This document shows, in pieces, positions 1 through 64,000 of a stretch of DNA of 64,000 bases. Source of the stretch: Opitutia bacterium (lineage in GTDB: Bacteria > Verrucomicrobiota > Verrucomicrobiia > Opitutales > UBA953); the NCBI GenBank assembly GCA_003569245.1, contig BGOM01000005.1, forward strand, positions 1 through 64,000, given 5' to 3'. Under the pieces are notes generated by a model. It searched no databases. It was given only the letters and a program-made list of their open reading frames with translations, and was not told where the DNA came from. The position numbers and the translations under genes are program-made. Numbering within the stretch: the first letter of the stretch is position 1; each line of letters begins with the position of its first letter.

Positions 1-1228
1 CCCTGACTGCAGGATCAGTCGGACCACCGGCAGGTTCGCCAGCTCGAGTTCCGCCGCGATGACCAGCGTCGCCAGGCAGGCCAGCGGCACGTGGGCCACG
101 AGGGTAGCTCGCCACGTAGCCGGCGGCCAGGATGAAGGCCCCGCAGAACATCGACGCGTAGGCGGTGCGGGCGCCGCTGCTCACGTTGAGGGCGGACCGC
201 GTGATCGAGCCCGAGGCGGCCATGCCGCCCGTCAGGCAGCACGCCAGGGTTCGCCATCCCCAGGCCGAAGATCTCCTGATGCAGGTCGGAACCGCGCCCA
301 GTCTTCAGCGCCGAGGCCCGCGCGTTCGCGGTGCCTTCGATGATCACGAGCACGGCGAGCGCGAGCGCGGGCGAGAAGAGCGTCGAGAAGGTGCGCGCCG
401 AGAACTCGGGCAGGTGCAGGGCGTTGGCCGTCCGCGCGGCGTCGCCGACGTAGTGCACGAGGTCGGCCCGCGAGCCTTGCCCGAGGGCGACGGATTGGCC
501 GAGGTAGGCGCCGAGCGAGGCCACGCCGATCGCGCCGAGGATGGCCTTGCCGACGCCGTAGGGGCGGCGCAGCAGCGCATAGACGATGGCGGTGACCACC
601 GCGAGGCCGAGGTCGGGGTTCAGCAGGGCCTTGCCGGCGTGGATGGCCGCCCACAGCACCTCGGGCAGGGATTGGTCGCCGTGGTCGCCGGGCAGGTTCA
701 GGGCCGTCGGGAGCTGCAGGGCGATGACGCGCAGGGCCGCCGCCGCGATGTAGGCGGAGATGACCGTGCGCGGGACGAAGTCGGCGAACGCCCCCCAGTC
801 GCAGCCAGGAGGCCAGCAGGAGGAAGACTCCCGTCATCAGCAGCAGCGTGGGCAAGGCCGCGACGCGCATCTCGGGCGTGACCGCTCCCAAGGTCGCGAA
901 ACGCCCCGAGCAGCAAAGCCGCCGAGGCGTTGGTCGGGCCGGCGGAGAGGTTGGCCGAGCCGGAGAAGATCGGCGCGACGAAGGCCGCGACGCCGCAGCC
1001 GACGATGCCGCACCAGACAGGCAGGCCGGCCTTCATGGCGAAGGCCATCGCCATCGGGAACGCCAGCAGGGCGACGGTCAGGCCTGCGACCAGGTCCGCC
1101 GGAGCACGGTCGCGTCGGCGCCGCGCGCGACGGCGCCGAGCGGGAAGAGGGCGGGGGCGTGGTCGCGCCCAGGCCTTGAGCCAGAGACCCTTGAGGTCCG
1201 AGAGGATGCCGGCGAACGCGCGGAGCAC
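1..1228 (-). pseudogene. SulP-family anion transporter, multiply frameshifted and cut by the window start
   Basis: SulP proteins are inner-membrane sulfate, bicarbonate or related anion transporters. The fragments read in order on the minus strand. An N-terminus runs from 1228, followed by a DLVAGLTVALL segment near 1090, SANLSAGPTNASAALLLG near 930, ALPTLLLMTGVFLLLASWL near 850, a central membrane region in the frame covering 260-800, and then a segment ending VVRLILQ that runs off the window. Joining them needs about six one-base corrections, near 1165, 1097, 895, 800, 250 and 105. Each sits at a short run of identical bases. The C-terminal STAS domain would lie outside the window. It is either a decayed gene or a stretch of poor sequence; the residues between the shifts are well conserved, which favours the latter. 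The family call is firm and the substrate is unknown. Confidence 0.75.
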
Positions 1229-1277
1229 GACCCTCCTTGTTGCCTAGGCGGTCCGCTCCTTCAACCGATTTCGCAAC

Positions 1278-1742
1278 TTAATCGAACGCCTCGGGGTCCA
1301 GCTGGAGCACCAAGGATTGCTGGAGGAGGCCGAAGCAGGTGTAGCACGCCAGCGCGTGGCGTTGCTCGGTCGGCAGCGTCTCGTCGTCCAGCTCCGCGGC
1401 GGCCTCGAGCTCGGCGTCGGGGATGTCCGCGAAGACCAGGTCGCGCAAGGCCATCCGCACCGCGGACAACGCCCGCAGGAAAGCGAGCGCCTGGGCCTCG
1501 TTCCGGAGCACGATGATCGCGGGATCGCCTTTGGCGCTCGCGAAAGCCACCGCCAGCAGCCGGGCTTCCTCCTCGGCCTGGGCCTTGAGGGTCTCGGTCC
1601 AGAAGGCCGCCACCTCGCCGTCGGCCTCCGGTACCCGGGCGCGGTTGACGCTGACCCGGGCGGCCGCGGGCGCGATCAGCCGCAGCAGGTCGGTCAGCAC
1701 CGTGCGGGCCTCCGTCGTCATGCTCAGCCGCAGCTCAGGCAT
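1278..1742 (-). CDS. DUF2017-like protein encoded next to ClpS
   Basis: This is a 154-residue, acidic, probably helical and soluble protein of unknown biochemical role. The ATG at 1742 starts inside the end of clpS (the two overlap in ATGCCTGA), so translation is probably coupled. An upstream in-frame start at 1784 would overlap clpS further and is less likely. In actinobacteria, DUF2017 proteins are commonly encoded beside clpS. The size, acidity and position here match that pairing, and the assignment rests mainly on them. By context it may act with ClpS in N-degron recognition or Clp protease control, which is inference. Confidence 0.55.
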   Translation of the reverse strand: MPELRLSMTTEARTVLTDLLRLIAPAAARVSVNRARVPEADGEVAAFWTETLKAQAEEEARLLAVAFASAKGDPAIIVLRNEAQALAFLRALSAVRMALRDLVFADIPDAELEAAAELDDETLPTEQRHALACYTCFGLLQQSLVLQLDPEAFD

Positions 1743-2022
1743 CGACTTCAAGGATGGCGCTGAGGTGCCACTGCTGGAGCTCAAGCGCCAGCAGCTCGGC
1801 GCGCTCGCGCTCGCCGGTCCAGACGGTCGCGCGGCCTTCCTCGTGGACCTGGCGCATCAGCCGCTTCGCCTCGGCCTTCGGGATGCGCAGCACGCTCACG
1901 AACGCCACCACGACGTAGCCGGTGAAATTGATCGGGTCGTTCAGCACGACCACGTTCCATTTGGGCGCCGGAGCGACGACCGACTCGGTCTTGATCTCAG
2001 GCTTGATCTTCGGCTTGGCCAT
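1735..2022 (-). CDS. clpS: ATP-dependent Clp protease adaptor ClpS
   Basis: A 95-residue ClpS adaptor. ClpS binds the N-domain of ClpA/ClpC and delivers proteins with destabilising N-terminal residues for degradation in the cytoplasm. After a charged, disordered N-terminus of about 20 residues comes the family core: WNVVVLND near residue 22, a helix with the VVVAFVSVL segment, the RLMRQVHEEGRATVW stretch and a C-terminal ELQQWHLSAILE strand. This is the order seen in other ClpS proteins. The gene starts 26 bases inside the end of the hybrid kinase gene and overlaps the DUF2017 gene after it, so all three probably share a transcript. Confidence 0.88.
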   Translation of the reverse strand: MAKPKIKPEIKTESVVAPAPKWNVVVLNDPINFTGYVVVAFVSVLRIPKAEAKRLMRQVHEEGRATVWTGERERAELLALELQQWHLSAILEVDA

Positions 2023-4624
2023 GCGGCGTCAGGTCTGCCCGGGAAACTAGTGACTCCCGGAGCTTCCGCAAGCCGTCGATGAGCTCATTTACCTCGTCGC
2101 CGACCTCGGGTCCGTCCGGCTGCCGTTCGATGGTCCCGGCGAGCTTGGCGAGGGCCACGCAGCCCATCAGGGCCAGCATGCCTTTGGTGCCGTGGGCGTG
2201 GCGTTCGAGGGCGACGGCATCGCGCCGGGCGAGGGCCGTCCCCAGCTGGTCGATCATCCCTTCCGCGTGGCGCAGGTAGGACCGCGCGGCGCAGCGCAGG
2301 TCTTCGGCCTCGTCGGCCTCGGAAACCTCCAGGGCCGAGAGGAATTCGTTGCCCAGGACGGGCGGGGGCGCCTCCTGGGCGACGCAGACATCAAGTTTCT
2401 CCAATAACTCGGCCCCGCGGACCGGCTTGGCCAGGTAGGCGTCGAAGCCGGCGGCCTCGCAGCGGGCGCGGTCGGTCTCGAGGGTCATCGCGGTCAGGGC
2501 CAGCAGGCGGGTAGGGCGGCGGCCGAGGGCGCGCTCCTCGGCCCGGATGGCCGTGGCGGTGGCGATCCCGTCCATCACCGGCATCTGGATATCGAGCAGC
2601 ACCGCGTCGAAATCCTTGGTCCGCCAGAGCTCGAGCGCGGCGGCGCCATCCACGGTCGCGCTGACATGGTGGCCGGCGCGCCGCAGGCGCGCGACCGCGA
2701 CCTCGCGGTTCACCTCGTTGTCCTCGGCCAGCAGGATGCGCAGCGGGCGGCGGGGTGGGCGCGGTGGCGCATCGGCGTCGGCCGCTTCGGGCGCCCGCGG
2801 AGGCTTCCCGGCGAAGCGGGCCCAGAGGCCGGTCAAGGTGACGGGTTTGCGCAGCTGGGTCTGGCGGCTCAGTTCGAGTTCGGGCGCCGTGAGCAGGAGG
2901 GTCCGTTCGGCCGGGATCGCCGGCAGGCGGGGATTGATGTCCTCGGGCAGGTCGATCACCGCCCGCGCGAAAGGCCGGTCGGCTTCCTCCGCCTCCAACC
3001 AGGCGGTCTCGGCCTCCTCGCCGGTCTCGGCCTCCGCGCAGGTGGCGCCCCACGCCTGCAGGCTGCGCTTGAGCCAGTGGCGGATGGTGGCGTCGCCGCC
3101 GACCAGGAGGATGCGTTCATCCCGGAGATCCGGCGGGGTGGGCGCCTCGTGCGCCGGGTTGTGGTCCACCATCATCGCGGCGGTGAAGCAGCTCCCTTTG
3201 CCCGGCTCGCTCTTCACCTTGATGAAACCATCCATGGCCAGCACGAGGCTACGCACGATGTTCAGGCCGAGGCCGGTGCCGCCGAAGCGTCGCGTCGTGG
3301 AGGCGTCGGCCTGCGTGAACGGCTCGAAGATGCTTTCCAGGCGGTCGGCGGGGATGCCGATGCCGCTGTCCTGGATCGCGCAGTGGGCCAGGAGGCGTTC
3401 CTGCCGGCGCTCGAAATGCAGCTCGGCGTGGACGTGGCCCTGCGCGGTGAACTTCACGGCGTTGCCGATGAGGTTGGCCAGCACCCGCCGGAACTTGACC
3501 GGGTCGCCGAGCACCGAGTGCGGGCAGTCGGCGCGGGCCAGGGCCGCGAGCTCGACGCCTTTGCGCCTCGCCTGGTGCTGGAACTGGGCGACGACCTCCT
3601 CGAGGGCGCGCACCGGGTTGAAGGGGATATGCTCGACCGTGATGTTACCGCGGTCCAGCCGGGAGAAATCGAGCACGTCCCGCACCATGTCCTCGAGCTC
3701 CGTCGCGCACCGTTGGATCTTGGCGAGGACCTCGGCGGGGTCGGTCCCGGGTCCCTCCAGCGCGGTCTCGCAGAGGCCTTGGATGGCGTTGATCGGGTTG
3801 CGGATCTCGTGGGTGACGTTCGCCATGAACTGCCACTTGGCCGCGGCCACTTCCTCGGCCTTCTCCAAGGCGACGCGCAGGCGGTTGTGCTCGTCGACGG
3901 ATTCGGTGATGTTGACCGCGAAGGTCAGGAGGCCGGCGGGCAGGCCGGCCCCGCCCTTCACGCGTTCGTGCGCCACGCGGACCAGGCGGGAGCGTCCGTC
4001 CAGCGTCTCGAAGCGCAGGATGCTGTGCCGGACGCGCTGGCCCGTGCGGACGACCTCCTCGTCGAACTGCAGGAACTGCTCGGCCGTCGCCGGGGCGAGG
4101 ATGTCCCGCAGCCCGAGGTCGTCGACGAACCCGCGGTGCGGCAACCCGAGGAACTCGTCGAGGCTCCGGCTCGTGTGGAGGATGCGTCCCTGGAGGTCGC
4201 GGAAGATGATGAAGTCCGGCGAGTTCTCGATGAGCGTGCGCGCGAGGCCCATGCCGGACCGGGGGGTCAGCAGCGGCAGCCCGTTGACCAAGGCGTCGTC
4301 CGCGAAGAGCAACCAGACCTGGTCGTGGTGCTTCGGGTCCGGCTGCATGATGACCTTGATCGCCCGGATCGGGATCTCCTTCTCGGTGTTCCGGAGCTCG
4401 AGCAGCCCGCTCCACGCCGACCAGCGGGCGGCGTTGTAGAGGAGGGAGGAGATCGGCCGGCCGTTGTCCAATTCGAGGAAGAGCAGGTTGACGTCCATGC
4501 CGGCCCGCACCCGCCGGCCCAAGGCCCGGTCGGCCGAGGGGTTGGCATACAGGACCAGACCGGCCCGGTTGCACACCATGTACGGCCAGGGCAGGAGGTC
4601 GGGGAGTGTCGACAGATCCGCCAT
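1997..4624 (-). CDS. Hybrid sensor histidine kinase (PAS-PAS-HisKA-HATPase-REC-REC-Hpt)
   Basis: An 875-residue soluble hybrid kinase with no membrane segment. Two PAS-like sensor domains cover roughly residues 10-115 and 130-240. The HisKA dimerisation helix carries the phospho-acceptor H272 in THEIRNPI. The HATPase domain has its N box near AVKF and glycine boxes DSGIGIP and GGTGLGL. A first receiver-like domain near 505-610 (RILLVGGDATIRHWL) lacks the usual acidic pair and clear phospho-aspartate. A second receiver near 640-755 is canonical (AEDN, then LLDIQMPVMDG). A C-terminal Hpt domain has HAHGTKGML. Sensor, receiver and Hpt together imply an intramolecular phosphorelay passing phosphate to a response regulator not present here. 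The signal is unknown, and cytosolic or redox sensing is plausible for soluble PAS domains. Confidence 0.9.
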   Translation of the reverse strand: MADLSTLPDLLPWPYMVCNRAGLVLYANPSADRALGRRVRAGMDVNLLFLELDNGRPISSLLYNAARWSAWSGLLELRNTEKEIPIRAIKVIMQPDPKHHDQVWLLFADDALVNGLPLLTPRSGMGLARTLIENSPDFIIFRDLQGRILHTSRSLDEFLGLPHRGFVDDLGLRDILAPATAEQFLQFDEEVVRTGQRVRHSILRFETLDGRSRLVRVAHERVKGGAGLPAGLLTFAVNITESVDEHNRLRVALEKAEEVAAAKWQFMANVTHEIRNPINAIQGLCETALEGPGTDPAEVLAKIQRCATELEDMVRDVLDFSRLDRGNITVEHIPFNPVRALEEVVAQFQHQARRKGVELAALARADCPHSVLGDPVKFRRVLANLIGNAVKFTAQGHVHAELHFERRQERLLAHCAIQDSGIGIPADRLESIFEPFTQADASTTRRFGGTGLGLNIVRSLVLAMDGFIKVKSEPGKGSCFTAAMMVDHNPAHEAPTPPDLRDERILLVGGDATIRHWLKRSLQAWGATCAEAETGEEAETAWLEAEEADRPFARAVIDLPEDINPRLPAIPAERTLLLTAPELELSRQTQLRKPVTLTGLWARFAGKPPRAPEAADADAPPRPPRRPLRILLAEDNEVNREVAVARLRRAGHHVSATVDGAAALELWRTKDFDAVLLDIQMPVMDGIATATAIRAEERALGRRPTRLLALTAMTLETDRARCEAAGFDAYLAKPVRGAELLEKLDVCVAQEAPPPVLGNEFLSALEVSEADEAEDLRCAARSYLRHAEGMIDQLGTALARRDAVALERHAHGTKGMLALMGCVALAKLAGTIERQPDGPEVGDEVNELIDGLRKLRESLVSRADLTPHGQAEDQA

Positions 4625-4730
4625 GCTCTGGGGGTATTACTAGCCGGAGGTGCCGATGGGGACAATAATCGATATGAGGGGAAACACCTAGTTTACTTGT
4701 CATCCCTTGGTTCCCCCTTTGTTTCCAGTC

Positions 4731-5657
4731 ATGCGCCTCCTACCCCTGCTGCTCCTGCCCGTCTTGGTTTTGGCCACGCCTTTCCGCCCGGCCGATCTGC
4801 CGGCCGGCTCCGCTTGGTTCTTGCACGTCGACCATGACGCCGTCCGCTCCGCTCCCTTGGGCGCCAGCCTGATGTCGCAGCCGATCGATGACGCCTCGTG
4901 CCCCTTGCCGCCCAAGGCCAAGGCCTTCCTCACGGAGACCGGGTTCGATTACCGTCGCGACCTGCGCGCCCTCACCGTCTTCGGCAGCGGCGCCGAACGT
5001 CAGGCGTCCATCCTCGTGCGCCATTCCGCCGACGACCTCAAGGTCGGCGAGTTCCTGCGCCAGCAGGGCGCCAAGACCACGACCGTCGAAGGCGCTCCCT
5101 GTCTCGCCTACGATTGCGGCCCGGATGGCAACGAGTGCACCCTCTTCATCGCGTTCCCGCAGCCGGGCGTCATCGCGATCGGCATGAGCGCCAAGGATCT
5201 TGGCCTCGCCTTGCGCTCGCTGGAGTCCGAGCGCGCCGAGTCCGCGCTGCCGGCCTTGGCCGCGCAGGAAGGCATCGCCAACCCCTCCGTGCTGGCGGCC
5301 GTCGACATGGTCGCCTGCGCCGAGGCCAACCCGCGTCTCCCCGCCATGGCCCGCCAGTTCCGCGTGTTCGGCATGGCGGCCGGCGAAGTCGGCGACAAGG
5401 TCGTCTTCCGTTCGCGCACCGAGATGGTGCAGGCCCCGATGGCCGATAACGTCGTCAAGATGGTGGAAGGTTTCGCCGCGATGGCCGCTTCCCGCGACGC
5501 CAACGCCGCCAGCTGGCTGGAAGGTCTCGCCGTGAAGGCGTCCGGGGCGCAGGTGACGACCGACTACCAGGTCTCCGCCCAGCGTGTCCTCGAGGAGATC
5601 GCCCGGGCCAAGGTGCGCATGGCCGAGTGGCGCGCCAAGCGGGCCGCCGGCAAGTAA
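4731..5657 (+). CDS. Secreted protein of unknown function
   Basis: I do not recognise this 308-residue protein. The ATG at 4731 begins a clear Sec signal peptide (MRLLPLLLLPVLVLA); a non-ATG start 24 bases upstream would put extra residues before it. The mature part is Ala-rich and soluble, with four cysteines, some of which could form disulfides in the periplasm. There is no C-terminal aromatic barrel signature and the tail is Lys/Arg-rich. It is transcribed divergently from the hybrid kinase across about 105 bases and is followed by a strong hairpin terminator, so it is probably monocistronic. Confidence 0.7.
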   Translation: MRLLPLLLLPVLVLATPFRPADLPAGSAWFLHVDHDAVRSAPLGASLMSQPIDDASCPLPPKAKAFLTETGFDYRRDLRALTVFGSGAERQASILVRHSADDLKVGEFLRQQGAKTTTVEGAPCLAYDCGPDGNECTLFIAFPQPGVIAIGMSAKDLGLALRSLESERAESALPALAAQEGIANPSVLAAVDMVACAEANPRLPAMARQFRVFGMAAGEVGDKVVFRSRTEMVQAPMADNVVKMVEGFAAMAASRDANAASWLEGLAVKASGAQVTTDYQVSAQRVLEEIARAKVRMAEWRAKRAAGK

Positions 5658-5680
5658 GCGGTCCTCCCGGTCCGAAACTG

Positions 5681-5720
5681 AACCCGCCCGGTGACTTGGT
5701 CTCCGGGCGGGTTGTTTTTA
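5681..5720 (+). terminator. Rho-independent terminator of the 4731-5657 gene
   Basis: The stem AACCCGCCCGG pairs with CCGGGCGGGTT across an 11-base loop and is followed by GTTTTTA. It lies 24 bases after the stop codon and before the oppositely oriented tRNA gene. Confidence 0.9.
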
Positions 5721-5725
5721 GAGGG

Positions 5726-5807
5726 TGCTCAGGAAGGGACTTGAACCCTTACGCTTTATGGGCACTGGAACCTGAATCCAGCGTGTCTGCCATTCCACCA
5801 CCTGAGC
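5726..5807 (-). tRNA. tRNA-Leu (anticodon CAG)
   Basis: The 82-base minus-strand transcript has the acceptor stem GCTCAGG paired with CCTGAGC and discriminator A. A D-arm with TGGCAGAC follows. The anticodon stem CTGGA/TCCAG holds the loop TTCAGGT, giving anticodon CAG, which reads CTG codons. There is a long class II variable arm and a T-arm containing GGTTCAAGTCC. The CCA end is not encoded; CCC follows the discriminator. CTG is a frequent leucine codon in these GC-rich genes. Confidence 0.95.
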
Positions 5808-5829
5808 ATGAAAGCGGACAGTTGAGCAA

Positions 5830-5847
5830 AGGGGGTTGAGGCCCCCT
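5830..5847 (-). terminator. Short hairpin after the acetyltransferase gene
   Basis: AGGGGG pairs with CCCCCT around the loop TTGAGG. On the minus strand the stem is followed by only three T residues. It lies eight bases after the acetyltransferase stop codon, so a weak terminator is possible. Confidence 0.4.
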
Positions 5848-5854
5848 GTCAAGG

Positions 5855-6366
5855 TCAGGGCTTGCGCAGCGACTTCAGGAGGTACGCGCAATCGAGGTCC
5901 TGCCCGAACTTGTGGCCGACCTTGGGGAGCAGGCCGGACCGCACGAAACCGAGGGATTCATGCAGCCGGAGGCTGGCGACTGTTCCCCGGAAATCCGCGC
6001 CAGGATGGAGTGATAGCCCAAGGCCTCCGCGCGACGTACCAAATCGCCCAAAATCAGTTTGCCGAGGCCCTTGCCCTGGTGCCCGGGGTGCAGGAAAACC
6101 GAGTCCTCGACCGTGCCGGACCAGCCTTTGCGGGTGTTGTAGCTCGAAAGGGAGCCCCAGCCCACGACCTCTTGGCCGATTTCCGCCACGATCACCGGGT
6201 GAGCCGGCCCGCGGGCCTTCAGCCATTGGACCCGGTTCTCGTCCGTTTCGGGCTCCGTCTGCCAGGTGCAGGTGCAGGTCCGGACGTAGTGGTTATGGAT
6301 CGCGTTGATCGCGGGCGCGTCGGCCAAGGTGGCCGTCCGGAGGCGGGTTTCCATGGGGGCAGTCAA
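5855..6366 (-). pseudogene. GNAT-family N-acetyltransferase with one frameshift
   Basis: GNAT enzymes move an acetyl group from acetyl-CoA to an amine. This one resembles the phosphinothricin/methionine-sulfone acetyltransferase type: N-terminal RTATLADAPAINAIHNHYV, then VGWGSLSSYNTRKGWSGTVEDSVFLHP, then the acetyl-CoA loop HQGKGLGK. Near position 5985 the frame must shift to continue as ASLRLHESLGFVRSGLLPKVG and end at LLKSLRKP. Without the shift the last third is unrelated sequence. Adding one base in the run GGGGAA restores a full-length enzyme of about 170 residues. It is either a sequencing error or a recent inactivation; both halves look under normal selection. Confidence 0.75.
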
Positions 6367-6404
6367 ACCCCGGCAAGGAGCTGAAACAAGCCTAGGAAAT
6401 CCCG

Positions 6405-6433
6405 TTGACAGTCAGGCGGCGGCCACCTTTGTT
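6405..6433 (+). promoter_or_regulatory. Candidate sigma-70 promoter of rpmJ-rpmE
   Basis: A perfect -35 element, TTGACA (6405-6410), is followed after 17 bases by the weak -10 TTTGTT (6428-6433), placing transcription start about 30 bases before rpmJ. I see no obvious Zur-type palindrome. Confidence 0.4.
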
Positions 6434-6468
6434 GGCCGACCTGCCGTTTCCATGCGGCCCTCCAGACC

Positions 6469-6594
6469 ATGAAAGTCTCCTCCTCCCTCAAGTCGCTGAA
6501 GAAGCGTCACCCCAATTGCCAGGTCGTCCGCCGCAAGGGTCGTGTCTATGTGATCAACAAGACGCACCCCCGCTACAAGGCGCGCCAAGGCTAA
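6469..6594 (+). CDS. rpmJ: 50S ribosomal protein L36, zinc-free form
   Basis: A 41-residue L36 of the large ribosomal subunit. It begins [14 protein letters not shown] and contains [14 protein letters not shown], the usual basic L36 fold. Zinc-binding L36 carries three cysteines and a histidine; here only one cysteine remains (PNCQVV), so this is the 'C-minus' form that does not need zinc. It is followed 18 bases later by a likewise cysteine-free L31. In several bacteria such pairs replace zinc-binding versions under zinc limitation. Whether a zinc-binding copy exists elsewhere in this genome cannot be seen. Confidence 0.95.
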
Positions 6595-6612
6595 TCCCGC
6601 ACCCCTTTTATC

Positions 6613-6855
6613 ATGAAGAAGGAAGGCCATCCTGAATATAACAACGTCGTCTTCGTGGATGTCTCCACGAACCGCGAGTTCCCGACCCGTTCGACCCTGA
6701 AGTCGAAGGAGACCAAGGTCATCGACGGCGTGGAGCACTTCGTGATCCGCCGCGAAGTCACCATGGACTCGCACCCCGCCTACACGGGCGAAAAGCGCTT
6801 CGTCGACACCGCCGGTCGCGTCGAGAAGTTCAACACGAAGTTCCGTCGCAAGTAA
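6613..6855 (+). CDS. rpmE2: 50S ribosomal protein L31 type B, zinc-free form
   Basis: An 80-residue type B L31, a protein at the ribosome central protuberance contacting both subunits. It begins MKKEGHPEYNNVVFVDVSTN and carries the typical HPAYTGEKRFVDTAGRVEKF end. It has no cysteine at all, so it cannot hold the zinc ion of type A L31. It is cotranscribed with rpmJ and followed by a strong terminator. Confidence 0.96.
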   Translation: MKKEGHPEYNNVVFVDVSTNREFPTRSTLKSKETKVIDGVEHFVIRREVTMDSHPAYTGEKRFVDTAGRVEKFNTKFRRK

Positions 6856-6878
6856 GCCGACCGCAAGGTCCGCCCCGA

Positions 6879-6907
6879 ACCCGCCTGGCTTGCCCGGCGG
6901 GTTTTTT
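6879..6907 (+). terminator. Rho-independent terminator of rpmJ-rpmE
   Basis: AACCCGCC pairs with GGCGGGTT around a nine-base loop and runs into a T tract (6902-6907). It begins 24 bases after the L31 stop codon. Confidence 0.9.
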
Positions 6908-6948
6908 ATTGCCCGTTGCCAGCGGGGCCGGGCCGGACAGGGTGGGGT

Positions 6949-7653
6949 ATGCGTTCTTCCCGACTCCTTGCCTTCGCCTTGGTCAGCTTGACCATTCCGG
7001 TGCTCCCGGCCGCGGTCTTCAATGCCACCGGCGTGGAGCAGGGGATCTTCTCGGGTTTGGAGCGGTACCTTTCCCAGAGCCGGTTTCCCCTGCGGGCCTT
7101 GCACCCCCAGATCGAGGTCGCTTACGGTCAGGTCACGGACGTCCGGGGCCCCGCCTATGCGGATACTAAGAACTTTAACGGGCGCCTCTGTGATACGAGT
7201 GAAAACGGGCGTTTGGGCTTCTTCCTGGATGCTTCCTACGCCGGGTCGCGCCAAGCTGTCCGGACGAGCAACGCTCCCATGGAGACGAGCCCCCTGGATA
7301 TCACCGGGATCGGCGGTGGGGTCTTCCTCGAACTGCCTGTTTTGCCCAAAATCGGTGTTTATGGGGAATATGCCTATTACTCCCATCGGTTGAGCTTCCA
7401 TCGGCCGGTCGGGGCGCCGCTGATCCCTGAGAAGGACGCTTTCAGCCAAGGACGCTACGGTATCCGTCTTTTCGCGACGGATAGCGATGCGCTCAGCCTG
7501 GGCCAGGTCACGGGTCAGCGTGAGTACCTGCCGCCTCTGCGGGTGGAGTATTCCTGGCGTCACCTTCTGGGAGGCCGGAGCAGCTTGGTCCTGCGGTATT
7601 TGACCGGCACCGGCGTCAAATCCTGGGAAGCGGCCTTTAGTCTAGGCTTTTGA
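6949..7653 (+). CDS. Putative outer-membrane beta-barrel protein
   Basis: A 234-residue protein with a Sec signal peptide (RLLAFALVSLTIPVLPAAV). It has alternating polar/apolar stretches rich in Gly, Tyr and Arg, and a last strand SWEAAFSLGF ending in the C-terminal phenylalanine typical of outer-membrane barrels. The start ATG at 6949 has GGTGGGG just before it. I do not recognise a family; size suggests 8 to 10 strands. Function is unknown. Confidence 0.65.
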   Translation: MRSSRLLAFALVSLTIPVLPAAVFNATGVEQGIFSGLERYLSQSRFPLRALHPQIEVAYGQVTDVRGPAYADTKNFNGRLCDTSENGRLGFFLDASYAGSRQAVRTSNAPMETSPLDITGIGGGVFLELPVLPKIGVYGEYAYYSHRLSFHRPVGAPLIPEKDAFSQGRYGIRLFATDSDALSLGQVTGQREYLPPLRVEYSWRHLLGGRSSLVLRYLTGTGVKSWEAAFSLGF

Positions 7654-7674
7654 TGGTCAAGGGCCCCCGATCTT

Positions 7675-7693
7675 ATTCACAGGGGGTGTGAAT
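7675..7693. promoter_or_regulatory. Perfect inverted repeat upstream of a surface protein gene
   Basis: ATTCACA and TGTGAAT are separated by five G residues. The left arm extends to TTATTCACA, a match to the DnaA-box consensus. The repeat lies 96 bases before the ATG at 7789 and could be a repressor or activator site. Confidence 0.4.
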
Positions 7694-7788
7694 GAAATGT
7701 GGAGGAAATCGGCCGAAACAAGGGGGGGCTAAAAAAAAGCAAAGAATGCTTGATTTTGTCATCGGACTGTAGCAATACTGGCAACGCT

Positions 7789-8307
7789 ATGAAGCATATC
7801 CTCCCGATCCTCACCATCACGACCCTCGCTGCTGCCGCGTCTGCCCAGACTGCTGCTGCTCCGGCCGGTCTCTCCTACAACCGCGTCACGGTCTCCCGTG
7901 AAGGCCAGAACAACACCCTGGCTGCCGAAGCCCTGCTCGGTAGCTCGAACGTTCTCGCCACCATCGGTACCTCCACCGCCGGTACGTCGTACAGCCTCGG
8001 CTACGTCTTCAAGAACGTCGCCGCTGGCATCGACGCCACCGTCTCGGTTGGTGCTGGTGACGCCGCGAACAACTCCGACATCGGTCTGACCCTCCGTCGC
8101 TCCCTCAGCGAAGTGGTCGCCGGTCTCGAAGCCCGCATCGTCCTCGGCTACAACTCCGGTGCCGGCAACGCTGCCTCCACGACCGACTACACCTACGAGC
8201 TCCAGTACAACATCAACAAGCAGTTCGGTATCGCCTACTCGCTGACCGACATTGATGCCGCTGGTGTCTCGAACCTCCACACCATCTCGGTTCGCTACAA
8301 CTTCTAA
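7789..8307 (+). CDS. Small exported surface or beta-barrel-like protein
   Basis: A 172-residue protein with a clear signal peptide cleaved around ASAQT (MKHILPILTITTLAAAASAQ). The mature domain is rich in Thr, Ser, Ala, Asn and Gly, built of alternating beta-like segments, and ends VRYNF with a C-terminal phenylalanine. Strongly biased codons (TCC, ACC, GTC, CGT) suggest high expression. The upstream non-ATG start at 7699 would bury the signal peptide and is rejected. It may be a short porin-like or OmpX-size barrel; no family is recognised. Confidence 0.7.
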   Translation: MKHILPILTITTLAAAASAQTAAAPAGLSYNRVTVSREGQNNTLAAEALLGSSNVLATIGTSTAGTSYSLGYVFKNVAAGIDATVSVGAGDAANNSDIGLTLRRSLSEVVAGLEARIVLGYNSGAGNAASTTDYTYELQYNINKQFGIAYSLTDIDAAGVSNLHTISVRYNF

Positions 8308-8331
8308 TCTTCGGATTAGAGGTTAGCCCTA

Positions 8332-8357
8332 AGGGCCCCGGCAACGGGGCCCTTTTT
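8332..8357 (+). terminator. Rho-independent terminator of the 7789-8307 gene
   Basis: AGGGCCCC pairs with GGGGCCCT around a six-base loop and is followed by TTTTT. It begins 25 bases after the stop codon. Confidence 0.9.
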
Positions 8358-8374
8358 GTTGCCCGAGTGGGCCG

Positions 8375-9216
8375 TTATTTGGACTCCACGTGGACCGTCA
8401 CGCGCATCTCGCGGTCGCCGGAGCCCCAGTAGGTCCCGCTGACCGGGGTGGCGTCGCGGTAGTCCCGGCCCACGGCCGAGGCCACGTAAGCCTCGTGAAC
8501 CACCCGCTTATTGGTCGGGTCGACCCCCAGCCACCCGTAGCCGGGACCCAGAGTTCGCACCAGGCGTGGGAGGCGTGGCTACCGATCACATCCCCGCGCT
8601 TGGCATCGTAGACGTAGCCGCAGACATAGCGGGCGGGCAGGGCGATCGCGCGGGCCAGGGCCAGGAGCAGGTGGGCGTAGTCCTGGCAGACCCCCTGGCG
8701 GTCGGCGAAGAACTCGGGTGTCGTGGTCCCGATGTGCGTCGCCCCGGGCACGTACTTGCTGGTCGCATGGACGTAATCCATCAGTCCGAGCACCGTCGAG
8801 AAGACGTCCTGTCGCTCCTGTTCGACGTCCACGGCCGCCCGCCAGATCTCCGGGGTGATCTGCACCGGGCCGTCCGACTGGAGGTAGGGCTGGAAACTCT
8901 CGACGATTTCGGGGTCCTTCAGGGCCGCCAAGGGGACGTCGGTTGGCACCCCTGCCACGGGGGTCGGGAGCGTCTCGACGATGCTGGAGACATCGATCAC
9001 CAGGTCCTTGTGCGGCTCCTCGATCTCGAACCGGTGCACCGGGTTGCGGTAGAGGTCGGGGTAACGGTGCATCCGGACGGCCGGCAGGACCCGGACGAGG
9101 TGCAGGCCGAGCTTCTGGCGCGGGTTGTTGAGGGGGGTCACCCGCAGCTCGTTCACGTTGTTCCGGACCGGCAGCGCGTAGCGGTATTCGGTCCGGTGCA
9201 GGATGCGGAGCTTCAT
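8375..9216 (-). pseudogene. Transglutaminase-like cysteine peptidase with one frameshift
   Basis: This belongs to the bacterial transglutaminase-like family with an N-terminal beta domain (MKLRILHRTEYRYALPVRNNVNELR). The catalytic cysteine is in RQGVCQDYAHL and the catalytic histidine in SHASHAWCELW. Near 8547 one G appears to be missing in the GTCCCG-GCTAC junction. Restoring it gives the standard continuation GYGWLGVDPTN, which carries the third catalytic residue, and the end at 8375. As written, the frame ends early after unrelated residues. It is the last gene of a three-gene unit with the alpha-E and ATP-grasp proteins, a partnership found in many bacteria and thought to act in peptide modification or cleavage; the reaction is not established. 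Confidence 0.8.
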
Positions 9217-9226
9217 CGGGCGGCCG

Positions 9227-10272
9227 TCACTGTTGCTGCTGCTGTTGCTGCTGTTCGCGATGCCAGTCGGAAAGGGCGTCGGTCCGGCCGTTACGGGGAA
9301 AGTGGCGGTTCACCTCGCCCGGCAGCAGCACGTAGGTCTCGAAGACCGCCTGACCGGCGCCGTTGAGCTGCGTCTGCAGCTCGTCGATGTAGGCATGAAG
9401 CCCGCGGGCCATGACCTCCCCGGACCCGCGAAGCTCAGGCGCGCCAGCAAGGCCCCGGTGATCTTCTCGCACGGGTTGGAATACCGGCCCGTCGGGGTTC
9501 CGGAGATGTCGTGCAGCACCTCGTCGGCCCGGCGCAGGCAGTGGCGGACCGAGCGCGGGAACTCGTTGGAGAACAGCAGCAGGTCGACCACCCGCTCGAC
9601 GCTGATCTCGCCCCCGTGGAGGCGGCGGTAGCTCGCGTGGGCGCTGCAGGCGCGCAGCACGGCGCCCCACTGGAGGGATTCCAGGGCCGAATCGCCCGCC
9701 GGCGTCTGGGAGCGGATATCCAGGAAGCGGCTCGTCATGTCGGCCCGCTCGAGCAGCCGCCCCAGCTGCAGGAAGTTCCAGCCTTCGTCGCGGGTCAGCG
9801 TCGCCTCGGTGATGCCGTCGAAGAGCATCGAGGAGGCGATGATCTTCTCGTAGAAACTGTGCGGCGAGCGGGCCAGCAGCTGCGCCCCTTCGGGGGAGGT
9901 CACCAGCATGTGGAGGGCGTTGAGCTCGGTCCACATCTCGTCCGAGATCTTGTCCCGCACCGAGCGGGCGTTCTCGCGGGCCTGCTTGATGCAGGACAGG
10001 ATGGAGTCCGGGTTGCGCAGGTCGAGCGTCAGGAAGCGGGCCGCATCCCCCTGCCGGGGCTCCGGGTAGAGCCCGCGGAAGGCGCCCTCCATGGCCGTCG
10101 CCGCCAGCACCGGCGTCCAGTATTCCTGGGCCGAGCCTCGCCCCAGCGACTCGTCGTCGAGCAGCATCTCCTCGCTCACGCGGACCAGGCGGGCGAGGTT
10201 CTCGGCCCGCTCCATCTGGCGGGACATCCAGTACAGGTGGTCGGCCACCCGCGACAGCATCATCGGGCTCAT
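9227..10272 (-). pseudogene. Alpha-E domain protein with one frameshift and a polyglutamine tail
   Basis: This helical alpha-E family protein starts MMLSRVADHLYWMSRQMERAENLARL, the usual beginning, with typical helices through ELNALHMLVTS and GRLLERADMTSRFLDIR. Near 9430 the frame must move by one base (a run GCGGGTCC that fits better with four G residues) to give the expected end GEVMARGLHAYIDELQTQL. In that frame the protein ends in eight consecutive glutamines before the TGA at 9227-9229. The start overlaps the end of the ATP-grasp gene in ATGA. Alpha-E proteins are always found with the neighbours seen here, and their own activity is unknown. Confidence 0.8.
9230..9253 (-). repeat. CAG/CAA trinucleotide repeat encoding eight glutamines
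   Basis: Eight consecutive glutamine codons, CAG and CAA mixed, form the extreme C-terminus of the alpha-E protein. Mixed codons reduce slippage, but the tract could still vary in length between strains. Confidence 0.85.
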
Positions 10273-11702
10273 GCGGCGAGGACCCAGGTGTCCTTGCTCC
10301 CGCCGCCCTGGGACGAGTTCACGACGAGGGAGCCGCGCTTGAGGGCGACGCGGGTGAGGCCGCCGGGCAGCACCTTGACGGTGTCGCCCCAGAGCACGAA
10401 GGGGCGCAGGTCGACGTGGCGGCCCTCCAGACCGCCGTCCACGAGGGTGGGGTGCTGCGAGAAGTTCACCACCGGCTGGGCGATGTAGTTGCGCGGCGTG
10501 GCGGTGACCCGGCGGCGGAACTCCTCGATCTCGGCCGCGGTGGCGGTGGGCCCGATCAGCATGCCGTAGCCGCCGCTCTCGTTGGCCGCCTTCACGACGA
10601 GCTTCGGCAGGTTCTCCAGGATGTAGCGGAAGTCATCCGGTCGCCAGGCGAGGTAGGTCGGCACCTGGTCGAGGATGGGCTCCTGGCACAGGTAATACCT
10701 GATCATGTCCGGCACGTAGGCATAGGTCACCTTGTCGTCGGCCACCCCCGTCCCGATCGCGTTGGCCAGCGCCACGTTCCCGCGCCGGACCGCGTCGACC
10801 AGGCCCGGGACGCCCAGGCACGAGTCCTTGCGGAAGACCTGCGGGTCGAGGAAATCATCGTCGATCCGCCGGTAGATGACGTCGACCTGGCGCAGCCCGC
10901 GGGTCGTGCGCATGTAGACGAAGCCGTCCAGCGCGATGAGGTCGCGCCCCTCCACGATCTCGATGCTCATCTGGCGGGCCAGGAACGAGTGCTCGAAATA
11001 GGCGCTGTTGTGCACCCCGGGGGTGAGGAGGACCACGTTCGGGTTGGGATTCTCGCGCGGGGCCACGTGGCGCAGCGTGGCCAGCAGGTCGGACGGGTAG
11101 GTGTCGACCGGGCGGACGCCGCTGGCGCCGAAGAGATGCGGGAAGACGCGCTTCATCGCGGCCCGGTTCTCGAGCACGTAGGACACGCCGGACGGGCACC
11201 GGCCGTTATCCTCGAGCACCAGGTAGCGGCCATCGCGGTCGCGGATCAGGTCGGTGCCGCAGACATGGATGTAGGCGTCCTTGGGGACGGAGACGCCGAC
11301 GAACTCCGGCCGGTAGTGGGAGGCGCCGAAGACGACCTCGGGCGGGACGACTCCGTCCTTGATGATGCGTTGCTCGTGGTAGACGTCGTACAGGAAGAGG
11401 TTGAGCGCGGTGATCCGCTGGACCAGGCCGGCCTCGATCGTCTCCCACTCGTGGTGCGGGATGACGCGCGGGAAAGGATCGAAGGGGAAGACGCGCTCGG
11501 TTCCCTGCTCATCGCCGTAGACCGTGAAGGTGATACCCTGCTTGAGGAAGAGCAGCTCCAGGCTGCGGAGTTTGTGGCCTAGCTCCTCGGGTCCTAGTCC
11601 GGCGAGTTTGTCGGCCACGCCACGGTAGTAGGGGCGGATGGCGCCTTGGGCGTCGACGAGCTCGTCGAACAGGTTGGCCCCGCGGTAGTCGGTCAGCTTC
11701 AT
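10269..11702 (-). CDS. Circularly permuted ATP-grasp family protein
   Basis: A 477-residue protein of the circularly permuted ATP-grasp family (the former DUF404/DUF407 pair). Typical motifs are present: an N-terminal [17 protein letters not shown] segment, [62 protein letters not shown], and the C-terminal [15 protein letters not shown] and [11 protein letters not shown]-grasp enzymes join a carboxylate to an amine via an acyl-phosphate, so it may build an amide-linked peptide handled by the neighbouring transglutaminase-like protein. The unit ATP-grasp, alpha-E, transglutaminase is tightly packed (4-base overlap, then about 10 bases). Substrate is unknown. Confidence 0.9.
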
Positions 11703-11810
11703 GCCCAGAAGTAAGCACGGAGCCTGCCATCCCCGGGCGGCTGCCCGGATGACCGAAAAACCTCCGCGGCTCGACCTAACTTAGGCAGGGTTCGCTAAAA
11801 ATGGGCAGGC

Positions 11811-12968
11811 TCAGAGCCCGCTGCGGTCGGGTCGGTCCGGCACCTGCATGCCCTTCGAGCGGAAGAATTCCCGCAGGACCTCCGCCCGGGCGTCGGCCAG
11901 CTGGTTGCGGCGGACGTCGTCCGGCGTCAGGAGGCGCTGACGCTCGGTCATGACGCGGCGGAGCTTCATCAAGGCGGACTGCTGCAGCTGGCGGACCCGC
12001 TCGCGGGTCAGTTTGAAGTGGACGCCGACCTCCTCGAGCGTGAGCGGGCTCTCCCCGTTGAGGCCGAAGCGCAGCACCATGATGTCGGCCTCGCGCGGGT
12101 CGAGCTGGGCGAGCAGCTCGGCGATCTCGGAGAGGTCGGACTTCGTGCGGAGGGATTCGAAGGGCGAGCGCTCGGACTCGTCCTTGACCAGGTCGCCGAG
12201 GGTGGCGTCGCCCTCCTCGCCCACCGGCTGGTCGAGCGAGGCGGCGCGGTTGGCCACCGACTTCATGTGGACCACCTTGGCGACGGGGATGTCCATCGCC
12301 TGCGCGATCTCGTCATTGTGCGGTTCGCGCCCCAGTTCGGCCGCGAGGCGGTGCGTGGTGCGGCGCATCTGGCCGATGCGGTCGACCATGTGCACGGGCA
12401 GGCGGATGGTCTTCCCGTTGGAGGCGAGGGCCCGCTTGATGGCCTGCTTGATCCACCAGGCGGCGTAGGTGCTGAGCTTGCCGCCCTTGTCCGGGTCGAA
12501 CCGCTCGATCGCCTTGATCAGGCCGAAGTTGCCCTCGCTGATCAGGTCCATCAGCGGGAGGCCGAAGTCATCGTAGTCCTTGGCGATGCGCACGACGAGG
12601 CGCAGGTTCGCCTGGATCATGTGCTGCCGGGCGGCCTCGTCGCCCTTGAGCACGCGGCGGGCGAGGGCGGTCTCCTGCTCGAGCGTCAGCAACGGCGTCT
12701 TGCCGATCTGGTCGAGGTAGGTCCGCAGCGGGGAGCGCTCGTCGCTCGAGAGCTGCTCCCACGGCAGCCCGGGCTCGGTCGGGTCGAGGTCGGGAGCGGG
12801 AGCGGGGACAGGACTTGGAACGGGGGCAGGAGCAGGGCCGGGGACCGGACCGGAGCCGGGGAGTTTCTTGGGCGCCGGCGGAGTCGGCGACTTCTTCGGT
12901 TCCTTCGACGGCTTGGCCACCGGCGACGCCTTCGGCTTGGCGTTCTTCTGGGGCTTGGGTTTGGGCAC
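11811..12968 (-). CDS. Sigma-70 family RNA polymerase sigma factor with a Lys/Pro/Ala-rich N-terminus
   Basis: I place the start at the GTG at 12968, five bases before the trpE stop codon on the coding strand, giving 385 residues; a longer frame inside trpE encodes implausible sequence. Residues 1-35 are Lys/Pro-rich, and about 35-70 are a Pro/Ala/Gly low-complexity stretch. Then come region 1.2 (DPVRTYL-like SPLRTYLDQIGKTPLLT), region 2 (NLRLVVRIAKDY, GNFGLIKAIERFD, STYAAWWIKQAIKRAL), region 3 and region 4 (ERVRQLQQSALMKLR). The large region 1.1 of primary sigma factors is missing or replaced by the low-complexity part. It could be the primary factor or an RpoS-like group 2 factor; I cannot decide. 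Confidence 0.88.
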   Translation of the reverse strand: MPKPKPQKNAKPKASPVAKPSKEPKKSPTPPAPKKLPGSGPVPGPAPAPVPSPVPAPAPDLDPTEPGLPWEQLSSDERSPLRTYLDQIGKTPLLTLEQETALARRVLKGDEAARQHMIQANLRLVVRIAKDYDDFGLPLMDLISEGNFGLIKAIERFDPDKGGKLSTYAAWWIKQAIKRALASNGKTIRLPVHMVDRIGQMRRTTHRLAAELGREPHNDEIAQAMDIPVAKVVHMKSVANRAASLDQPVGEEGDATLGDLVKDESERSPFESLRTKSDLSEIAELLAQLDPREADIMVLRFGLNGESPLTLEEVGVHFKLTRERVRQLQQSALMKLRRVMTERQRLLTPDDVRRNQLADARAEVLREFFRSKGMQVPDRPDRSGL

Positions 12969-12972
12969 GAGC

Positions 12973-14469
<1,497 letters not shown>

Positions 14470-14552
14470 GGAACGGAATTAGACAGTTAAACCCGTCGGG
14501 TGGAAACCTTTTAACCCAGGGCGGCGCCTTCCATTAGGCCCGCTTTCGCGGT

Positions 14553-15434
14553 TCAGCCCTTCGGCTTGGCCTGCCAGCGCCCCCAGAGCGACAGCGGGAG
14601 CAGGCGGCCGTTGCCTTCCTGCTTCAAGGCCAGCTCGCCGATGTCGATCCGGCCGCCCAGACCGCGGGTGACTTCCTCCAGGAGATTATGGCAGAGGATG
14701 GAGGAGGCGTCGATGGTGTAGACCGTCAGGAGGATGAAGCGCGCCTCGGGCGAGAGCAGGTCACGGCAGGCGCGCAGCAGCGGCGCAAGGTCGCGCTCCA
14801 CTTTCCAGAACTCGCCGTTGGGGCCGCGACCGAAGGCGGGCGGGTCCAGCATGATCGCCTCGTACTGGTTGCCGCGTTTCACCTCGCGCTTCACGAAGGT
14901 CATGGCGTCCTCGATGATCCAGCGGATGGGTTCCTGGGCCATGCCGGAGAGCTCCTGGTTGCGGCGGCCCCAGGCCACGGCGGGCTTGGAGGCGTCGACG
15001 TGCGTGACGTGCCAGCCGGCCTGCGCCGCGACGAGCGAGGCGGCGCCGGTGTAGCCGAAAAGGTTGAGGATGCGGGGCCGGTTGGCGGCGGCGGGCTGCT
15101 GCTGGGAAAGCCACTTCCAGTGGGGCGACTGCTCGGCGAAGACCCCGAACTGCTTGGAATTGTCCATGAACCGCAGCTGGAAGCGCAGCTTGCCCAGCTG
15201 GGTCTCCCATTCCTTCGGGCAGTTGCCGCGGAGCTCCCAATGGCCTTCGCGGCCGCCTTCCTTGTGCTCGGCCACGGCCTTCTGCCACTCGGCGGCCGGC
15301 AGGGACTTGGACCACCAGGCCTTGGGCTCGCTGCGGATCATGCGCACGCCGCCGATCTCCTCGAGCTTGAAGCCGTCGCCCGTGTCGAGCAGGCGATGCC
15401 CCGTCCAGTCGCTGGTCAGTACGCTGATATCCAC
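14553..15434 (-). CDS. Class I SAM-dependent methyltransferase, RlmI/RlmL-like
   Basis: With the GTG at 15434 as start the protein has 293 residues; upstream codons in this frame look non-coding. It carries the SAM-binding motif LNLFGYTGAASLVAAQAGW, motif II VDASKPAVAWGRRNQELSG, and motif IV LDPPAFGRGPNGEFW, the DPP(A/S)F form of rRNA or tRNA base methyltransferases related to RlmI and the C-terminal part of RlmL. It lacks an obvious N-terminal PUA domain. It probably methylates a base of 23S rRNA, though the site is unknown. It is transcribed divergently from the GH13 gene across 81 bases. Confidence 0.85.
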   Translation of the reverse strand: MDISVLTSDWTGHRLLDTGDGFKLEEIGGVRMIRSEPKAWWSKSLPAAEWQKAVAEHKEGGREGHWELRGNCPKEWETQLGKLRFQLRFMDNSKQFGVFAEQSPHWKWLSQQQPAAANRPRILNLFGYTGAASLVAAQAGWHVTHVDASKPAVAWGRRNQELSGMAQEPIRWIIEDAMTFVKREVKRGNQYEAIMLDPPAFGRGPNGEFWKVERDLAPLLRACRDLLSPEARFILLTVYTIDASSILCHNLLEEVTRGLGGRIDIGELALKQEGNGRLLPLSLWGRWQAKPKG

Positions 15435-15515
15435 GCCGCATCGTGGGCGAGCGCGGTGCCCGAATCCAGCCCGCTTTTGCTCGCCAAATCTTTTTCCCGC
15501 CTCCTCATCGGAGGC

Positions 15516-17903
15516 ATGACGCGACAACTGTCCGGCGCGCGCTGGGAGACCAAGGCCTCGGGCCTCGTCGCCTTGTCGGCCGACTGGACGGACGCCGGTC
15601 ACCCGCCGCTGGCCCTCAACCCGCCCGCGCGACTGGTCTCCTTGGAGCGGGCCGACCCGCGGCTCTGGGCGCTGCGTTCAGGGTATTGGATCGAGGCGGG
15701 GCAGGCGCACTTCTTCTGCTGGAAGAGCCTCGTGCCCGACGGCGTCGGGGAGGGCGTGCTCGTCGCGGGCCCCTTCAACGGCTGGGGGACCGAACGGCCG
15801 GAGCGCTGGCGGTTGTCCGCCGTCTGCGCCCAGGGTGCGGAAGGTTTCGAGCTCGCGGTCCCGCTCGCCGACGTCTCCCCGGACGGCGCCGAGGTGCCGT
15901 TCAAGTTCGTCCGCGCCGACGGCCGCTGGCTCGAGCCGCCGCATGACGCGGACAACGTCCGGCGCGACGACCAGGGACACCGTAACCTGGCGCTCGCGCC
16001 GACGCGTACCGGGCGGCATTTCTTCCGGTTCCTCGCCGTGGATGCGGACCCCGCGGCGGCGCCGGTGCGCCTGATCTACGCCAAGCCCGACGAACTGGAA
16101 CTGTGCGATATCCTCGCCTCGGACCCGCTCGATGTGCTCGAGCCGGTCGGTCCCTTCGGCGCGACGGTCGGCGCGCACTCCACCGTCTTCCGCGTCTTCG
16201 CCCCCCGGGCCCGCGCGGTCGAGGTCAGCTGGCGTCGTCCGGAGGCCGGGCTCTACCACCTCGTCGCGCTCAAGCCGGCGGGGCAGGGCGCCTGGGTCGG
16301 CGAGGTGCCGGCAGTCCTGACCGGGGCCTATTACACCTTGTCGATCCGCGGCACCGACGACGCCGGCGAGGGCCGGTTCGCCGAGCGACCGATCGTCGAT
16401 CCGTGGGCGCGCGCGCAGACGGAGGATTCCCCGCCCGCGGGCATCGTGCTCGGCCCTGAGGACCTGCGTCCGTTGGCCGATGGTTTCACCCCGCCGGCGG
16501 TCGAGGACCTGGTGATCGTGGAAGGCCACCTGCGCGACCTGCTGGGGCTGTCCGGCGCGGATCCCGTGTGCGGTGGTTACCGCGAGCTGGCCGCCTGGAT
16601 CCGCGGGCACGGCCATTACCTGCGGAGCCTGGGCGTCAACGCGCTCGAGCTTCTGCCTTGCGCGGAGTATGAGCACCGCGCCCCCGAGGAATACCACTGG
16701 GGCTACATGCCGGTCACCGCGTTCGGCGTGGCGAACAGCTACGCCTCCGCGCCGGGCGCCGTCGCGCTGGCCGAGTTCCGCGACCTGGTGCGCGCGTGCC
16801 ACGAAGCCGGGCTCGCGGTGATCCTCGATGTCGTCCTGAACCATTTCGGCTCGCCCAACGGGCTCATGGCCATCGACCGCGACTATTATTTCCGCACCGA
16901 CCCGCAGGGCCGCCTGTCCAACTGGAGCGGGTGCGGCAACGACGTGCGCGCCGAGGCGCCGCTGTTCCAGCGGCTCGTGCTGGAGTCGCTGGCGCATTGG
17001 ACCGAGGTGCTCGGGGTCGATGGCGTCCGCCTCGACCTCGCCGAGCTGCTCGGCACGCCCTTGCTGCGCGAGATCGAAGCGGACTTCCGCGCGCGTTCGC
17101 CCGGCAAGATCCTGATCGCGGAGCCCTGGAGCTTCCGCGGCCACGTCGCCCGCGACCTCGATGACAGCACCTGGACGAGCTGGGACGACGCGTTCCGCGA
17201 ATTCCTTCCCTCCTTCGTCCGCGGGCACGCCCGCGCGGCGGACCTGCTCCATCAGATCGCCGCCTGCGGGGCGCGTCCCTCCGCCCGTCTGCGTTACGCG
17301 CAGTCGCACGACGACATGGCGTGGCTCGACCGCATCACGGAACGCCCGGCCAATGACGCGCGGGAACCGGCCCCGGCCGATGTGCTGCGCACGCGTCTCA
17401 TGCACGCCGTCCTGCTGTGCTCGGCGGGCATCCCGATGCTCGCCGCCGGCCAGGATTTCCTGGCGACCAAGCGCGGGGTGGGGAATACCTGGCGCCACGG
17501 CGAACTCAACCGGCTCGACCCGGCCCGGCTCGAGCGCTTCCGAGGCGAGCATGAGTTCGTCGCCCGGCTGATCGGCTTCCGGCTCTCCGCGGGCGGCGCG
17601 ATCCTGCGACCGCGGACCCCGGTCTCGGTCGGTTGGATGCGGGCGGCCTTCGCGCCCCCGGGGGAGGCGTTCGCGGCCGTCCTCAATGCGGACGGCGCGA
17701 TGGGTCCCGCCCAGGTCCTGCTCGCCTGCAATCCGCACGACCAGGCGGTCACCCTGGCGGTCCCGTCCCCGGGCCCCTGGCACCCGGTGGTCCTGTCCCC
17801 GTTCCCGTCCTGCCCGCACGCCCCCGGCCCCGTGCCGACCTTGGTCGGCGATCGCCTGGAACTACCCCCGCTGGGCTGCGGCGTCTGGTCCATCGGAGGT
17901 TAG
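15516..17903 (+). CDS. GH13 alpha-glucan hydrolase, pullulanase/debranching type
   Basis: The ATG at 15516 follows a GGAGG ribosome site by one base, giving 795 residues. An N-terminal region carries a starch-binding-like segment (FFCWKSL...GPFNGWGTERPERW), then a CBM48-like beta domain (STVFRVFAPRARAVEVSW). The GH13 barrel has region I DVVLNHF near residue 437, region II DGVRLDLAEL near 502 with the nucleophile Asp, region III IAEPW near 534 with the acid/base Glu, and region IV QSHDD near 596. This architecture fits glycogen/starch debranching enzymes such as type I pullulanase or GlgX. No signal peptide is seen, so cytoplasmic glycogen turnover is likely, alongside glgB 20 kb away. Confidence 0.85.
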   Translation: MTRQLSGARWETKASGLVALSADWTDAGHPPLALNPPARLVSLERADPRLWALRSGYWIEAGQAHFFCWKSLVPDGVGEGVLVAGPFNGWGTERPERWRLSAVCAQGAEGFELAVPLADVSPDGAEVPFKFVRADGRWLEPPHDADNVRRDDQGHRNLALAPTRTGRHFFRFLAVDADPAAAPVRLIYAKPDELELCDILASDPLDVLEPVGPFGATVGAHSTVFRVFAPRARAVEVSWRRPEAGLYHLVALKPAGQGAWVGEVPAVLTGAYYTLSIRGTDDAGEGRFAERPIVDPWARAQTEDSPPAGIVLGPEDLRPLADGFTPPAVEDLVIVEGHLRDLLGLSGADPVCGGYRELAAWIRGHGHYLRSLGVNALELLPCAEYEHRAPEEYHWGYMPVTAFGVANSYASAPGAVALAEFRDLVRACHEAGLAVILDVVLNHFGSPNGLMAIDRDYYFRTDPQGRLSNWSGCGNDVRAEAPLFQRLVLESLAHWTEVLGVDGVRLDLAELLGTPLLREIEADFRARSPGKILIAEPWSFRGHVARDLDDSTWTSWDDAFREFLPSFVRGHARAADLLHQIAACGARPSARLRYAQSHDDMAWLDRITERPANDAREPAPADVLRTRLMHAVLLCSAGIPMLAAGQDFLATKRGVGNTWRHGELNRLDPARLERFRGEHEFVARLIGFRLSAGGAILRPRTPVSVGWMRAAFAPPGEAFAAVLNADGAMGPAQVLLACNPHDQAVTLAVPSPGPWHPVVLSPFPSCPHAPGPVPTLVGDRLELPPLGCGVWSIGG

Positions 17904-19040
<1,137 letters not shown>

Positions 19041-19061
19041 GCCGGTCCGGGAGTCCTCCGC

Positions 19062-19096
19062 GACAGGCGGCCCATCCGGGTCGCCTGTCTTGTTTT
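19062..19096 (+). terminator. Rho-independent terminator after gap
   Basis: GACAGGCG pairs with CGCCTGTC across a 12-base loop, followed by TTGTTTT. It lies about 20 bases after the gap stop codon, so gap can be transcribed alone. Confidence 0.85.
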
Positions 19097-19204
19097 CGGC
19101 TCCCGGCGGGGCGGGGGAGGGTGGTCGCGAGGGTTTGCGGGGCCGTGGGCGGTTTGTTCTTCCCACCCTAGGCCTTCCGCCTTTCTCTGCTCCCTTCCAC
19201 CACC

Positions 19205-20449
19205 ATGCCCGTACCTACCCTCCGCGAACTCGGCTCCGTCCAAGGCCAGCGTGTCCTCGTCCGTGTCGACTTCAACGTCCCTCAGGACAAGAAGACCGGC
19301 GCCATCACGAATACCCAGCGCATCGCCGCGGCCCTGCCGACCATCAAGTTCCTGCTCGAAGGCGGTGCCTCCCTGGTGCTCATGTCGCACCTCGGCCGTC
19401 CGGACGGCAAGGTTGTCGAGAAGTTCTCCCTCCGCCCCGTCGCCGCCGAGCTCGAGAAGCTTCTCGGCCGCCCCGTGAAGTTCGTCCCCGCCTGCGTGGG
19501 CCCTGAGGCCGAGGCCGCCGCCCAGGCCCTCAAGGCCGGCGAGGTCCTCCTCCTTGAGAACCTCCGATTCCACATCGAGGAAGAGGGCAAGGTGAAGCTC
19601 GAGGACGGCACCAGCCAGAAGGCCGACCCGGCCAAGGTCGCCGAGTTCCGCGCCTCCCTTTCCCGCCTCGGCCACGTCTACGTGAACGACGCCTTCGGCA
19701 CCGCCCACCGCGCCCACTCGTCGATGGTCGGCGTCGCTTTGCCCCGTAAAGCCGCGGGTTTCCTGCTCGAAGCCGAGCTCAAGGCCTTCGACATCGTCCT
19801 CAACAACCCGAAGCGCCCGCTGCTCGCCATCCTCGGCGGCGCGAAGATCGCCGACAAGATCCCGCTCATCCGCAATCTCATCGAGAAGGCCGACGAGATC
19901 ATCATCGGCGGCGGCATGGCCTACACCTTCCGCAAGGTCTGCGATGGCATGGAGATCGGCAATTCCCTCTACGACGCCGAAGGCGCCAAGATCGTCCAGG
20001 AACTGCTCGACAAGGCCAAGGCCCGCGGCGTGAAGGTCACCCTCCCGGTCGACTTCAACTGCGGCGACAAGTTCTCGCCCGATTCCAATACCCGGCCCGC
20101 CACCATGCAGTCCGGCATCCCCGCCGGCTGGGAAGGCATGGACGCGGGTCCCGAGTCCATCAAGCTGTACGAAGCGGCCATCGGTCGCGCCGGCACCGTG
20201 GTCTGGAACGGACCGTGCGGCGTCTTCGAATTCGACAAGTTCGCCGTCGGCTCCAAGGCCATGGCGGCCGCGGTCGCCCAGGCCACGGCGCGCGGCGCCA
20301 TCACGATCGTCGGCGGCGGCGACACCGCCACGGCGGCCAAGAAGTTCGGCGTCGACACCCAGGTGACCCACTGCTCCACCGGCGGCGGCGCCTCCCTGGA
20401 GTACCTCGAAGGCAAGGTGCTTCCGGGCGTCAAGGCCCTCGAAGCCTGA
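19205..20449 (+). CDS. pgk: Phosphoglycerate kinase
   Basis: A 414-residue enzyme transferring phosphate from 1,3-bisphosphoglycerate to ADP. It shows [11 protein letters not shown] near residue 18, [45 protein letters not shown], and the C-terminal nucleotide region [13 protein letters not shown] followed by [11 protein letters not shown] and [14 protein letters not shown]. All are standard pgk signatures. The about 160-base gap after the gap gene holds the gap terminator and presumably the pgk promoter. tpiA follows after 42 bases. Confidence 0.98.
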
Positions 20450-20491
20450 ACCCGCGGGAACCCTTTATAATCAAGCCTTAAAACCACCCCC

Positions 20492-21268
20492 ATGTCCCTC
20501 CGCACCCCCCTCATCGCCGGTAACTGGAAGATGAACAAGACCGCCACCGAAGGCGTCGAGCTGGCCAAGGCCGTCGCCGCCGCCGTCGGCATCGAGTCCG
20601 CCGTCCAGGTCGTCCTCTGCCCGCCCTTCACCGCGCTCGCCGCCGCCGTCGCCGCCGTCGAAGGCACGCACCTCTCGGTCGGCGCCCAGAACATGCACGA
20701 CAAGGCCAACGGCGCCTTCACCGGCGAGGTCAGCGCCGCGATGCTCCGCGACCTGCACGTCTCCTACGTGATCCTCGGCCACAGCGAGCGCCGCAGCCTC
20801 TTCGGCGAGGACGACGCCTTCATCAACCGCAAGGTCAACGCCGCGCTGGCCGCCTCCCTCAAGCCCATCCTCTGCGTCGGCGAGCTCCTCTCCGAACGCG
20901 AGGCCGGCACGACCAACGCCGTGGTGAAGCGCCAGCTCGAACTCGGGCTCGCCGGTGTCCCCGCCGCCAAGGCCGAGCAGGTGGTCATCGCCTACGAGCC
21001 CGTCTGGGCCATCGGCACCGGCAAGACCGCCACGCCGGCCATGGCGCAGGAAGTCCACGCCTTCATCCGCTCGCTCCTCGTCGCCCAGTTCGGCGCCGAC
21101 ACCGCCGCCCGCGTGCGCATCCTCTACGGGGGCTCGATGAAGCCTGACAACGCCGACGCCCTGCTCGCCGAGCATGACATCGACGGTGGTCTGATCGGCG
21201 GCGCCGCCCTCGAGGCCAAGAGTTTCGTGGACCTCGTCCGCAGCGCCGCCAAGTCCCTGTCCCGCTAA
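20492..21268 (+). CDS. tpiA: Triose-phosphate isomerase
   Basis: A 258-residue isomerase linking dihydroxyacetone phosphate and glyceraldehyde 3-phosphate. It begins LIAGNWKMNKT with the catalytic Lys, has the electrophilic His in VILGHSERRSLFGE, the catalytic Glu in VIAYEPVWAIGTGKTAT, and the phosphate-binding YGGSMKPDNA and GGLIGGAALEA segments. Codon bias is as strong as in gap and pgk. It is probably cotranscribed with pgk. Confidence 0.98.
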   Translation: MSLRTPLIAGNWKMNKTATEGVELAKAVAAAVGIESAVQVVLCPPFTALAAAVAAVEGTHLSVGAQNMHDKANGAFTGEVSAAMLRDLHVSYVILGHSERRSLFGEDDAFINRKVNAALAASLKPILCVGELLSEREAGTTNAVVKRQLELGLAGVPAAKAEQVVIAYEPVWAIGTGKTATPAMAQEVHAFIRSLLVAQFGADTAARVRILYGGSMKPDNADALLAEHDIDGGLIGGAALEAKSFVDLVRSAAKSLSR

Positions 21269-21293
21269 GGGGGTAGGGGAGTCCCGGTCCTTG

Positions 21294-21340
21294 GGCCGGC
21301 GAAGTGATTAGCCCCGAACGGGGCGATTACTTCGCCGGCC
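21294..21340. repeat. Long imperfect hairpin after tpiA
   Basis: GGCCGGCGAAGTGATTAGCC(CC) faces GGGGCGATTACTTCGCCGGCC around a GAAC loop, about 20 pairs with one mismatch and a bulge. There is no T tract. It could end or protect the pgk-tpiA transcript, or be one copy of a dispersed palindromic repeat; no second copy is seen in this window. Confidence 0.65.
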
Positions 21341-21388
21341 TAATAGTTTGAAACCCTGCCCCGGGATGACTTTGGGGTATTGAGTTGT

Positions 21389-21403
21389 TTAGAATTATTC
21401 TAA
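21389..21403. promoter_or_regulatory. Perfect inverted repeat in the AT-rich island before the respiratory operon
   Basis: TTAGAAT and ATTCTAA are separated by a single T. The site lies about 170 bases before the first small gene and 360 before actA, a distance suited to an operator or activator site. Confidence 0.4.
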
Positions 21404-21570
21404 TCAATATAAACTACTGATATACAAATACTTAAGATTAATCATCCGCCTTCTTTTCCGTCTTTATTCACATTAGGGGCTCAATCGACCCGAGAAACCT
21501 GCCCAAAAGCGTCAAAATTTGGGTTGCGAAGGGGGGCGGGGTTTCGTGCCTCTGGTTGCAAAAATCACCC

Positions 21571-21747
21571 ATGAGCGAGCACTCCACTTCCCGCAAAGGG
21601 TTCCTAGCCAAGTCCGGCGCTCTCCTGGCCTCCCTCGCCACCTTCGGCTTCCTCCGCTCCGCCCAGGCCGCCCCGGCCACGAACGCCGCCCCGGTGCGCA
21701 AGGTCGCCCCGGAGACGCGCGCCGTCCCCCGCGCCACCCAACGCTGA
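21571..21747 (+). CDS. 58-residue exported peptide, signal-sequence-only type
   Basis: From the ATG at 21571 the product is 58 residues. An N-region SRKGFL resembles a twin-arginine motif with one Arg replaced by Lys. It is followed by the hydrophobic stretch GALLASLATFGFL and an AQA-A cleavage-like site, leaving about 25 Ala/Pro/Arg-rich residues. It lies 18 bases before actA in the same direction, so it is likely in the operon. The nearest concept I know is the small Tat-signal protein encoded beside formate dehydrogenase genes; homology is not claimed. It might assist maturation of ACIII or be a non-functional short frame. Confidence 0.5.
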   Translation: MSEHSTSRKGFLAKSGALLASLATFGFLRSAQAAPATNAAPVRKVAPETRAVPRATQR

Positions 21748-21765
21748 TCTTCCGCCCGTCCCGCG

Positions 21766-22467
21766 ATGCGCAAACTCCTAGCCTTCCTCAACCGCCCTGC
21801 CAGCCGGGGTAATTTCGCGCCGCGAGCCGCGAATTCCGCGCCGTTCAAGATCCTCGTCTGCCTGCTCATCACCGGCGTCGTCGTCGTGGCCGCGGTCAAC
21901 GAGTACGCCACGAACAAGTATCTGAACGTCGGATACACCCCCGACCAGCCGGTCGCGTTCGACCACTCCTTCCACGCCGGTCCCGATTCGGTCCTGGGGC
22001 TGGATTGCCGCTACTGCCACAACTTCGTCGAGAAGTCCCCGCACTCCAACGTTCCCACCGCGAACACCTGCTGGAACTGCCACAGCATCGTCAAGCCCGA
22101 CAGCCCGGCCCTCGCGCTGGTCAAGAAGAGCGTCGAGACCGGCGAGGCCATCCGCTGGGTCAAGGTCCACAAGGTGCCCGACTACGTCTACTTCCCGCAC
22201 TCCGTCCATGTGAACCGCGGCGTCAGCTGCGTCGAATGTCACGGCCGCATCGACCAGCAGGTGGTCGTCGGCCAGCAGAAGTCCCTCAACATGAGCTTCT
22301 GTCTCGATTGCCACCGCAACCCCGAGCAGGTGCTCCGTCCCTTGGACAAGATCACCGACCTTGGCTACAAGGCGGCCACCCCGGCCGACCAGGTCAAGCA
22401 GGGCACGAAGTTCGTGCACGACTGGAAGATCAACCCGCCCCAGAGCTGCTCCGGCTGCCACCGCTAA
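21766..22467 (+). CDS. actA: Alternative complex III subunit ActA, pentaheme cytochrome c
   Basis: A 233-residue membrane-anchored multiheme cytochrome. One membrane segment covers about residues 28-46. Five CxxCH heme sites follow: CRYCH (81), CWNCH (102), CVECH (155), CLDCH (179) and CSGCH (228). In ACIII, a quinol:electron-acceptor oxidoreductase unrelated to the bc1 complex, ActA with ActE carries electrons out of the complex on the periplasmic face. Five hemes match ActA of other bacteria. It is the first gene of an act operon in canonical order A-F, spaced 18 bases from actB. Confidence 0.95.
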   Translation: MRKLLAFLNRPASRGNFAPRAANSAPFKILVCLLITGVVVVAAVNEYATNKYLNVGYTPDQPVAFDHSFHAGPDSVLGLDCRYCHNFVEKSPHSNVPTANTCWNCHSIVKPDSPALALVKKSVETGEAIRWVKVHKVPDYVYFPHSVHVNRGVSCVECHGRIDQQVVVGQQKSLNMSFCLDCHRNPEQVLRPLDKITDLGYKAATPADQVKQGTKFVHDWKINPPQSCSGCHR

Positions 22468-22485
22468 TCCCCACCTCCTTCCTCG

Positions 22486-25860
<3,375 letters not shown>

Positions 25861-25882
25861 CCCTTAACGCCTCCTCCGTCCC

Positions 25883-27292
<1,410 letters not shown>

Positions 27293-27311
27293 TCCCGCCG
27301 TCCGCATACCC

Positions 27312-27854
27312 ATGAACGAACGCAACGAACGCATCCACGGCGTGGCCTGCACCTTCCGCAAGGCCTCCGATGTCTACCACGCGGCCGAGAAGGTCCGCGA
27401 CGCCGGCTGGAAGCAGTGGGACGTCCACACTCCCTTCCCGATTCACGGCATGGACCAGGCCATGGGCCTCCCGCGCTCCCCGGTGCCCCGCCTGACGCTG
27501 CTCGGCGGCCTCACCGGTTTCGTCACCGGCTGCCTCCTGACCTGGTACACCAACTCCTTCGACTATCCGATCGTCGTCGGCGGCAAGCCCTTCTGGAGCG
27601 TGATCTTCCCGTTCCCCGTCCTCTACGAGTGCACGATCCTCTTCGCGGCCTTCGGCACGTTCTTCGGGCAGTTCATCTTCAACCGCCTGCCGCGCCATCA
27701 CCACCCGCTCTTCGACCACCCGCAGTTCGCGCGCGTCTCCGACGACACCTTCATGATCGTCCTCGAGGCCACCGACCCGAACTTCCACGTCGATGAGTCC
27801 CGCAACTTCCTGCAGTCGCTCGGCGGCCAGGAGATCACCATCGTCCGCGACTGA
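27312..27854 (+). CDS. actD: Alternative complex III subunit ActD (DUF3341)
   Basis: A 180-residue protein with two membrane segments near residues 57-78 and 98-122. The N-terminal soluble part has KASDVYHAAEKVRDAGWKQW and VHTPFPIHGMDQAMG, the most conserved signature of this subunit. ActD is a small structural subunit of ACIII at the membrane. It lies between actC and actE with short spacers (19 and 8 bases). Confidence 0.95.
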   Translation: MNERNERIHGVACTFRKASDVYHAAEKVRDAGWKQWDVHTPFPIHGMDQAMGLPRSPVPRLTLLGGLTGFVTGCLLTWYTNSFDYPIVVGGKPFWSVIFPFPVLYECTILFAAFGTFFGQFIFNRLPRHHHPLFDHPQFARVSDDTFMIVLEATDPNFHVDESRNFLQSLGGQEITIVRD

Positions 27855-27862
27855 ACCCACCC

Positions 27863-28579
27863 ATGAGCCGCTACCTCGCTTTCCTCGCCGTCGCCACGCT
27901 GGCCCTCGTCAGCTTCCTCGGCTTCCAGGGCAAGACCTCCAAGGACACCCCGGTCATGGTGTTCGACGACATGGACTACCAGGCCAAGTACAAGCCGCAG
28001 GGGGAGAACCGCTTCTTCGCCGACGGCCGGGACGCCCGGCCGCCCGTGGCCGGCACCGTCGCCCGCGGCGACGGCCTCGCCCCGCTGACGGTCTTCGCCG
28101 CCGATTACCGTCGCGCGGAGTCCCTCAATCCTTCGTTCGTCACCGGCAAGGACGCCACCGGCGCCTTCCTCGCGGCCTTCCCGGCCAAGTCCCTCGCCCT
28201 CCTCCCGGGCGGCGAGCTCGCGCCCTTCCGGGTCGACGCCCGCCTCCTTGAGCTCGGCCGCGCGAAGTACCAGGTCTACTGCGCCGTCTGCCACGGCGCC
28301 GCCGCCGACGGCAACGGCATCATGAAGGTGCGCTCCGCCGTCGAGGGCGACGCGGCCATCGCGACCATCGCCAACCTCCAGGCCCCGCTCTTCCGCGCCT
28401 ACCCGCACGGCCAGATCTACGACGTGATCGCCAACGGCAAGAACACGATGCAGCCCTACGGCGACAAGCTCTCCCCCGAGGAGCGCTGGGCCGTCGTCGC
28501 CTACCTCCGCGCCCTCCAGCTGTCCCAGGCCATGCCGGCCGACCTCGTCCCCGCCGCCGTGAAGGCCACCGTCAAGTAA
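27863..28579 (+). CDS. actE: Alternative complex III subunit ActE, monoheme cytochrome c
   Basis: A 238-residue cytochrome c with an N-terminal export or anchor segment (YLAFLAVATLALVSFLGF). One heme site, CAVCH, occurs at residues 140-144, and the axial Met is probably in NTMQPYGDKL. The region DDMDYQAKYKPQGENRFFADG is typical of ActE. It passes electrons from ActA toward a soluble or oxidase-bound cytochrome. Confidence 0.95.
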   Translation: MSRYLAFLAVATLALVSFLGFQGKTSKDTPVMVFDDMDYQAKYKPQGENRFFADGRDARPPVAGTVARGDGLAPLTVFAADYRRAESLNPSFVTGKDATGAFLAAFPAKSLALLPGGELAPFRVDARLLELGRAKYQVYCAVCHGAAADGNGIMKVRSAVEGDAAIATIANLQAPLFRAYPHGQIYDVIANGKNTMQPYGDKLSPEERWAVVAYLRALQLSQAMPADLVPAAVKATVK

Positions 28580-28586
28580 TTCGCAC

Positions 28587-29847
<1,261 letters not shown>

Positions 29848-29855
<8 letters not shown>

Positions 29856-30600
29856 GTCCTCCCAACCGCGGGAACCCCGCCCCCTGATCCCGGCCCAGGT
29901 CGCCTCCTGGCTCGGTCTCGTGGCTTTCCTCGCCGCGGCCGCCGTCGTCGTCGGTTACGCCTACTTCGCCACCCGGCCGACGACCAACAGCGACGCCGAG
30001 CGTCGCGCCGCCCAGAAGGCGCTACGCGCCAAGACCGAGACGGAAGGGCAGGCCCTCCTCGCCGGCGCCGCCCGCAACGCCGACGGCACCTTCCGCGTCC
30101 CCGTGGAGACCGCGATGTCGGTCATCGCCGCCGACCCGAAGGCCCTCGCGTCCTTCAAGCCCGCTCCGGCGGCTCCGGTCACCGCATCCGCGCCGGTCGC
30201 CACCGCCTTCGTCGCCGCCGACGCGGACACCCTGAAGCGCGGCGCCGCCGTCTACGCCCGTACCTGCCTGGCCTGCCACCAGCCGACGGGCAAGGGTCTG
30301 CCGCCCGTCTTCCCGTCGATCGCCGGGACCCCGATCGTGGTCGGCAATCCCGAGCTCCCGATTAAGTTCATCCTCCAGGGACTGATGGGGCCCATCACCA
30401 TCGAGGGTACCACCTACAATAGCATGATGCCGCCCGTGGTCGGGGTTTCCGACCAGGATATCGCCGACGTCCTCACCTATGTCCGCCAGAGCTTCGGCAA
30501 CAAGGCCAACGCGGTCACCCCGGCCCAGGTCAAGGCCGTGCGCGACGCCACCGCCGGCCGCACCGCTCCCTGGACCACCGCCGAACTCGGCCTCAAATAA
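29848..30600 (+). CDS. Membrane-anchored monoheme cytochrome c following ACIII
   Basis: A 250-residue protein with one membrane segment near residues 17-40, a linker rich in Ala/Pro, and a class I cytochrome c domain. The heme site is CLACH (140-144), and the probable axial Met is in YNSMMPPV. The linker segment TFRVPVETAMSVIAADPKAL looks like a conserved amphipathic piece. The gene overlaps actF by eight bases. In many ACIII clusters the next genes encode an SCO protein and a caa3 oxidase; here this cytochrome is followed by a cbb3-like set. Its role is probably electron transfer between ActE and a downstream acceptor. Confidence 0.85.
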
Positions 30601-30621
30601 TCTTCCCACCCTTCGCCCAAG

Positions 30622-32064
30622 ATGAGTCAGGAAAATCGTCCCGCCCGCCCGTCCGGTCGCCCGCCCGAGTCCGGCTTCGCCCGTCTCTCGCGCACCGAGT
30701 CCGGCCTCCGCGGCCCGTTCCTCTGTTTCTTCGCCTCCGCCGTGCTCTGGCTCGTCGTGGCCTCCGTGCTCGCGTTGGTCGCCGCCGTGAAACTGCACCG
30801 TCCGGACTTCCTCGGCGCCTGCGAACTGACGACCTACGGTCGCGTCACCGCCGCCGCCCGCGACACCTTCGTCTACGGCTGGGGCTTCAACGCCTTGTTC
30901 GCGGTCAATTTCTGGCTGATGGCCCAGCTGGGTCGCTTCGAGTTCCGCAACGGCTGGCTCGCCACCCTCGGCGGCGCCACTTGGAACCTCGCGCTCACCT
31001 ACGGCGTCGTCCAGATCATCCGCGGTGAGCTCGGTGGCTTCGCCTTGCTCGACCTCCCCCGCGAGGTCGGCCCGGTGCTGCTGCTCGCTTTCCTCCTGTC
31101 GGCCCTCTGGTCCGTCGTGGCCTACGCCCGTCGCCCGGGCGGCCAGAACTTCGTCTCCCAGTGGTACATCGTCGGCGCCACGTTCGCGCTGCCGCTCGTC
31201 TACCTGCTCGCGCAGCTGATGGTGCTTTGGTTCCCGACGGTCGGCACGGTCCAGGCTCTGGCGCATGCCTGGTTCGTCCAGAACCTGCTCTTCCTCTGGT
31301 TCGGTGCCTCCGCCTTGGCCGCCGCCTACTACTTCGTCCCGAAGATCCTGGGGCGTGCCCTCGGGCATTACTACCTCGCGCCCGTCGGTTTCTGGACCCT
31401 CTTCCTTTTCGCCGGCCTCGGCGCCCCCGCCGCGCTGCTCGGTGCCCCGATCCCCATCTGGCTCCAGTCCGTCGGTGTCGTGGCTTCGGTCCTCGGTCTC
31501 GTGCCGGTCGTCGTCCTCGCGATCAACTTCCTCTCCACGCTGTCCGTGGACGGGGGCTGGTCCCGTTCGTGGAACAGCACCACGCTCCGCTTCGTCGTGG
31601 TCGGCATCGTGAGTTTCCTCCTCTTCGGTCTCCTGACCGCGGTCTGCTCGACCCGCGACCTGAGCGCGACGCTCGCCTTCACCAGCTTCGCCGAAGGCCA
31701 GGTCCAGCTGCTGACCTACGGCGCCGCGACCATGATCCTCTTCGGCGCCAGCTACTTCATTCTCCCTCGCCTGACCGGTTCGCTCTGGCCCTCCTCCAAG
31801 TTGGTGCACGTCCACTTCTGGTCCGCGTTCCTCGGCTTGCTCATCGCCGTCGGCGCGGCCTTGGTCGGTGGCTGGCAGGCCGGTCAGCAGCTCGCGACGC
31901 CGGCGGTCTCCGCCGCCCAGGTCGCCGCGCAGTCCGCCCCGTGGGCGCTGGCCGGTTCGCTCGCGGCCCTGCTGCTGCTCATCGGCCACGTCGCCTTCGC
32001 CCTCAACGCCTTCGGCATGATCCTTTCTTCCACCACCCCGACCTCCGATGGTCGCTCCGACTAA
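30622..32064 (+). CDS. CcoN-like heme-copper oxidase subunit I homologue lacking all metal ligands
   Basis: A 480-residue, about 12-segment membrane protein alignable with CcoN, the catalytic subunit of cbb3 oxidase. Examples are GWGFNALFAVNFWL, AYYFVPK, NFLSTLS and VHVHFW for the family's FGGNALFA, YYFVPK, NGMMTLS and NAHFW. The ligand histidines are all changed. Low-spin heme: A79 (in GRVTAAARD) and Q362. Copper B: Q220 (WFVQN for WYGHN), A270 and A271 (PAALL for PHHLH). High-spin heme: Q360 (GQVQ for GHVH). The tyrosine that cross-links to copper is also absent. It therefore cannot reduce oxygen by the known mechanism. The open frame is intact and lies 21 bases after a cytochrome gene and 9 before the CcoO-like gene. 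I infer a structural or electron-wiring role. Confidence 0.88.
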   Translation: MSQENRPARPSGRPPESGFARLSRTESGLRGPFLCFFASAVLWLVVASVLALVAAVKLHRPDFLGACELTTYGRVTAAARDTFVYGWGFNALFAVNFWLMAQLGRFEFRNGWLATLGGATWNLALTYGVVQIIRGELGGFALLDLPREVGPVLLLAFLLSALWSVVAYARRPGGQNFVSQWYIVGATFALPLVYLLAQLMVLWFPTVGTVQALAHAWFVQNLLFLWFGASALAAAYYFVPKILGRALGHYYLAPVGFWTLFLFAGLGAPAALLGAPIPIWLQSVGVVASVLGLVPVVVLAINFLSTLSVDGGWSRSWNSTTLRFVVVGIVSFLLFGLLTAVCSTRDLSATLAFTSFAEGQVQLLTYGAATMILFGASYFILPRLTGSLWPSSKLVHVHFWSAFLGLLIAVGAALVGGWQAGQQLATPAVSAAQVAAQSAPWALAGSLAALLLLIGHVAFALNAFGMILSSTTPTSDGRSD

Positions 32065-32073
32065 TCCGGCCCC

Positions 32074-32595
32074 ATGAAGAACCTCAACCTCCTCCTCGCC
32101 GGCGTCTTCTTCTGCGTCGCCGCCGTCTGGACCGGCCTGCTGGTCACCGCCCAGGTCCAACTTGGCTCCCTCGGCCGCGCTCCTGCCGAGGAAGGCGGTC
32201 CGCTGTTCCCGGCGCGCGAGCCCGGCCTCGCCATCCAAGGTCGGGCCGTCTACCTCGACCTCGGTTGCGTGGCCTGTCACACCCAGCAGGTCCGTCCGGC
32301 CGGTCAGGGTAGCGATATCGCCCGCGGTTACGGTGTCCGCCCCAGCGTAGCCCGCGACTACGTCCTCCAGCCGCAGGTGCTGCTCGGTCAGCGCCGCGTC
32401 GGTCCGGATCTCGCGAACTACGGCGCCCGCGCCAAGTCCGACGCCGAGCTCGCCGCTTTCCTCGCCGCCCCGGCGGCCGGCGTCAGTCATCCGCCTTACG
32501 CCTTCCTCACGGCCGAGCGTTCGGCCGCCCTGGTGGCGTACCTCAAGTCCCTCCGCCAGGACTACTCCTCGCCCGAAGCCAAACTGAAGCAGTGA
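32074..32595 (+). CDS. CcoO-like monoheme cytochrome c
   Basis: A 173-residue protein with an N-terminal membrane anchor (residues 5-27) and one heme site, CVACH (65-69). The flanks GCVACHTQQVRP and GQRRVGPDLANYG match the CcoO signatures CxxCHSQxIRP and KRTGPDLxRVG. Normal CcoO uses a methionine in an NMPAY-like motif as second heme ligand. This protein has no methionine except the first, and H139 (SHPPY) stands at that place, suggesting bis-histidine ligation. It is shorter than typical CcoO. It is the natural partner of the CcoN-like protein encoded just before it. Confidence 0.85.
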   Translation: MKNLNLLLAGVFFCVAAVWTGLLVTAQVQLGSLGRAPAEEGGPLFPAREPGLAIQGRAVYLDLGCVACHTQQVRPAGQGSDIARGYGVRPSVARDYVLQPQVLLGQRRVGPDLANYGARAKSDAELAAFLAAPAAGVSHPPYAFLTAERSAALVAYLKSLRQDYSSPEAKLKQ

Positions 32596-32599
32596 TCCC

Positions 32600-33289
32600 A
32601 TGAACGACCGTAATCGTCATCCCGACCGCAACCGTCCGCCCCAGGGCAACCCTGGTCCCGCCGCCGACGGCTTCTCCGACGGCCGCCTCGTGGAGGTCCA
32701 CTCGCTGCTCGCCCGCGAAAAGGAGGAGCCGCGCGAGGGCTTCGCCCTGACGCCGATCTTCATCGTCTTCCTCTTCTGCGGTTTCGGTTTCTGGGGCGGT
32801 CTCTACCTTACCCGTCACAGCGGGAACTTCGCCTCCACGGCCTTCGACGTCAACGCTCCCAAGGTCACGGCCGCGACCGGCCCCGTCGAGTTCGAGCCCG
32901 ACGCCGCCAAGGGCGAGAAACTCTTCGTCGCCAACTGCGCCGCCTGCCACCAGGCCACCGGCCTCGGCGTGCCCGGTGCCTTCCCGCCCTTGGCCAAGTC
33001 CGCCTGGGTCGCGGGTGCGGAAGACCGCCTCATCAAGGCGATCCTGGTCGGCCTAGCCGGCGAAATCGAGGTCAACGGCGTCAAGTATAACGGCAACATG
33101 CCCAACGTCGGCGCGGCCCTCAAGGACGCGCAGGTCGCGCACATCGCCACCTACGTGCGCCAGGCCTGGGGTAACACCGCCGGTCCGGTCATGGACACGA
33201 AGGTCGCCGAGGTCCGCAAAGCCATCGGAACCCGCGGCCAGTACGCGCCGGCGGACCTCCTGAAGGAGCACCCGCTCGAGGCCAAGTAA
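32600..33289 (+). CDS. Membrane-anchored monoheme cytochrome c, CcoP-like position
   Basis: A 229-residue protein. A hydrophilic cytoplasmic N-terminus rich in Asn, Arg and Pro leads to one membrane segment near residues 50-70. A cytochrome c domain follows with heme site CAACH (113-117) and axial Met in YNGNMPNVG. The N-in anchor followed by a periplasmic cytochrome resembles CcoP, but only one heme is present instead of two. The domain is similar to the cytochrome at 29848-30600, suggesting duplication. It ends the respiratory operon and is followed by a strong hairpin. Confidence 0.85.
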   Translation: MNDRNRHPDRNRPPQGNPGPAADGFSDGRLVEVHSLLAREKEEPREGFALTPIFIVFLFCGFGFWGGLYLTRHSGNFASTAFDVNAPKVTAATGPVEFEPDAAKGEKLFVANCAACHQATGLGVPGAFPPLAKSAWVAGAEDRLIKAILVGLAGEIEVNGVKYNGNMPNVGAALKDAQVAHIATYVRQAWGNTAGPVMDTKVAEVRKAIGTRGQYAPADLLKEHPLEAK

Positions 33290-33312
33290 GCCTCCGGCTG
33301 ATCTGACCAAGC

Positions 33313-33346
33313 AGAAGGCCCGGCAGCTCGCGCTGCCGGGCCTTCT
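33313..33346. terminator. Bidirectional hairpin between the respiratory operon and trxA
   Basis: A perfect 14-base-pair stem, AGAAGGCCCGGCAG with its complement, closes on the loop CTCGCG. It lies between convergent genes. T tracts are short, but the stem is strong enough to stop both transcripts. Confidence 0.8.
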
Positions 33347-33366
33347 CGTGGGCCGCGGGCCCGCCC

Positions 33367-33696
33367 TTAGGCGTGCTTGCGGATGAAGGCGGCGATGTCC
33401 GACTTCGGACGGGCGCCGACCATCTTATCCACCACGACGCCGTTCTTGAAAAGGAACAGGGCGGGGATGGAGGTCACGCCGAGCTGCTGGGCGAGCGCGG
33501 GGTTGCTGTCGACGTCGACCTTGGCGATCTGGACGGAACCGGCCATCTCGCCGGCGAGCTGGTCGAGGACCGGGCCGAGCTGCTTGCAGGGGCCGCACCA
33601 GGTGGCCCAGAAGTCGACCAGCACGGGCACGCTGGCGGACTTGATCGACGAATCAAAGTTCGTCGTGTCGAGGTTGGAGATCAGTTCGGATGCCAT
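33367..33696 (-). CDS. trxA: Thioredoxin
   Basis: A 109-residue thioredoxin with the active site FWATWCGPCKQL and the cis-proline in TSIPALFLFKNG. It reduces disulfides in the cytoplasm using thioredoxin reductase. The ATG at 33696 gives the standard length; a TTG at 33711 is possible but adds five atypical residues. It is the last gene of a leftward unit lptD, scpA, two small genes, trxA. Confidence 0.97.
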   Translation of the reverse strand: MASELISNLDTTNFDSSIKSASVPVLVDFWATWCGPCKQLGPVLDQLAGEMAGSVQIAKVDVDSNPALAQQLGVTSIPALFLFKNGVVVDKMVGARPKSDIAAFIRKHA

Positions 33697-33707
33697 GGGA
33701 GAAGCGC

Positions 33708-34055
33708 TCAACCCTTCGTCTTGACGAAGAGCTCGAGGTAAAGGATCACCGCGGCGGCGATGGAGCCGGCCATGGCCAGGACGTCCAAGGACGCGGCGAC
33801 GGGGCCGACGTTACGGTTGAAAGCCGGGGACGGGCGCGGGGCCGAGGGCGGCGGGGCGATCGGCGCGCGGGGGGCGGTCGGAGCCGGGGCGGCGCCGACG
33901 GCCGGAGGCGGAGGGATCGCGCCGGGAGCAGGGGGCGGAGGGGGGACGATGGGCGTCGCGGCGACCGGCTTGGCCAGCTTCAGCTTCGGCGGCTGCGGCG
34001 CGGCGTTTTCACCTTCGGGCGGAGGAGGGGGAGGCGGGGTGGACTCGGTGCTCAT
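33708..34055 (-). CDS. Proline-rich protein with one C-terminal membrane segment
   Basis: A 115-residue protein. Residues 1-80 are dominated by proline and alanine (several runs of five to seven prolines), a disordered spacer. A single hydrophobic segment follows near the C-terminus (VAASLDVLAMAGSIAAAVILYL), ending in FVKTKG, so it looks tail-anchored with a cytoplasmic Pro-rich part. I recognise no family. It sits between the small gene at 34122 and trxA. Confidence 0.6.
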   Translation of the reverse strand: MSTESTPPPPPPPEGENAAPQPPKLKLAKPVAATPIVPPPPPAPGAIPPPPAVGAAPAPTAPRAPIAPPPSAPRPSPAFNRNVGPVAASLDVLAMAGSIAAAVILYLELFVKTKG

Positions 34056-34121
34056 CGGAGGAACGTCAGTCAAATGTCGGCCGGAAGGTGAGTCAATAAA
34101 CCAGTGGCGGTTTTTTCGCCC

Positions 34122-34415
34122 TCAGGCCGAGCCTTCGTGTTTGCGGAGCAGGTCGCGCACCTGTTCCGCCGGCGCGTCATGGAGGCTGCGTCCTTGCCGC
34201 CGGAGATCCTCCACCGTCTTGATGACCGTCTCCGTCATCCGCTCGTGGGTCTCCGCCGAGCCGCCTACGAGGGAAAAGCCTTCGCCGCGGGTGATCCGCT
34301 TGTGACGGTCCTGGGCATCAAGCCCGAGACCGAGCAGGTGGTTTTTCGCGCGCTTCGGGCGAGCCATCCGCTCAGGATGGGCGCTGGCCCGGGTCTTTTC
34401 AAGCCCGCGGCTCAC
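34122..34415 (-). CDS. Small basic protein of unknown function downstream of scpA
   Basis: A frame of 97 residues from the GTG at 34415, overlapping the scpA stop codon in GTGA. A later ATG at 34367 would give 81 residues (MARPKRAKNHLLGLGLDAQD). It is charged and probably helical, with no membrane segment and no known motif. The overlap suggests coupling to scpA, and a role in chromosome organisation is possible but only by association. The start is uncertain. Confidence 0.55.
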   Translation of the reverse strand: MSRGLEKTRASAHPERMARPKRAKNHLLGLGLDAQDRHKRITRGEGFSLVGGSAETHERMTETVIKTVEDLRRQGRSLHDAPAEQVRDLLRKHEGSA

Positions 34416-35272
34416 TCCGCCGGGGCGGTCGGCGCGTCGAACTCGGAGGTCCCGTCGGCGGCCTCGCCGGCGTTGGGGCCGGCGTCCGCCTCGGCCTTGG
34501 CGCAGTTGATCTCGGCGAAGGCGGCGTCCTGCTCGAGTTTGAGCTTCCCGAGGCGGGCCAGTTCCAGGCAGGCGAGGAAGGTGGCGACGAGCAAGCCGAC
34601 GGTCGGGCGCTCCGGCAGGAGGCTGGTGAACACGAAGGTCGGTTCGGTCTCGAGGCGGCGGAGGATGGATTCCATCCGATCGGAAACGGTGACGTTCTCC
34701 GTCGTGATCGAGCCCGGTTGGATGCGTTCGGCCAACCGGCGCAAGACCAGGTTGAAGGTGTTCCAGAGTTCGATGCGGTCCGCCGGAGCGACGGGGCGGG
34801 CGAGGGCGTCGTCCCCCTGCGGCTGCAGGACGTAACGGGCGAGCAGGCCTTGGCGGTCGTCGACCAGCCCGCGGATGATCGCGGCGGTCTCCTTGACCCG
34901 CTTGTACTGGATGAGCTGCTGGACGAGGGCCCAGCGGGGATCCTGGCCTTCCTCGGGGCCGGGGAGGTCCTCCTCCGGCCGGCTTTCGACCGGCAGGAGC
35001 ATGCGGCTCTTGATATACATCAAGGTCGCGGCCATGACGAAGAAATCCCCGGCCAGCTCGAGGTTGTCCTTCTCCTGGGTGCGGAGGATCTCGAGGTACT
35101 GCAGCGTCACCTTTTCGATCGGGATATCATAGATATCGATCTCGTTCTTGCGGATCAGGAAGAGCAGGAGGTCGAGCGGACCTTCGAAGACATCGAGCCG
35201 GATCGGCAGGTCCGCCGGCGGCAGGATACCGTCGGTCGGGATGGCGGGGGTGGCTGGGGAGTCGTCCTGCAC
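34412..35272 (-). CDS. scpA: Segregation and condensation protein A
   Basis: A 286-residue kleisin subunit that links the heads of SMC dimers in bacterial condensin. The conserved N-terminal segment RLDVFEGPLDLLLFLIRKNEIDIYDIPI is unmistakable. LAGDFFVMAATLMYIKSRMLLP follows, and a C-terminal winged-helix region ends near KLKLEQDAAF. The last 35 residues are an Ala/Asp/Glu-rich tail. It starts two bases after lptD. scpB and smc are not in the window. Confidence 0.96.
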   Translation of the reverse strand: MQDDSPATPAIPTDGILPPADLPIRLDVFEGPLDLLLFLIRKNEIDIYDIPIEKVTLQYLEILRTQEKDNLELAGDFFVMAATLMYIKSRMLLPVESRPEEDLPGPEEGQDPRWALVQQLIQYKRVKETAAIIRGLVDDRQGLLARYVLQPQGDDALARPVAPADRIELWNTFNLVLRRLAERIQPGSITTENVTVSDRMESILRRLETEPTFVFTSLLPERPTVGLLVATFLACLELARLGKLKLEQDAAFAEINCAKAEADAGPNAGEAADGTSEFDAPTAPAE

Positions 35273-35274
35273 GG

Positions 35275-37437
35275 TCAGAACCTGAACAATCGGAGGCGGA
35301 CTTGGAAGCCCAATGAGCTGTTTCCTCGGTCGGTGACCCGTTTCAGCAGGCTGTATTGCATCTCCCAGGACTGCCCGAAACGTTGCCGGAGGCCGACCAT
35401 CAGGAGGTTGGTCTGGTCGGTCGTCGCGTCGTGGTTGACCATGCCGAAGATCGTGTAGACCGAGTTGAGCATGACGTCGGCGTTCAGGCCGAGCTGGCGG
35501 GCCGCGAACCCTTGGTTCAGCTCGGTCCAGAAGGCCTGGGCGGTCCAGAAGTCCCCCGACCGGAAGGAGAGGGACTGGGTCGATTCCACCGGGGGGCCGC
35601 CGCCGTTGGGCAGCACGTGCAGCGAGTCGATCGTCACCCAGGTAGCCGGGGTCAGCGAGAGGTGCGTCACGAAGTTGGAGCGACCGTTGACCGTGAGGTC
35701 GGGCGAGCCCTCCCGCCAGTCCGTGAAGAAGTCGGCCCGGGCCAGCTGTCGCGTGCCTTGTTGGGCGTCGCGGGTCTCGAGGCTGTTGCGCAGGCCGAAT
35801 CGCACGGACTCGGTCGCCGTGGTGCCGGCCGGGTCCAGCCGATCTGCCAGGTCGAAATCCCGGAGCACCGACGTGATGCCCAGGCGGTCGGACTGCGGCA
35901 ACTGGCCGAACTTCCGGTCGGCCCCGGGCATCGCGCGGACCTGCAGCAGGGGGCGGAGATTATGACGCATCCCTTGGATGCCCCACTTCGGGGCGTCCAG
36001 TTCCCAGGAGCCCGTGGCGAGGCCTTCGAGATCGAAACCGGCTTGCCCGATCACCTTGCTCTCCGCCCCGTTGCCGAAGGCATCCGACCAACCGGTGGCG
36101 CGGACGCCGGCGATCGGCGTGAACGTCAGGTAATCGCCGGCCACCCACGGGTAGCTCAGGCCGTAATAGGCATCGAGTCGGGTGGTCGACCAAGCGCCGG
36201 CGGTGCCGGTCGCGGCGAGGTAGGCCGGGCCGTTAAGCGTGGCCGACGGACGTTCGCTCAGGTAGGCCAGTCCCAGGAAGGCGCGGCTTTGGAAGCCGGT
36301 AGCGCCCAGCGCCCGGGTCGGCAGGTCCAGACGCACCTCGGGTAGCCGTTGGACGACGTCCTGATAGTCGTCGGCTTTGACCGCCAGCCCGGCGCTGAGG
36401 AAGCCGCCCTCGACCGGCGCCGTCACCTGGAGCGTCGCCTCCGGGGTCGTCAGCCGCCCCACCAGGTTGGGTCGAAAATCTCGCAGGAAGTCGGGGTCGC
36501 TTTCGGTGAAGAGCCGGCCCGCCACCTCGACGCCGTCTTTGGTGCGGCCGATGACTTCGCCGTAGGCGAAGGAGCGGGCGCGGTCCGGCAGCCGGCCGAA
36601 ATCATCGACCAGCAGGTCGCCGCTGTCCTGGATGAAGGCGCTGTTCAGGCGGGCCTTCCAGACCGTGCCGGTACCGGGGACCTTGCTGTTATCGTAGCGC
36701 AGGGCGGGGCCGGCCAGCCAGCCGGCCTTGGCGTAGTTGTCGAGCATCGCGCCCACCCAGAACGAGGGCGTCTGGCGCATCAGCACGGTCGAACGGACGA
36801 AGAAGCCCTTGAGCGGGGCGTTACCCATCCCGAGGAACAGTTCATAGGGCAGGTCGCGGTACCCTTGCTGACCGTAAGCGGGGAGATAGAAGAAAGGGAT
36901 ACCCGCGACGGTCGGGCGCACGTTGCGCATCGAGAGCCAATCGTCCTTCTCGGTGTAGGCGATCTGGCCGATGGCCAGGCTCATGCCCTGCGGGTCGGGT
37001 TCGTTGCGCCACATCCGCACGCCGGTCATGGTCTTGTCGCCGCGGACCATGCGCAGCTCCTCGGCCGTGAAGAACATCGGGCTGCGGCCGAAGCGGACCT
37101 GCCGCGCGACCACGGTGTCGGTCCGCGGGTCGAGCGTGGCCTCCTCGCCGAAGATGCGCAGGTTCGCGGTCGCGTAGACGAAGTTCCCGCGGGCGACGAT
37201 CAGCCCGGTCCGCTGGTCGATCTTGACGAGGTCCGCCGAGAGCGTCGCGCCGTTGACCTCGACCATGCCCTTGACCGCGACGATGACCTTGCCGCCCTCC
37301 TCGGAGTAGAAGCTGTCGCCGCCGATGTTGGGCTGCACGCCGGCTCGCTTGGGCGCGCCGTCGCCCGGTTCCGCGGCGACGGCCGCGCAGGCGAGGCCGA
37401 CGCTTGCGGCGAGAATCCAGAAACGACGACCGGGCAT
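35275..37437 (-). CDS. lptD: LptD-like outer-membrane LPS-assembly protein
   Basis: The start is placed at the ATG at 37437 (MPGRRFWILAASVGLACAAVAAE, a signal peptide), giving 720 residues; upstream frame is antisense to glgB. Residues about 40-150 form an OstA/LptA-like beta-jellyroll (SEEGGKVIVAVKGMVEVNGATLSADLVKIDQRTG, in short repeats). The remainder is a large beta-barrel ending SSLGFQVRLRLFRF with a C-terminal phenylalanine. LptD with LptE inserts lipopolysaccharide into the outer leaflet. Disulfide-forming cysteines of proteobacterial LptD are not evident. Its presence argues for an LPS-type outer membrane. Confidence 0.85.
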   Translation of the reverse strand: MPGRRFWILAASVGLACAAVAAEPGDGAPKRAGVQPNIGGDSFYSEEGGKVIVAVKGMVEVNGATLSADLVKIDQRTGLIVARGNFVYATANLRIFGEEATLDPRTDTVVARQVRFGRSPMFFTAEELRMVRGDKTMTGVRMWRNEPDPQGMSLAIGQIAYTEKDDWLSMRNVRPTVAGIPFFYLPAYGQQGYRDLPYELFLGMGNAPLKGFFVRSTVLMRQTPSFWVGAMLDNYAKAGWLAGPALRYDNSKVPGTGTVWKARLNSAFIQDSGDLLVDDFGRLPDRARSFAYGEVIGRTKDGVEVAGRLFTESDPDFLRDFRPNLVGRLTTPEATLQVTAPVEGGFLSAGLAVKADDYQDVVQRLPEVRLDLPTRALGATGFQSRAFLGLAYLSERPSATLNGPAYLAATGTAGAWSTTRLDAYYGLSYPWVAGDYLTFTPIAGVRATGWSDAFGNGAESKVIGQAGFDLEGLATGSWELDAPKWGIQGMRHNLRPLLQVRAMPGADRKFGQLPQSDRLGITSVLRDFDLADRLDPAGTTATESVRFGLRNSLETRDAQQGTRQLARADFFTDWREGSPDLTVNGRSNFVTHLSLTPATWVTIDSLHVLPNGGGPPVESTQSLSFRSGDFWTAQAFWTELNQGFAARQLGLNADVMLNSVYTIFGMVNHDATTDQTNLLMVGLRQRFGQSWEMQYSLLKRVTDRGNSSLGFQVRLRLFRF

Positions 37438-37527
37438 CGCGCCCAGACTTGTCGGTTGAGGCCTTCCCTCAAGGTTTTTCGGGCAATGAGCGCTTGCCGA
37501 GCCCCGCCCCCCGTGGATTGTCCAACC

Positions 37528-39717
37528 ATGCGACTGAGTCCCGCCGAGTTGACCGCCCTGGTGGACGCGACGGAGACCTGCCCGCACCGCTTCCTCGGCC
37601 TCCATCCCCTCGGGGACGGGGATTGCGTGGTCCGTTGTCTTGTGCCCGGCGCCACCGCGGTGGAGGTCCGGGAACTCGCGACGGGCGCGGCCTTCCCGAT
37701 GGAGCGGCTCCACGCCGTCGGGCTTTTCGAGCGGGTGCTCCCCGGCCGCGAGACGTTGCGTTACCGGCTCCGCGCGACCTACGCCGACGGCACGACGCGG
37801 GAACTGGAAGACCCCTACCGCTTCTGGCCGACGATCTCCGAGGACGACCTTTTCCTGCTGGGCAAGGGCGACGACCATCGGGTCTACCACAAGCTCGGCT
37901 CGCAGCTCCGGACGTTGGACGGGGTCGCCGGGGTCTCCTTCGCCGTCTGGGCGCCCTCGGCGCGCCGCGTGTCCGTGGTCGGTGATTTCAACCTGTGGAA
38001 CGGTCGCGCCCACCCGATGCGCGCCCTGGGCGCCTCCGGCATCTGGGAACTCTTCGTGCCCGGCCTCGCCGCCGGCGCCCGGTACAAGTTCGAGCTCGTG
38101 GGGCCGCACGACCGCACCCCGTTTCTCAAGACGGACCCTTACGGTCTCCACTTCGAGCCATCGCCCAACCACGCCGCCATCGTCTGCGACCTCTCCGGCT
38201 TCGTCTGGAACGACGCCCTCTGGATGGAGGCCCGGCGTCGCCGCGATCCGCGGACCCGCCCCGTGTCGGTCTACGAGGTGCACCTGGCTTCCTGGCGTCG
38301 CGTCCCCGAGGAAGGCGGACGCGTCCTCGGTTACCGCGAACTGGGCGAGCAGCTGGCCGCCTACTGCGTGGAGCTGGGTTTCACGCATGTGGAGCTGATG
38401 CCTCCGTCGGAGCATCCCTTCGACGGCTCCTGGGGCTATCAGGTCACCGGCTTCTACGCGCCGACCCATCGGTTCGGCTCGCCCCTCGATTTCATGACGA
38501 TGGTCGACACCCTGCACCGCGCGGGGATCGGCGTCATCGTCGACTGGGTGCCGGCGCACTTCCCGCGCGACTTCTTCGCCCTGGCCCGTTTCGACGGCAC
38601 CCACCTGTACGAGCACGCCGACCCGCGCCTGGGCGAGCACCAGGACTGGGGGACCCTCATCTTCAACTACGGTCGGCACGAAGTGCGCGGCTTCCTTGTC
38701 GGTTCCGCGCTGTCCTGGCTCGAGCGTTTCCATGTCGACGGGCTGCGGGTCGATGCCGTGGCCTCGATGCTCTACCTCGACTATTCCCGCAAGGCGGGCG
38801 AATGGATCCCGAACCGCCACGGCGGGCGGGAGAACATCGAGGCGGTCGAGTTCCTCCGGCAGGTCAACGCGCTCGTCCATCTCTATCACCCCGGCGTCGC
38901 GATGATCGCCGAGGAGTCGACCTCGTTCCCCGGGGTCACGAAGGAGGTCTCCGCCGGCGGCCTCGGCTTCGACCTCAAGTGGAACATGGGCTGGATGCAC
39001 GACTGCTTGGGTTACTTCCGGCAGGACCCGTTGTTCCGGAAGTTCCACCACGACAAGCTCACCTTCGGGATGCTTTACCAGTGGAGCGAGGCCTTCGTGC
39101 AGTCCTTCTCCCACGACGAGGTCGTGCACGGCAAGGGGTCGCTGATCGGCAAGATGAGCGGCGCGGACGACGCCACCAAGGCCGCCAACCTCCGCTCGCT
39201 GCTGGCCCTGCAGTGGACCTGGCCGGGCAAGAAGACCCTCTTCATGGGCTGCGAGTTCGGCCAGTTCGCCGAGTGGAAGTACGACGCCTCCCTCGACTGG
39301 CACCTGCTCGCGTACCCGCTGCACGCCGGCGTGCAGCGCCTCGTGGCCGACCTCAACCGGCTCTACGTGGGCGACGCCGCCCTCGCCGAGAACGAGCTCC
39401 GCCCGGAGAGCTTCGAATGGTTGGTGACGGACGACGGCGCCCAGAGCGTGGTCGCCTTCGAGCGCCGTGCGCGCGGTCGCGCCTGGATCGTCGCCGGTAA
39501 TTTCACGCCCGTCGAGCGGACCTACCGCCTCGGCGTGCCCTGGCCCGGTCGCTGGGAGGAGGTCCTCAACACCGATTCCCGGCACTACGGCGGACAAGGG
39601 TTGGGCAACCTCGGCGGCGTCAAGGCCGAGCGCATCCCCTGCCAAGGCCGGCCTTGCTCGATCGAGGTCCGCCTGCCCGGCCTGTCCGTCGTCGTCTTCC
39701 GTCTCGACGCCCCATGA
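37528..39717 (+). CDS. glgB: 1,4-alpha-glucan branching enzyme
   Basis: A 729-residue GH13 enzyme forming alpha-1,6 branches in glycogen. An N-terminal region (HRFLGLHPLGDGDCVVRCLVPGA) and a CBM48 domain (VSFAVWAPSARRVSVVGDFNLWNGRAHPM) precede the barrel. Region I DWVPAHF is near residue 340, region II DGLRVDAVASMLYLDYSR near 403 with nucleophile Asp, region III IAEESTS near 460 with acid/base Glu, and region IV SHDEVVHGK near 527. It ends with the usual beta domain. The start ATG at 37528 is separated from divergent lptD by 90 bases. Confidence 0.97.
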   Translation: MRLSPAELTALVDATETCPHRFLGLHPLGDGDCVVRCLVPGATAVEVRELATGAAFPMERLHAVGLFERVLPGRETLRYRLRATYADGTTRELEDPYRFWPTISEDDLFLLGKGDDHRVYHKLGSQLRTLDGVAGVSFAVWAPSARRVSVVGDFNLWNGRAHPMRALGASGIWELFVPGLAAGARYKFELVGPHDRTPFLKTDPYGLHFEPSPNHAAIVCDLSGFVWNDALWMEARRRRDPRTRPVSVYEVHLASWRRVPEEGGRVLGYRELGEQLAAYCVELGFTHVELMPPSEHPFDGSWGYQVTGFYAPTHRFGSPLDFMTMVDTLHRAGIGVIVDWVPAHFPRDFFALARFDGTHLYEHADPRLGEHQDWGTLIFNYGRHEVRGFLVGSALSWLERFHVDGLRVDAVASMLYLDYSRKAGEWIPNRHGGRENIEAVEFLRQVNALVHLYHPGVAMIAEESTSFPGVTKEVSAGGLGFDLKWNMGWMHDCLGYFRQDPLFRKFHHDKLTFGMLYQWSEAFVQSFSHDEVVHGKGSLIGKMSGADDATKAANLRSLLALQWTWPGKKTLFMGCEFGQFAEWKYDASLDWHLLAYPLHAGVQRLVADLNRLYVGDAALAENELRPESFEWLVTDDGAQSVVAFERRARGRAWIVAGNFTPVERTYRLGVPWPGRWEEVLNTDSRHYGGQGLGNLGGVKAERIPCQGRPCSIEVRLPGLSVVVFRLDAP

Positions 39718-40025
39718 GTCCGCTTCGCTCCGACCTTTTCCGCGCGCACCTCGCCGCCGATCCGGCCAACCCGCTGTTCCGTTTCTCCCTCGGTCAGGAA
39801 CTGCTCAAGGAGGGGGCGCCCGCCGAGGCCGCCGAGCATCTCCGGCAGGCCGCCGCGGCGAAGACGGACTGGATGATGCCGCGGATCCTGCTCGGCCGGG
39901 CCTTGGCCGCCGTCGGCGACGGCCCCGGCGCCCGCGTCGCCTGGACGGAGGCGCTCGCCCTCGCCGTGGCGCAGGGGCACGAGGAGCCCGAGGCCGAACT
40001 GCGCGCCTTGCTCGCGGGCCGCTGA
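39714..40025 (+). CDS. Small TPR-type protein
   Basis: A 103-residue all-helical protein resembling two to three tetratricopeptide repeats: NPLFRFSLGQELLKEGAPAEAAEHLRQA and MPRILLGRALAAVGDGPGARVAWTEALALA. It starts inside the glgB stop codon (CCATGAG), so it is coupled to glgB. TPR proteins mediate protein contacts; a link to glycogen metabolism is only suggested by position. Its stop lies one base from that of the opposing sulfatase gene. Confidence 0.75.
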   Translation: MSPLRSDLFRAHLAADPANPLFRFSLGQELLKEGAPAEAAEHLRQAAAAKTDWMMPRILLGRALAAVGDGPGARVAWTEALALAVAQGHEEPEAELRALLAGR

Positions 40026-40026
40026 G

Positions 40027-41868
40027 TTACTCGACGCGTTCGAGGGTGACGCGGCGCAGGTCCATCACGGCGGCACCCTTCTTCTTCACGGGGCGGACCG
40101 TGAGCGTGTTCGCGCCGGCGGCGAGCTCGAGCACCCCGACCTCGCGCGGGACGAACCGCTGGAAATGGCCGGTCTCCACGACCGTGAATTCCGCGCGCGC
40201 CGCGCCGACCTCAAGCGCGACCGTCGAGCCGCCGCTGCCCTTGCCGCAACCTTGCAGGACGCTCACGCGGTACTTGCCGGGCTGCGCCACCGGGAAGGTC
40301 CAGGAGGCCGTGTCGGCCGGGTCGACCCAGAAGCCGAGCGTATCCTTCTGGGGCGGGTCTTCATATTTGAGCTTCTTCGCCTGCACCTGGGCGTCCTTGG
40401 CCTCGAGGAAGATCAGGGCGTTGGGGCCCGTCGGCGTGGCATCGTCCATCGCCCGGCGCCAGTCGGCCATGAGCGGGCGCATCGCCGCGGAGGTCGGGAG
40501 CGCCTGCACCCGGGTGGCGTCGAACTTCACGAAGCAGTTTTCCCAGCGGCTCCGGTCGAAGTCCGGGTTGGCCTTGGTCGGGGCGGCCCCCACGGAGCGC
40601 CGCCAGGCTTCCAGCTTGCCGCGCAGCGCGGCGACCCGGGCGGGCTCCGCCGCCGCGAGATCCGTCTGTTCGCCGGGATCCTTCGCGAGGTTGTAGAGTT
40701 CAAGGCTGCCGTCCTCGTACTGCTCGATGAGTTTCCAGTCGCCCTCGCGGATGACGCCGGCGGGTCGACCACCCTGGTTCATGTAGTGTGGCTGATGCCA
40801 GGTGAGCGCGCGCGGGGCCGGCGAGGCCGGCTGGCTGTCGAAGAGCAGGGGGCCGAGGTCCTGGAAGTCCTGGACGGCGGGGCGGGCCGCCTGGGCCAGG
40901 CCGCAGAGGGTGGGGAAGAGGTCGCCCAGCACGACCGGTGCCGCGATCTCGCGCGTCGCGAGCCGTCCCGGGTAGCGGATGATCAGCGGGGAGCGTAGCC
41001 CGCCTTCGTAGACGAACCCTTTGCCGGCCCGCCAGGGTGCGTTGTAGGTCGGCGGCGTCTCCTTGAGTTCGGAGACGTGGACGCCGCCGTTGTCGGAGGC
41101 GAAGATGACCACGGTATTCTTCGCCACGCCTTGGTCGTCGAGGGCCTTGAGCACGCGGCCGACCGCGGTGTCGAGCGATTCGACCAGCGCGGCGTAGGTC
41201 GGGTGGAAGGCTTGCGCGTTCGCGGCGATGCCTTGGGCCGGGGCCGCGAGCGGGATGTGCGGGTTGTCGAACGCGAGGTACAGCAGGAAGGGCTTGGCCT
41301 TGCTACGTTCGATGAATTTCACGGCCGCTTCGGCCTGGCCGAGCTCGCCTTTGCCGCCGAGGGGGGATTCCGCCCCGGGGTTGGGTCGGCTGGGGACGAA
41401 TTCGTCGAAGCCGTGGTCGGTCGGTTGGTGTCCCTTGCCGCCCACGTGCCACTTGCCGACCGCCATCGTCGCGTAGCCTTTGGTCTTAAGTACCTCGGCG
41501 ATCGTCGGCACGCCCGCCGGCAGGGCGAGGTTGACCGGGGCGCTGAGGAGGCGGTGGGACGCCCGGTCCGAGCGGCCCGGCAGGAAGGTCGTGATCCGTA
41601 GTCGCGCGGGGCTCTGGCCGGTGAGCAAGGCCGCCCGGGACGCCGAGCACACCGAGGCGGCCGCGTAGGCTTGGGTGAAACGCACGCCCTCGGCGGCGAG
41701 CCGGTCCAGGTTCGGCGTGCGCTGGTCTTTGCGTCCGTAGCAACCGAGGTCGTTGATGCCGAGGTCATCGGCGAAGAGGATGACGATGTTCGGGGGCGCA
41801 TCGGCGGCGCGCGCCGGGAGGCACAGGGTGACGACGGCGAACAACAGGCCGAGGAAGAGGCGGGGCAT
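40027..41868 (-). CDS. Exported arylsulfatase with a C-terminal beta domain
   Basis: A 613-residue sulfatase with a Sec signal peptide (LFLGLLFAVVTLCLPARAAD). The metal-binding start NIVILFADDLGINDLGCYG is standard. The formylglycine motif is C74-SASR, the C-x-A-x-R variant of C-x-P-x-R, so activation by a formylglycine-generating enzyme is expected. Further motifs are GKWHVGGKGHQPTDHGFDEF and VVIFASDNGG. After about residue 470 a beta-rich domain (SWTFPVAQPGKYRVSVLQG, ending TLTVRPVKKKG) resembles a sugar-binding module. Verrucomicrobia often use such enzymes on sulfated polysaccharides. Substrate unknown. Confidence 0.92.
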   Translation of the reverse strand: MPRLFLGLLFAVVTLCLPARAADAPPNIVILFADDLGINDLGCYGRKDQRTPNLDRLAAEGVRFTQAYAAASVCSASRAALLTGQSPARLRITTFLPGRSDRASHRLLSAPVNLALPAGVPTIAEVLKTKGYATMAVGKWHVGGKGHQPTDHGFDEFVPSRPNPGAESPLGGKGELGQAEAAVKFIERSKAKPFLLYLAFDNPHIPLAAPAQGIAANAQAFHPTYAALVESLDTAVGRVLKALDDQGVAKNTVVIFASDNGGVHVSELKETPPTYNAPWRAGKGFVYEGGLRSPLIIRYPGRLATREIAAPVVLGDLFPTLCGLAQAARPAVQDFQDLGPLLFDSQPASPAPRALTWHQPHYMNQGGRPAGVIREGDWKLIEQYEDGSLELYNLAKDPGEQTDLAAAEPARVAALRGKLEAWRRSVGAAPTKANPDFDRSRWENCFVKFDATRVQALPTSAAMRPLMADWRRAMDDATPTGPNALIFLEAKDAQVQAKKLKYEDPPQKDTLGFWVDPADTASWTFPVAQPGKYRVSVLQGCGKGSGGSTVALEVGAARAEFTVVETGHFQRFVPREVGVLELAAGANTLTVRPVKKKGAAVMDLRRVTLERVE

Positions 41869-41927
41869 GTCAGGGTTTTAGCGGCCCGGCGGGTTGTGCA
41901 AAGGGTAAAACCCGCTTTGCTCCCCTC

Positions 41928-42341
41928 ATGGACGCCCCCCTCCTCCGTGCCGGCCTGGCCGGCGTCGATTTCGCCCTGGCGGCGGTCTGCTGGCTCATCC
42001 TGCTGTGCACGTATCCGGATTTCGCCCGCTGGCGCTCCGAGGGCTTCGCCGCCGCCCACGACGCCTACACGCGGAAAGTCGGCTGGGTCATCGGTCCCTT
42101 GCTCGGTCTGCAGATGGCCGGCCACCTCGCCGCCGCGCTTCTCGCCGGCGCCTACCTCGGCCTCGCCTTGGTGGTGGTCTGCTGGGGGCTGACCGCCGGG
42201 TGGTCGGTGCCGTGCCACCGTCGGCTCCGCGACGAAGGGCCGGCCTCGCCCGCCTTGGCCGGGTTGATCCGCTCGCACCGCTGGCGGACGGCGCTGTGGA
42301 CGCTGACGGCCTTGGATTCCATCCGGCGGGCCGCGGGTTGA
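41928..42341 (+). CDS. Small integral membrane protein
   Basis: A 137-residue protein with about three to four membrane segments (VDFALAAVCWLILLCTY, VGWVIGPLLGLQMAGHLAAALLA, AYLGLALVVVCWGLTAGW) and a C-terminal SHRWRTALWTLTALD stretch, loosely like small DUF1772-type membrane proteins. I am not sure of the family and cannot propose a function. It stands alone between the sulfatase (divergent) and the Nramp gene 32 bases downstream. Confidence 0.65.
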   Translation: MDAPLLRAGLAGVDFALAAVCWLILLCTYPDFARWRSEGFAAAHDAYTRKVGWVIGPLLGLQMAGHLAAALLAGAYLGLALVVVCWGLTAGWSVPCHRRLRDEGPASPALAGLIRSHRWRTALWTLTALDSIRRAAG

Positions 42342-42373
42342 CAGCGAACCGACGGGCATGATGCTCGAGGCTG

Positions 42374-43651
42374 ATGAAGCCAGCCGACCCGAGCGCCGCC
42401 CGCGCCGCCTCCCGCTGGGGAGCCTTCCGCCGGTTCCTCGGGTTCGTCGGCCCCGGCTTCCTGGTCTCCGTCGGCTACATGGATCCCGGCAACTGGGCCA
42501 CGGACCTGGCCGGCGGTTCGCAGTATGGTTATGCGCTCCTGTGGGTGATCCTGCTGTCGAACCTGATGGCGATCCTGTTCCAGCACCTCTGCGTGCGGCT
42601 CAACGTCGCGACCGGGCTCGACCTCGCCCAGGCCTGCCGGGAGCGCTATTCGCCGCTCGTCGGCAAATTCCTCTGGGTCGCCGCGCAGCTGGGCATCATC
42701 GCGATGGACCTCGCCGAGCTGCTCGGTTCGGCCATCGCGCTGCAGATCCTCTTCGGTATCCCGCTGTTCTTCGGCGCCATCATCACCGCCTTGGACGTGC
42801 TCGTGCTGCTCGCGCTCACGCGCCTCGGCTACCGCTGGCTCGAATCGCTCGTCGCCGTGCTCGTCCTGACCATCGCCGCCTGCATCGGCGTGGAGCTCCT
42901 GCTGGCCAAGCCCGTCGTCGCCGAGCTGGTGAGGGGCTTCCTCCCCACGACGGCAGTGCTGACCCGTCCGGGCATGCTTTTCGTGGCGCTCGGGATCATC
43001 GGCGCCACGGTCATGCCGCATAACCTCTACCTCCATTCGTCGATCGTGGGCTCCCGGGAATTCGGGCGGACCGATGCGGAGCGCCGCGAGGCCATGCGCT
43101 TCGCCACGTGGGATTCCACGCTCGCGCTGAGCCTGGCCTTCTTCGTCAACGCCGGCCTGCTCGTGCTCAGCGCCGCGGCGTTCCACGGCCGTCCCGAGGC
43201 CGTGACCGACATCCGCGAAGCCCATCGCCTTTTGGACGGCGTGCTCGGGGCCACGTTCGCCGGGACGCTCTTCGCCGTCGCGCTCCTCGCTTCGGGCCAG
43301 AACGCGACCATCACCGGCACCATGGCCGGCCAGATCGTCCTGGAAGGCTTCCTGAAGATCAAGACGGCCGGCTGGATCATCCGGGTGGCCACGCGCCTCG
43401 CGGCGCTCGCGCCGGCGTTGCTGGTCATCGGCCTGTCGGGCGAGGGCAGGGTGGAGTCGCTGCTGCTCTGGAGCCAGGTCATCCTCAGCCTGCAGCTCGG
43501 TTTCGCCTGCTGGCCGCTGGTCCGCATGACGGGCGATGCCCGGCTCATGGGCGCCTTCGTCGCGCCGCGTTGGGTGCTGATCCTGGGCTGGATCGCCACC
43601 GCCCTCGTCGTGAGCGCCAGCTTATGGTTCGTGGTGGGCGTATTTTCATAA
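42374..43651 (+). CDS. mntH: Nramp-family divalent metal transporter
   Basis: A 425-residue, about 11-segment inner-membrane transporter importing Mn(II) or Fe(II) with protons. The metal-site motif DPGN occurs in YMDPGNWATDLAGG (segment 1) and the second one in VMPHNLYLHSS (segment 6), both intact. The segment GQNATITGTMAGQIVLEGFL is the family's cytoplasmic-loop signature. No MntR or Fur box is evident in the short upstream gap, though a TTGACA at 42338 could be a -35 element. Confidence 0.93.
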   Translation: MKPADPSAARAASRWGAFRRFLGFVGPGFLVSVGYMDPGNWATDLAGGSQYGYALLWVILLSNLMAILFQHLCVRLNVATGLDLAQACRERYSPLVGKFLWVAAQLGIIAMDLAELLGSAIALQILFGIPLFFGAIITALDVLVLLALTRLGYRWLESLVAVLVLTIAACIGVELLLAKPVVAELVRGFLPTTAVLTRPGMLFVALGIIGATVMPHNLYLHSSIVGSREFGRTDAERREAMRFATWDSTLALSLAFFVNAGLLVLSAAAFHGRPEAVTDIREAHRLLDGVLGATFAGTLFAVALLASGQNATITGTMAGQIVLEGFLKIKTAGWIIRVATRLAALAPALLVIGLSGEGRVESLLLWSQVILSLQLGFACWPLVRMTGDARLMGAFVAPRWVLILGWIATALVVSASLWFVVGVFS

Positions 43652-43737
43652 GCCATTTTTAATCAGTGTTTTATGTGAATAAAATATCTAACTCGACTTA
43701 ATCATAGTAACATTAGTAATGTTAACTAAATAAAGGA
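43652..43737. promoter_or_regulatory. AT-rich island upstream of the porin gene
   Basis: These 86 bases are far AT-richer than the surroundings. They hold TGTGAATAA (43674-43682, the complement of TTATTCACA) and the inverted repeat at 43708-43724. The island probably contains the promoter and control sites of the porin/ABC unit. AAAGG just before the ATG can serve as ribosome site. Confidence 0.55.
43708..43724. promoter_or_regulatory. Perfect inverted repeat upstream of the porin gene
   Basis: TAACATT and AATGTTA flank the spacer AGT, a 17-base palindrome ending 13 bases before the start codon. Binding of a regulator here could block transcription or translation start. Confidence 0.45.
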
Positions 43738-45096
43738 ATGCACCCTTTCTCCCTCATGCGTGGGCTCTGCTTCGCCTTGGTCGCCCAAGGTGCGGGGGTG
43801 TTCGCGGCTGAGACCGGGTACTACCGCGAGGCCGGAAGTTACAGCACGAGACGCGATCCCGACGTGCCGACCTATGTCGAGCAAGTCGGTTCCTACGATC
43901 TTGGTTTGGACTATCGCCTGCGCTTCGAGCACCGCGACGATGATATCCGTCGCGCCGTCGACGGCGCCGACGAACCCTTCCTGCATCGGACGCGGGTTTA
44001 CCTCGGAGTGCGCGACGTGTTCGCGCCGTTCCGCGCCGCCGCCGAACTCCAGGATGCGCGGCGAAGTGGAGGGAACTTCGCCCCCGATAACCGCGATTTC
44101 AATCAGTGGGAACTGATCCGACTCTACGCGGAGCTGCGGCTGGACCACGCGCTTCCCGGTGACCCCCGGGGGCAGACCCGACCGGTCGCGGTGCGTTATG
44201 GCCTCCACAATTTCGAGTTCCTCGATCGTCGACTGATCGGCAACAACCAGTGGCGGAACACGGCCAATGCTTTCCGTGGCTTCCAAGCCTACGTGGGGCA
44301 GGAAGCCAACGACTGGCAGGTCGAGCTGCTGTCGGTCCAGCCGCTGGCCCGACTGCTCGGCGAGCCTGACCGGCCCGTCGAAGGCCAGCGACTCTGGGCC
44401 GCCATCGGGCATTGGCGTCGCTGGTCGGAGGTCATCACCCTCGAGCCGTTCTACCTGCGGCTGGATGACGACAGCGTCGCCGGCGGCCGCGTCGTGCACT
44501 CGCCCGGCCTGCGGGCCTATGGCCTCCTCGGAGCCTCGGGCTGGGACTTCGATGTCTCCGCCCTCGCGCAGTTCGGCCATGCGGGCGCCCGCGAAGTCTC
44601 CGCCTGGGCGGCCAACGCGGAGTTGGGCTACCGTTTCCGTGACCCCTGGAGATCCCGCCTCAGCGGTTTCTTCGGCGCGGCTTCCGGGGATCGCGATCCG
44701 GGCGACGGCGAGGATAACCGCTTCGAGCGGTTCTTCGGTTTCGGCCGGCCGTGGTCGGCCAACGATTACGTGGTCTTCGAGAATATCCTCGCGCCGAAGC
44801 TCCGTTATGAGGCGACGGTCTCCGAGCGACTGCGCTTCGACCTCGGCTACAGCTGGTATCGGCTGCAGAGCGCGACGGACCGGTTCTACAACGCGGCGAA
44901 CAACCGGGACGCGACCGGCGCGAGCGGCGCCGACCTCGGCCGCGAATTCGACGTCCGCCTCCGCTGGCAGGCCGCGCGCGGGCTCGACGTCACCCTGGGC
45001 TACGCCCATTTCGTCGCGGGCGCCTGGATGCGCCGTCAGGTCCGCGGCGGCGACACCGATTTCGCCTACCTCGAACTGCAGTGGAAACCTTTCTGA
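43738..45096 (+). CDS. AlgE-like (alginate export family) outer-membrane porin
   Basis: A 452-residue protein with a signal peptide (LMRGLCFALVAQGAGVFA) and a long beta-rich barrel. Features typical of the alginate-export porin family are LDYRLRFEHRDDD near residue 60, FLHRTRVYLGVRD, VRYGLHNFEFLDRRLIGNNQWRN (shown in family style as RxGRQ...LxYGDxRLVG), ASGDRDPGDGEDNRFERFF, and a C-terminal TDFAYLELQWKPF ending in phenylalanine. Such porins pass anionic or small organic solutes. The gene precedes an ABC importer by two bases, so it probably admits that importer's substrate. Confidence 0.85.
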   Translation: MHPFSLMRGLCFALVAQGAGVFAAETGYYREAGSYSTRRDPDVPTYVEQVGSYDLGLDYRLRFEHRDDDIRRAVDGADEPFLHRTRVYLGVRDVFAPFRAAAELQDARRSGGNFAPDNRDFNQWELIRLYAELRLDHALPGDPRGQTRPVAVRYGLHNFEFLDRRLIGNNQWRNTANAFRGFQAYVGQEANDWQVELLSVQPLARLLGEPDRPVEGQRLWAAIGHWRRWSEVITLEPFYLRLDDDSVAGGRVVHSPGLRAYGLLGASGWDFDVSALAQFGHAGAREVSAWAANAELGYRFRDPWRSRLSGFFGAASGDRDPGDGEDNRFERFFGFGRPWSANDYVVFENILAPKLRYEATVSERLRFDLGYSWYRLQSATDRFYNAANNRDATGASGADLGREFDVRLRWQAARGLDVTLGYAHFVAGAWMRRQVRGGDTDFAYLELQWKPF

Positions 45097-45098
45097 CC

Positions 45099-46133
45099 AT
45101 GATTCTCTTCGTCCGTGTTCCCGTCCTCGCGCGTCTGCTCGCGGTCCTGTGCTGCGGCCTTGGCGCGGCGCGCGCCGACGAAGCGGCGACCTTGCGCGTC
45201 GGCTTCTTCCCGAACCTCACGCACGCGCCGGCCTTGGCCGCGCGCCAGCTCGAGCGGGAGCAGGCCGACTGGCATCGGTCGCGCCTGCCCGCCGGCACCC
45301 GGCTCGAATGGCGCGCCTTCAACGCCGGCCCGTCGGCGATGGAGGCCTTGCTGGCCGGGGCCGTCGACGTGACCTACGTCGGCCCTTCGCCCGCCCTCAA
45401 TGCCCACGTCCGGACGAAGGGCGCCGAGATCCGCGTCCTCGCGACCGTGGCGCGCGCCGGCAACGCGTTGGTCGTGCGCAAGGGCGCCGGCCTCGCCGCG
45501 CCGGCCGATTTCCGGGGTCGTCGGCTCGGCACACCCCAGCTTGGGAACACGCAGGATATCGACGCGCGGGTCTGGCTGCGCTCGGGCGGCCTGCGCGTGC
45601 ATCTCGGCGGCGGCGACGCCCAGGTGGTGCCCGCCCAGAACGCCGAACTCATGTTGCTGTTTTCCCGGGGCGACATCGACGCGGCCTGGACGGTCGAGCC
45701 GTGGGTGACGCGCCTGACGGAGGAATTCGGAGGCGAAATCCTGGTCGAGAAGAAGGAGGCGCCGATCACCTTGCTGGTGACGAGCGTTTCGGCGCTGGGG
45801 CGCCGTCGCGCCGAGATCGAGGCCTTCGTCCGCTCGCACCAGGCGTTGCGCGACAAGTTGCTCGCGGACCGACCCGACTACGAGCGCCTCGTGCGCGCCG
45901 GCCTCTCCGCCGAGACCCGTTCGACGCCGCCTTCGGTCGCCTTGGTCCACACCGCCCTCGGGCGGGTGGTGCTCGATCCGCGGGAAGATACCGCGGCACG
46001 CAAGGCCCGGCTCGCGGCCTCGTTCACCCGCTCGCTGCAGGATGCCTGCGACACCGGGCTGCTCCGTGGCGACATCGCCTTGCGGGGCCTGCTGGATGAG
46101 CTGGTCCCGGACGAGGTTCCAGCCGCCAAGTAA
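45099..46133 (+). CDS. ABC-transporter substrate-binding protein, SsuA/TauA/NrtA-like
   Basis: A 344-residue periplasmic binding protein with a signal peptide (PVLARLLAVLCCGLGAARA). The mature start LRVGFFPNLTHAPALAARQ is the family hallmark, followed by GPSAMEALLAGAVDVTYVGPSPALN and the hinge LGTPQLGNTQDIDARVWL. It ends with a long C-terminal helix region. The start at 45099 follows the porin stop codon by two bases. The group covers nitrate, taurine, sulfonate and thiamine-precursor uptake; I cannot choose among them. Confidence 0.9.
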   Translation: MILFVRVPVLARLLAVLCCGLGAARADEAATLRVGFFPNLTHAPALAARQLEREQADWHRSRLPAGTRLEWRAFNAGPSAMEALLAGAVDVTYVGPSPALNAHVRTKGAEIRVLATVARAGNALVVRKGAGLAAPADFRGRRLGTPQLGNTQDIDARVWLRSGGLRVHLGGGDAQVVPAQNAELMLLFSRGDIDAAWTVEPWVTRLTEEFGGEILVEKKEAPITLLVTSVSALGRRRAEIEAFVRSHQALRDKLLADRPDYERLVRAGLSAETRSTPPSVALVHTALGRVVLDPREDTAARKARLAASFTRSLQDACDTGLLRGDIALRGLLDELVPDEVPAAK

Positions 46134-46166
46134 GCGATTGCCTGCCTCCGTCATTCGGCCTGAAAT

Positions 46167-46190
46167 GGTTGGAAACAGGGGATACCAACC
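46167..46190. promoter_or_regulatory. Inverted repeat between substrate-binding and ATPase genes
   Basis: GGTTGG and CCAACC are separated by 12 bases in the 127-base AT-rich gap before the ATPase gene. A second small repeat, AACTT-GAC-AAGTT, occurs at 46212-46224 and contains a TTGACA. These could be operator or promoter elements giving the ATPase-permease pair its own control. Confidence 0.35.
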
Positions 46191-46260
46191 CTAATCATTA
46201 TAAGATAACTAAACTTGACAAGTTAAGGTTAAGTCTGCCCAATCCCGCCTCCTGTTCGCC

Positions 46261-47048
46261 ATGAGCACCCTGCTCGAAAAATCAGCCGCCCCCGCGGCGC
46301 TCACCCTCAACCACGTGACCAAACGTTTCGAGGGGGAGTCGGGACAGGTCACCGCCTTGGAGGACATCAGCCTGGAAGTGCGGGAAGGGGAGTTCTTAGC
46401 CGTCGTGGGCCCTTCTGGTTGCGGTAAGTCGACCTTGCTTAGCCTGTTGGCCGGCTTGGAGCACACGAACGAGGGAGAAATCCGCCTCGGGATCAGCCCG
46501 TGACGGCCCCGGGCCGGGATCGCCTCGTCATGTTCCAACAGGATGCGCTCTTCCCTTGGCTCAATGCTTTGGAGAACGTCCTCTTCGGCCTCCGCCTCAA
46601 GCCTGACCTCACCGAGGCCGAGCGTCTCGAGTCCGCCCGCTACTACCTGAACCTCGTCGGCCTCGGTAACAAGGAAAAGGCCCGCCCGCACGAACTCTCC
46701 GGGGGGATGCGCCAGCGCGTCGCCCTCGCCCGTTCGCTCGCCCCCAACCCGCGCGTGCTGCTGATGGATGAGCCGTTCTCGGCGCTCGACGCCCTGACGC
46801 GCGAGCAGCTTTACGGCGATATCCAGGAGATCTTCACGAAGCGCAAGAAGACCATCGTGCTCGTCACCCACAACATCCGCGAGGCCGTCTGCCTTGGCGA
46901 CCGCGTGGTGCTATTCTCCCCCAATCCTGGCCGCGTCCAGCAGGTATTCGACGTTAACCTCCCGCGCCCGCGCCGCATGAACGATCCCGCCCTCGCGACC
47001 CTCGCCGCGGAGGTCACCACCGCGCTCTCCTCGCGGCTTCCCCGATGA
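46261..47048 (+). pseudogene. ABC importer ATP-binding protein with one frameshift
   Basis: The ATPase of the nitrate/sulfonate-type importer. The first part has the Walker [18 protein letters not shown] and ends EIRLG before a premature TGA at 46501-46503. The second part begins in another frame with [24 protein letters not shown] (the Q-loop) and contains the signature ELSGGMRQRVALARSL, Walker B VLLMDEPFSALD and the H-loop VTHNIREA. Adding one G in the GGG run near 46489 makes a continuous protein of about 263 residues reading [11 protein letters not shown]. All catalytic motifs are intact, so a sequence error is more likely than inactivation. The stop overlaps the permease start by four bases. 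Confidence 0.85.
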
Positions 47049-47827
47049 ATTCCCCCTCGCGACTGCCCCGTTTCGTCATCCCGACGCTCGTCGCCCTCCT
47101 CGCCCTCGGTGGTTGGGAGTGGTACGTGCGCAGCGGCCGCGTGAGCGAGGTCCTTGTGCCCGCGCCCACGCACATCGTGCAATGGTTCGCGGAGTCCCTG
47201 CTGAGCGGCGAGCTGCTCGCCGCCACCTGGGTGACGATGCGTCGCCTGATCCTCGGCTTCGCGATCGGCGCCGCCCTCGGCGTGCCGCTCGGAGCCCTCT
47301 GCGCCCGCGTCCGCTGGGTGCGCGACACGCTCGGCGTGCTGGCCCTCGGCCTGCAGACCTTACCGTCCGTCTGCTGGGTGCCGCTGGCCCTGCTTTGGTT
47401 CGGCATCCGCGAGGAAGCCGTGCTCTTCGTCGTCGTGATGGGGACCATCTGGGCCGTGGTCATCGCCGTCCAGGAATCCGTCCTCAACGTCCCGCCCCTC
47501 TACCTGCGCGCCGCGCAGACCATGGGCTCGAACGGCTGGCACCTCTGGTCCCGCGTCATCTTCCCCGCCGCCTTGCCGGGCGTGCTCAGCGGCATGAAGC
47601 AGGGCTGGGCCTTCGCCTGGCGCTCGCTGATGGCCGCCGAGATCTTCGTCGTGATCGTCACCGGCTTCGGGCTCGGCTCCCTCCTCAACGCCGGCCGCGA
47701 GCTGCTCCGCATGGACCAGGTCATGGGCGTCATGGCGGTCGTCATGCTCGTCGGCCTGCTCGCCGACCTGATCTTCTTCTCGCCCCTCGAGCGTTGGTTG
47801 CGCCGGTCGCGCGGGTTGGAGCGCTGA
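47045..47827 (+). CDS. ABC importer permease, SsuC/TauC/NrtB-like
   Basis: A 260-residue inner-membrane protein with about six membrane segments. The cytoplasmic coupling motif is in RAAQTMGSNGWHLWSRVIFPAALPGVLSGMKQGWAFAWRSLMAAE (family EAA...G...P loop). The N-terminal part SEVLVPAPTHIVQWFAESL is characteristic of sulfonate/nitrate permeases. It starts in the ATPase stop codon (CCGATGA). It completes an importer with the binding protein and ATPase upstream. Confidence 0.92.
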   Translation: MNSPSRLPRFVIPTLVALLALGGWEWYVRSGRVSEVLVPAPTHIVQWFAESLLSGELLAATWVTMRRLILGFAIGAALGVPLGALCARVRWVRDTLGVLALGLQTLPSVCWVPLALLWFGIREEAVLFVVVMGTIWAVVIAVQESVLNVPPLYLRAAQTMGSNGWHLWSRVIFPAALPGVLSGMKQGWAFAWRSLMAAEIFVVIVTGFGLGSLLNAGRELLRMDQVMGVMAVVMLVGLLADLIFFSPLERWLRRSRGLER

Positions 47828-47881
47828 GGTCCGCCGCCTTTCCTGCTCGACCCCCGCCCCGGGGAGCCTAACCATCGGGGC

Positions 47882-49183
47882 ATGTTCATCGACGAAGCCA
47901 AGGTCATCCTGAAGTCCGGCGACGGCGGGCACGGGTGCGTGAGCTTCCGTCGCGAGAAGTTCATCCCCAAGGGCGGACCCGACGGCGGCAACGGCGGCAA
48001 GGGCGGCGACATCGTCCTGCTGTGCGACCGCAACGAGGGCGACCTCCAGGCCTACCGCTGGCAGCCCCACCGCTCCGCCCGCAACGGCACGCCCGGCATG
48101 GGTCGCCAGTGCGCCGGTCCGGACGGCACCGACCTCATCATGCCCGTGCCGCCCGGCACCCAGGTCCTCGAGGAAGGCACCGGTCGCCTCGTGGCCGAGC
48201 TGACCGAACACGGCGACCGCGTCGTCCTCCTCGCCGGCGGCAAGGGCGGCCTCGGCAACATGAACTTCAAGAGCTCGGTCAACCAGGCGCCGCGTCGCAC
48301 CACCCCGGGCTACCCCGGCGAGAAGGGCGAGTTCCGCCTCGTGCTCAAGACCATCGCCGATATCGGGCTGGTCGGCTACCCCAACGCGGGCAAGTCCACC
48401 CTGACCAACCTGCTCACGGCGGCCCGTCCGAAGACCGCGCCGTATCCCTTCACCACGCTGCATGTGAACGTCGGCGTGATCGAGTACCCCGACCGTTTCG
48501 ACCGCATCGTGATGGCCGACATCCCCGGCCTGATCGAGGGCGCCCATGACAACCGCGGTCTCGGTCACCAGTTCCTCCGCCACATCGAGCGCTGCACGCT
48601 GCTCGTCTTCATCATCGACATGGCCGGCAGCGAGAACCGCAAGCCGTGGGACGACTTCAAGGTGCTCGAGCGCGAGCTGCGCCTCTACTCCCAGGTGCTC
48701 GCCGGCAAGCCGCGCGTGATCGTCGCCAACAAGCTCGATCTCCCGGACGCCCCCAAGTACCTCAAGGAGTTCCAGGCTCGCGTGAAGGAACGCGTGATCC
48801 CGATCTCCTGTTTCAGCGGCGATGGCCTCGAGGACCTGCGCACGCAGCTCTGGAACGCCGTGAAGGGCCCGGTCGACCAGCGCCCGAAGGCCCCGGCCCC
48901 GGTCGTCCATGAATTGCCGAAGCCGGCGAAGCCCGCGCCCAAGGCCAAGCCGGCGAAGAAAGCCAAGCCGGTCGCCAAGCCCGCCAAGAAAGCCGCGCCC
49001 AAAGCCAAGGCGAAGCCGGTGAAGAAGGCTCCGCTCAAGAAGCCGCCCAAGAAAGTCGCGCCGAAGGCCGTCCCCAAGAAGGTGAAGGCCAAGGCCAAGG
49101 TCGTGGCGAAGAAGTCCCCGGCCAAGCAGAAGGCCGCCCCGGTGAAGAAGGCGGCCGTCCGGACCAAGGCCAAGAAGAAGTAA
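47882..49183 (+). CDS. obgE: Obg-family GTPase with a histone-H1-like C-terminal tail
   Basis: A 433-residue GTPase involved in 50S ribosome assembly and stress control. Residues 1-158 form the glycine-rich Obg domain (FIDEAKVILKSGDGGHGCVSF, GGNGGKGGDIVL). The G domain follows with G1 GYPNAGKST, G3 DIPGLIEGA, G4 NKLD and G5 SCFSGDG. The normal C-terminal OCT domain is absent. From about residue 340 a tail of some 90 residues is made almost only of Lys, Ala, Pro and Val (PAKKA-like repeats), like histone H1 or AlgP tails. Such a tail should bind RNA or DNA. Confidence 0.95.
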   Translation: MFIDEAKVILKSGDGGHGCVSFRREKFIPKGGPDGGNGGKGGDIVLLCDRNEGDLQAYRWQPHRSARNGTPGMGRQCAGPDGTDLIMPVPPGTQVLEEGTGRLVAELTEHGDRVVLLAGGKGGLGNMNFKSSVNQAPRRTTPGYPGEKGEFRLVLKTIADIGLVGYPNAGKSTLTNLLTAARPKTAPYPFTTLHVNVGVIEYPDRFDRIVMADIPGLIEGAHDNRGLGHQFLRHIERCTLLVFIIDMAGSENRKPWDDFKVLERELRLYSQVLAGKPRVIVANKLDLPDAPKYLKEFQARVKERVIPISCFSGDGLEDLRTQLWNAVKGPVDQRPKAPAPVVHELPKPAKPAPKAKPAKKAKPVAKPAKKAAPKAKAKPVKKAPLKKPPKKVAPKAVPKKVKAKAKVVAKKSPAKQKAAPVKKAAVRTKAKKK

Positions 49184-49200
49184 GGCGCTCCCTTACTTCT
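49176..49200. terminator. Hairpin spanning both stop codons of obgE and msrB
   Basis: AGAAGTAAGG pairs perfectly with CCTTACTTCT around CGCTC. The obgE stop TAA and the msrB stop (TTA on this strand) both lie inside the stem. No T tract follows, so it may act as a weak bidirectional terminator or protect 3' ends. Confidence 0.55.
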
Positions 49201-49783
49201 GGGCGGGCTTGCGCTCCTTGAACTTCAACGACTCGGAGTTCAGGCAGTAGCGCAGGCCCGTCGGCTTGGGGCCGTCCTCGAAGACGTGGCCGAGGTGGCA
49301 GTCGCAGCGCGCGCAGAGGATCTCGACGCGCACCATGCCGTGCGAGCGGTCTTCGATGGTCGCGACGTTCTCCTTGGAGACCGGCTGGAAGAAACTCGGC
49401 CAGCCCGTGCCGGAATTGAATTTGGCGTCCGAAGAGAACAAGGGCAGGTCGCAGCAGACGCAGTGGTAAGTGCCGGCCTTCTTGTTGTCGAGGAGCGTGC
49501 CGCAGAACGGGCGCTCGGTGCCTTTGCCGCGCGTCACGTAGTATTGCTCCTTGGTCAGCTGGGCGGCCCACGCCTCGTCGGTCTTGATGACTTTGTCGAC
49601 GAGCACGGGCTTGCCGACGCCGCCTTGGCCGTCGTCGAGGGTGACGAGCACCTGGGGGGCTTTCGGGGCGGAGGCTTCGGGCTTGGTCATGGGCTTGGGG
49701 GCGGGCGGGGTGGAAGGGGTGGCGGCGGCGAACAAGGTGAGTCCGGAGACGAGGGCGACGGCGACGAGGAGGGTGGGCTTCAT
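49193..49783 (-). CDS. msrB: Exported peptide-methionine (R)-S-oxide reductase
   Basis: A 196-residue MsrB repairing methionine-R-sulfoxide. A signal peptide ([17 protein letters not shown]) and a Pro-rich spacer precede the catalytic domain, so it acts in the periplasm. Zinc is bound by the two Cys pairs in [10 protein letters not shown] and [11 protein letters not shown]. The catalytic cysteine is in [13 protein letters not shown], and the substrate-pocket motif [10 protein letters not shown] is present. It lies four bases after the A-type carrier gene. Confidence 0.95.
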
Positions 49784-49787
49784 GGGT

Positions 49788-50105
49788 TTAGCTGAAGGAT
49801 TTGCCGCAACCGCAGGTGCTGGTCGCGTTCGGGTTGCGCACCTCGAAACCCTTGCCGTGCAGGCCGTCGTCGAAATGCACGGTGGAGCCGTCGAGGTAGG
49901 TGTGGCTGGCCGGATCGATGAGCAGCTTCACGCCCTCGCTCTCGAACTCGAGGTCGCCGTCCTTGCGCACGTCGAAGGCCATGCCGTATTCGAAACCCGA
50001 GCAACCGCCGGTCTCGACGAGGACCCGGAGCAGCGAGGCCGGGTCGGCCTGCTGGGCGTGCAAGGAGCGGATCTGGCGGGCCGCTTCGGGGGTGAGGTGG
50101 ATCAT
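49788..50105 (-). CDS. A-type iron-sulfur carrier (IscA/ErpA/HesB family)
   Basis: A 105-residue protein that passes Fe-S clusters to target enzymes. The three ligand cysteines are present: the first in [13 protein letters not shown] and the last two in [10 protein letters not shown], at the usual spacing. It begins [15 protein letters not shown], typical for ErpA-like members. The many Fe-S centres of ActB would be clients, among others. It is in one unit with msrB, a redox-repair pairing. Confidence 0.94.
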
Positions 50106-50197
50106 ACCTCCAAGTTTAGGCCCATCCTGCGGGAGTCAAGGGGCGGAAGCGGGTCTTGGCGGCTTGCCTCCTCGGGTAGGGTGGGGTAAACACCCGC

Positions 50198-50950
50198 ATG
50201 CGCCGCATGGCCCTCATCCTCTTGGCGACCTTGGTCATCTATGTCGTCACGGGCTTGGTCATGGGCCTGCTTGTGACGCAGGGCATCTTCGCCGGTCTCT
50301 CCAACATCCCCGGGCAGACCGGCGGCTTCACGGGGTCGTTCTGGGGCGATGTCCAAGGCTTGCTCGACATCATGTTCCATGGCGGACCGACGCCGGACAA
50401 ACCCCCCATCGTTTGGTTCATCGTTATCCTGGCGGTAGCTTTCCTGCAGGCCTGCCTGGTTTTCCTCCCTTTGCCCCTCGACCTTGCCGGCTCGCTGCAA
50501 GGCGGTCGCCTGCGCCCCCGGATCTTCGCCGCCGCGCTGTTGATCCCGCTTCCCTTCGTCCTCGCCGGACTTTGGTTGAGCGATGCTCTCTATTTCCTGC
50601 CGGGGCCGGCCAAGGACGTCGGAGAAATCGCGATGATGTCGATGCTCGGCTGCTTGGTGGCTTGGGGCGTCTCCTGGCTCGTCTGGATCCCCTTGCTCCT
50701 GCGCCGTTCCAAAGGCGAGCCGGACGCGGTCGAGCGGGCCGTCGCCCGGGCCCTGCGGGGGACCGCCATCGGCTGGGCCCTGTCGCTCCCTTGGCATTAC
50801 GTGGTCCGCGAGCGGCAGACCTGTGTCTGCGCGACCGGCACTTTCCTCGGCCTGATCTTCGGGTTGATCGGACTGGTCTTGGTCGGCGGCCCGCTCCTGC
50901 TCGTGTTCGCGCGCGACCGGCGGATCCGCGCCGCGCTCCGCGCGGAGTGA
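50198..50950 (+). CDS. Integral membrane protein of unknown function
   Basis: A 250-residue protein with about six membrane segments (MALILLATLVIYVVTGLVMGLLV, WFIVILAVAFLQACLVFLPL, IFAAALLIPLPFVLAGLWL, MLGCLVAWGVSWLVWIPLLL, FLGLIFGLIGLVLVGGPLLL, partly listed). A cytoplasmic loop has RRSKGEPDAVERAVARALRG. Two cysteines in RQTCVCATG lie before the last segment. No family recognised. The stop codon is one base from that of the opposing dus gene. Confidence 0.65.
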   Translation: MRRMALILLATLVIYVVTGLVMGLLVTQGIFAGLSNIPGQTGGFTGSFWGDVQGLLDIMFHGGPTPDKPPIVWFIVILAVAFLQACLVFLPLPLDLAGSLQGGRLRPRIFAAALLIPLPFVLAGLWLSDALYFLPGPAKDVGEIAMMSMLGCLVAWGVSWLVWIPLLLRRSKGEPDAVERAVARALRGTAIGWALSLPWHYVVRERQTCVCATGTFLGLIFGLIGLVLVGGPLLLVFARDRRIRAALRAE

Positions 50951-50951
50951 C

Positions 50952-52010
50952 TCAGAGCTCGCAGCCCTGCTGCGTCTCGCGCGTCGGCCGCGCGATCAGC
51001 CCGCGGTAAGGTTCGTCGGGGTAGGTCTCCGTGGCCCGCGCCCCGAGCAGGTGCGCGTCGCACACGCCCAGCAGCTGCGCCAGCGTCTCCGTGCGGCGCA
51101 TCTCGTGCAGGAAATGGCCGTCGGCGTCGACCGCCAGACCGACGAAATTCAGGAACTTCTTGAGGCGACCGGCCTGCTTCTCCGGCGCCAAGGCCTGGTC
51201 GCAGCATTCCTCGACCAGCTCCTGGATGTAGGCGCGGACTTCGCCCAGGGTCGGCCGGAAGCGCGGGAGGCCTTGCTGGGTCTCGCGCCATTGGCGGAAG
51301 ATCCACGGGTTCCGGATCGCGTGGCGGCCCATCATCATGCCGTGCGCGCCGGTCTCGGCCGTCAACCGCTCGGCCTTGTCGGCGGTCGCCACGTCGCCGT
51401 TGGCGATGACGGGGCAGGGGACCGAGCGGACCGCGTGCGCGATCGCGGCGTAGTCGACCTCGGACCAGTAGAGTCCCTTGACGGTGCGGCCGTGCACGGT
51501 GAGGAGGTCGACCTGGTGCTTCGCGACCAAGGCGAGGAGCGCGTCGAAGTGACGCTGGTCCTCGAAGCCGATGCGCATCTTGACGGTGAAGCGGCCGGGG
51601 ATGGCCTGACGCATCGCGCCGAGGAGCTCGTCGACCTTCGCGGGGTCGCGCAGGAGGCCGCCGCCGACGTTCTTGCGGTAGACCTTCGGCGCCGGGCAGC
51701 CCATGTTCAGGTCGATGCCCGCGACCGGCAGCGTCAGCAGCGACCGGATGGTGCGGACCATGTGCGGGGTGTCCTCGCCGATGAGCTGGGCGAAGACGGG
51801 CCGGCCCGTGCCGTGGTTCAGGATCGAGTCGACGATGTGCTTCTCCGGCGTGGAGCTCTCATGCACGCGGAAATACTCCGTGACGAACCAGTCCGGCGCG
51901 CCTTTGCGGCCGATGACGCGCAGGAAGCCCGTCGTCGTGACGTCCTGCATCGGGGCCAGCACCGAGGGGCGCGTGCCGGCGACGACGGGGTCTGGGGGCG
52001 GGGTGCTCAC
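50952..52010 (-). CDS. dus: tRNA-dihydrouridine synthase
   Basis: A 352-residue flavoenzyme reducing uridines of tRNA to dihydrouridine with NADPH. Motifs: LAPMQDVTTTGFLRVI at the start, FAQLIGEDTPHMVRTIR, the catalytic cysteine in GIDLNMGCPAPKVYRKNVGG, the phosphate/FMN site VHGRTVKGLYW, NGDVATADKAERL and GMMMGRHAIRNPWIF. The GTG start at 52010 overlaps the DUF151 stop (GTGA). Subclass (DusA, B or C) is not assigned. Confidence 0.95.
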   Translation of the reverse strand: MSTPPPDPVVAGTRPSVLAPMQDVTTTGFLRVIGRKGAPDWFVTEYFRVHESSTPEKHIVDSILNHGTGRPVFAQLIGEDTPHMVRTIRSLLTLPVAGIDLNMGCPAPKVYRKNVGGGLLRDPAKVDELLGAMRQAIPGRFTVKMRIGFEDQRHFDALLALVAKHQVDLLTVHGRTVKGLYWSEVDYAAIAHAVRSVPCPVIANGDVATADKAERLTAETGAHGMMMGRHAIRNPWIFRQWRETQQGLPRFRPTLGEVRAYIQELVEECCDQALAPEKQAGRLKKFLNFVGLAVDADGHFLHEMRRTETLAQLLGVCDAHLLGARATETYPDEPYRGLIARPTRETQQGCEL

Positions 52011-52450
52011 GCCTGCTTGCGGAGGCGGGCCAGGGTCTCGGTCATGTCCTCGCAGGCGTCGAGGACGCTCTTGGCGAGGAAGACCGGGCGCTTGGCTTTG
52101 ACCGCGAGGACCAGCGCGTCGCTGGGACGGGCGTCGACCTCGGCCAGCTTGCGCGCGACGGGGCCGTCCTGCCCGAGCAGCACGCGCGCGAAGAAGATGC
52201 CGTCCTTGACGTCGACGATGACGACGTGGACGACCACGGCGTCGAGGCCGAGCAGGAGGTGGAGCATGAGGTCGTGCGACTGCGGGCGCTCGGCGGTCTT
52301 GCCGGCGAGCGCGCCCTGGAGGGCCTCGCCCACGAGCGCGTCGACCTGGATGACCATGGTCTTCTGCTGAGTCACCAGGAAGACGGCGGTCCCGCCCTTG
52401 GTCGGGACGACCTCGATGCCGATGACGGGAATGGCCTCCGGTTTGCTCAT
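52007..52450 (-). CDS. DUF151 (bifunctional nuclease) family protein
   Basis: A 147-residue protein. The motif DARPSDALVLAVKAKRPVFL near residue 105 is diagnostic of the DUF151 family, whose members were described as dual DNase/RNase enzymes in plants and bacteria. The N-terminal part IPVIGIEVVPTKGGTAVFLVTQ is also usual. The ATG at 52450 is the natural start; the longer frame upstream is antisense to the M3 peptidase. It is coupled with dus. Confidence 0.85.
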   Translation of the reverse strand: MSKPEAIPVIGIEVVPTKGGTAVFLVTQQKTMVIQVDALVGEALQGALAGKTAERPQSHDLMLHLLLGLDAVVVHVVIVDVKDGIFFARVLLGQDGPVARKLAEVDARPSDALVLAVKAKRPVFLAKSVLDACEDMTETLARLRKQA

Positions 52451-52576
52451 GGTCCGACCTAGGTGTGGCGGGTTCGCCCCGCCCCGCAAGCCCGCGGTGC
52501 GCGGTCGGCTGCCCCGCCCGGCGGAAAACCCGCGTGCGACCTTGAAACAGGCGGCTTTAGGCGACAACTTATCCGC

Positions 52577-54682
52577 GTGCATCCTTTTCTGACCGACGAC
52601 TTCCTCTTCGACTGGAGCCGCCTCACCCCGGCGCAGGTCGAGCCCGATATCCGCGCCGCCCTGGCGCAGTCTCGCGAACGGGTCGCCGCGTTCAAGCGGC
52701 TGACCGGCGCGCAGCTGACCTACGCGAACGTGCTGCTCGGGTTCGAGGCTGCCACGCGCGATCTCTCCCGGGCCTGGGGCCTGGTCTCGCACCTGGATTC
52801 GGTCCTCAACTCGCCGGAGCTGCGCAAGGCCTACGGGGCGATGCTCCCCGAGGTGACCGCCTACTTCACCTCGCTGACCCTCGACCCGGAGATCTGGGCC
52901 GTGTTCAAGGCCTACGCGGCCACCGCCGAGGCCGGTGCGCTGACCGGGGTGCGCCGTCGCTTCCTCGACGAGACGATGGCCGACTTCCTGGAGAACGGCG
53001 CCGACCTGCCGGCGGCCCAGAAAGACCGCCTCGCCGCCATCAACGCGGCGCTGGCGGAGAAGACCCAGAAGTATTCCGAGAACGTCCTGGACTCGACGAA
53101 CGCCTGGGAACTGTTCGTCGACGACGAGTCCCGCCTCGCGGGCCTGCCCGCCAGCGCCCTCGCCGCCGCGAAGCAGTCGGCCACGACCAAAGGTAAGCCG
53201 GAATCCTGGCGCTTCACCTTGCACCAGCCGTCGGTCTACCCGGTGCTGCAGTACGCCCAAGACGCCGACCTCCGCCGCCAGTGCTGGGAAGGGCTCGGCC
53301 AGGTGGGCCTGAAGGATGCCTGGAATAACACCGCGCTCGTGGGCGAGATCCTCGCGCTGCGCCACGAGAAGGCCGGCCTGCTCGGCAAGGCCCACTTCGC
53401 CGATTTCACCACCGCCCGTCGCATGGCCCGCACCGGCGCCCAGGCGCTCGGGTTCATCGAGGACCTCGCGACCCGCATCCGCCCGAAGTTCCAGGCCGAG
53501 GTGGCCGAGCTCGAGGCCTACCGCGCCCGCCAGGCCGGCGACGCGGTGCGTCCGCTCCACCCGTGGGAGTTCGGTTTCTACGCCGAGCGGATGCGGCGCG
53601 AACTCCATGGGTTCGACGACGAGGCGCTGCGTCCGTGGTTCCCGGTCGATGGCGTGATCGCCGGCATGTTCCGCCTCTTCGGCGACTTGTTCGGCTTCCA
53701 GGTGGTGGGGCGCGACGCCCTCCATGTCGACCCGGTCACAGGTGCGCGCACGGTGATCCCCGCCGCGGCTCCCCGCGTCGACGGCGAGCCGGTCAGCGTC
53801 TGGCATCCCGAGGTGCGTTTTTACGAGATCCGCGATGGCGGGCGCCTGCTGGGCTCGTTCTACACCGATTGGTTCCCGCGCGAGTCGAAGCGCGGCGGGG
53901 CTTGGATGAACTTCTTCCGGACCGGCGGCCCGCGCGCCGACGGCTCCTTCGCCCCGCACCTCGGCCTGATGTGCGGCAACTTCACGCCGCCCGTCGCCGG
54001 GAAGCAGGCCCTCCTCACGCACGATGAGGTCACGACCGTCTTCCACGAGTTCGGCCACCTGCTCCACCACCTCCTCTGCGAGGTGGAGGTCGAGTCCCTC
54101 GCGGGCACCCGCGTCGCCTGGGACTTCGTCGAACTGCCGTCCCAGATCCTCGAGAACTGGTGCTGGGAAGAGGAATCGCTCGCGCTCTTCGCCCGTCACC
54201 ACGAGACCGGCGCCCCGCTGCCGGCCGACCTGCTGGCGAAACTGGACGCCGCCGCCAACTTCCGGGCGGCCTCGGTCTGCATGCGTCAGCTGGCTTTCTC
54301 CAAGCTGGACCTGGACCTCCACATCCGCGCCCTCGAGCTCAAGGGCCGCGATCTCGACGCCCATTGGAACGAGGACTTCGCCGCCTGGCAGGCGCGCACG
54401 ACCCGCCCGGCCCCGGCGATGGCCCGGCGCTTCAATCACCTCTTCTCCGATGCCACGGGCTATGCCGCGGGCTATTACTCCTACAAGTGGGCCGAGGCCC
54501 TCGAGGCCGATGCTTTCACCCGCTTCCTCAAAGAGGGGGTGCTGAACCCCAAGGTCGGCCGGGAATTGCGGGCCAAGATCCTCGCCAAGGGTAATTCGGA
54601 GCCGGCGGAGAAGCTTTTCCGTGATTTCATGGGCCGAGACCTCGATTCCGAGGCCCTGCTGGTCCGGGACGGGCTGGCCTGA
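52577..54682 (+). CDS. M3-family zinc oligopeptidase (OpdA/Dcp-like)
   Basis: From the GTG at 52577 the protein has 701 residues, the usual size of oligopeptidase A or Dcp. The zinc-binding motif is HEFGH in TTVFHEFGHLLHHLLCEVE near residue 490, with the third ligand Glu in FVELPSQILENWCWE 25 residues later. The YYSYKWAEALEADAF segment near the C-terminus is also conserved. It digests short peptides in the cytoplasm. No signal peptide is seen. The start is inferred because upstream residues in this frame look non-coding; there is no good ribosome site. Confidence 0.92.
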   Translation: MHPFLTDDFLFDWSRLTPAQVEPDIRAALAQSRERVAAFKRLTGAQLTYANVLLGFEAATRDLSRAWGLVSHLDSVLNSPELRKAYGAMLPEVTAYFTSLTLDPEIWAVFKAYAATAEAGALTGVRRRFLDETMADFLENGADLPAAQKDRLAAINAALAEKTQKYSENVLDSTNAWELFVDDESRLAGLPASALAAAKQSATTKGKPESWRFTLHQPSVYPVLQYAQDADLRRQCWEGLGQVGLKDAWNNTALVGEILALRHEKAGLLGKAHFADFTTARRMARTGAQALGFIEDLATRIRPKFQAEVAELEAYRARQAGDAVRPLHPWEFGFYAERMRRELHGFDDEALRPWFPVDGVIAGMFRLFGDLFGFQVVGRDALHVDPVTGARTVIPAAAPRVDGEPVSVWHPEVRFYEIRDGGRLLGSFYTDWFPRESKRGGAWMNFFRTGGPRADGSFAPHLGLMCGNFTPPVAGKQALLTHDEVTTVFHEFGHLLHHLLCEVEVESLAGTRVAWDFVELPSQILENWCWEEESLALFARHHETGAPLPADLLAKLDAAANFRAASVCMRQLAFSKLDLDLHIRALELKGRDLDAHWNEDFAAWQARTTRPAPAMARRFNHLFSDATGYAAGYYSYKWAEALEADAFTRFLKEGVLNPKVGRELRAKILAKGNSEPAEKLFRDFMGRDLDSEALLVRDGLA

Positions 54683-54787
54683 GCCCCCGGTTTCGCCCGG
54701 TCGGCGCCGAAACCCCCATTTAGTGGGGGAGGGCGCCTTATTCCCCTTGCGCCAAGGCCTTTTTTCCTATGCGTAAGGCCTTTACAG

Positions 54788-56686
<1,899 letters not shown>

Positions 56687-56689
<3 letters not shown>

Positions 56690-56701
56690 GCCGCGGGCTC
56701 A
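56687..56701. terminator. Small hairpin spanning the stop codons of typA and tsaE
   Basis: TGAGCC pairs with GGCTCA around GCG. The left TGA is the typA stop and the right TCA is the tsaE stop on the other strand. It is only six base pairs, so it is at most a weak terminator. Confidence 0.4.
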
Positions 56702-57148
56702 GCCCGGACGGACCAACGTGAACCGATGGCCGCCTTCCGCGAGGAGGGCGGCCTTCATCGTCCAATGGCCCCGCGGCAGGCGGCCCGCCACGCGTTCCGG
56801 CCATTCGACCAGCACGTTCCAGGGCGACTTCGCCAGATCCCAGATCAGGAGGTCGTCGAAGCCCTCCGGGCTCGTCAGACGGTAGGCGTCGACGTGGAAG
56901 ACCTGCCGTCCGCCGTCATAGACGTTGAGCAGGGCGAAGGATGGGCTCGTGATGTCCCCCGTCACCCCGAGCCCGCGGACCAGCCCGCGCACGAAGGTCG
57001 TCTTGCCCGCCCCGAGGTCGCCCTCGAGCGCCAACACCGTATCGGGCGGCAGCAGACGCGCGAACGCCGCGGCGGCCTGTTCCGTCTCCTCGCCGGAGAA
57101 CGTGACGAGCCCGGTGGTCCAGGTGGCGAGGTCGGCGGGCGAACCCAT
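56699..57148 (-). CDS. tsaE: tRNA threonylcarbamoyladenosine synthesis ATPase TsaE
   Basis: A 149-residue P-loop ATPase needed with TsaB and TsaD to make t6A on ANN-decoding tRNAs. Walker A is in LEGDLGAGKTTFVRGLVRGLG, followed by the TSPSFALLNVY segment and HVDAYRLTSPEGFDDL, both characteristic. The WPERVAGRLP stretch matches family usage. It is downstream of the GH109-like gene after a terminator. Confidence 0.95.
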   Translation of the reverse strand: MGSPADLATWTTGLVTFSGEETEQAAAAFARLLPPDTVLALEGDLGAGKTTFVRGLVRGLGVTGDITSPSFALLNVYDGGRQVFHVDAYRLTSPEGFDDLLIWDLAKSPWNVLVEWPERVAGRLPRGHWTMKAALLAEGGHRFTLVRPG

Positions 57149-57187
57149 GCCCGCAGTCTCCCCTCCGGGCGGTCGGGGGCAATCCGC

Positions 57188-57217
57188 AAAGAAAAGACCC
57201 GGCCACAGGGCCAGGTC
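57188..57217 (-). terminator. Rho-independent terminator after the GH109-like gene
   Basis: On the minus strand GACCTGGCC pairs with GGCCGGGTC (one U-G pair) around CTGT and is followed by TTTTCTTT. It starts 24 bases after the stop codon. Confidence 0.88.
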
Positions 57218-57241
57218 CGGTCGCGAGGCTCGTGGCCCGGC

Positions 57242-58693
57242 TTACGAGACGATCCCGAGGGGCTTGATGCCCTGCCAGCCGCCGCGGGTGAAGTCGGGGC
57301 ACTGGATCGGCATCGAGCCGTCTTTCACGGAGCGGACGGAGATCTCGAGGATCGAGGACCAGTCGGCCGCATCGTAGACGGTCATGTCGGGCGTGATGCC
57401 CTGGCGCAGGCAATCGAGCATGCGGAAGTTCATGACGTGATCCATGCCGCCGTGGCCGCCGACCTTCTTGGCGGACTCGCCGACCTTCTTGATGAGCGGG
57501 TGCTGGTTGGCCTTCATGAAGGCGTCGAGCTTCTCCTTCTCGAGCCAGCTGTGGGCGTTGAGCTTCATTCCTTTGACGGACGGGTGGTCGTTGGCGCCGT
57601 CGACGGCGAGTCGTCCCGGGTAGCCGAAGAACGTCGCCTTGCTGCCGCACAGGGCGTTGATGCGCGAGTAGGGGCGGGGGCTCACCACGTCGTGCTGGAT
57701 CATGATGGTGCGGCCGAGCTGCGTCTTGATGATCGAGGTGTTCATGTCGCCGCACACGTACTTCTCGTCCTTGTGCTTGCCGCCGTTCGGGTTCTTGCGG
57801 TCGCGGAATTCGGTGAGGTTACGTTCCGGGGAGGAGACGGAGACCACGAACTTGAAGGCGTCGCCGCGGCCGATGCCGAGGTACTGCGCCACCGGGCCGA
57901 GGCCGTGGGTGGGGTAGAGGTTCCCGTCCATGAACGTGTGGTAGTTGCGGCGCCAGCCCCCTTCGCTGCCGAGGCTCCAGAGCACGTCCTGGGACAGGTT
58001 GTGGATGTAGGCGCACTCCGCGTGCTTCAGGTCGCCAAAGAGGCCCTGGCGGGCCATGTGCAGGACGAAGAGCTCTTCTTCGCCGTAACAGCAGTTCTCG
58101 ATGATCGCGCAGTGGCGCTGGGTCTTCTCCGACGTGTCGACCAGCTGCCAGCATTCGTCGACGGAGACCGCGGCGGAGACCTCGATGAAGGCGTGCTTGC
58201 CGCATTCCATGGCCTTCACCGCCATCGGCACGTGCCATTCCCAGGGCGTGGCGATGTAGACGACGTCAATGTCGTCCCGGGCGACCATCTTCTCCCAGGC
58301 GTCCTCGGTGTCGGTGTAGACCGCCGGCTCCTTCCCGGTCTTGGTCTTGACGTGGTTGAACGCGCGCTTGGCGCGCTCCGGCTTGAGGTCGCAGACCGCC
58401 ACGACCTCGGCGAAGTCGATGTTCACGGCCGAGTTCACGTGGGTCATGCCGCGGGACAGGCCGATGAAGGCGCAACGCACCTTCTGCAGGGGCTTCGTCT
58501 GCAGGTCCCAGACCGGCTTGTTGCCCGCCGGACGGGGACGGGTCGCGGAGATGTCCTGCGCGTTCAGCAACTTGAGGGCCTTGGGGTCCGGCGCCGCCTC
58601 CGCGGAGGGGAGGGCGCTCAGGCCAAGGCCGGCGCCGGCGAGGGCGCCGAACTTCAGGAAATCACGACGGGAGTTCTTTTCGGGTAGGCTCAT
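57242..58693 (-). CDS. Tat-exported Gfo/Idh/MocA oxidoreductase, GH109-like
   Basis: A 483-residue protein with a Tat signal (SRRDFLKFGALAGAGLGLSALP); the ATG at 58693 is chosen because it puts the twin arginine near the N-terminus. A Rossmann NAD-binding domain (VRCAFIGLSRG, VVAVCDLKPERA) is followed by YIATPWEWHVPMAVKAMECGKHAFIE. The segments DECWQLVDTSEKTQRHC, CCYGEEELFVLHMARQGLFG and GHGGMDHVMNFR closely resemble GH109 enzymes, which use NAD-dependent redox chemistry to remove alpha-N-acetylgalactosamine. A periplasmic glycosidase acting on amino sugars is likely; the exact sugar is not known. Confidence 0.88.
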   Translation of the reverse strand: MSLPEKNSRRDFLKFGALAGAGLGLSALPSAEAAPDPKALKLLNAQDISATRPRPAGNKPVWDLQTKPLQKVRCAFIGLSRGMTHVNSAVNIDFAEVVAVCDLKPERAKRAFNHVKTKTGKEPAVYTDTEDAWEKMVARDDIDVVYIATPWEWHVPMAVKAMECGKHAFIEVSAAVSVDECWQLVDTSEKTQRHCAIIENCCYGEEELFVLHMARQGLFGDLKHAECAYIHNLSQDVLWSLGSEGGWRRNYHTFMDGNLYPTHGLGPVAQYLGIGRGDAFKFVVSVSSPERNLTEFRDRKNPNGGKHKDEKYVCGDMNTSIIKTQLGRTIMIQHDVVSPRPYSRINALCGSKATFFGYPGRLAVDGANDHPSVKGMKLNAHSWLEKEKLDAFMKANQHPLIKKVGESAKKVGGHGGMDHVMNFRMLDCLRQGITPDMTVYDAADWSSILEISVRSVKDGSMPIQCPDFTRGGWQGIKPLGIVS

Positions 58694-58765
58694 GGGGGTG
58701 CTTTCCAAGACAGCCGAGGACCACCGAGGTTGCAATGCTTAGCCTAGGGACTTTTCTTTAACGGA

Positions 58766-59347
58766 TTAGGTTACGAAACCTTGGGCCCATTTAATCCCGA
58801 AGACCGCCAAGTTACGCACGATATGTCCCATAAAGCAGGGCAATAGCGAACGCGACGGGTTGAGCGGGTTAAAGCGACTGAGGTACAGCCAGACCGCCGT
58901 CAGGAACTCGAACGTCAGCATGATCACCTGCTTCTCGTCGCGCAGGTTGAAGTTCAGCAGGTCGATGTGGATCAACGCGAACACCGTCGAGCCGCCGAGG
59001 ATGAGGAAGAGCAGTTTGCGCCCCGTGAAATGGCTGGGCGCGGCGAAGCCGCGGAAGACGGCTTCCTCCGTCACGGCCGCCCCGATGAGTCCCAGCAGGC
59101 CGATGAGCGGCAGCTGGGATTGGCTCGCGGTCACGTCGAAGCGGATCTCGACCGCGGCTTCGCCGACCGTGATCAGCAGGGCGCCCGCCGCGGCGACCAG
59201 GTAAGCCGCGGCCGGCGCCAAGGTGGTACCGGGCCAGAAGCCTTCGGCTCCGCCGGTCAGGCGGCGCAGACGAAACTCGCCGTACCAGGCGGCGAGCACG
59301 CAGAGACCGAGCGCAAAGGCGAGGAGGGCTTCGGTCGATTTCTCCAT
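58766..59347 (-). CDS. CPBP-family intramembrane metalloprotease
   Basis: A 193-residue membrane protein with about five to six segments. The catalytic motifs are TEEAVFRGF (EExxxR) after residue 90, the metal-ligand histidine in VFALIHIDLLNFN, and GHIVRNLAVF near the end. CPBP (CAAX/Abi) proteases cleave proteins within the membrane and in bacteria serve peptide processing or immunity. It is third in a leftward unit with the LOG-family gene and cutA. Confidence 0.85.
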   Translation of the reverse strand: MEKSTEALLAFALGLCVLAAWYGEFRLRRLTGGAEGFWPGTTLAPAAAYLVAAAGALLITVGEAAVEIRFDVTASQSQLPLIGLLGLIGAAVTEEAVFRGFAAPSHFTGRKLLFLILGGSTVFALIHIDLLNFNLRDEKQVIMLTFEFLTAVWLYLSRFNPLNPSRSLLPCFMGHIVRNLAVFGIKWAQGFVT

Positions 59348-59350
59348 GGT

Positions 59351-59668
59351 TCAGCGGATGCCCAGGACCCAGGCGCGGTAGCCGGGGGAGGCGTGGTCGG
59401 CCTGCACGACCAGCCATTGCGGGACGGCGTAGGGGTGGCGGGCGTGGACCCAGGTCTCGAGGTCGCGCGCCTTGGCGGCGGCGAACTTAAAGGTCAGGCG
59501 GTATTCTTCCTCCGCTTGGACGCGTCCCTCCCAGGTGTAATGGGAGCGGAGCGGGCCGTCGACCTGGGCGCAGGCGGCGAGGCCCGCGGCGACCGCGTCC
59601 CCGGCGAGGCGGTCGGCCTCCTCGCGCGAGGGCAGGGTGGTCCAGGCGATGCCGACGGCGTCAGTCAT
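59351..59668 (-). CDS. cutA: Divalent-ion tolerance protein CutA
   Basis: A 105-residue trimeric CutA1 protein. It has [27 protein letters not shown] at the start, [20 protein letters not shown] in the middle and [11 protein letters not shown] near the end; these match the family throughout. The molecular role is unsettled. It overlaps the LOG-family gene by eight bases and lies three bases before the CPBP gene. Confidence 0.93.
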
Positions 59669-60521
59669 GCCCTTCGCCGTCCCCTTGCAGGTACTTCTCG
59701 GTGATGATCTCGATCAGCATGTCGCGCGCTTCCTTCACCGAGTCGACGTGCACGTAGAAGTTGCGGTCCTCGGGCGACACCATGCCCCATTCCTGGAAGG
59801 TCTCGAAGTTGACCACGTTCTTCCAGAACGGGGAGCCGAACAGCAGGATCGGGAACTGCTTCTTGGTCTTCCGGGTCTGGATGAGCGTCAGCATCTCGAA
59901 CAGCTCATCGAACGTGCCGAAGCCGCCCGGGAAGGCCACGAGCGCCTTGGCGAGGTAGAGGAACCAATACTTGCGGACGAAGAAATAGTGGAACTCGAGG
60001 TCGAGCTCGGGCGTGATGAAGGGGTTGTGCTCCTGCTCGAAGGGCAGCGAGATGCCGAGGCCGACGGACCGTCCGCCGGCTTCGTGCGCGCCGCGGTTGG
60101 CCGCCTCCATGATGCCGGGGCCGGCGCCGGAGCAGACGAGGAAGCGCTGCCACTCCGGCAGCTGGAGCGACCACTTCGTCATCTCGTAGGCCAGTTCGCG
60201 GCAGGCCTCGTAATAAGCCGAGCTACGGAGGTCGATCTCGGCGACGCGCAGGCGGTGGGCGCACTCGGCACCGTCGCATCGGCCGCTGGCCGCCAGGGCC
60301 TTGGCTTCCTCGAGACGCTTGCGCGCGACCTCCGGGGGCAGGGTCCGCGCCGAGCCGAACATCACGACGGTGTTGCGGACGTTGTGCTTCTTGAACCGCA
60401 GGTGCGGTTCGGTCATCTCGGTCAGCACCCGGATGCTCCGCGCCTGGGGGCTTCCCATGAATTCGGGGTTAAGGTAGGCCTTGGGCGGGGTGGGCCGCAG
60501 TTTCCCTTTTTCCGGCGTCAT
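59661..60521 (-). CDS. LOG-family protein, long form
   Basis: A 286-residue member of the LOG/TIGR00730 nucleotide phosphoribohydrolase family (cytokinin-activating-type enzymes, cleaving nucleoside monophosphates). The catalytic motif [12 protein letters not shown] is intact, preceded by [20 protein letters not shown] and [11 protein letters not shown]. It has about 80 extra residues at the N-terminus relative to short LOG proteins. It heads a leftward operon with cutA and the CPBP protease. Physiological substrate in bacteria is uncertain. Confidence 0.92.
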
Positions 60522-60572
60522 GCGGCTATCCTCCCCCGCTTTTGGTCACCTGCAAGCCGGGAAGCGGGAGGC

Positions 60573-60601
60573 TTGACACCCTCCGAGGGGTGCCCTTGGC
60601 T
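60573..60601 (+). promoter_or_regulatory. Candidate sigma-70 promoter of rpmH-rnpA-yidD
   Basis: A perfect TTGACA (60573-60578) and a weak -10 TTGGCT (60596-60601) with 17-base spacing lie just before rpmH, the same arrangement as before rpmJ. Confidence 0.35.
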
Positions 60602-60617
60602 GGAGGCTTCCAACGCC

Positions 60618-60755
60618 ATGCAACCCACCTACCGCCCGTCCAAGATCGCCCGCGCCCGCAAGTGCGGTTTCCGCGCCCGTTCCAAGTCCGCCGGTGGCCG
60701 CAAGGTCCTCGCCAATCGCCGCAAGGTGGGTCGCAAGCGCCTCGGCGCCTCCTAA
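60618..60755 (+). CDS. rpmH: 50S ribosomal protein L34
   Basis: A 45-residue, very basic L34. It begins [21 protein letters not shown] and ends [19 protein letters not shown], the standard L34 pattern except for one cysteine. It leads the conserved rpmH-rnpA-yidD cluster. Confidence 0.97.
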
Positions 60756-60760
60756 GCCCG

Positions 60761-61123
60761 ATGCGTCTCCCGCGGGAGCGTCGGATTCGCGCCTCGGCCG
60801 ATTTCGCCCGCATCCGCAACACTGGCTCGCGGCTCGACTGCGGGCCTTTTCTTTTGAATTTCAAGAAAGGGCAGGGGGACGCCCCCGCTCGCTTCGCCGT
60901 CATCGCCGCCAAGAAGACCTTGCCGCTGGCCGTCGACCGCAACCGGGCCAAGCGCCTGGCGCGGGAGTTGTTTCGCACGGATCCCGGGGCCTTCCCGCGG
61001 GGCGCCGAGGTCGTGCTCGTCATCCGCTCAGGCATGCTCCGCCGGCGACTGTCGGAGCTGAGGAAGGTTTTCGCCGAGGCCGCTCGCCGGATCGGCGCCG
61101 CGCCCGCGGGCCCGACCGCATGA
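60761..61123 (+). CDS. rnpA: Ribonuclease P protein component
   Basis: A 120-residue basic protein that assists the RNA subunit of RNase P in cutting 5' leaders from tRNA precursors. It has [18 protein letters not shown] at the start, the conserved RNR motif in [16 protein letters not shown], and VVLVIRSGM. It starts five bases after rpmH, and its stop codon overlaps the yidD start. The RNase P RNA gene is not in this window. Confidence 0.95.
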
Positions 61124-61374
61124 GCGACGAGCGTCCTTCCTGGGCTGCGTGGCCCGTGCTCGGGCTGGTGCGCTTTTACCAGCGCTGGCTGTCGCGTCCT
61201 TTGCACGCCTTGGTCCCTGGTTCGGGCTGTCGTTTCCATCCGACCTGCTCGTGCTACGCCGCCACCAGCCTGCGGCGGTTCGGTCTGTTGCGCGGTGGCT
61301 GGCTGTCGCTCCGGCGTCTCTGCCGTTGCCACCCGTGGGGCGGTTCCGGTGTCGATGAGGTGCCGGAACGGTGA
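61120..61374 (+). CDS. yidD: Membrane protein insertion efficiency factor YidD
   Basis: An 84-residue peripheral membrane protein. The motif [33 protein letters not shown] with its conserved cysteines is diagnostic (positions about 15-48), followed by [23 protein letters not shown]. It starts inside the rnpA stop (GCATGA). yidC normally follows but is not here. Confidence 0.95.
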
Positions 61375-61441
61375 CCGCGCGGAGGCCCCCGCGGCTTGAA
61401 TAATCTCGCCCTAAGTAGGCGGCTTTCGGCATATTACCAAA

Positions 61442-63478
61442 GTGAAGACGTTGTTCGCTCGGATTCTCGGCTCAAGGCAGGGCGGGACGTTGCTGCTCGC
61501 CCTGACCTACGTCCTGCTGGGGACCCTCCTGCGCCTCGGTTTCCTCGCGGCGAGCTCGGGCCAGGTCTCCTGGGGGCTCGCGACCTTCGGGGCCTTGGTC
61601 GTGGGGTTCGCCTTCGATCTGGTCATGGCGTGGTTCCTCACGCTGCCCTTCGGCCTGTTGTCGGCGTGCTGGCCGACCCGTGGCTGGCGCTTTCCCCTTG
61701 TGGCCGCCTGGGTCTTCGGCGCGTCCCTTTTCGTCTTCTGGAAGATCTCGGAGATCCTGTTCTGGGAGGAGTTCGGCGTCCGCTTCAACTTCATCGCGGT
61801 CGACTACCTCGTCTACACCACCGAGGTGGTGAGGAATATCAAGGAGTCCTACAATCTCCCCCTGATCATCGCGGTCGTCGCGCTCGTCGCCGCCGCCGCC
61901 TACCTGGGCTGGCGCCGGTTGGGCTGGATGGCCGCGTGGCATGCCGGCGCCGTCGCCGACGCTTCCTCGCGCTGGCGCGCCGGCGCGGTCCTGCTTGCCC
62001 CGTTCGTCCTGCTGTTGGGCGTCGCCTACGCCACCGGCCGTCATGATCTCAAGGTATCCTCCCCGGTCCATAGCTCCTTCGCCGAGCGCCTGACCGCCGG
62101 TCTCCGTCACATGGGCGACCCGCAGCCGAGCTGGGCCAACAGCTACGACACCGAGGTCGCCAAGAACGGCGAGTACGCCTTCCTGGCCGCTTTCTGGGCC
62201 AATCAGCTGGACTGGCATCGTTTCTACCCTTCGCATCCCGCGGCCGTTTCGGAGCTGCGGCAACGCCTGTCCGCCCAAGGCGCCCCGCTCGCCCCCGGCA
62301 CGACCGACATCCTCCGACGGGTCCCCGGGGTCGCCGGCGCCCGCAAACTCAACGTGATTCAGGTCACCGTGGAGAGCCTGAGCGCCAAGTACCTCGGGTG
62401 CTACGGGGTCAATGACGATGAGGACAAGGTCGATTATGGTAAACTCGGTCTGACGCCGAACCTCGACCGGATCTCCCGTGAGTCGCTGTGGTTCAGCCGC
62501 TGCTACGCCAGCGGCACCCGCACGGTCCGCGGCATGGAGGCGCTCGCCTTGGCCATTCCGCCGATTCCCGGTCAGTCGGTCCTGCGTCGCCAAGGGTGCG
62601 AGAACCTTTCGACGCTCGGCGGGGCCTTGGCGGATCAGGGCTACGACACCGCCTTCATCTACGGCGGCAACGGGTTCTTCGATAACATGAGCTATTTCTT
62701 CGGCGCGAACGGCTATCGCGTCGTCGACCAGCCCGCCGCGCTCAAGGCCGGCCGCAAGATCAGCTTCGCCAACGCCTGGGGCGCCTGCGACGAGGATGCC
62801 TTCGCCTGGTCGATGGCCGAGGCCGACGCCGCTTACGCGACGGGCAAGCCGTTCCATCACTTCATCATGACGACCTCCAACCACCGCCCTTACACGTGGC
62901 CGGCCGGGAGGATCCGACCCGAGCTGCGCGACCGGCAGGGAGGGGTGGCTTACACGGACCATGCCATCGGGGAGTTCCTCCGGCAGGCGGCGACCAAGCC
63001 TTGGTTCAAGGACACGGTGTTCGTCATCGTCGCCGACCACTGCGCCTCCGTCGCGGGCAAGCGCGAGCTGGAGATCAAGAAATACGAGATCCCGCTGTTC
63101 ATCTGGGCCCCCGGTCTGATTCCCGCCCGCAAGGTCGACTTCATGATGAGCCAGGTCGACTACGTCCCGACCTTGCTGGGGCTGCTCAAGCTTCCGTACG
63201 CCGGCCGGTTCGTCGGGGCCGACGCGCTGGCGCCGGGTTATCAGCCGCGCGCTTTCATCAGCAATTACCAGAAGGTCGCCGTGTTGCGCCCGGACGGGCT
63301 GCTCACCGTGCTCAAGCCGGTCCGTCAGGTGGCGCAGTTCCAGGCCGATCTTGCCACGGGCGCCCTCAGTCCGTTGCCGCGTTCCTCGGACGCCGACGCC
63401 GCGGCCGAGGCGATCCAATATTACCAAGGTGCCGATGAACTCTTCAACCGCGGTGGACTCGCCCATCCCGCCCGCTGA
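61442..63478 (+). CDS. LtaS-like membrane sulfatase-fold phosphoglycerol/phosphoethanolamine transferase
   Basis: From the GTG at 61442, 678 residues. Five or so membrane segments fill the first 210 residues. The periplasmic domain is an alkaline-phosphatase-superfamily fold: VIQVTVESLSAKYLGCYG (metal site), the nucleophile Thr in ASGTRTVRGMEAL, YGGNGFFDNMSYFF, HHFIMTTSNHRPY and VFVIVADHCASVAG. This matches lipoteichoic acid synthase and the glucan or LPS modifying transferases of diderms. With an LPS-type envelope here, addition of phosphoglycerol or phosphoethanolamine to a periplasmic or LPS glycan is likelier than LTA synthesis. Confidence 0.9.
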   Translation: MKTLFARILGSRQGGTLLLALTYVLLGTLLRLGFLAASSGQVSWGLATFGALVVGFAFDLVMAWFLTLPFGLLSACWPTRGWRFPLVAAWVFGASLFVFWKISEILFWEEFGVRFNFIAVDYLVYTTEVVRNIKESYNLPLIIAVVALVAAAAYLGWRRLGWMAAWHAGAVADASSRWRAGAVLLAPFVLLLGVAYATGRHDLKVSSPVHSSFAERLTAGLRHMGDPQPSWANSYDTEVAKNGEYAFLAAFWANQLDWHRFYPSHPAAVSELRQRLSAQGAPLAPGTTDILRRVPGVAGARKLNVIQVTVESLSAKYLGCYGVNDDEDKVDYGKLGLTPNLDRISRESLWFSRCYASGTRTVRGMEALALAIPPIPGQSVLRRQGCENLSTLGGALADQGYDTAFIYGGNGFFDNMSYFFGANGYRVVDQPAALKAGRKISFANAWGACDEDAFAWSMAEADAAYATGKPFHHFIMTTSNHRPYTWPAGRIRPELRDRQGGVAYTDHAIGEFLRQAATKPWFKDTVFVIVADHCASVAGKRELEIKKYEIPLFIWAPGLIPARKVDFMMSQVDYVPTLLGLLKLPYAGRFVGADALAPGYQPRAFISNYQKVAVLRPDGLLTVLKPVRQVAQFQADLATGALSPLPRSSDADAAAEAIQYYQGADELFNRGGLAHPAR

Positions 63479-64000
63479 CCGCCCGTCGCTGCTCCGGCCG
63501 CTGCTGGCCGTCGCCGCGGTCCTGATCTTCTTCGGTTTTCCCGGGACCGGCGGGGAGTGGCTTGATCTCCGGGTCCAGGCCTGGTTCTGGGACGGGCGGG
63601 ATTGGCTGATTCCGAAGGACGCAGGTTGGCCGCACACGCTCGCCTACACCGGTCCGAAGGTGCTGCTCTATCTTTTCGCGCTCGGGTTGCTTTGGGCGAT
63701 CGCGCTGCCGTCCCGTGCCCCGGTCTGGCTGGGCCGTCGGCGGGCCGCGTACCTCTTCCTGTGCTTGGCCGTGGTCTCCGTCGCCTGCACCCAGCTCCGG
63801 GAGGTCACCTTCATGGCCACGCCGCGTCAGCTGACGATGTACGGCGCGAACCCAGGCGTCCCGCACCTGCTGCTTTTCGACGCCAAGCCGCCCGGTTACC
63901 CGAGCGATGCGTTTCCCGCCGGGCACGCCAGCGGCGGCTTCGCGCTCCTGGCCTTGGCCTTCGCCTGGACTTCGGCGGTCGCCCGTCGTCGAGGCGTCTG
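63435..64000 (+). CDS. PAP2-family phosphatase, N-terminal part (cut by window end)
   Basis: From the ATG at 63435, which overlaps the LtaS-like gene by 44 bases in another frame, an open frame of 188 complete codons runs off the window. It encodes membrane segments (RPLLAVAAVLIFFGF; KVLLYLFALGLLWAIAL; YLFLCLAVVSVACTQL). The PAP2 motif FPAGHASGGFALLALAF has the catalytic histidine; the second motif would be beyond the edge. PAP2 enzymes dephosphorylate lipid phosphates such as undecaprenyl diphosphate or lipid A. The overlap with an envelope transferase suggests a joint role. Confidence 0.85.
   Translation, partial: MNSSTAVDSPIPPADRPSLLRPLLAVAAVLIFFGFPGTGGEWLDLRVQAWFWDGRDWLIPKDAGWPHTLAYTGPKVLLYLFALGLLWAIALPSRAPVWLGRRRAAYLFLCLAVVSVACTQLREVTFMATPRQLTMYGANPGVPHLLLFDAKPPGYPSDAFPAGHASGGFALLALAFAWTSAVARRRGV

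Follow-up and report, generated by a model that had tools for sequence, protein, structure and literature searches.

A CcoN homologue without metal ligands, encoded with alternative complex III in Opitutales

The alternative complex III locus and its CcoN homologue

The window, that is, the whole 64,000-nucleotide stretch analysed here (Opitutia bacterium, contig BGOM01000005.1), holds a complete alternative complex III (ACIII) cluster, actA to actF in order, closely spaced and, like all genes of the block, on the + strand. It opens with ActA (21766..22467), a QrcA-like multiheme cytochrome c with five CxxCH motifs in its translation and matches to the cytochrome c7/c3 families, followed by the molybdopterin-oxidoreductase-like plus Fe-S protein ActB (22486..25860), the NrfD-like membrane subunit ActC (25883..27292; PF03916, E 1.9e-23), ActD (27312..27854; PF11821, 209.8 bits), the monoheme cytochrome c ActE (27863..28579), and the membrane subunit ActF (28587..29855), which is without a Pfam match and was named from its position and its similarity to the same-position gene in other loci. 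Four more genes of the + strand lie 3' of ActF. The first encodes a membrane-anchored small one-helix protein with a fused cytochrome c domain (29848..30600; heme motif CLACH, Cytochrom_C match at 130-214), the second a CcoN homologue (30622..32064), the third a CcoO-like cytochrome c (32074..32595) that matches FixO/PF02433 and keeps its CVACH, and the fourth, which closes the block, a CcoP-like, membrane-anchored cytochrome c with one CxxCH (32600..33289). At most loci, the small helix protein (29848-30600 in the window; see also L150 and L080) has a conserved RIPIxxAMxLT-like motif.

The CcoN homologue is encoded by an undamaged frame of 480 codons, as an earlier note on this DNA had described; its reverse strand is likewise free of stops, taken here as a by-product of high G+C. 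The protein scores 117.5 bits against Pfam COX1 (cut-off 34.8) and 103.6 bits over nearly the whole of the TIGR00780 ccoN model, below the equivalog cut-off of 583, under which intact members of the family also fall (e.g., 253.5 bits in G010). A phmmer search of the PDB sequences (E up to 1) returned five matches, all to cbb3 subunit I, the best with E 8e-20. An AlphaFold2 model built from 65 family rows has a mean pLDDT of 92.6 and a pTM of 0.92, and its top seven Foldseek matches are cbb3 subunit I (TM 0.86-0.88), with ba3 oxidase and nitric oxide reductase coming after them. Together with the alignment of all ligand blocks, gapless both against CcoN from the PDB and against canonical CcoN from the same order, this ranking identifies the protein as a degenerate heme-copper oxidase and not as a member of another 12-segment fold, the alternative that the earlier note had named as a case against itself. 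By its sequence and modelled fold it is a C-family heme-copper oxidase subunit I, with the 12-helix fold closest to cbb3 subunit I and a CcoO partner that carries heme c (PF02433 and CxxCH), the Met motif of the latter being altered.

The metal sites of such a subunit are gone from this protein. None of the six ligand histidines is left, and the active-site tyrosine is gone too (A79, Q220, A264, A270, A271, Q360, and Q362 stand in their place), which bears out the earlier reading of these segments. Positions 79 in TM2 and 362 in TM10 are presumably the low-spin heme histidines of canonical cbb3, 220, 270, and 271 we take to be its CuB histidines, and 360 and 264 presumably its heme b3 histidine and cross-linked tyrosine; thus the low-spin heme b pair, the heme b3 ligand, the CuB trio, and the cross-linked tyrosine are all missing. 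Canonical CcoN rows read HHHHHHY (six histidines and tyrosine) in 19 of 20 cases, the remaining row (L134) being unaligned over the sites. Judged from these residues, the protein cannot reduce O2 by known chemistry, and it probably serves another purpose.

Two states of one gene, and repeated loss of the ligands

Among the matches listed for the 273 genomes of the order, the CcoN-like protein occurs in 176, ActD in 174, and both in 169, counts that were compared by hand and in which a few weak CcoN-like matches may be canonical CcoN. The gene order ActA-F, CcoN-like, CcoO-like is found in all loci read, as far as the contig extends. Most loci have an extra cytochrome c 3' of the CcoO-like gene; none was detected in L073 and L165 (family f22). 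No ACIII locus of the order without the CcoN-like gene was found among the untruncated loci read, G249 and G180 aside. This co-occurrence and conserved place are those expected of an ACIII subunit, and the earlier note's proposal that the gene is conserved beside ACIII in relatives stands. We considered whether some ACIII operons do without the gene, as five genomes (G106, G131, G180, G218, and G270) have ActD listed and no CcoN-like match, and set this aside for the four that were read (all but G180), in which the contig ends 86 to 1,499 bases past the ActD match. The loci of G009 and G205 are also cut off, and the G249 contig ends about 1.1 kb beyond ActF. The CcoN-like family is present in other families of the class as well.

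Two states of the gene exist at this locus. The 122 distinct rows comprise 49 intact forms with six histidines and tyrosine, 70 altered forms, and 3 that are truncated at the sites; in 35 of the altered rows, identity to the window protein reaches 48% or more, so the window's own group is over-represented among them. Within the order, 47 of the 117 homologues at the ACIII locus that can be scored at all seven sites are intact, and the two other intact rows (L196 and L198) come from other families of the class. Homologues at the same locus that keep the histidines were what the earlier note had set as a refutation; they exist, while its main proposal, a retained protein that is not an oxidase, stands. 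These intact homologues show that the altered protein descends from an apparently working ACIII-linked oxidase, with the loss repeated. In the tree rows, families f3, f4, f6, f15, f20, f21, and f22 are intact, f2, f5, f8, f9, f12, and f19 altered, and f1, f11, f14, and f24 mixed; within f1, to which the window belongs, intact forms occur in genera g3 and g5, with the altered L081 also in g3. Two further intact HHHHHHY CcoN-like genes, L146:1243-2847 and L144:1465-3366, lie at non-ACIII loci of G024 and G135; they branch outside the ACIII-linked family, and a CcoO-like frame adjoins each.

Relatives at the same position have lost the same ligand sites, each ligand being kept in 19% or less of the altered forms. 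Among the 59 altered tree rows, in which L207 has a gap at one of the scored sites, 23 keep no histidine, 28 one, 3 two, 4 three, and 1 four. The partial sets, that is, three histidines in L074, L075, L076, L078, and L203, four in L168, and the low-spin pair in L200/L201, would suit a protein that is still wholly or partly redox-active and binds heme or copper through its remaining or other residues. This reading is quite improbable, given that the heme b3 histidine and all three CuB histidines occur together in none of the 59 rows, the tyrosine survives in 1 of 59, and the neighbors of the cofactors are lost as well. In L200 and L201 (family f31; HNQRYHS), both low-spin heme histidines are kept and the CuB and heme b3 ligands are gone; to judge from these residues, a b-type electron carrier is possible there. 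At sites 79, 220, 360, and 362, roughly half of the altered rows or more have glutamine in place of histidine, a count in which the window's group is over-represented, and they do so in several families. It may keep a hydrogen bond at the former ligand sites; alternatively, as glutamine is one base change from histidine, the replacement may be mutational.

The tree built from concatenated ActB-F of 87 loci has the genome family codes as clades, which argues for vertical inheritance of the operon, and on this tree there are at least 11 changes of state between intact and altered. For a rooted ActB-F tree with 94 loci, of which 59 are altered and 35 intact, unordered parsimony gives 12 changes, and loss without regain gives 16 loss clades, or 15 with nodes under 95 collapsed and 11 with nodes under 100 collapsed. 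These counts assume that the gene moves with its operon, and with quick trees and long branches the exact numbers are soft. The data show repeated ligand loss within the class, about 15-16 times, or 11 if fully supported nodes alone are counted. A single origin was suggested by the first CcoN-family tree, which grouped 41 altered rows, and was rejected, being contradicted by the operon tree and by likelihood tests; long branches may explain that clustering. The one ligand-less, ACIII-linked clade that the earlier note had proposed to look for is likewise given up, since intact and altered forms are mixed on the trees and a constraint uniting all 43 altered rows is rejected by the CcoN-family data (p-AU 0.0285). 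Holding together family f1, with its intact and altered members, gives a likelihood 18 log units above the free tree (p-AU 0.71). The same constraint on f14 is 43 log units worse and unrejected (p-AU 0.07), a cost at which some gene replacement may have taken place.

Selection on the altered gene is purifying. The window gene has a dN/dS of 0.068 against L034 (97% identical, partial) and of 0.167 against L033 (79% identical), and these values, together with the losses at the same sites in relatives, indicate that it is neither a chance frame nor a dead gene; it shows neither the broken frame nor the near-neutral selection of a pseudogene, in keeping with what the earlier note had concluded from the frame. 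Finite dN/dS values were obtained for 21 of 23 altered pairs, with 20 of them at 0.05-0.25 and one outlier (L101/L163, 60% identical) at 0.67, and for 10 of 12 intact pairs, at 0.02-0.10. Altered forms are under looser constraint than intact ones, yet far from neutral. Their faster evolution, seen also in long branches, is what genes decaying toward deletion would show, and L113 of G199, a copy of the intact type, is broken into two frames; however, ActB on the G199 contig is broken as well, a sign of assembly errors. Decay is very improbable, as no internal stop was seen in the CcoN-like matches among those listed for genomes of the order, whole families are altered in the sample, the gene is present in every untruncated ACIII locus of the order that was read (with the same two genomes set aside), and its altered form is retained in relatives with genomes of just 1.3-1.5 Mb.

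Retained residues, partner cytochromes, and other oxidases

Part of the protein outside the metal sites has been kept. Among 67 positions common to canonical CcoN and the intact family, 24 persist in 90% or more of altered forms. The same holds for 21 of 76 positions whose conservation reaches 95% or more in the intact family without doing so in canonical CcoN; W43, G86, P146, W217, Y236, P276, P278, W280, and F353 are examples of residues kept throughout. The near-cofactor residues common to canonical and intact forms fare differently, with Ser 253 kept in 17%, Tyr 332 in 29%, and Thr 228 in 16% of altered forms, where Gly, Ala, and Phe are the most frequent replacements. These three residues presumably have a channel role in the oxidase. 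Their loss disfavors the suggestion of the earlier note that the protein might be a proton-path subunit, moving protons or ions for ACIII through the old oxidase channel. The complete membrane fold of the model would allow such a path, and Tyr 236, 237, and 250, Lys 241, and Asn 302 are kept in 94-100% of altered forms; with the polar residues near the active site replaced, we regard it as having little probability.

The CcoO-like partner has changed along with the ligand sites at one heme-site residue. CxxCH is present in all 119 CcoO-like rows, and the tyrosine of CxYCH is found in 47 of 48 intact but only 2 of 70 altered rows. Across phylogenetically independent pairs, this tyrosine follows the ligand state in 6.2 of 8 and never runs against it (median p 0.03, range 0.016-0.063). 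The axial-Met motif is present in all 33 intact and in 29 of 42 altered tree rows, and its loss has no significant link with ligand loss on independent pairs (1.5 of 8). The CcoO-like protein of the window lacks the tyrosine of CxYCH and reads VSHPPY in the axial-Met segment, against the SxMPPY type, and in part of the window's genus this segment is deleted. Thus, in the window and in the 13 altered rows without the motif, the CcoO heme may be a poor electron carrier. A heme has been gained elsewhere: of 87 loci, 17 have a CxxCH in the small helix protein encoded between ActF and CcoN, and every one of them belongs to the window's genus group; outside this group the protein is mostly about 80-170 aa long and without CxxCH, as surveyed with a crude script that took a wrong frame or none in a few loci (e.g., L097 and L113).

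These cytochromes bear on two readings. In the first, the altered protein is a pure assembly or stability factor that folds or anchors ACIII, and the CcoO-like cytochrome and its neighbors are no longer electron carriers. The 13 rows without an axial-Met motif and the deletions within the genus would fit, as would the conserved positions being those distant from the cofactors; the CxxCH kept in every CcoO-like row, the axial-Met motif retained in the other 29 altered rows, and the heme c domain gained by a neighboring subunit in the window's genus group do not, and we consider this reading unlikely, though clearly more plausible than the others set out above. In the second, toward which we lean with some confidence, an ACIII-bound cbb3-like oxidase has repeatedly lost its metals and become a scaffold for c-type cytochromes that probably relay electrons to an aa3-type oxidase. 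The two readings differ on whether the cytochromes still carry electrons.

Other oxidases in the same genomes give this scaffold reading its proposed acceptor. A-type COX1, called at over 420 bits, is absent from 6 of 32 genomes with the intact gene and from 2 of 48 with the altered one, and present in the other 26 and 46, respectively (Fisher p 0.054, with 13 further genomes left out), so that the lack of an A-type oxidase is weakly tied to intactness. The genome of the window has an A-type COX1, with CoxA on another contig, and no canonical CcoN; no CoxA match was seen inside an ACIII operon in the order. Outside the order, a CoxA match starts downstream of the CcoN-like one, at a distance of no more than 3 kb, in six of eight genomes (G310, G498, G485, G429, G511, and G491, the last with an intact gene; G283 and G379 are the other two), and in L232 the order is small gene, CcoN-like, CcoO-like, cytochrome c, CoxA, CoxC, further small frames, and CoxB. 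At the other end of the series, the intact gene is the sole COX1 match in G010, G079, and G143 (genus g15 of f11; 99, 98, and 97% complete), and cytochrome bd subunit I was not found in these genomes; of the heme-copper and bd types compared, the intact form should therefore be the working terminal oxidase there, as far as gene content tells. Several Opitutales genomes also encode a second type of weak COX1 homologue, about 480-520 aa long (L236:1454-3007, L238:1655-3118; G126 C1:4498533, G080 C34:30056), directly preceding a frame for a heme-copper oxidase, about 570-600 aa long and perhaps of the B family.

The scaffold reading can be put as a sequence of steps. An ancestor within the class would have had a complete C-family oxidase, made of CcoN, CcoO, and cytochrome c, encoded with ACIII and probably built onto it. 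Once another oxidase took over, the ACIII-bound enzyme would have been free to lose its active site, and hemes b and b3 and CuB would have been abandoned in many descendants; almost all of these have a further heme-copper oxidase, mostly of the aa3 type. The 12-helix protein would have been kept because it holds c-type cytochromes against ACIII, namely, the CcoO-like protein, mostly a following cytochrome c, and, in the window's genus, a third heme c on the small helix protein. It would now serve an enlarged ACIII as a membrane scaffold without cofactors, and from this complex electrons would leave ActA/ActE via the periplasmic hemes to a separate aa3 oxidase; the physical complex, the electron route, and aa3 as acceptor are what we infer. 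This natural series from intact to empty forms could reveal what an oxidase gives ACIII beyond O2 reduction and whether ACIII needs a bound partner for electron delivery.

Verrucomicrobial methanotrophs and known systems

The family extends to genomes that we take to be verrucomicrobial methanotrophs, namely those of family f30, in which pmoC/amoC family genes are found in six of six. In the three f30 genomes read, the ACIII-adjacent CcoN-like protein keeps one of the six histidines, the sites being of the SESHFVS type in G310 and G399 and ADAHQTA in G498; the three genes lie at L232:859-2301, L231:5063-6526, and L209:6942-8498. The AlphaFold model of the G310 protein has a pLDDT of 89.7, and its first matches are cbb3 subunit I (TM 0.81-0.84). 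Going by these residues, the ACIII-adjacent copy in the three genomes cannot hold catalytic metals in the known way. A second, canonical cbb3 was considered and rejected, as TIGR00780 has a match over its cut-off in none of the six genomes; the remaining weak COX1 match in G310 is presumably NorB-like, judged by eye from its motifs. One f30 genome (G279) is without a CcoN-like family match.

Published work describes these genes as oxidases. According to PMC8498564, citing Refojo 2010, ACIII genes directly adjoin cbb3-type oxidase genes in verrucomicrobial methanotrophs, as in Opitutaceae, and passages of PMC8498564 and PMC10205796 count the cbb3 type among the three terminal oxidases of these methanotrophs. 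An exception is made in PMC8498564 for ‘Methylacidithermus pantelleriae’, with which the absence of the family from G279 agrees. ACIII-adjacent genes of this kind are currently interpreted as high-affinity cbb3 oxidases. In PMC6688271, the ACIII-linked cbb3 genes of Methylacidiphilum are related to high oxygen affinity. An ‘unknown group’ of heme-copper oxidases, with Muntyan 2015 as its source and with which the intact family may coincide, is mentioned in PMC5492636. We read the published methanotroph cbb3 gene, from its sequence, as the ligand-poor protein. The earlier note knew of no description of the arrangement; a C-type oxidase beside ACIII is in print (PMC8498564), whereas no description of the ligand loss was found in the open-licence literature searched, chiefly by listings and passages. 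Two Methylacidiphilum papers, searched by terms, gave no expression values of oxidases for genes of this kind. Tentatively, we suggest that an oxidase has become a metal-free structural and electron-wiring part of ACIII more than 10 times in one class, as an ACIII-pseudo-cbb3-aa3 assembly, and that the methanotroph ‘cbb3’ is such a part and no oxidase. If true, this would be parallel pseudoenzyme evolution within a core energy-converting membrane complex.

Compared with canonical cbb3 CcoN (PDB 3mk7 and 8smr), the window protein shares fold, length, helix order, an adjacent CcoO-like partner gene, and about 22% identity, but it lacks the histidine ligands and the tyrosine and falls in a separate clade. 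It is also unfused to CcoO, whereas the canonical copies compared have open frames of about 770-860 aa, which are taken as CcoNO fusions, and its block has no diheme CcoP gene. The ACIII plus C-type oxidase of Opitutaceae and verrucomicrobial methanotrophs (PMC8498564, citing Refojo 2010) has the same operon and presumably belongs to the same family; it has been described as a cbb3 oxidase, whereas many of the lineages sampled here are without an active site. In the ACIII-aa3 supercomplex of Flavobacterium johnsoniae (Sun 2018, as cited in passages of PMC8498564, PMC8361435, and PMC8552683), ACIII is tied to an oxidase, as is proposed by analogy for the present system; there, an A-type oxidase binds ACIII, whereas here a metal-free C-type module is encoded with it. 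In some other families of the class, the CcoN-like module and aa3 genes stand in one gene run with ACIII. ACIII already has cofactor-free membrane subunits in the NrfD-like ActC and ActF. The present protein resembles them in being without cofactors in an ACIII setting; however, in contrast to the NrfD-like subunits, which passages of PMC8076601 treat, it belongs to a different fold family, that of a degenerate heme-copper oxidase.
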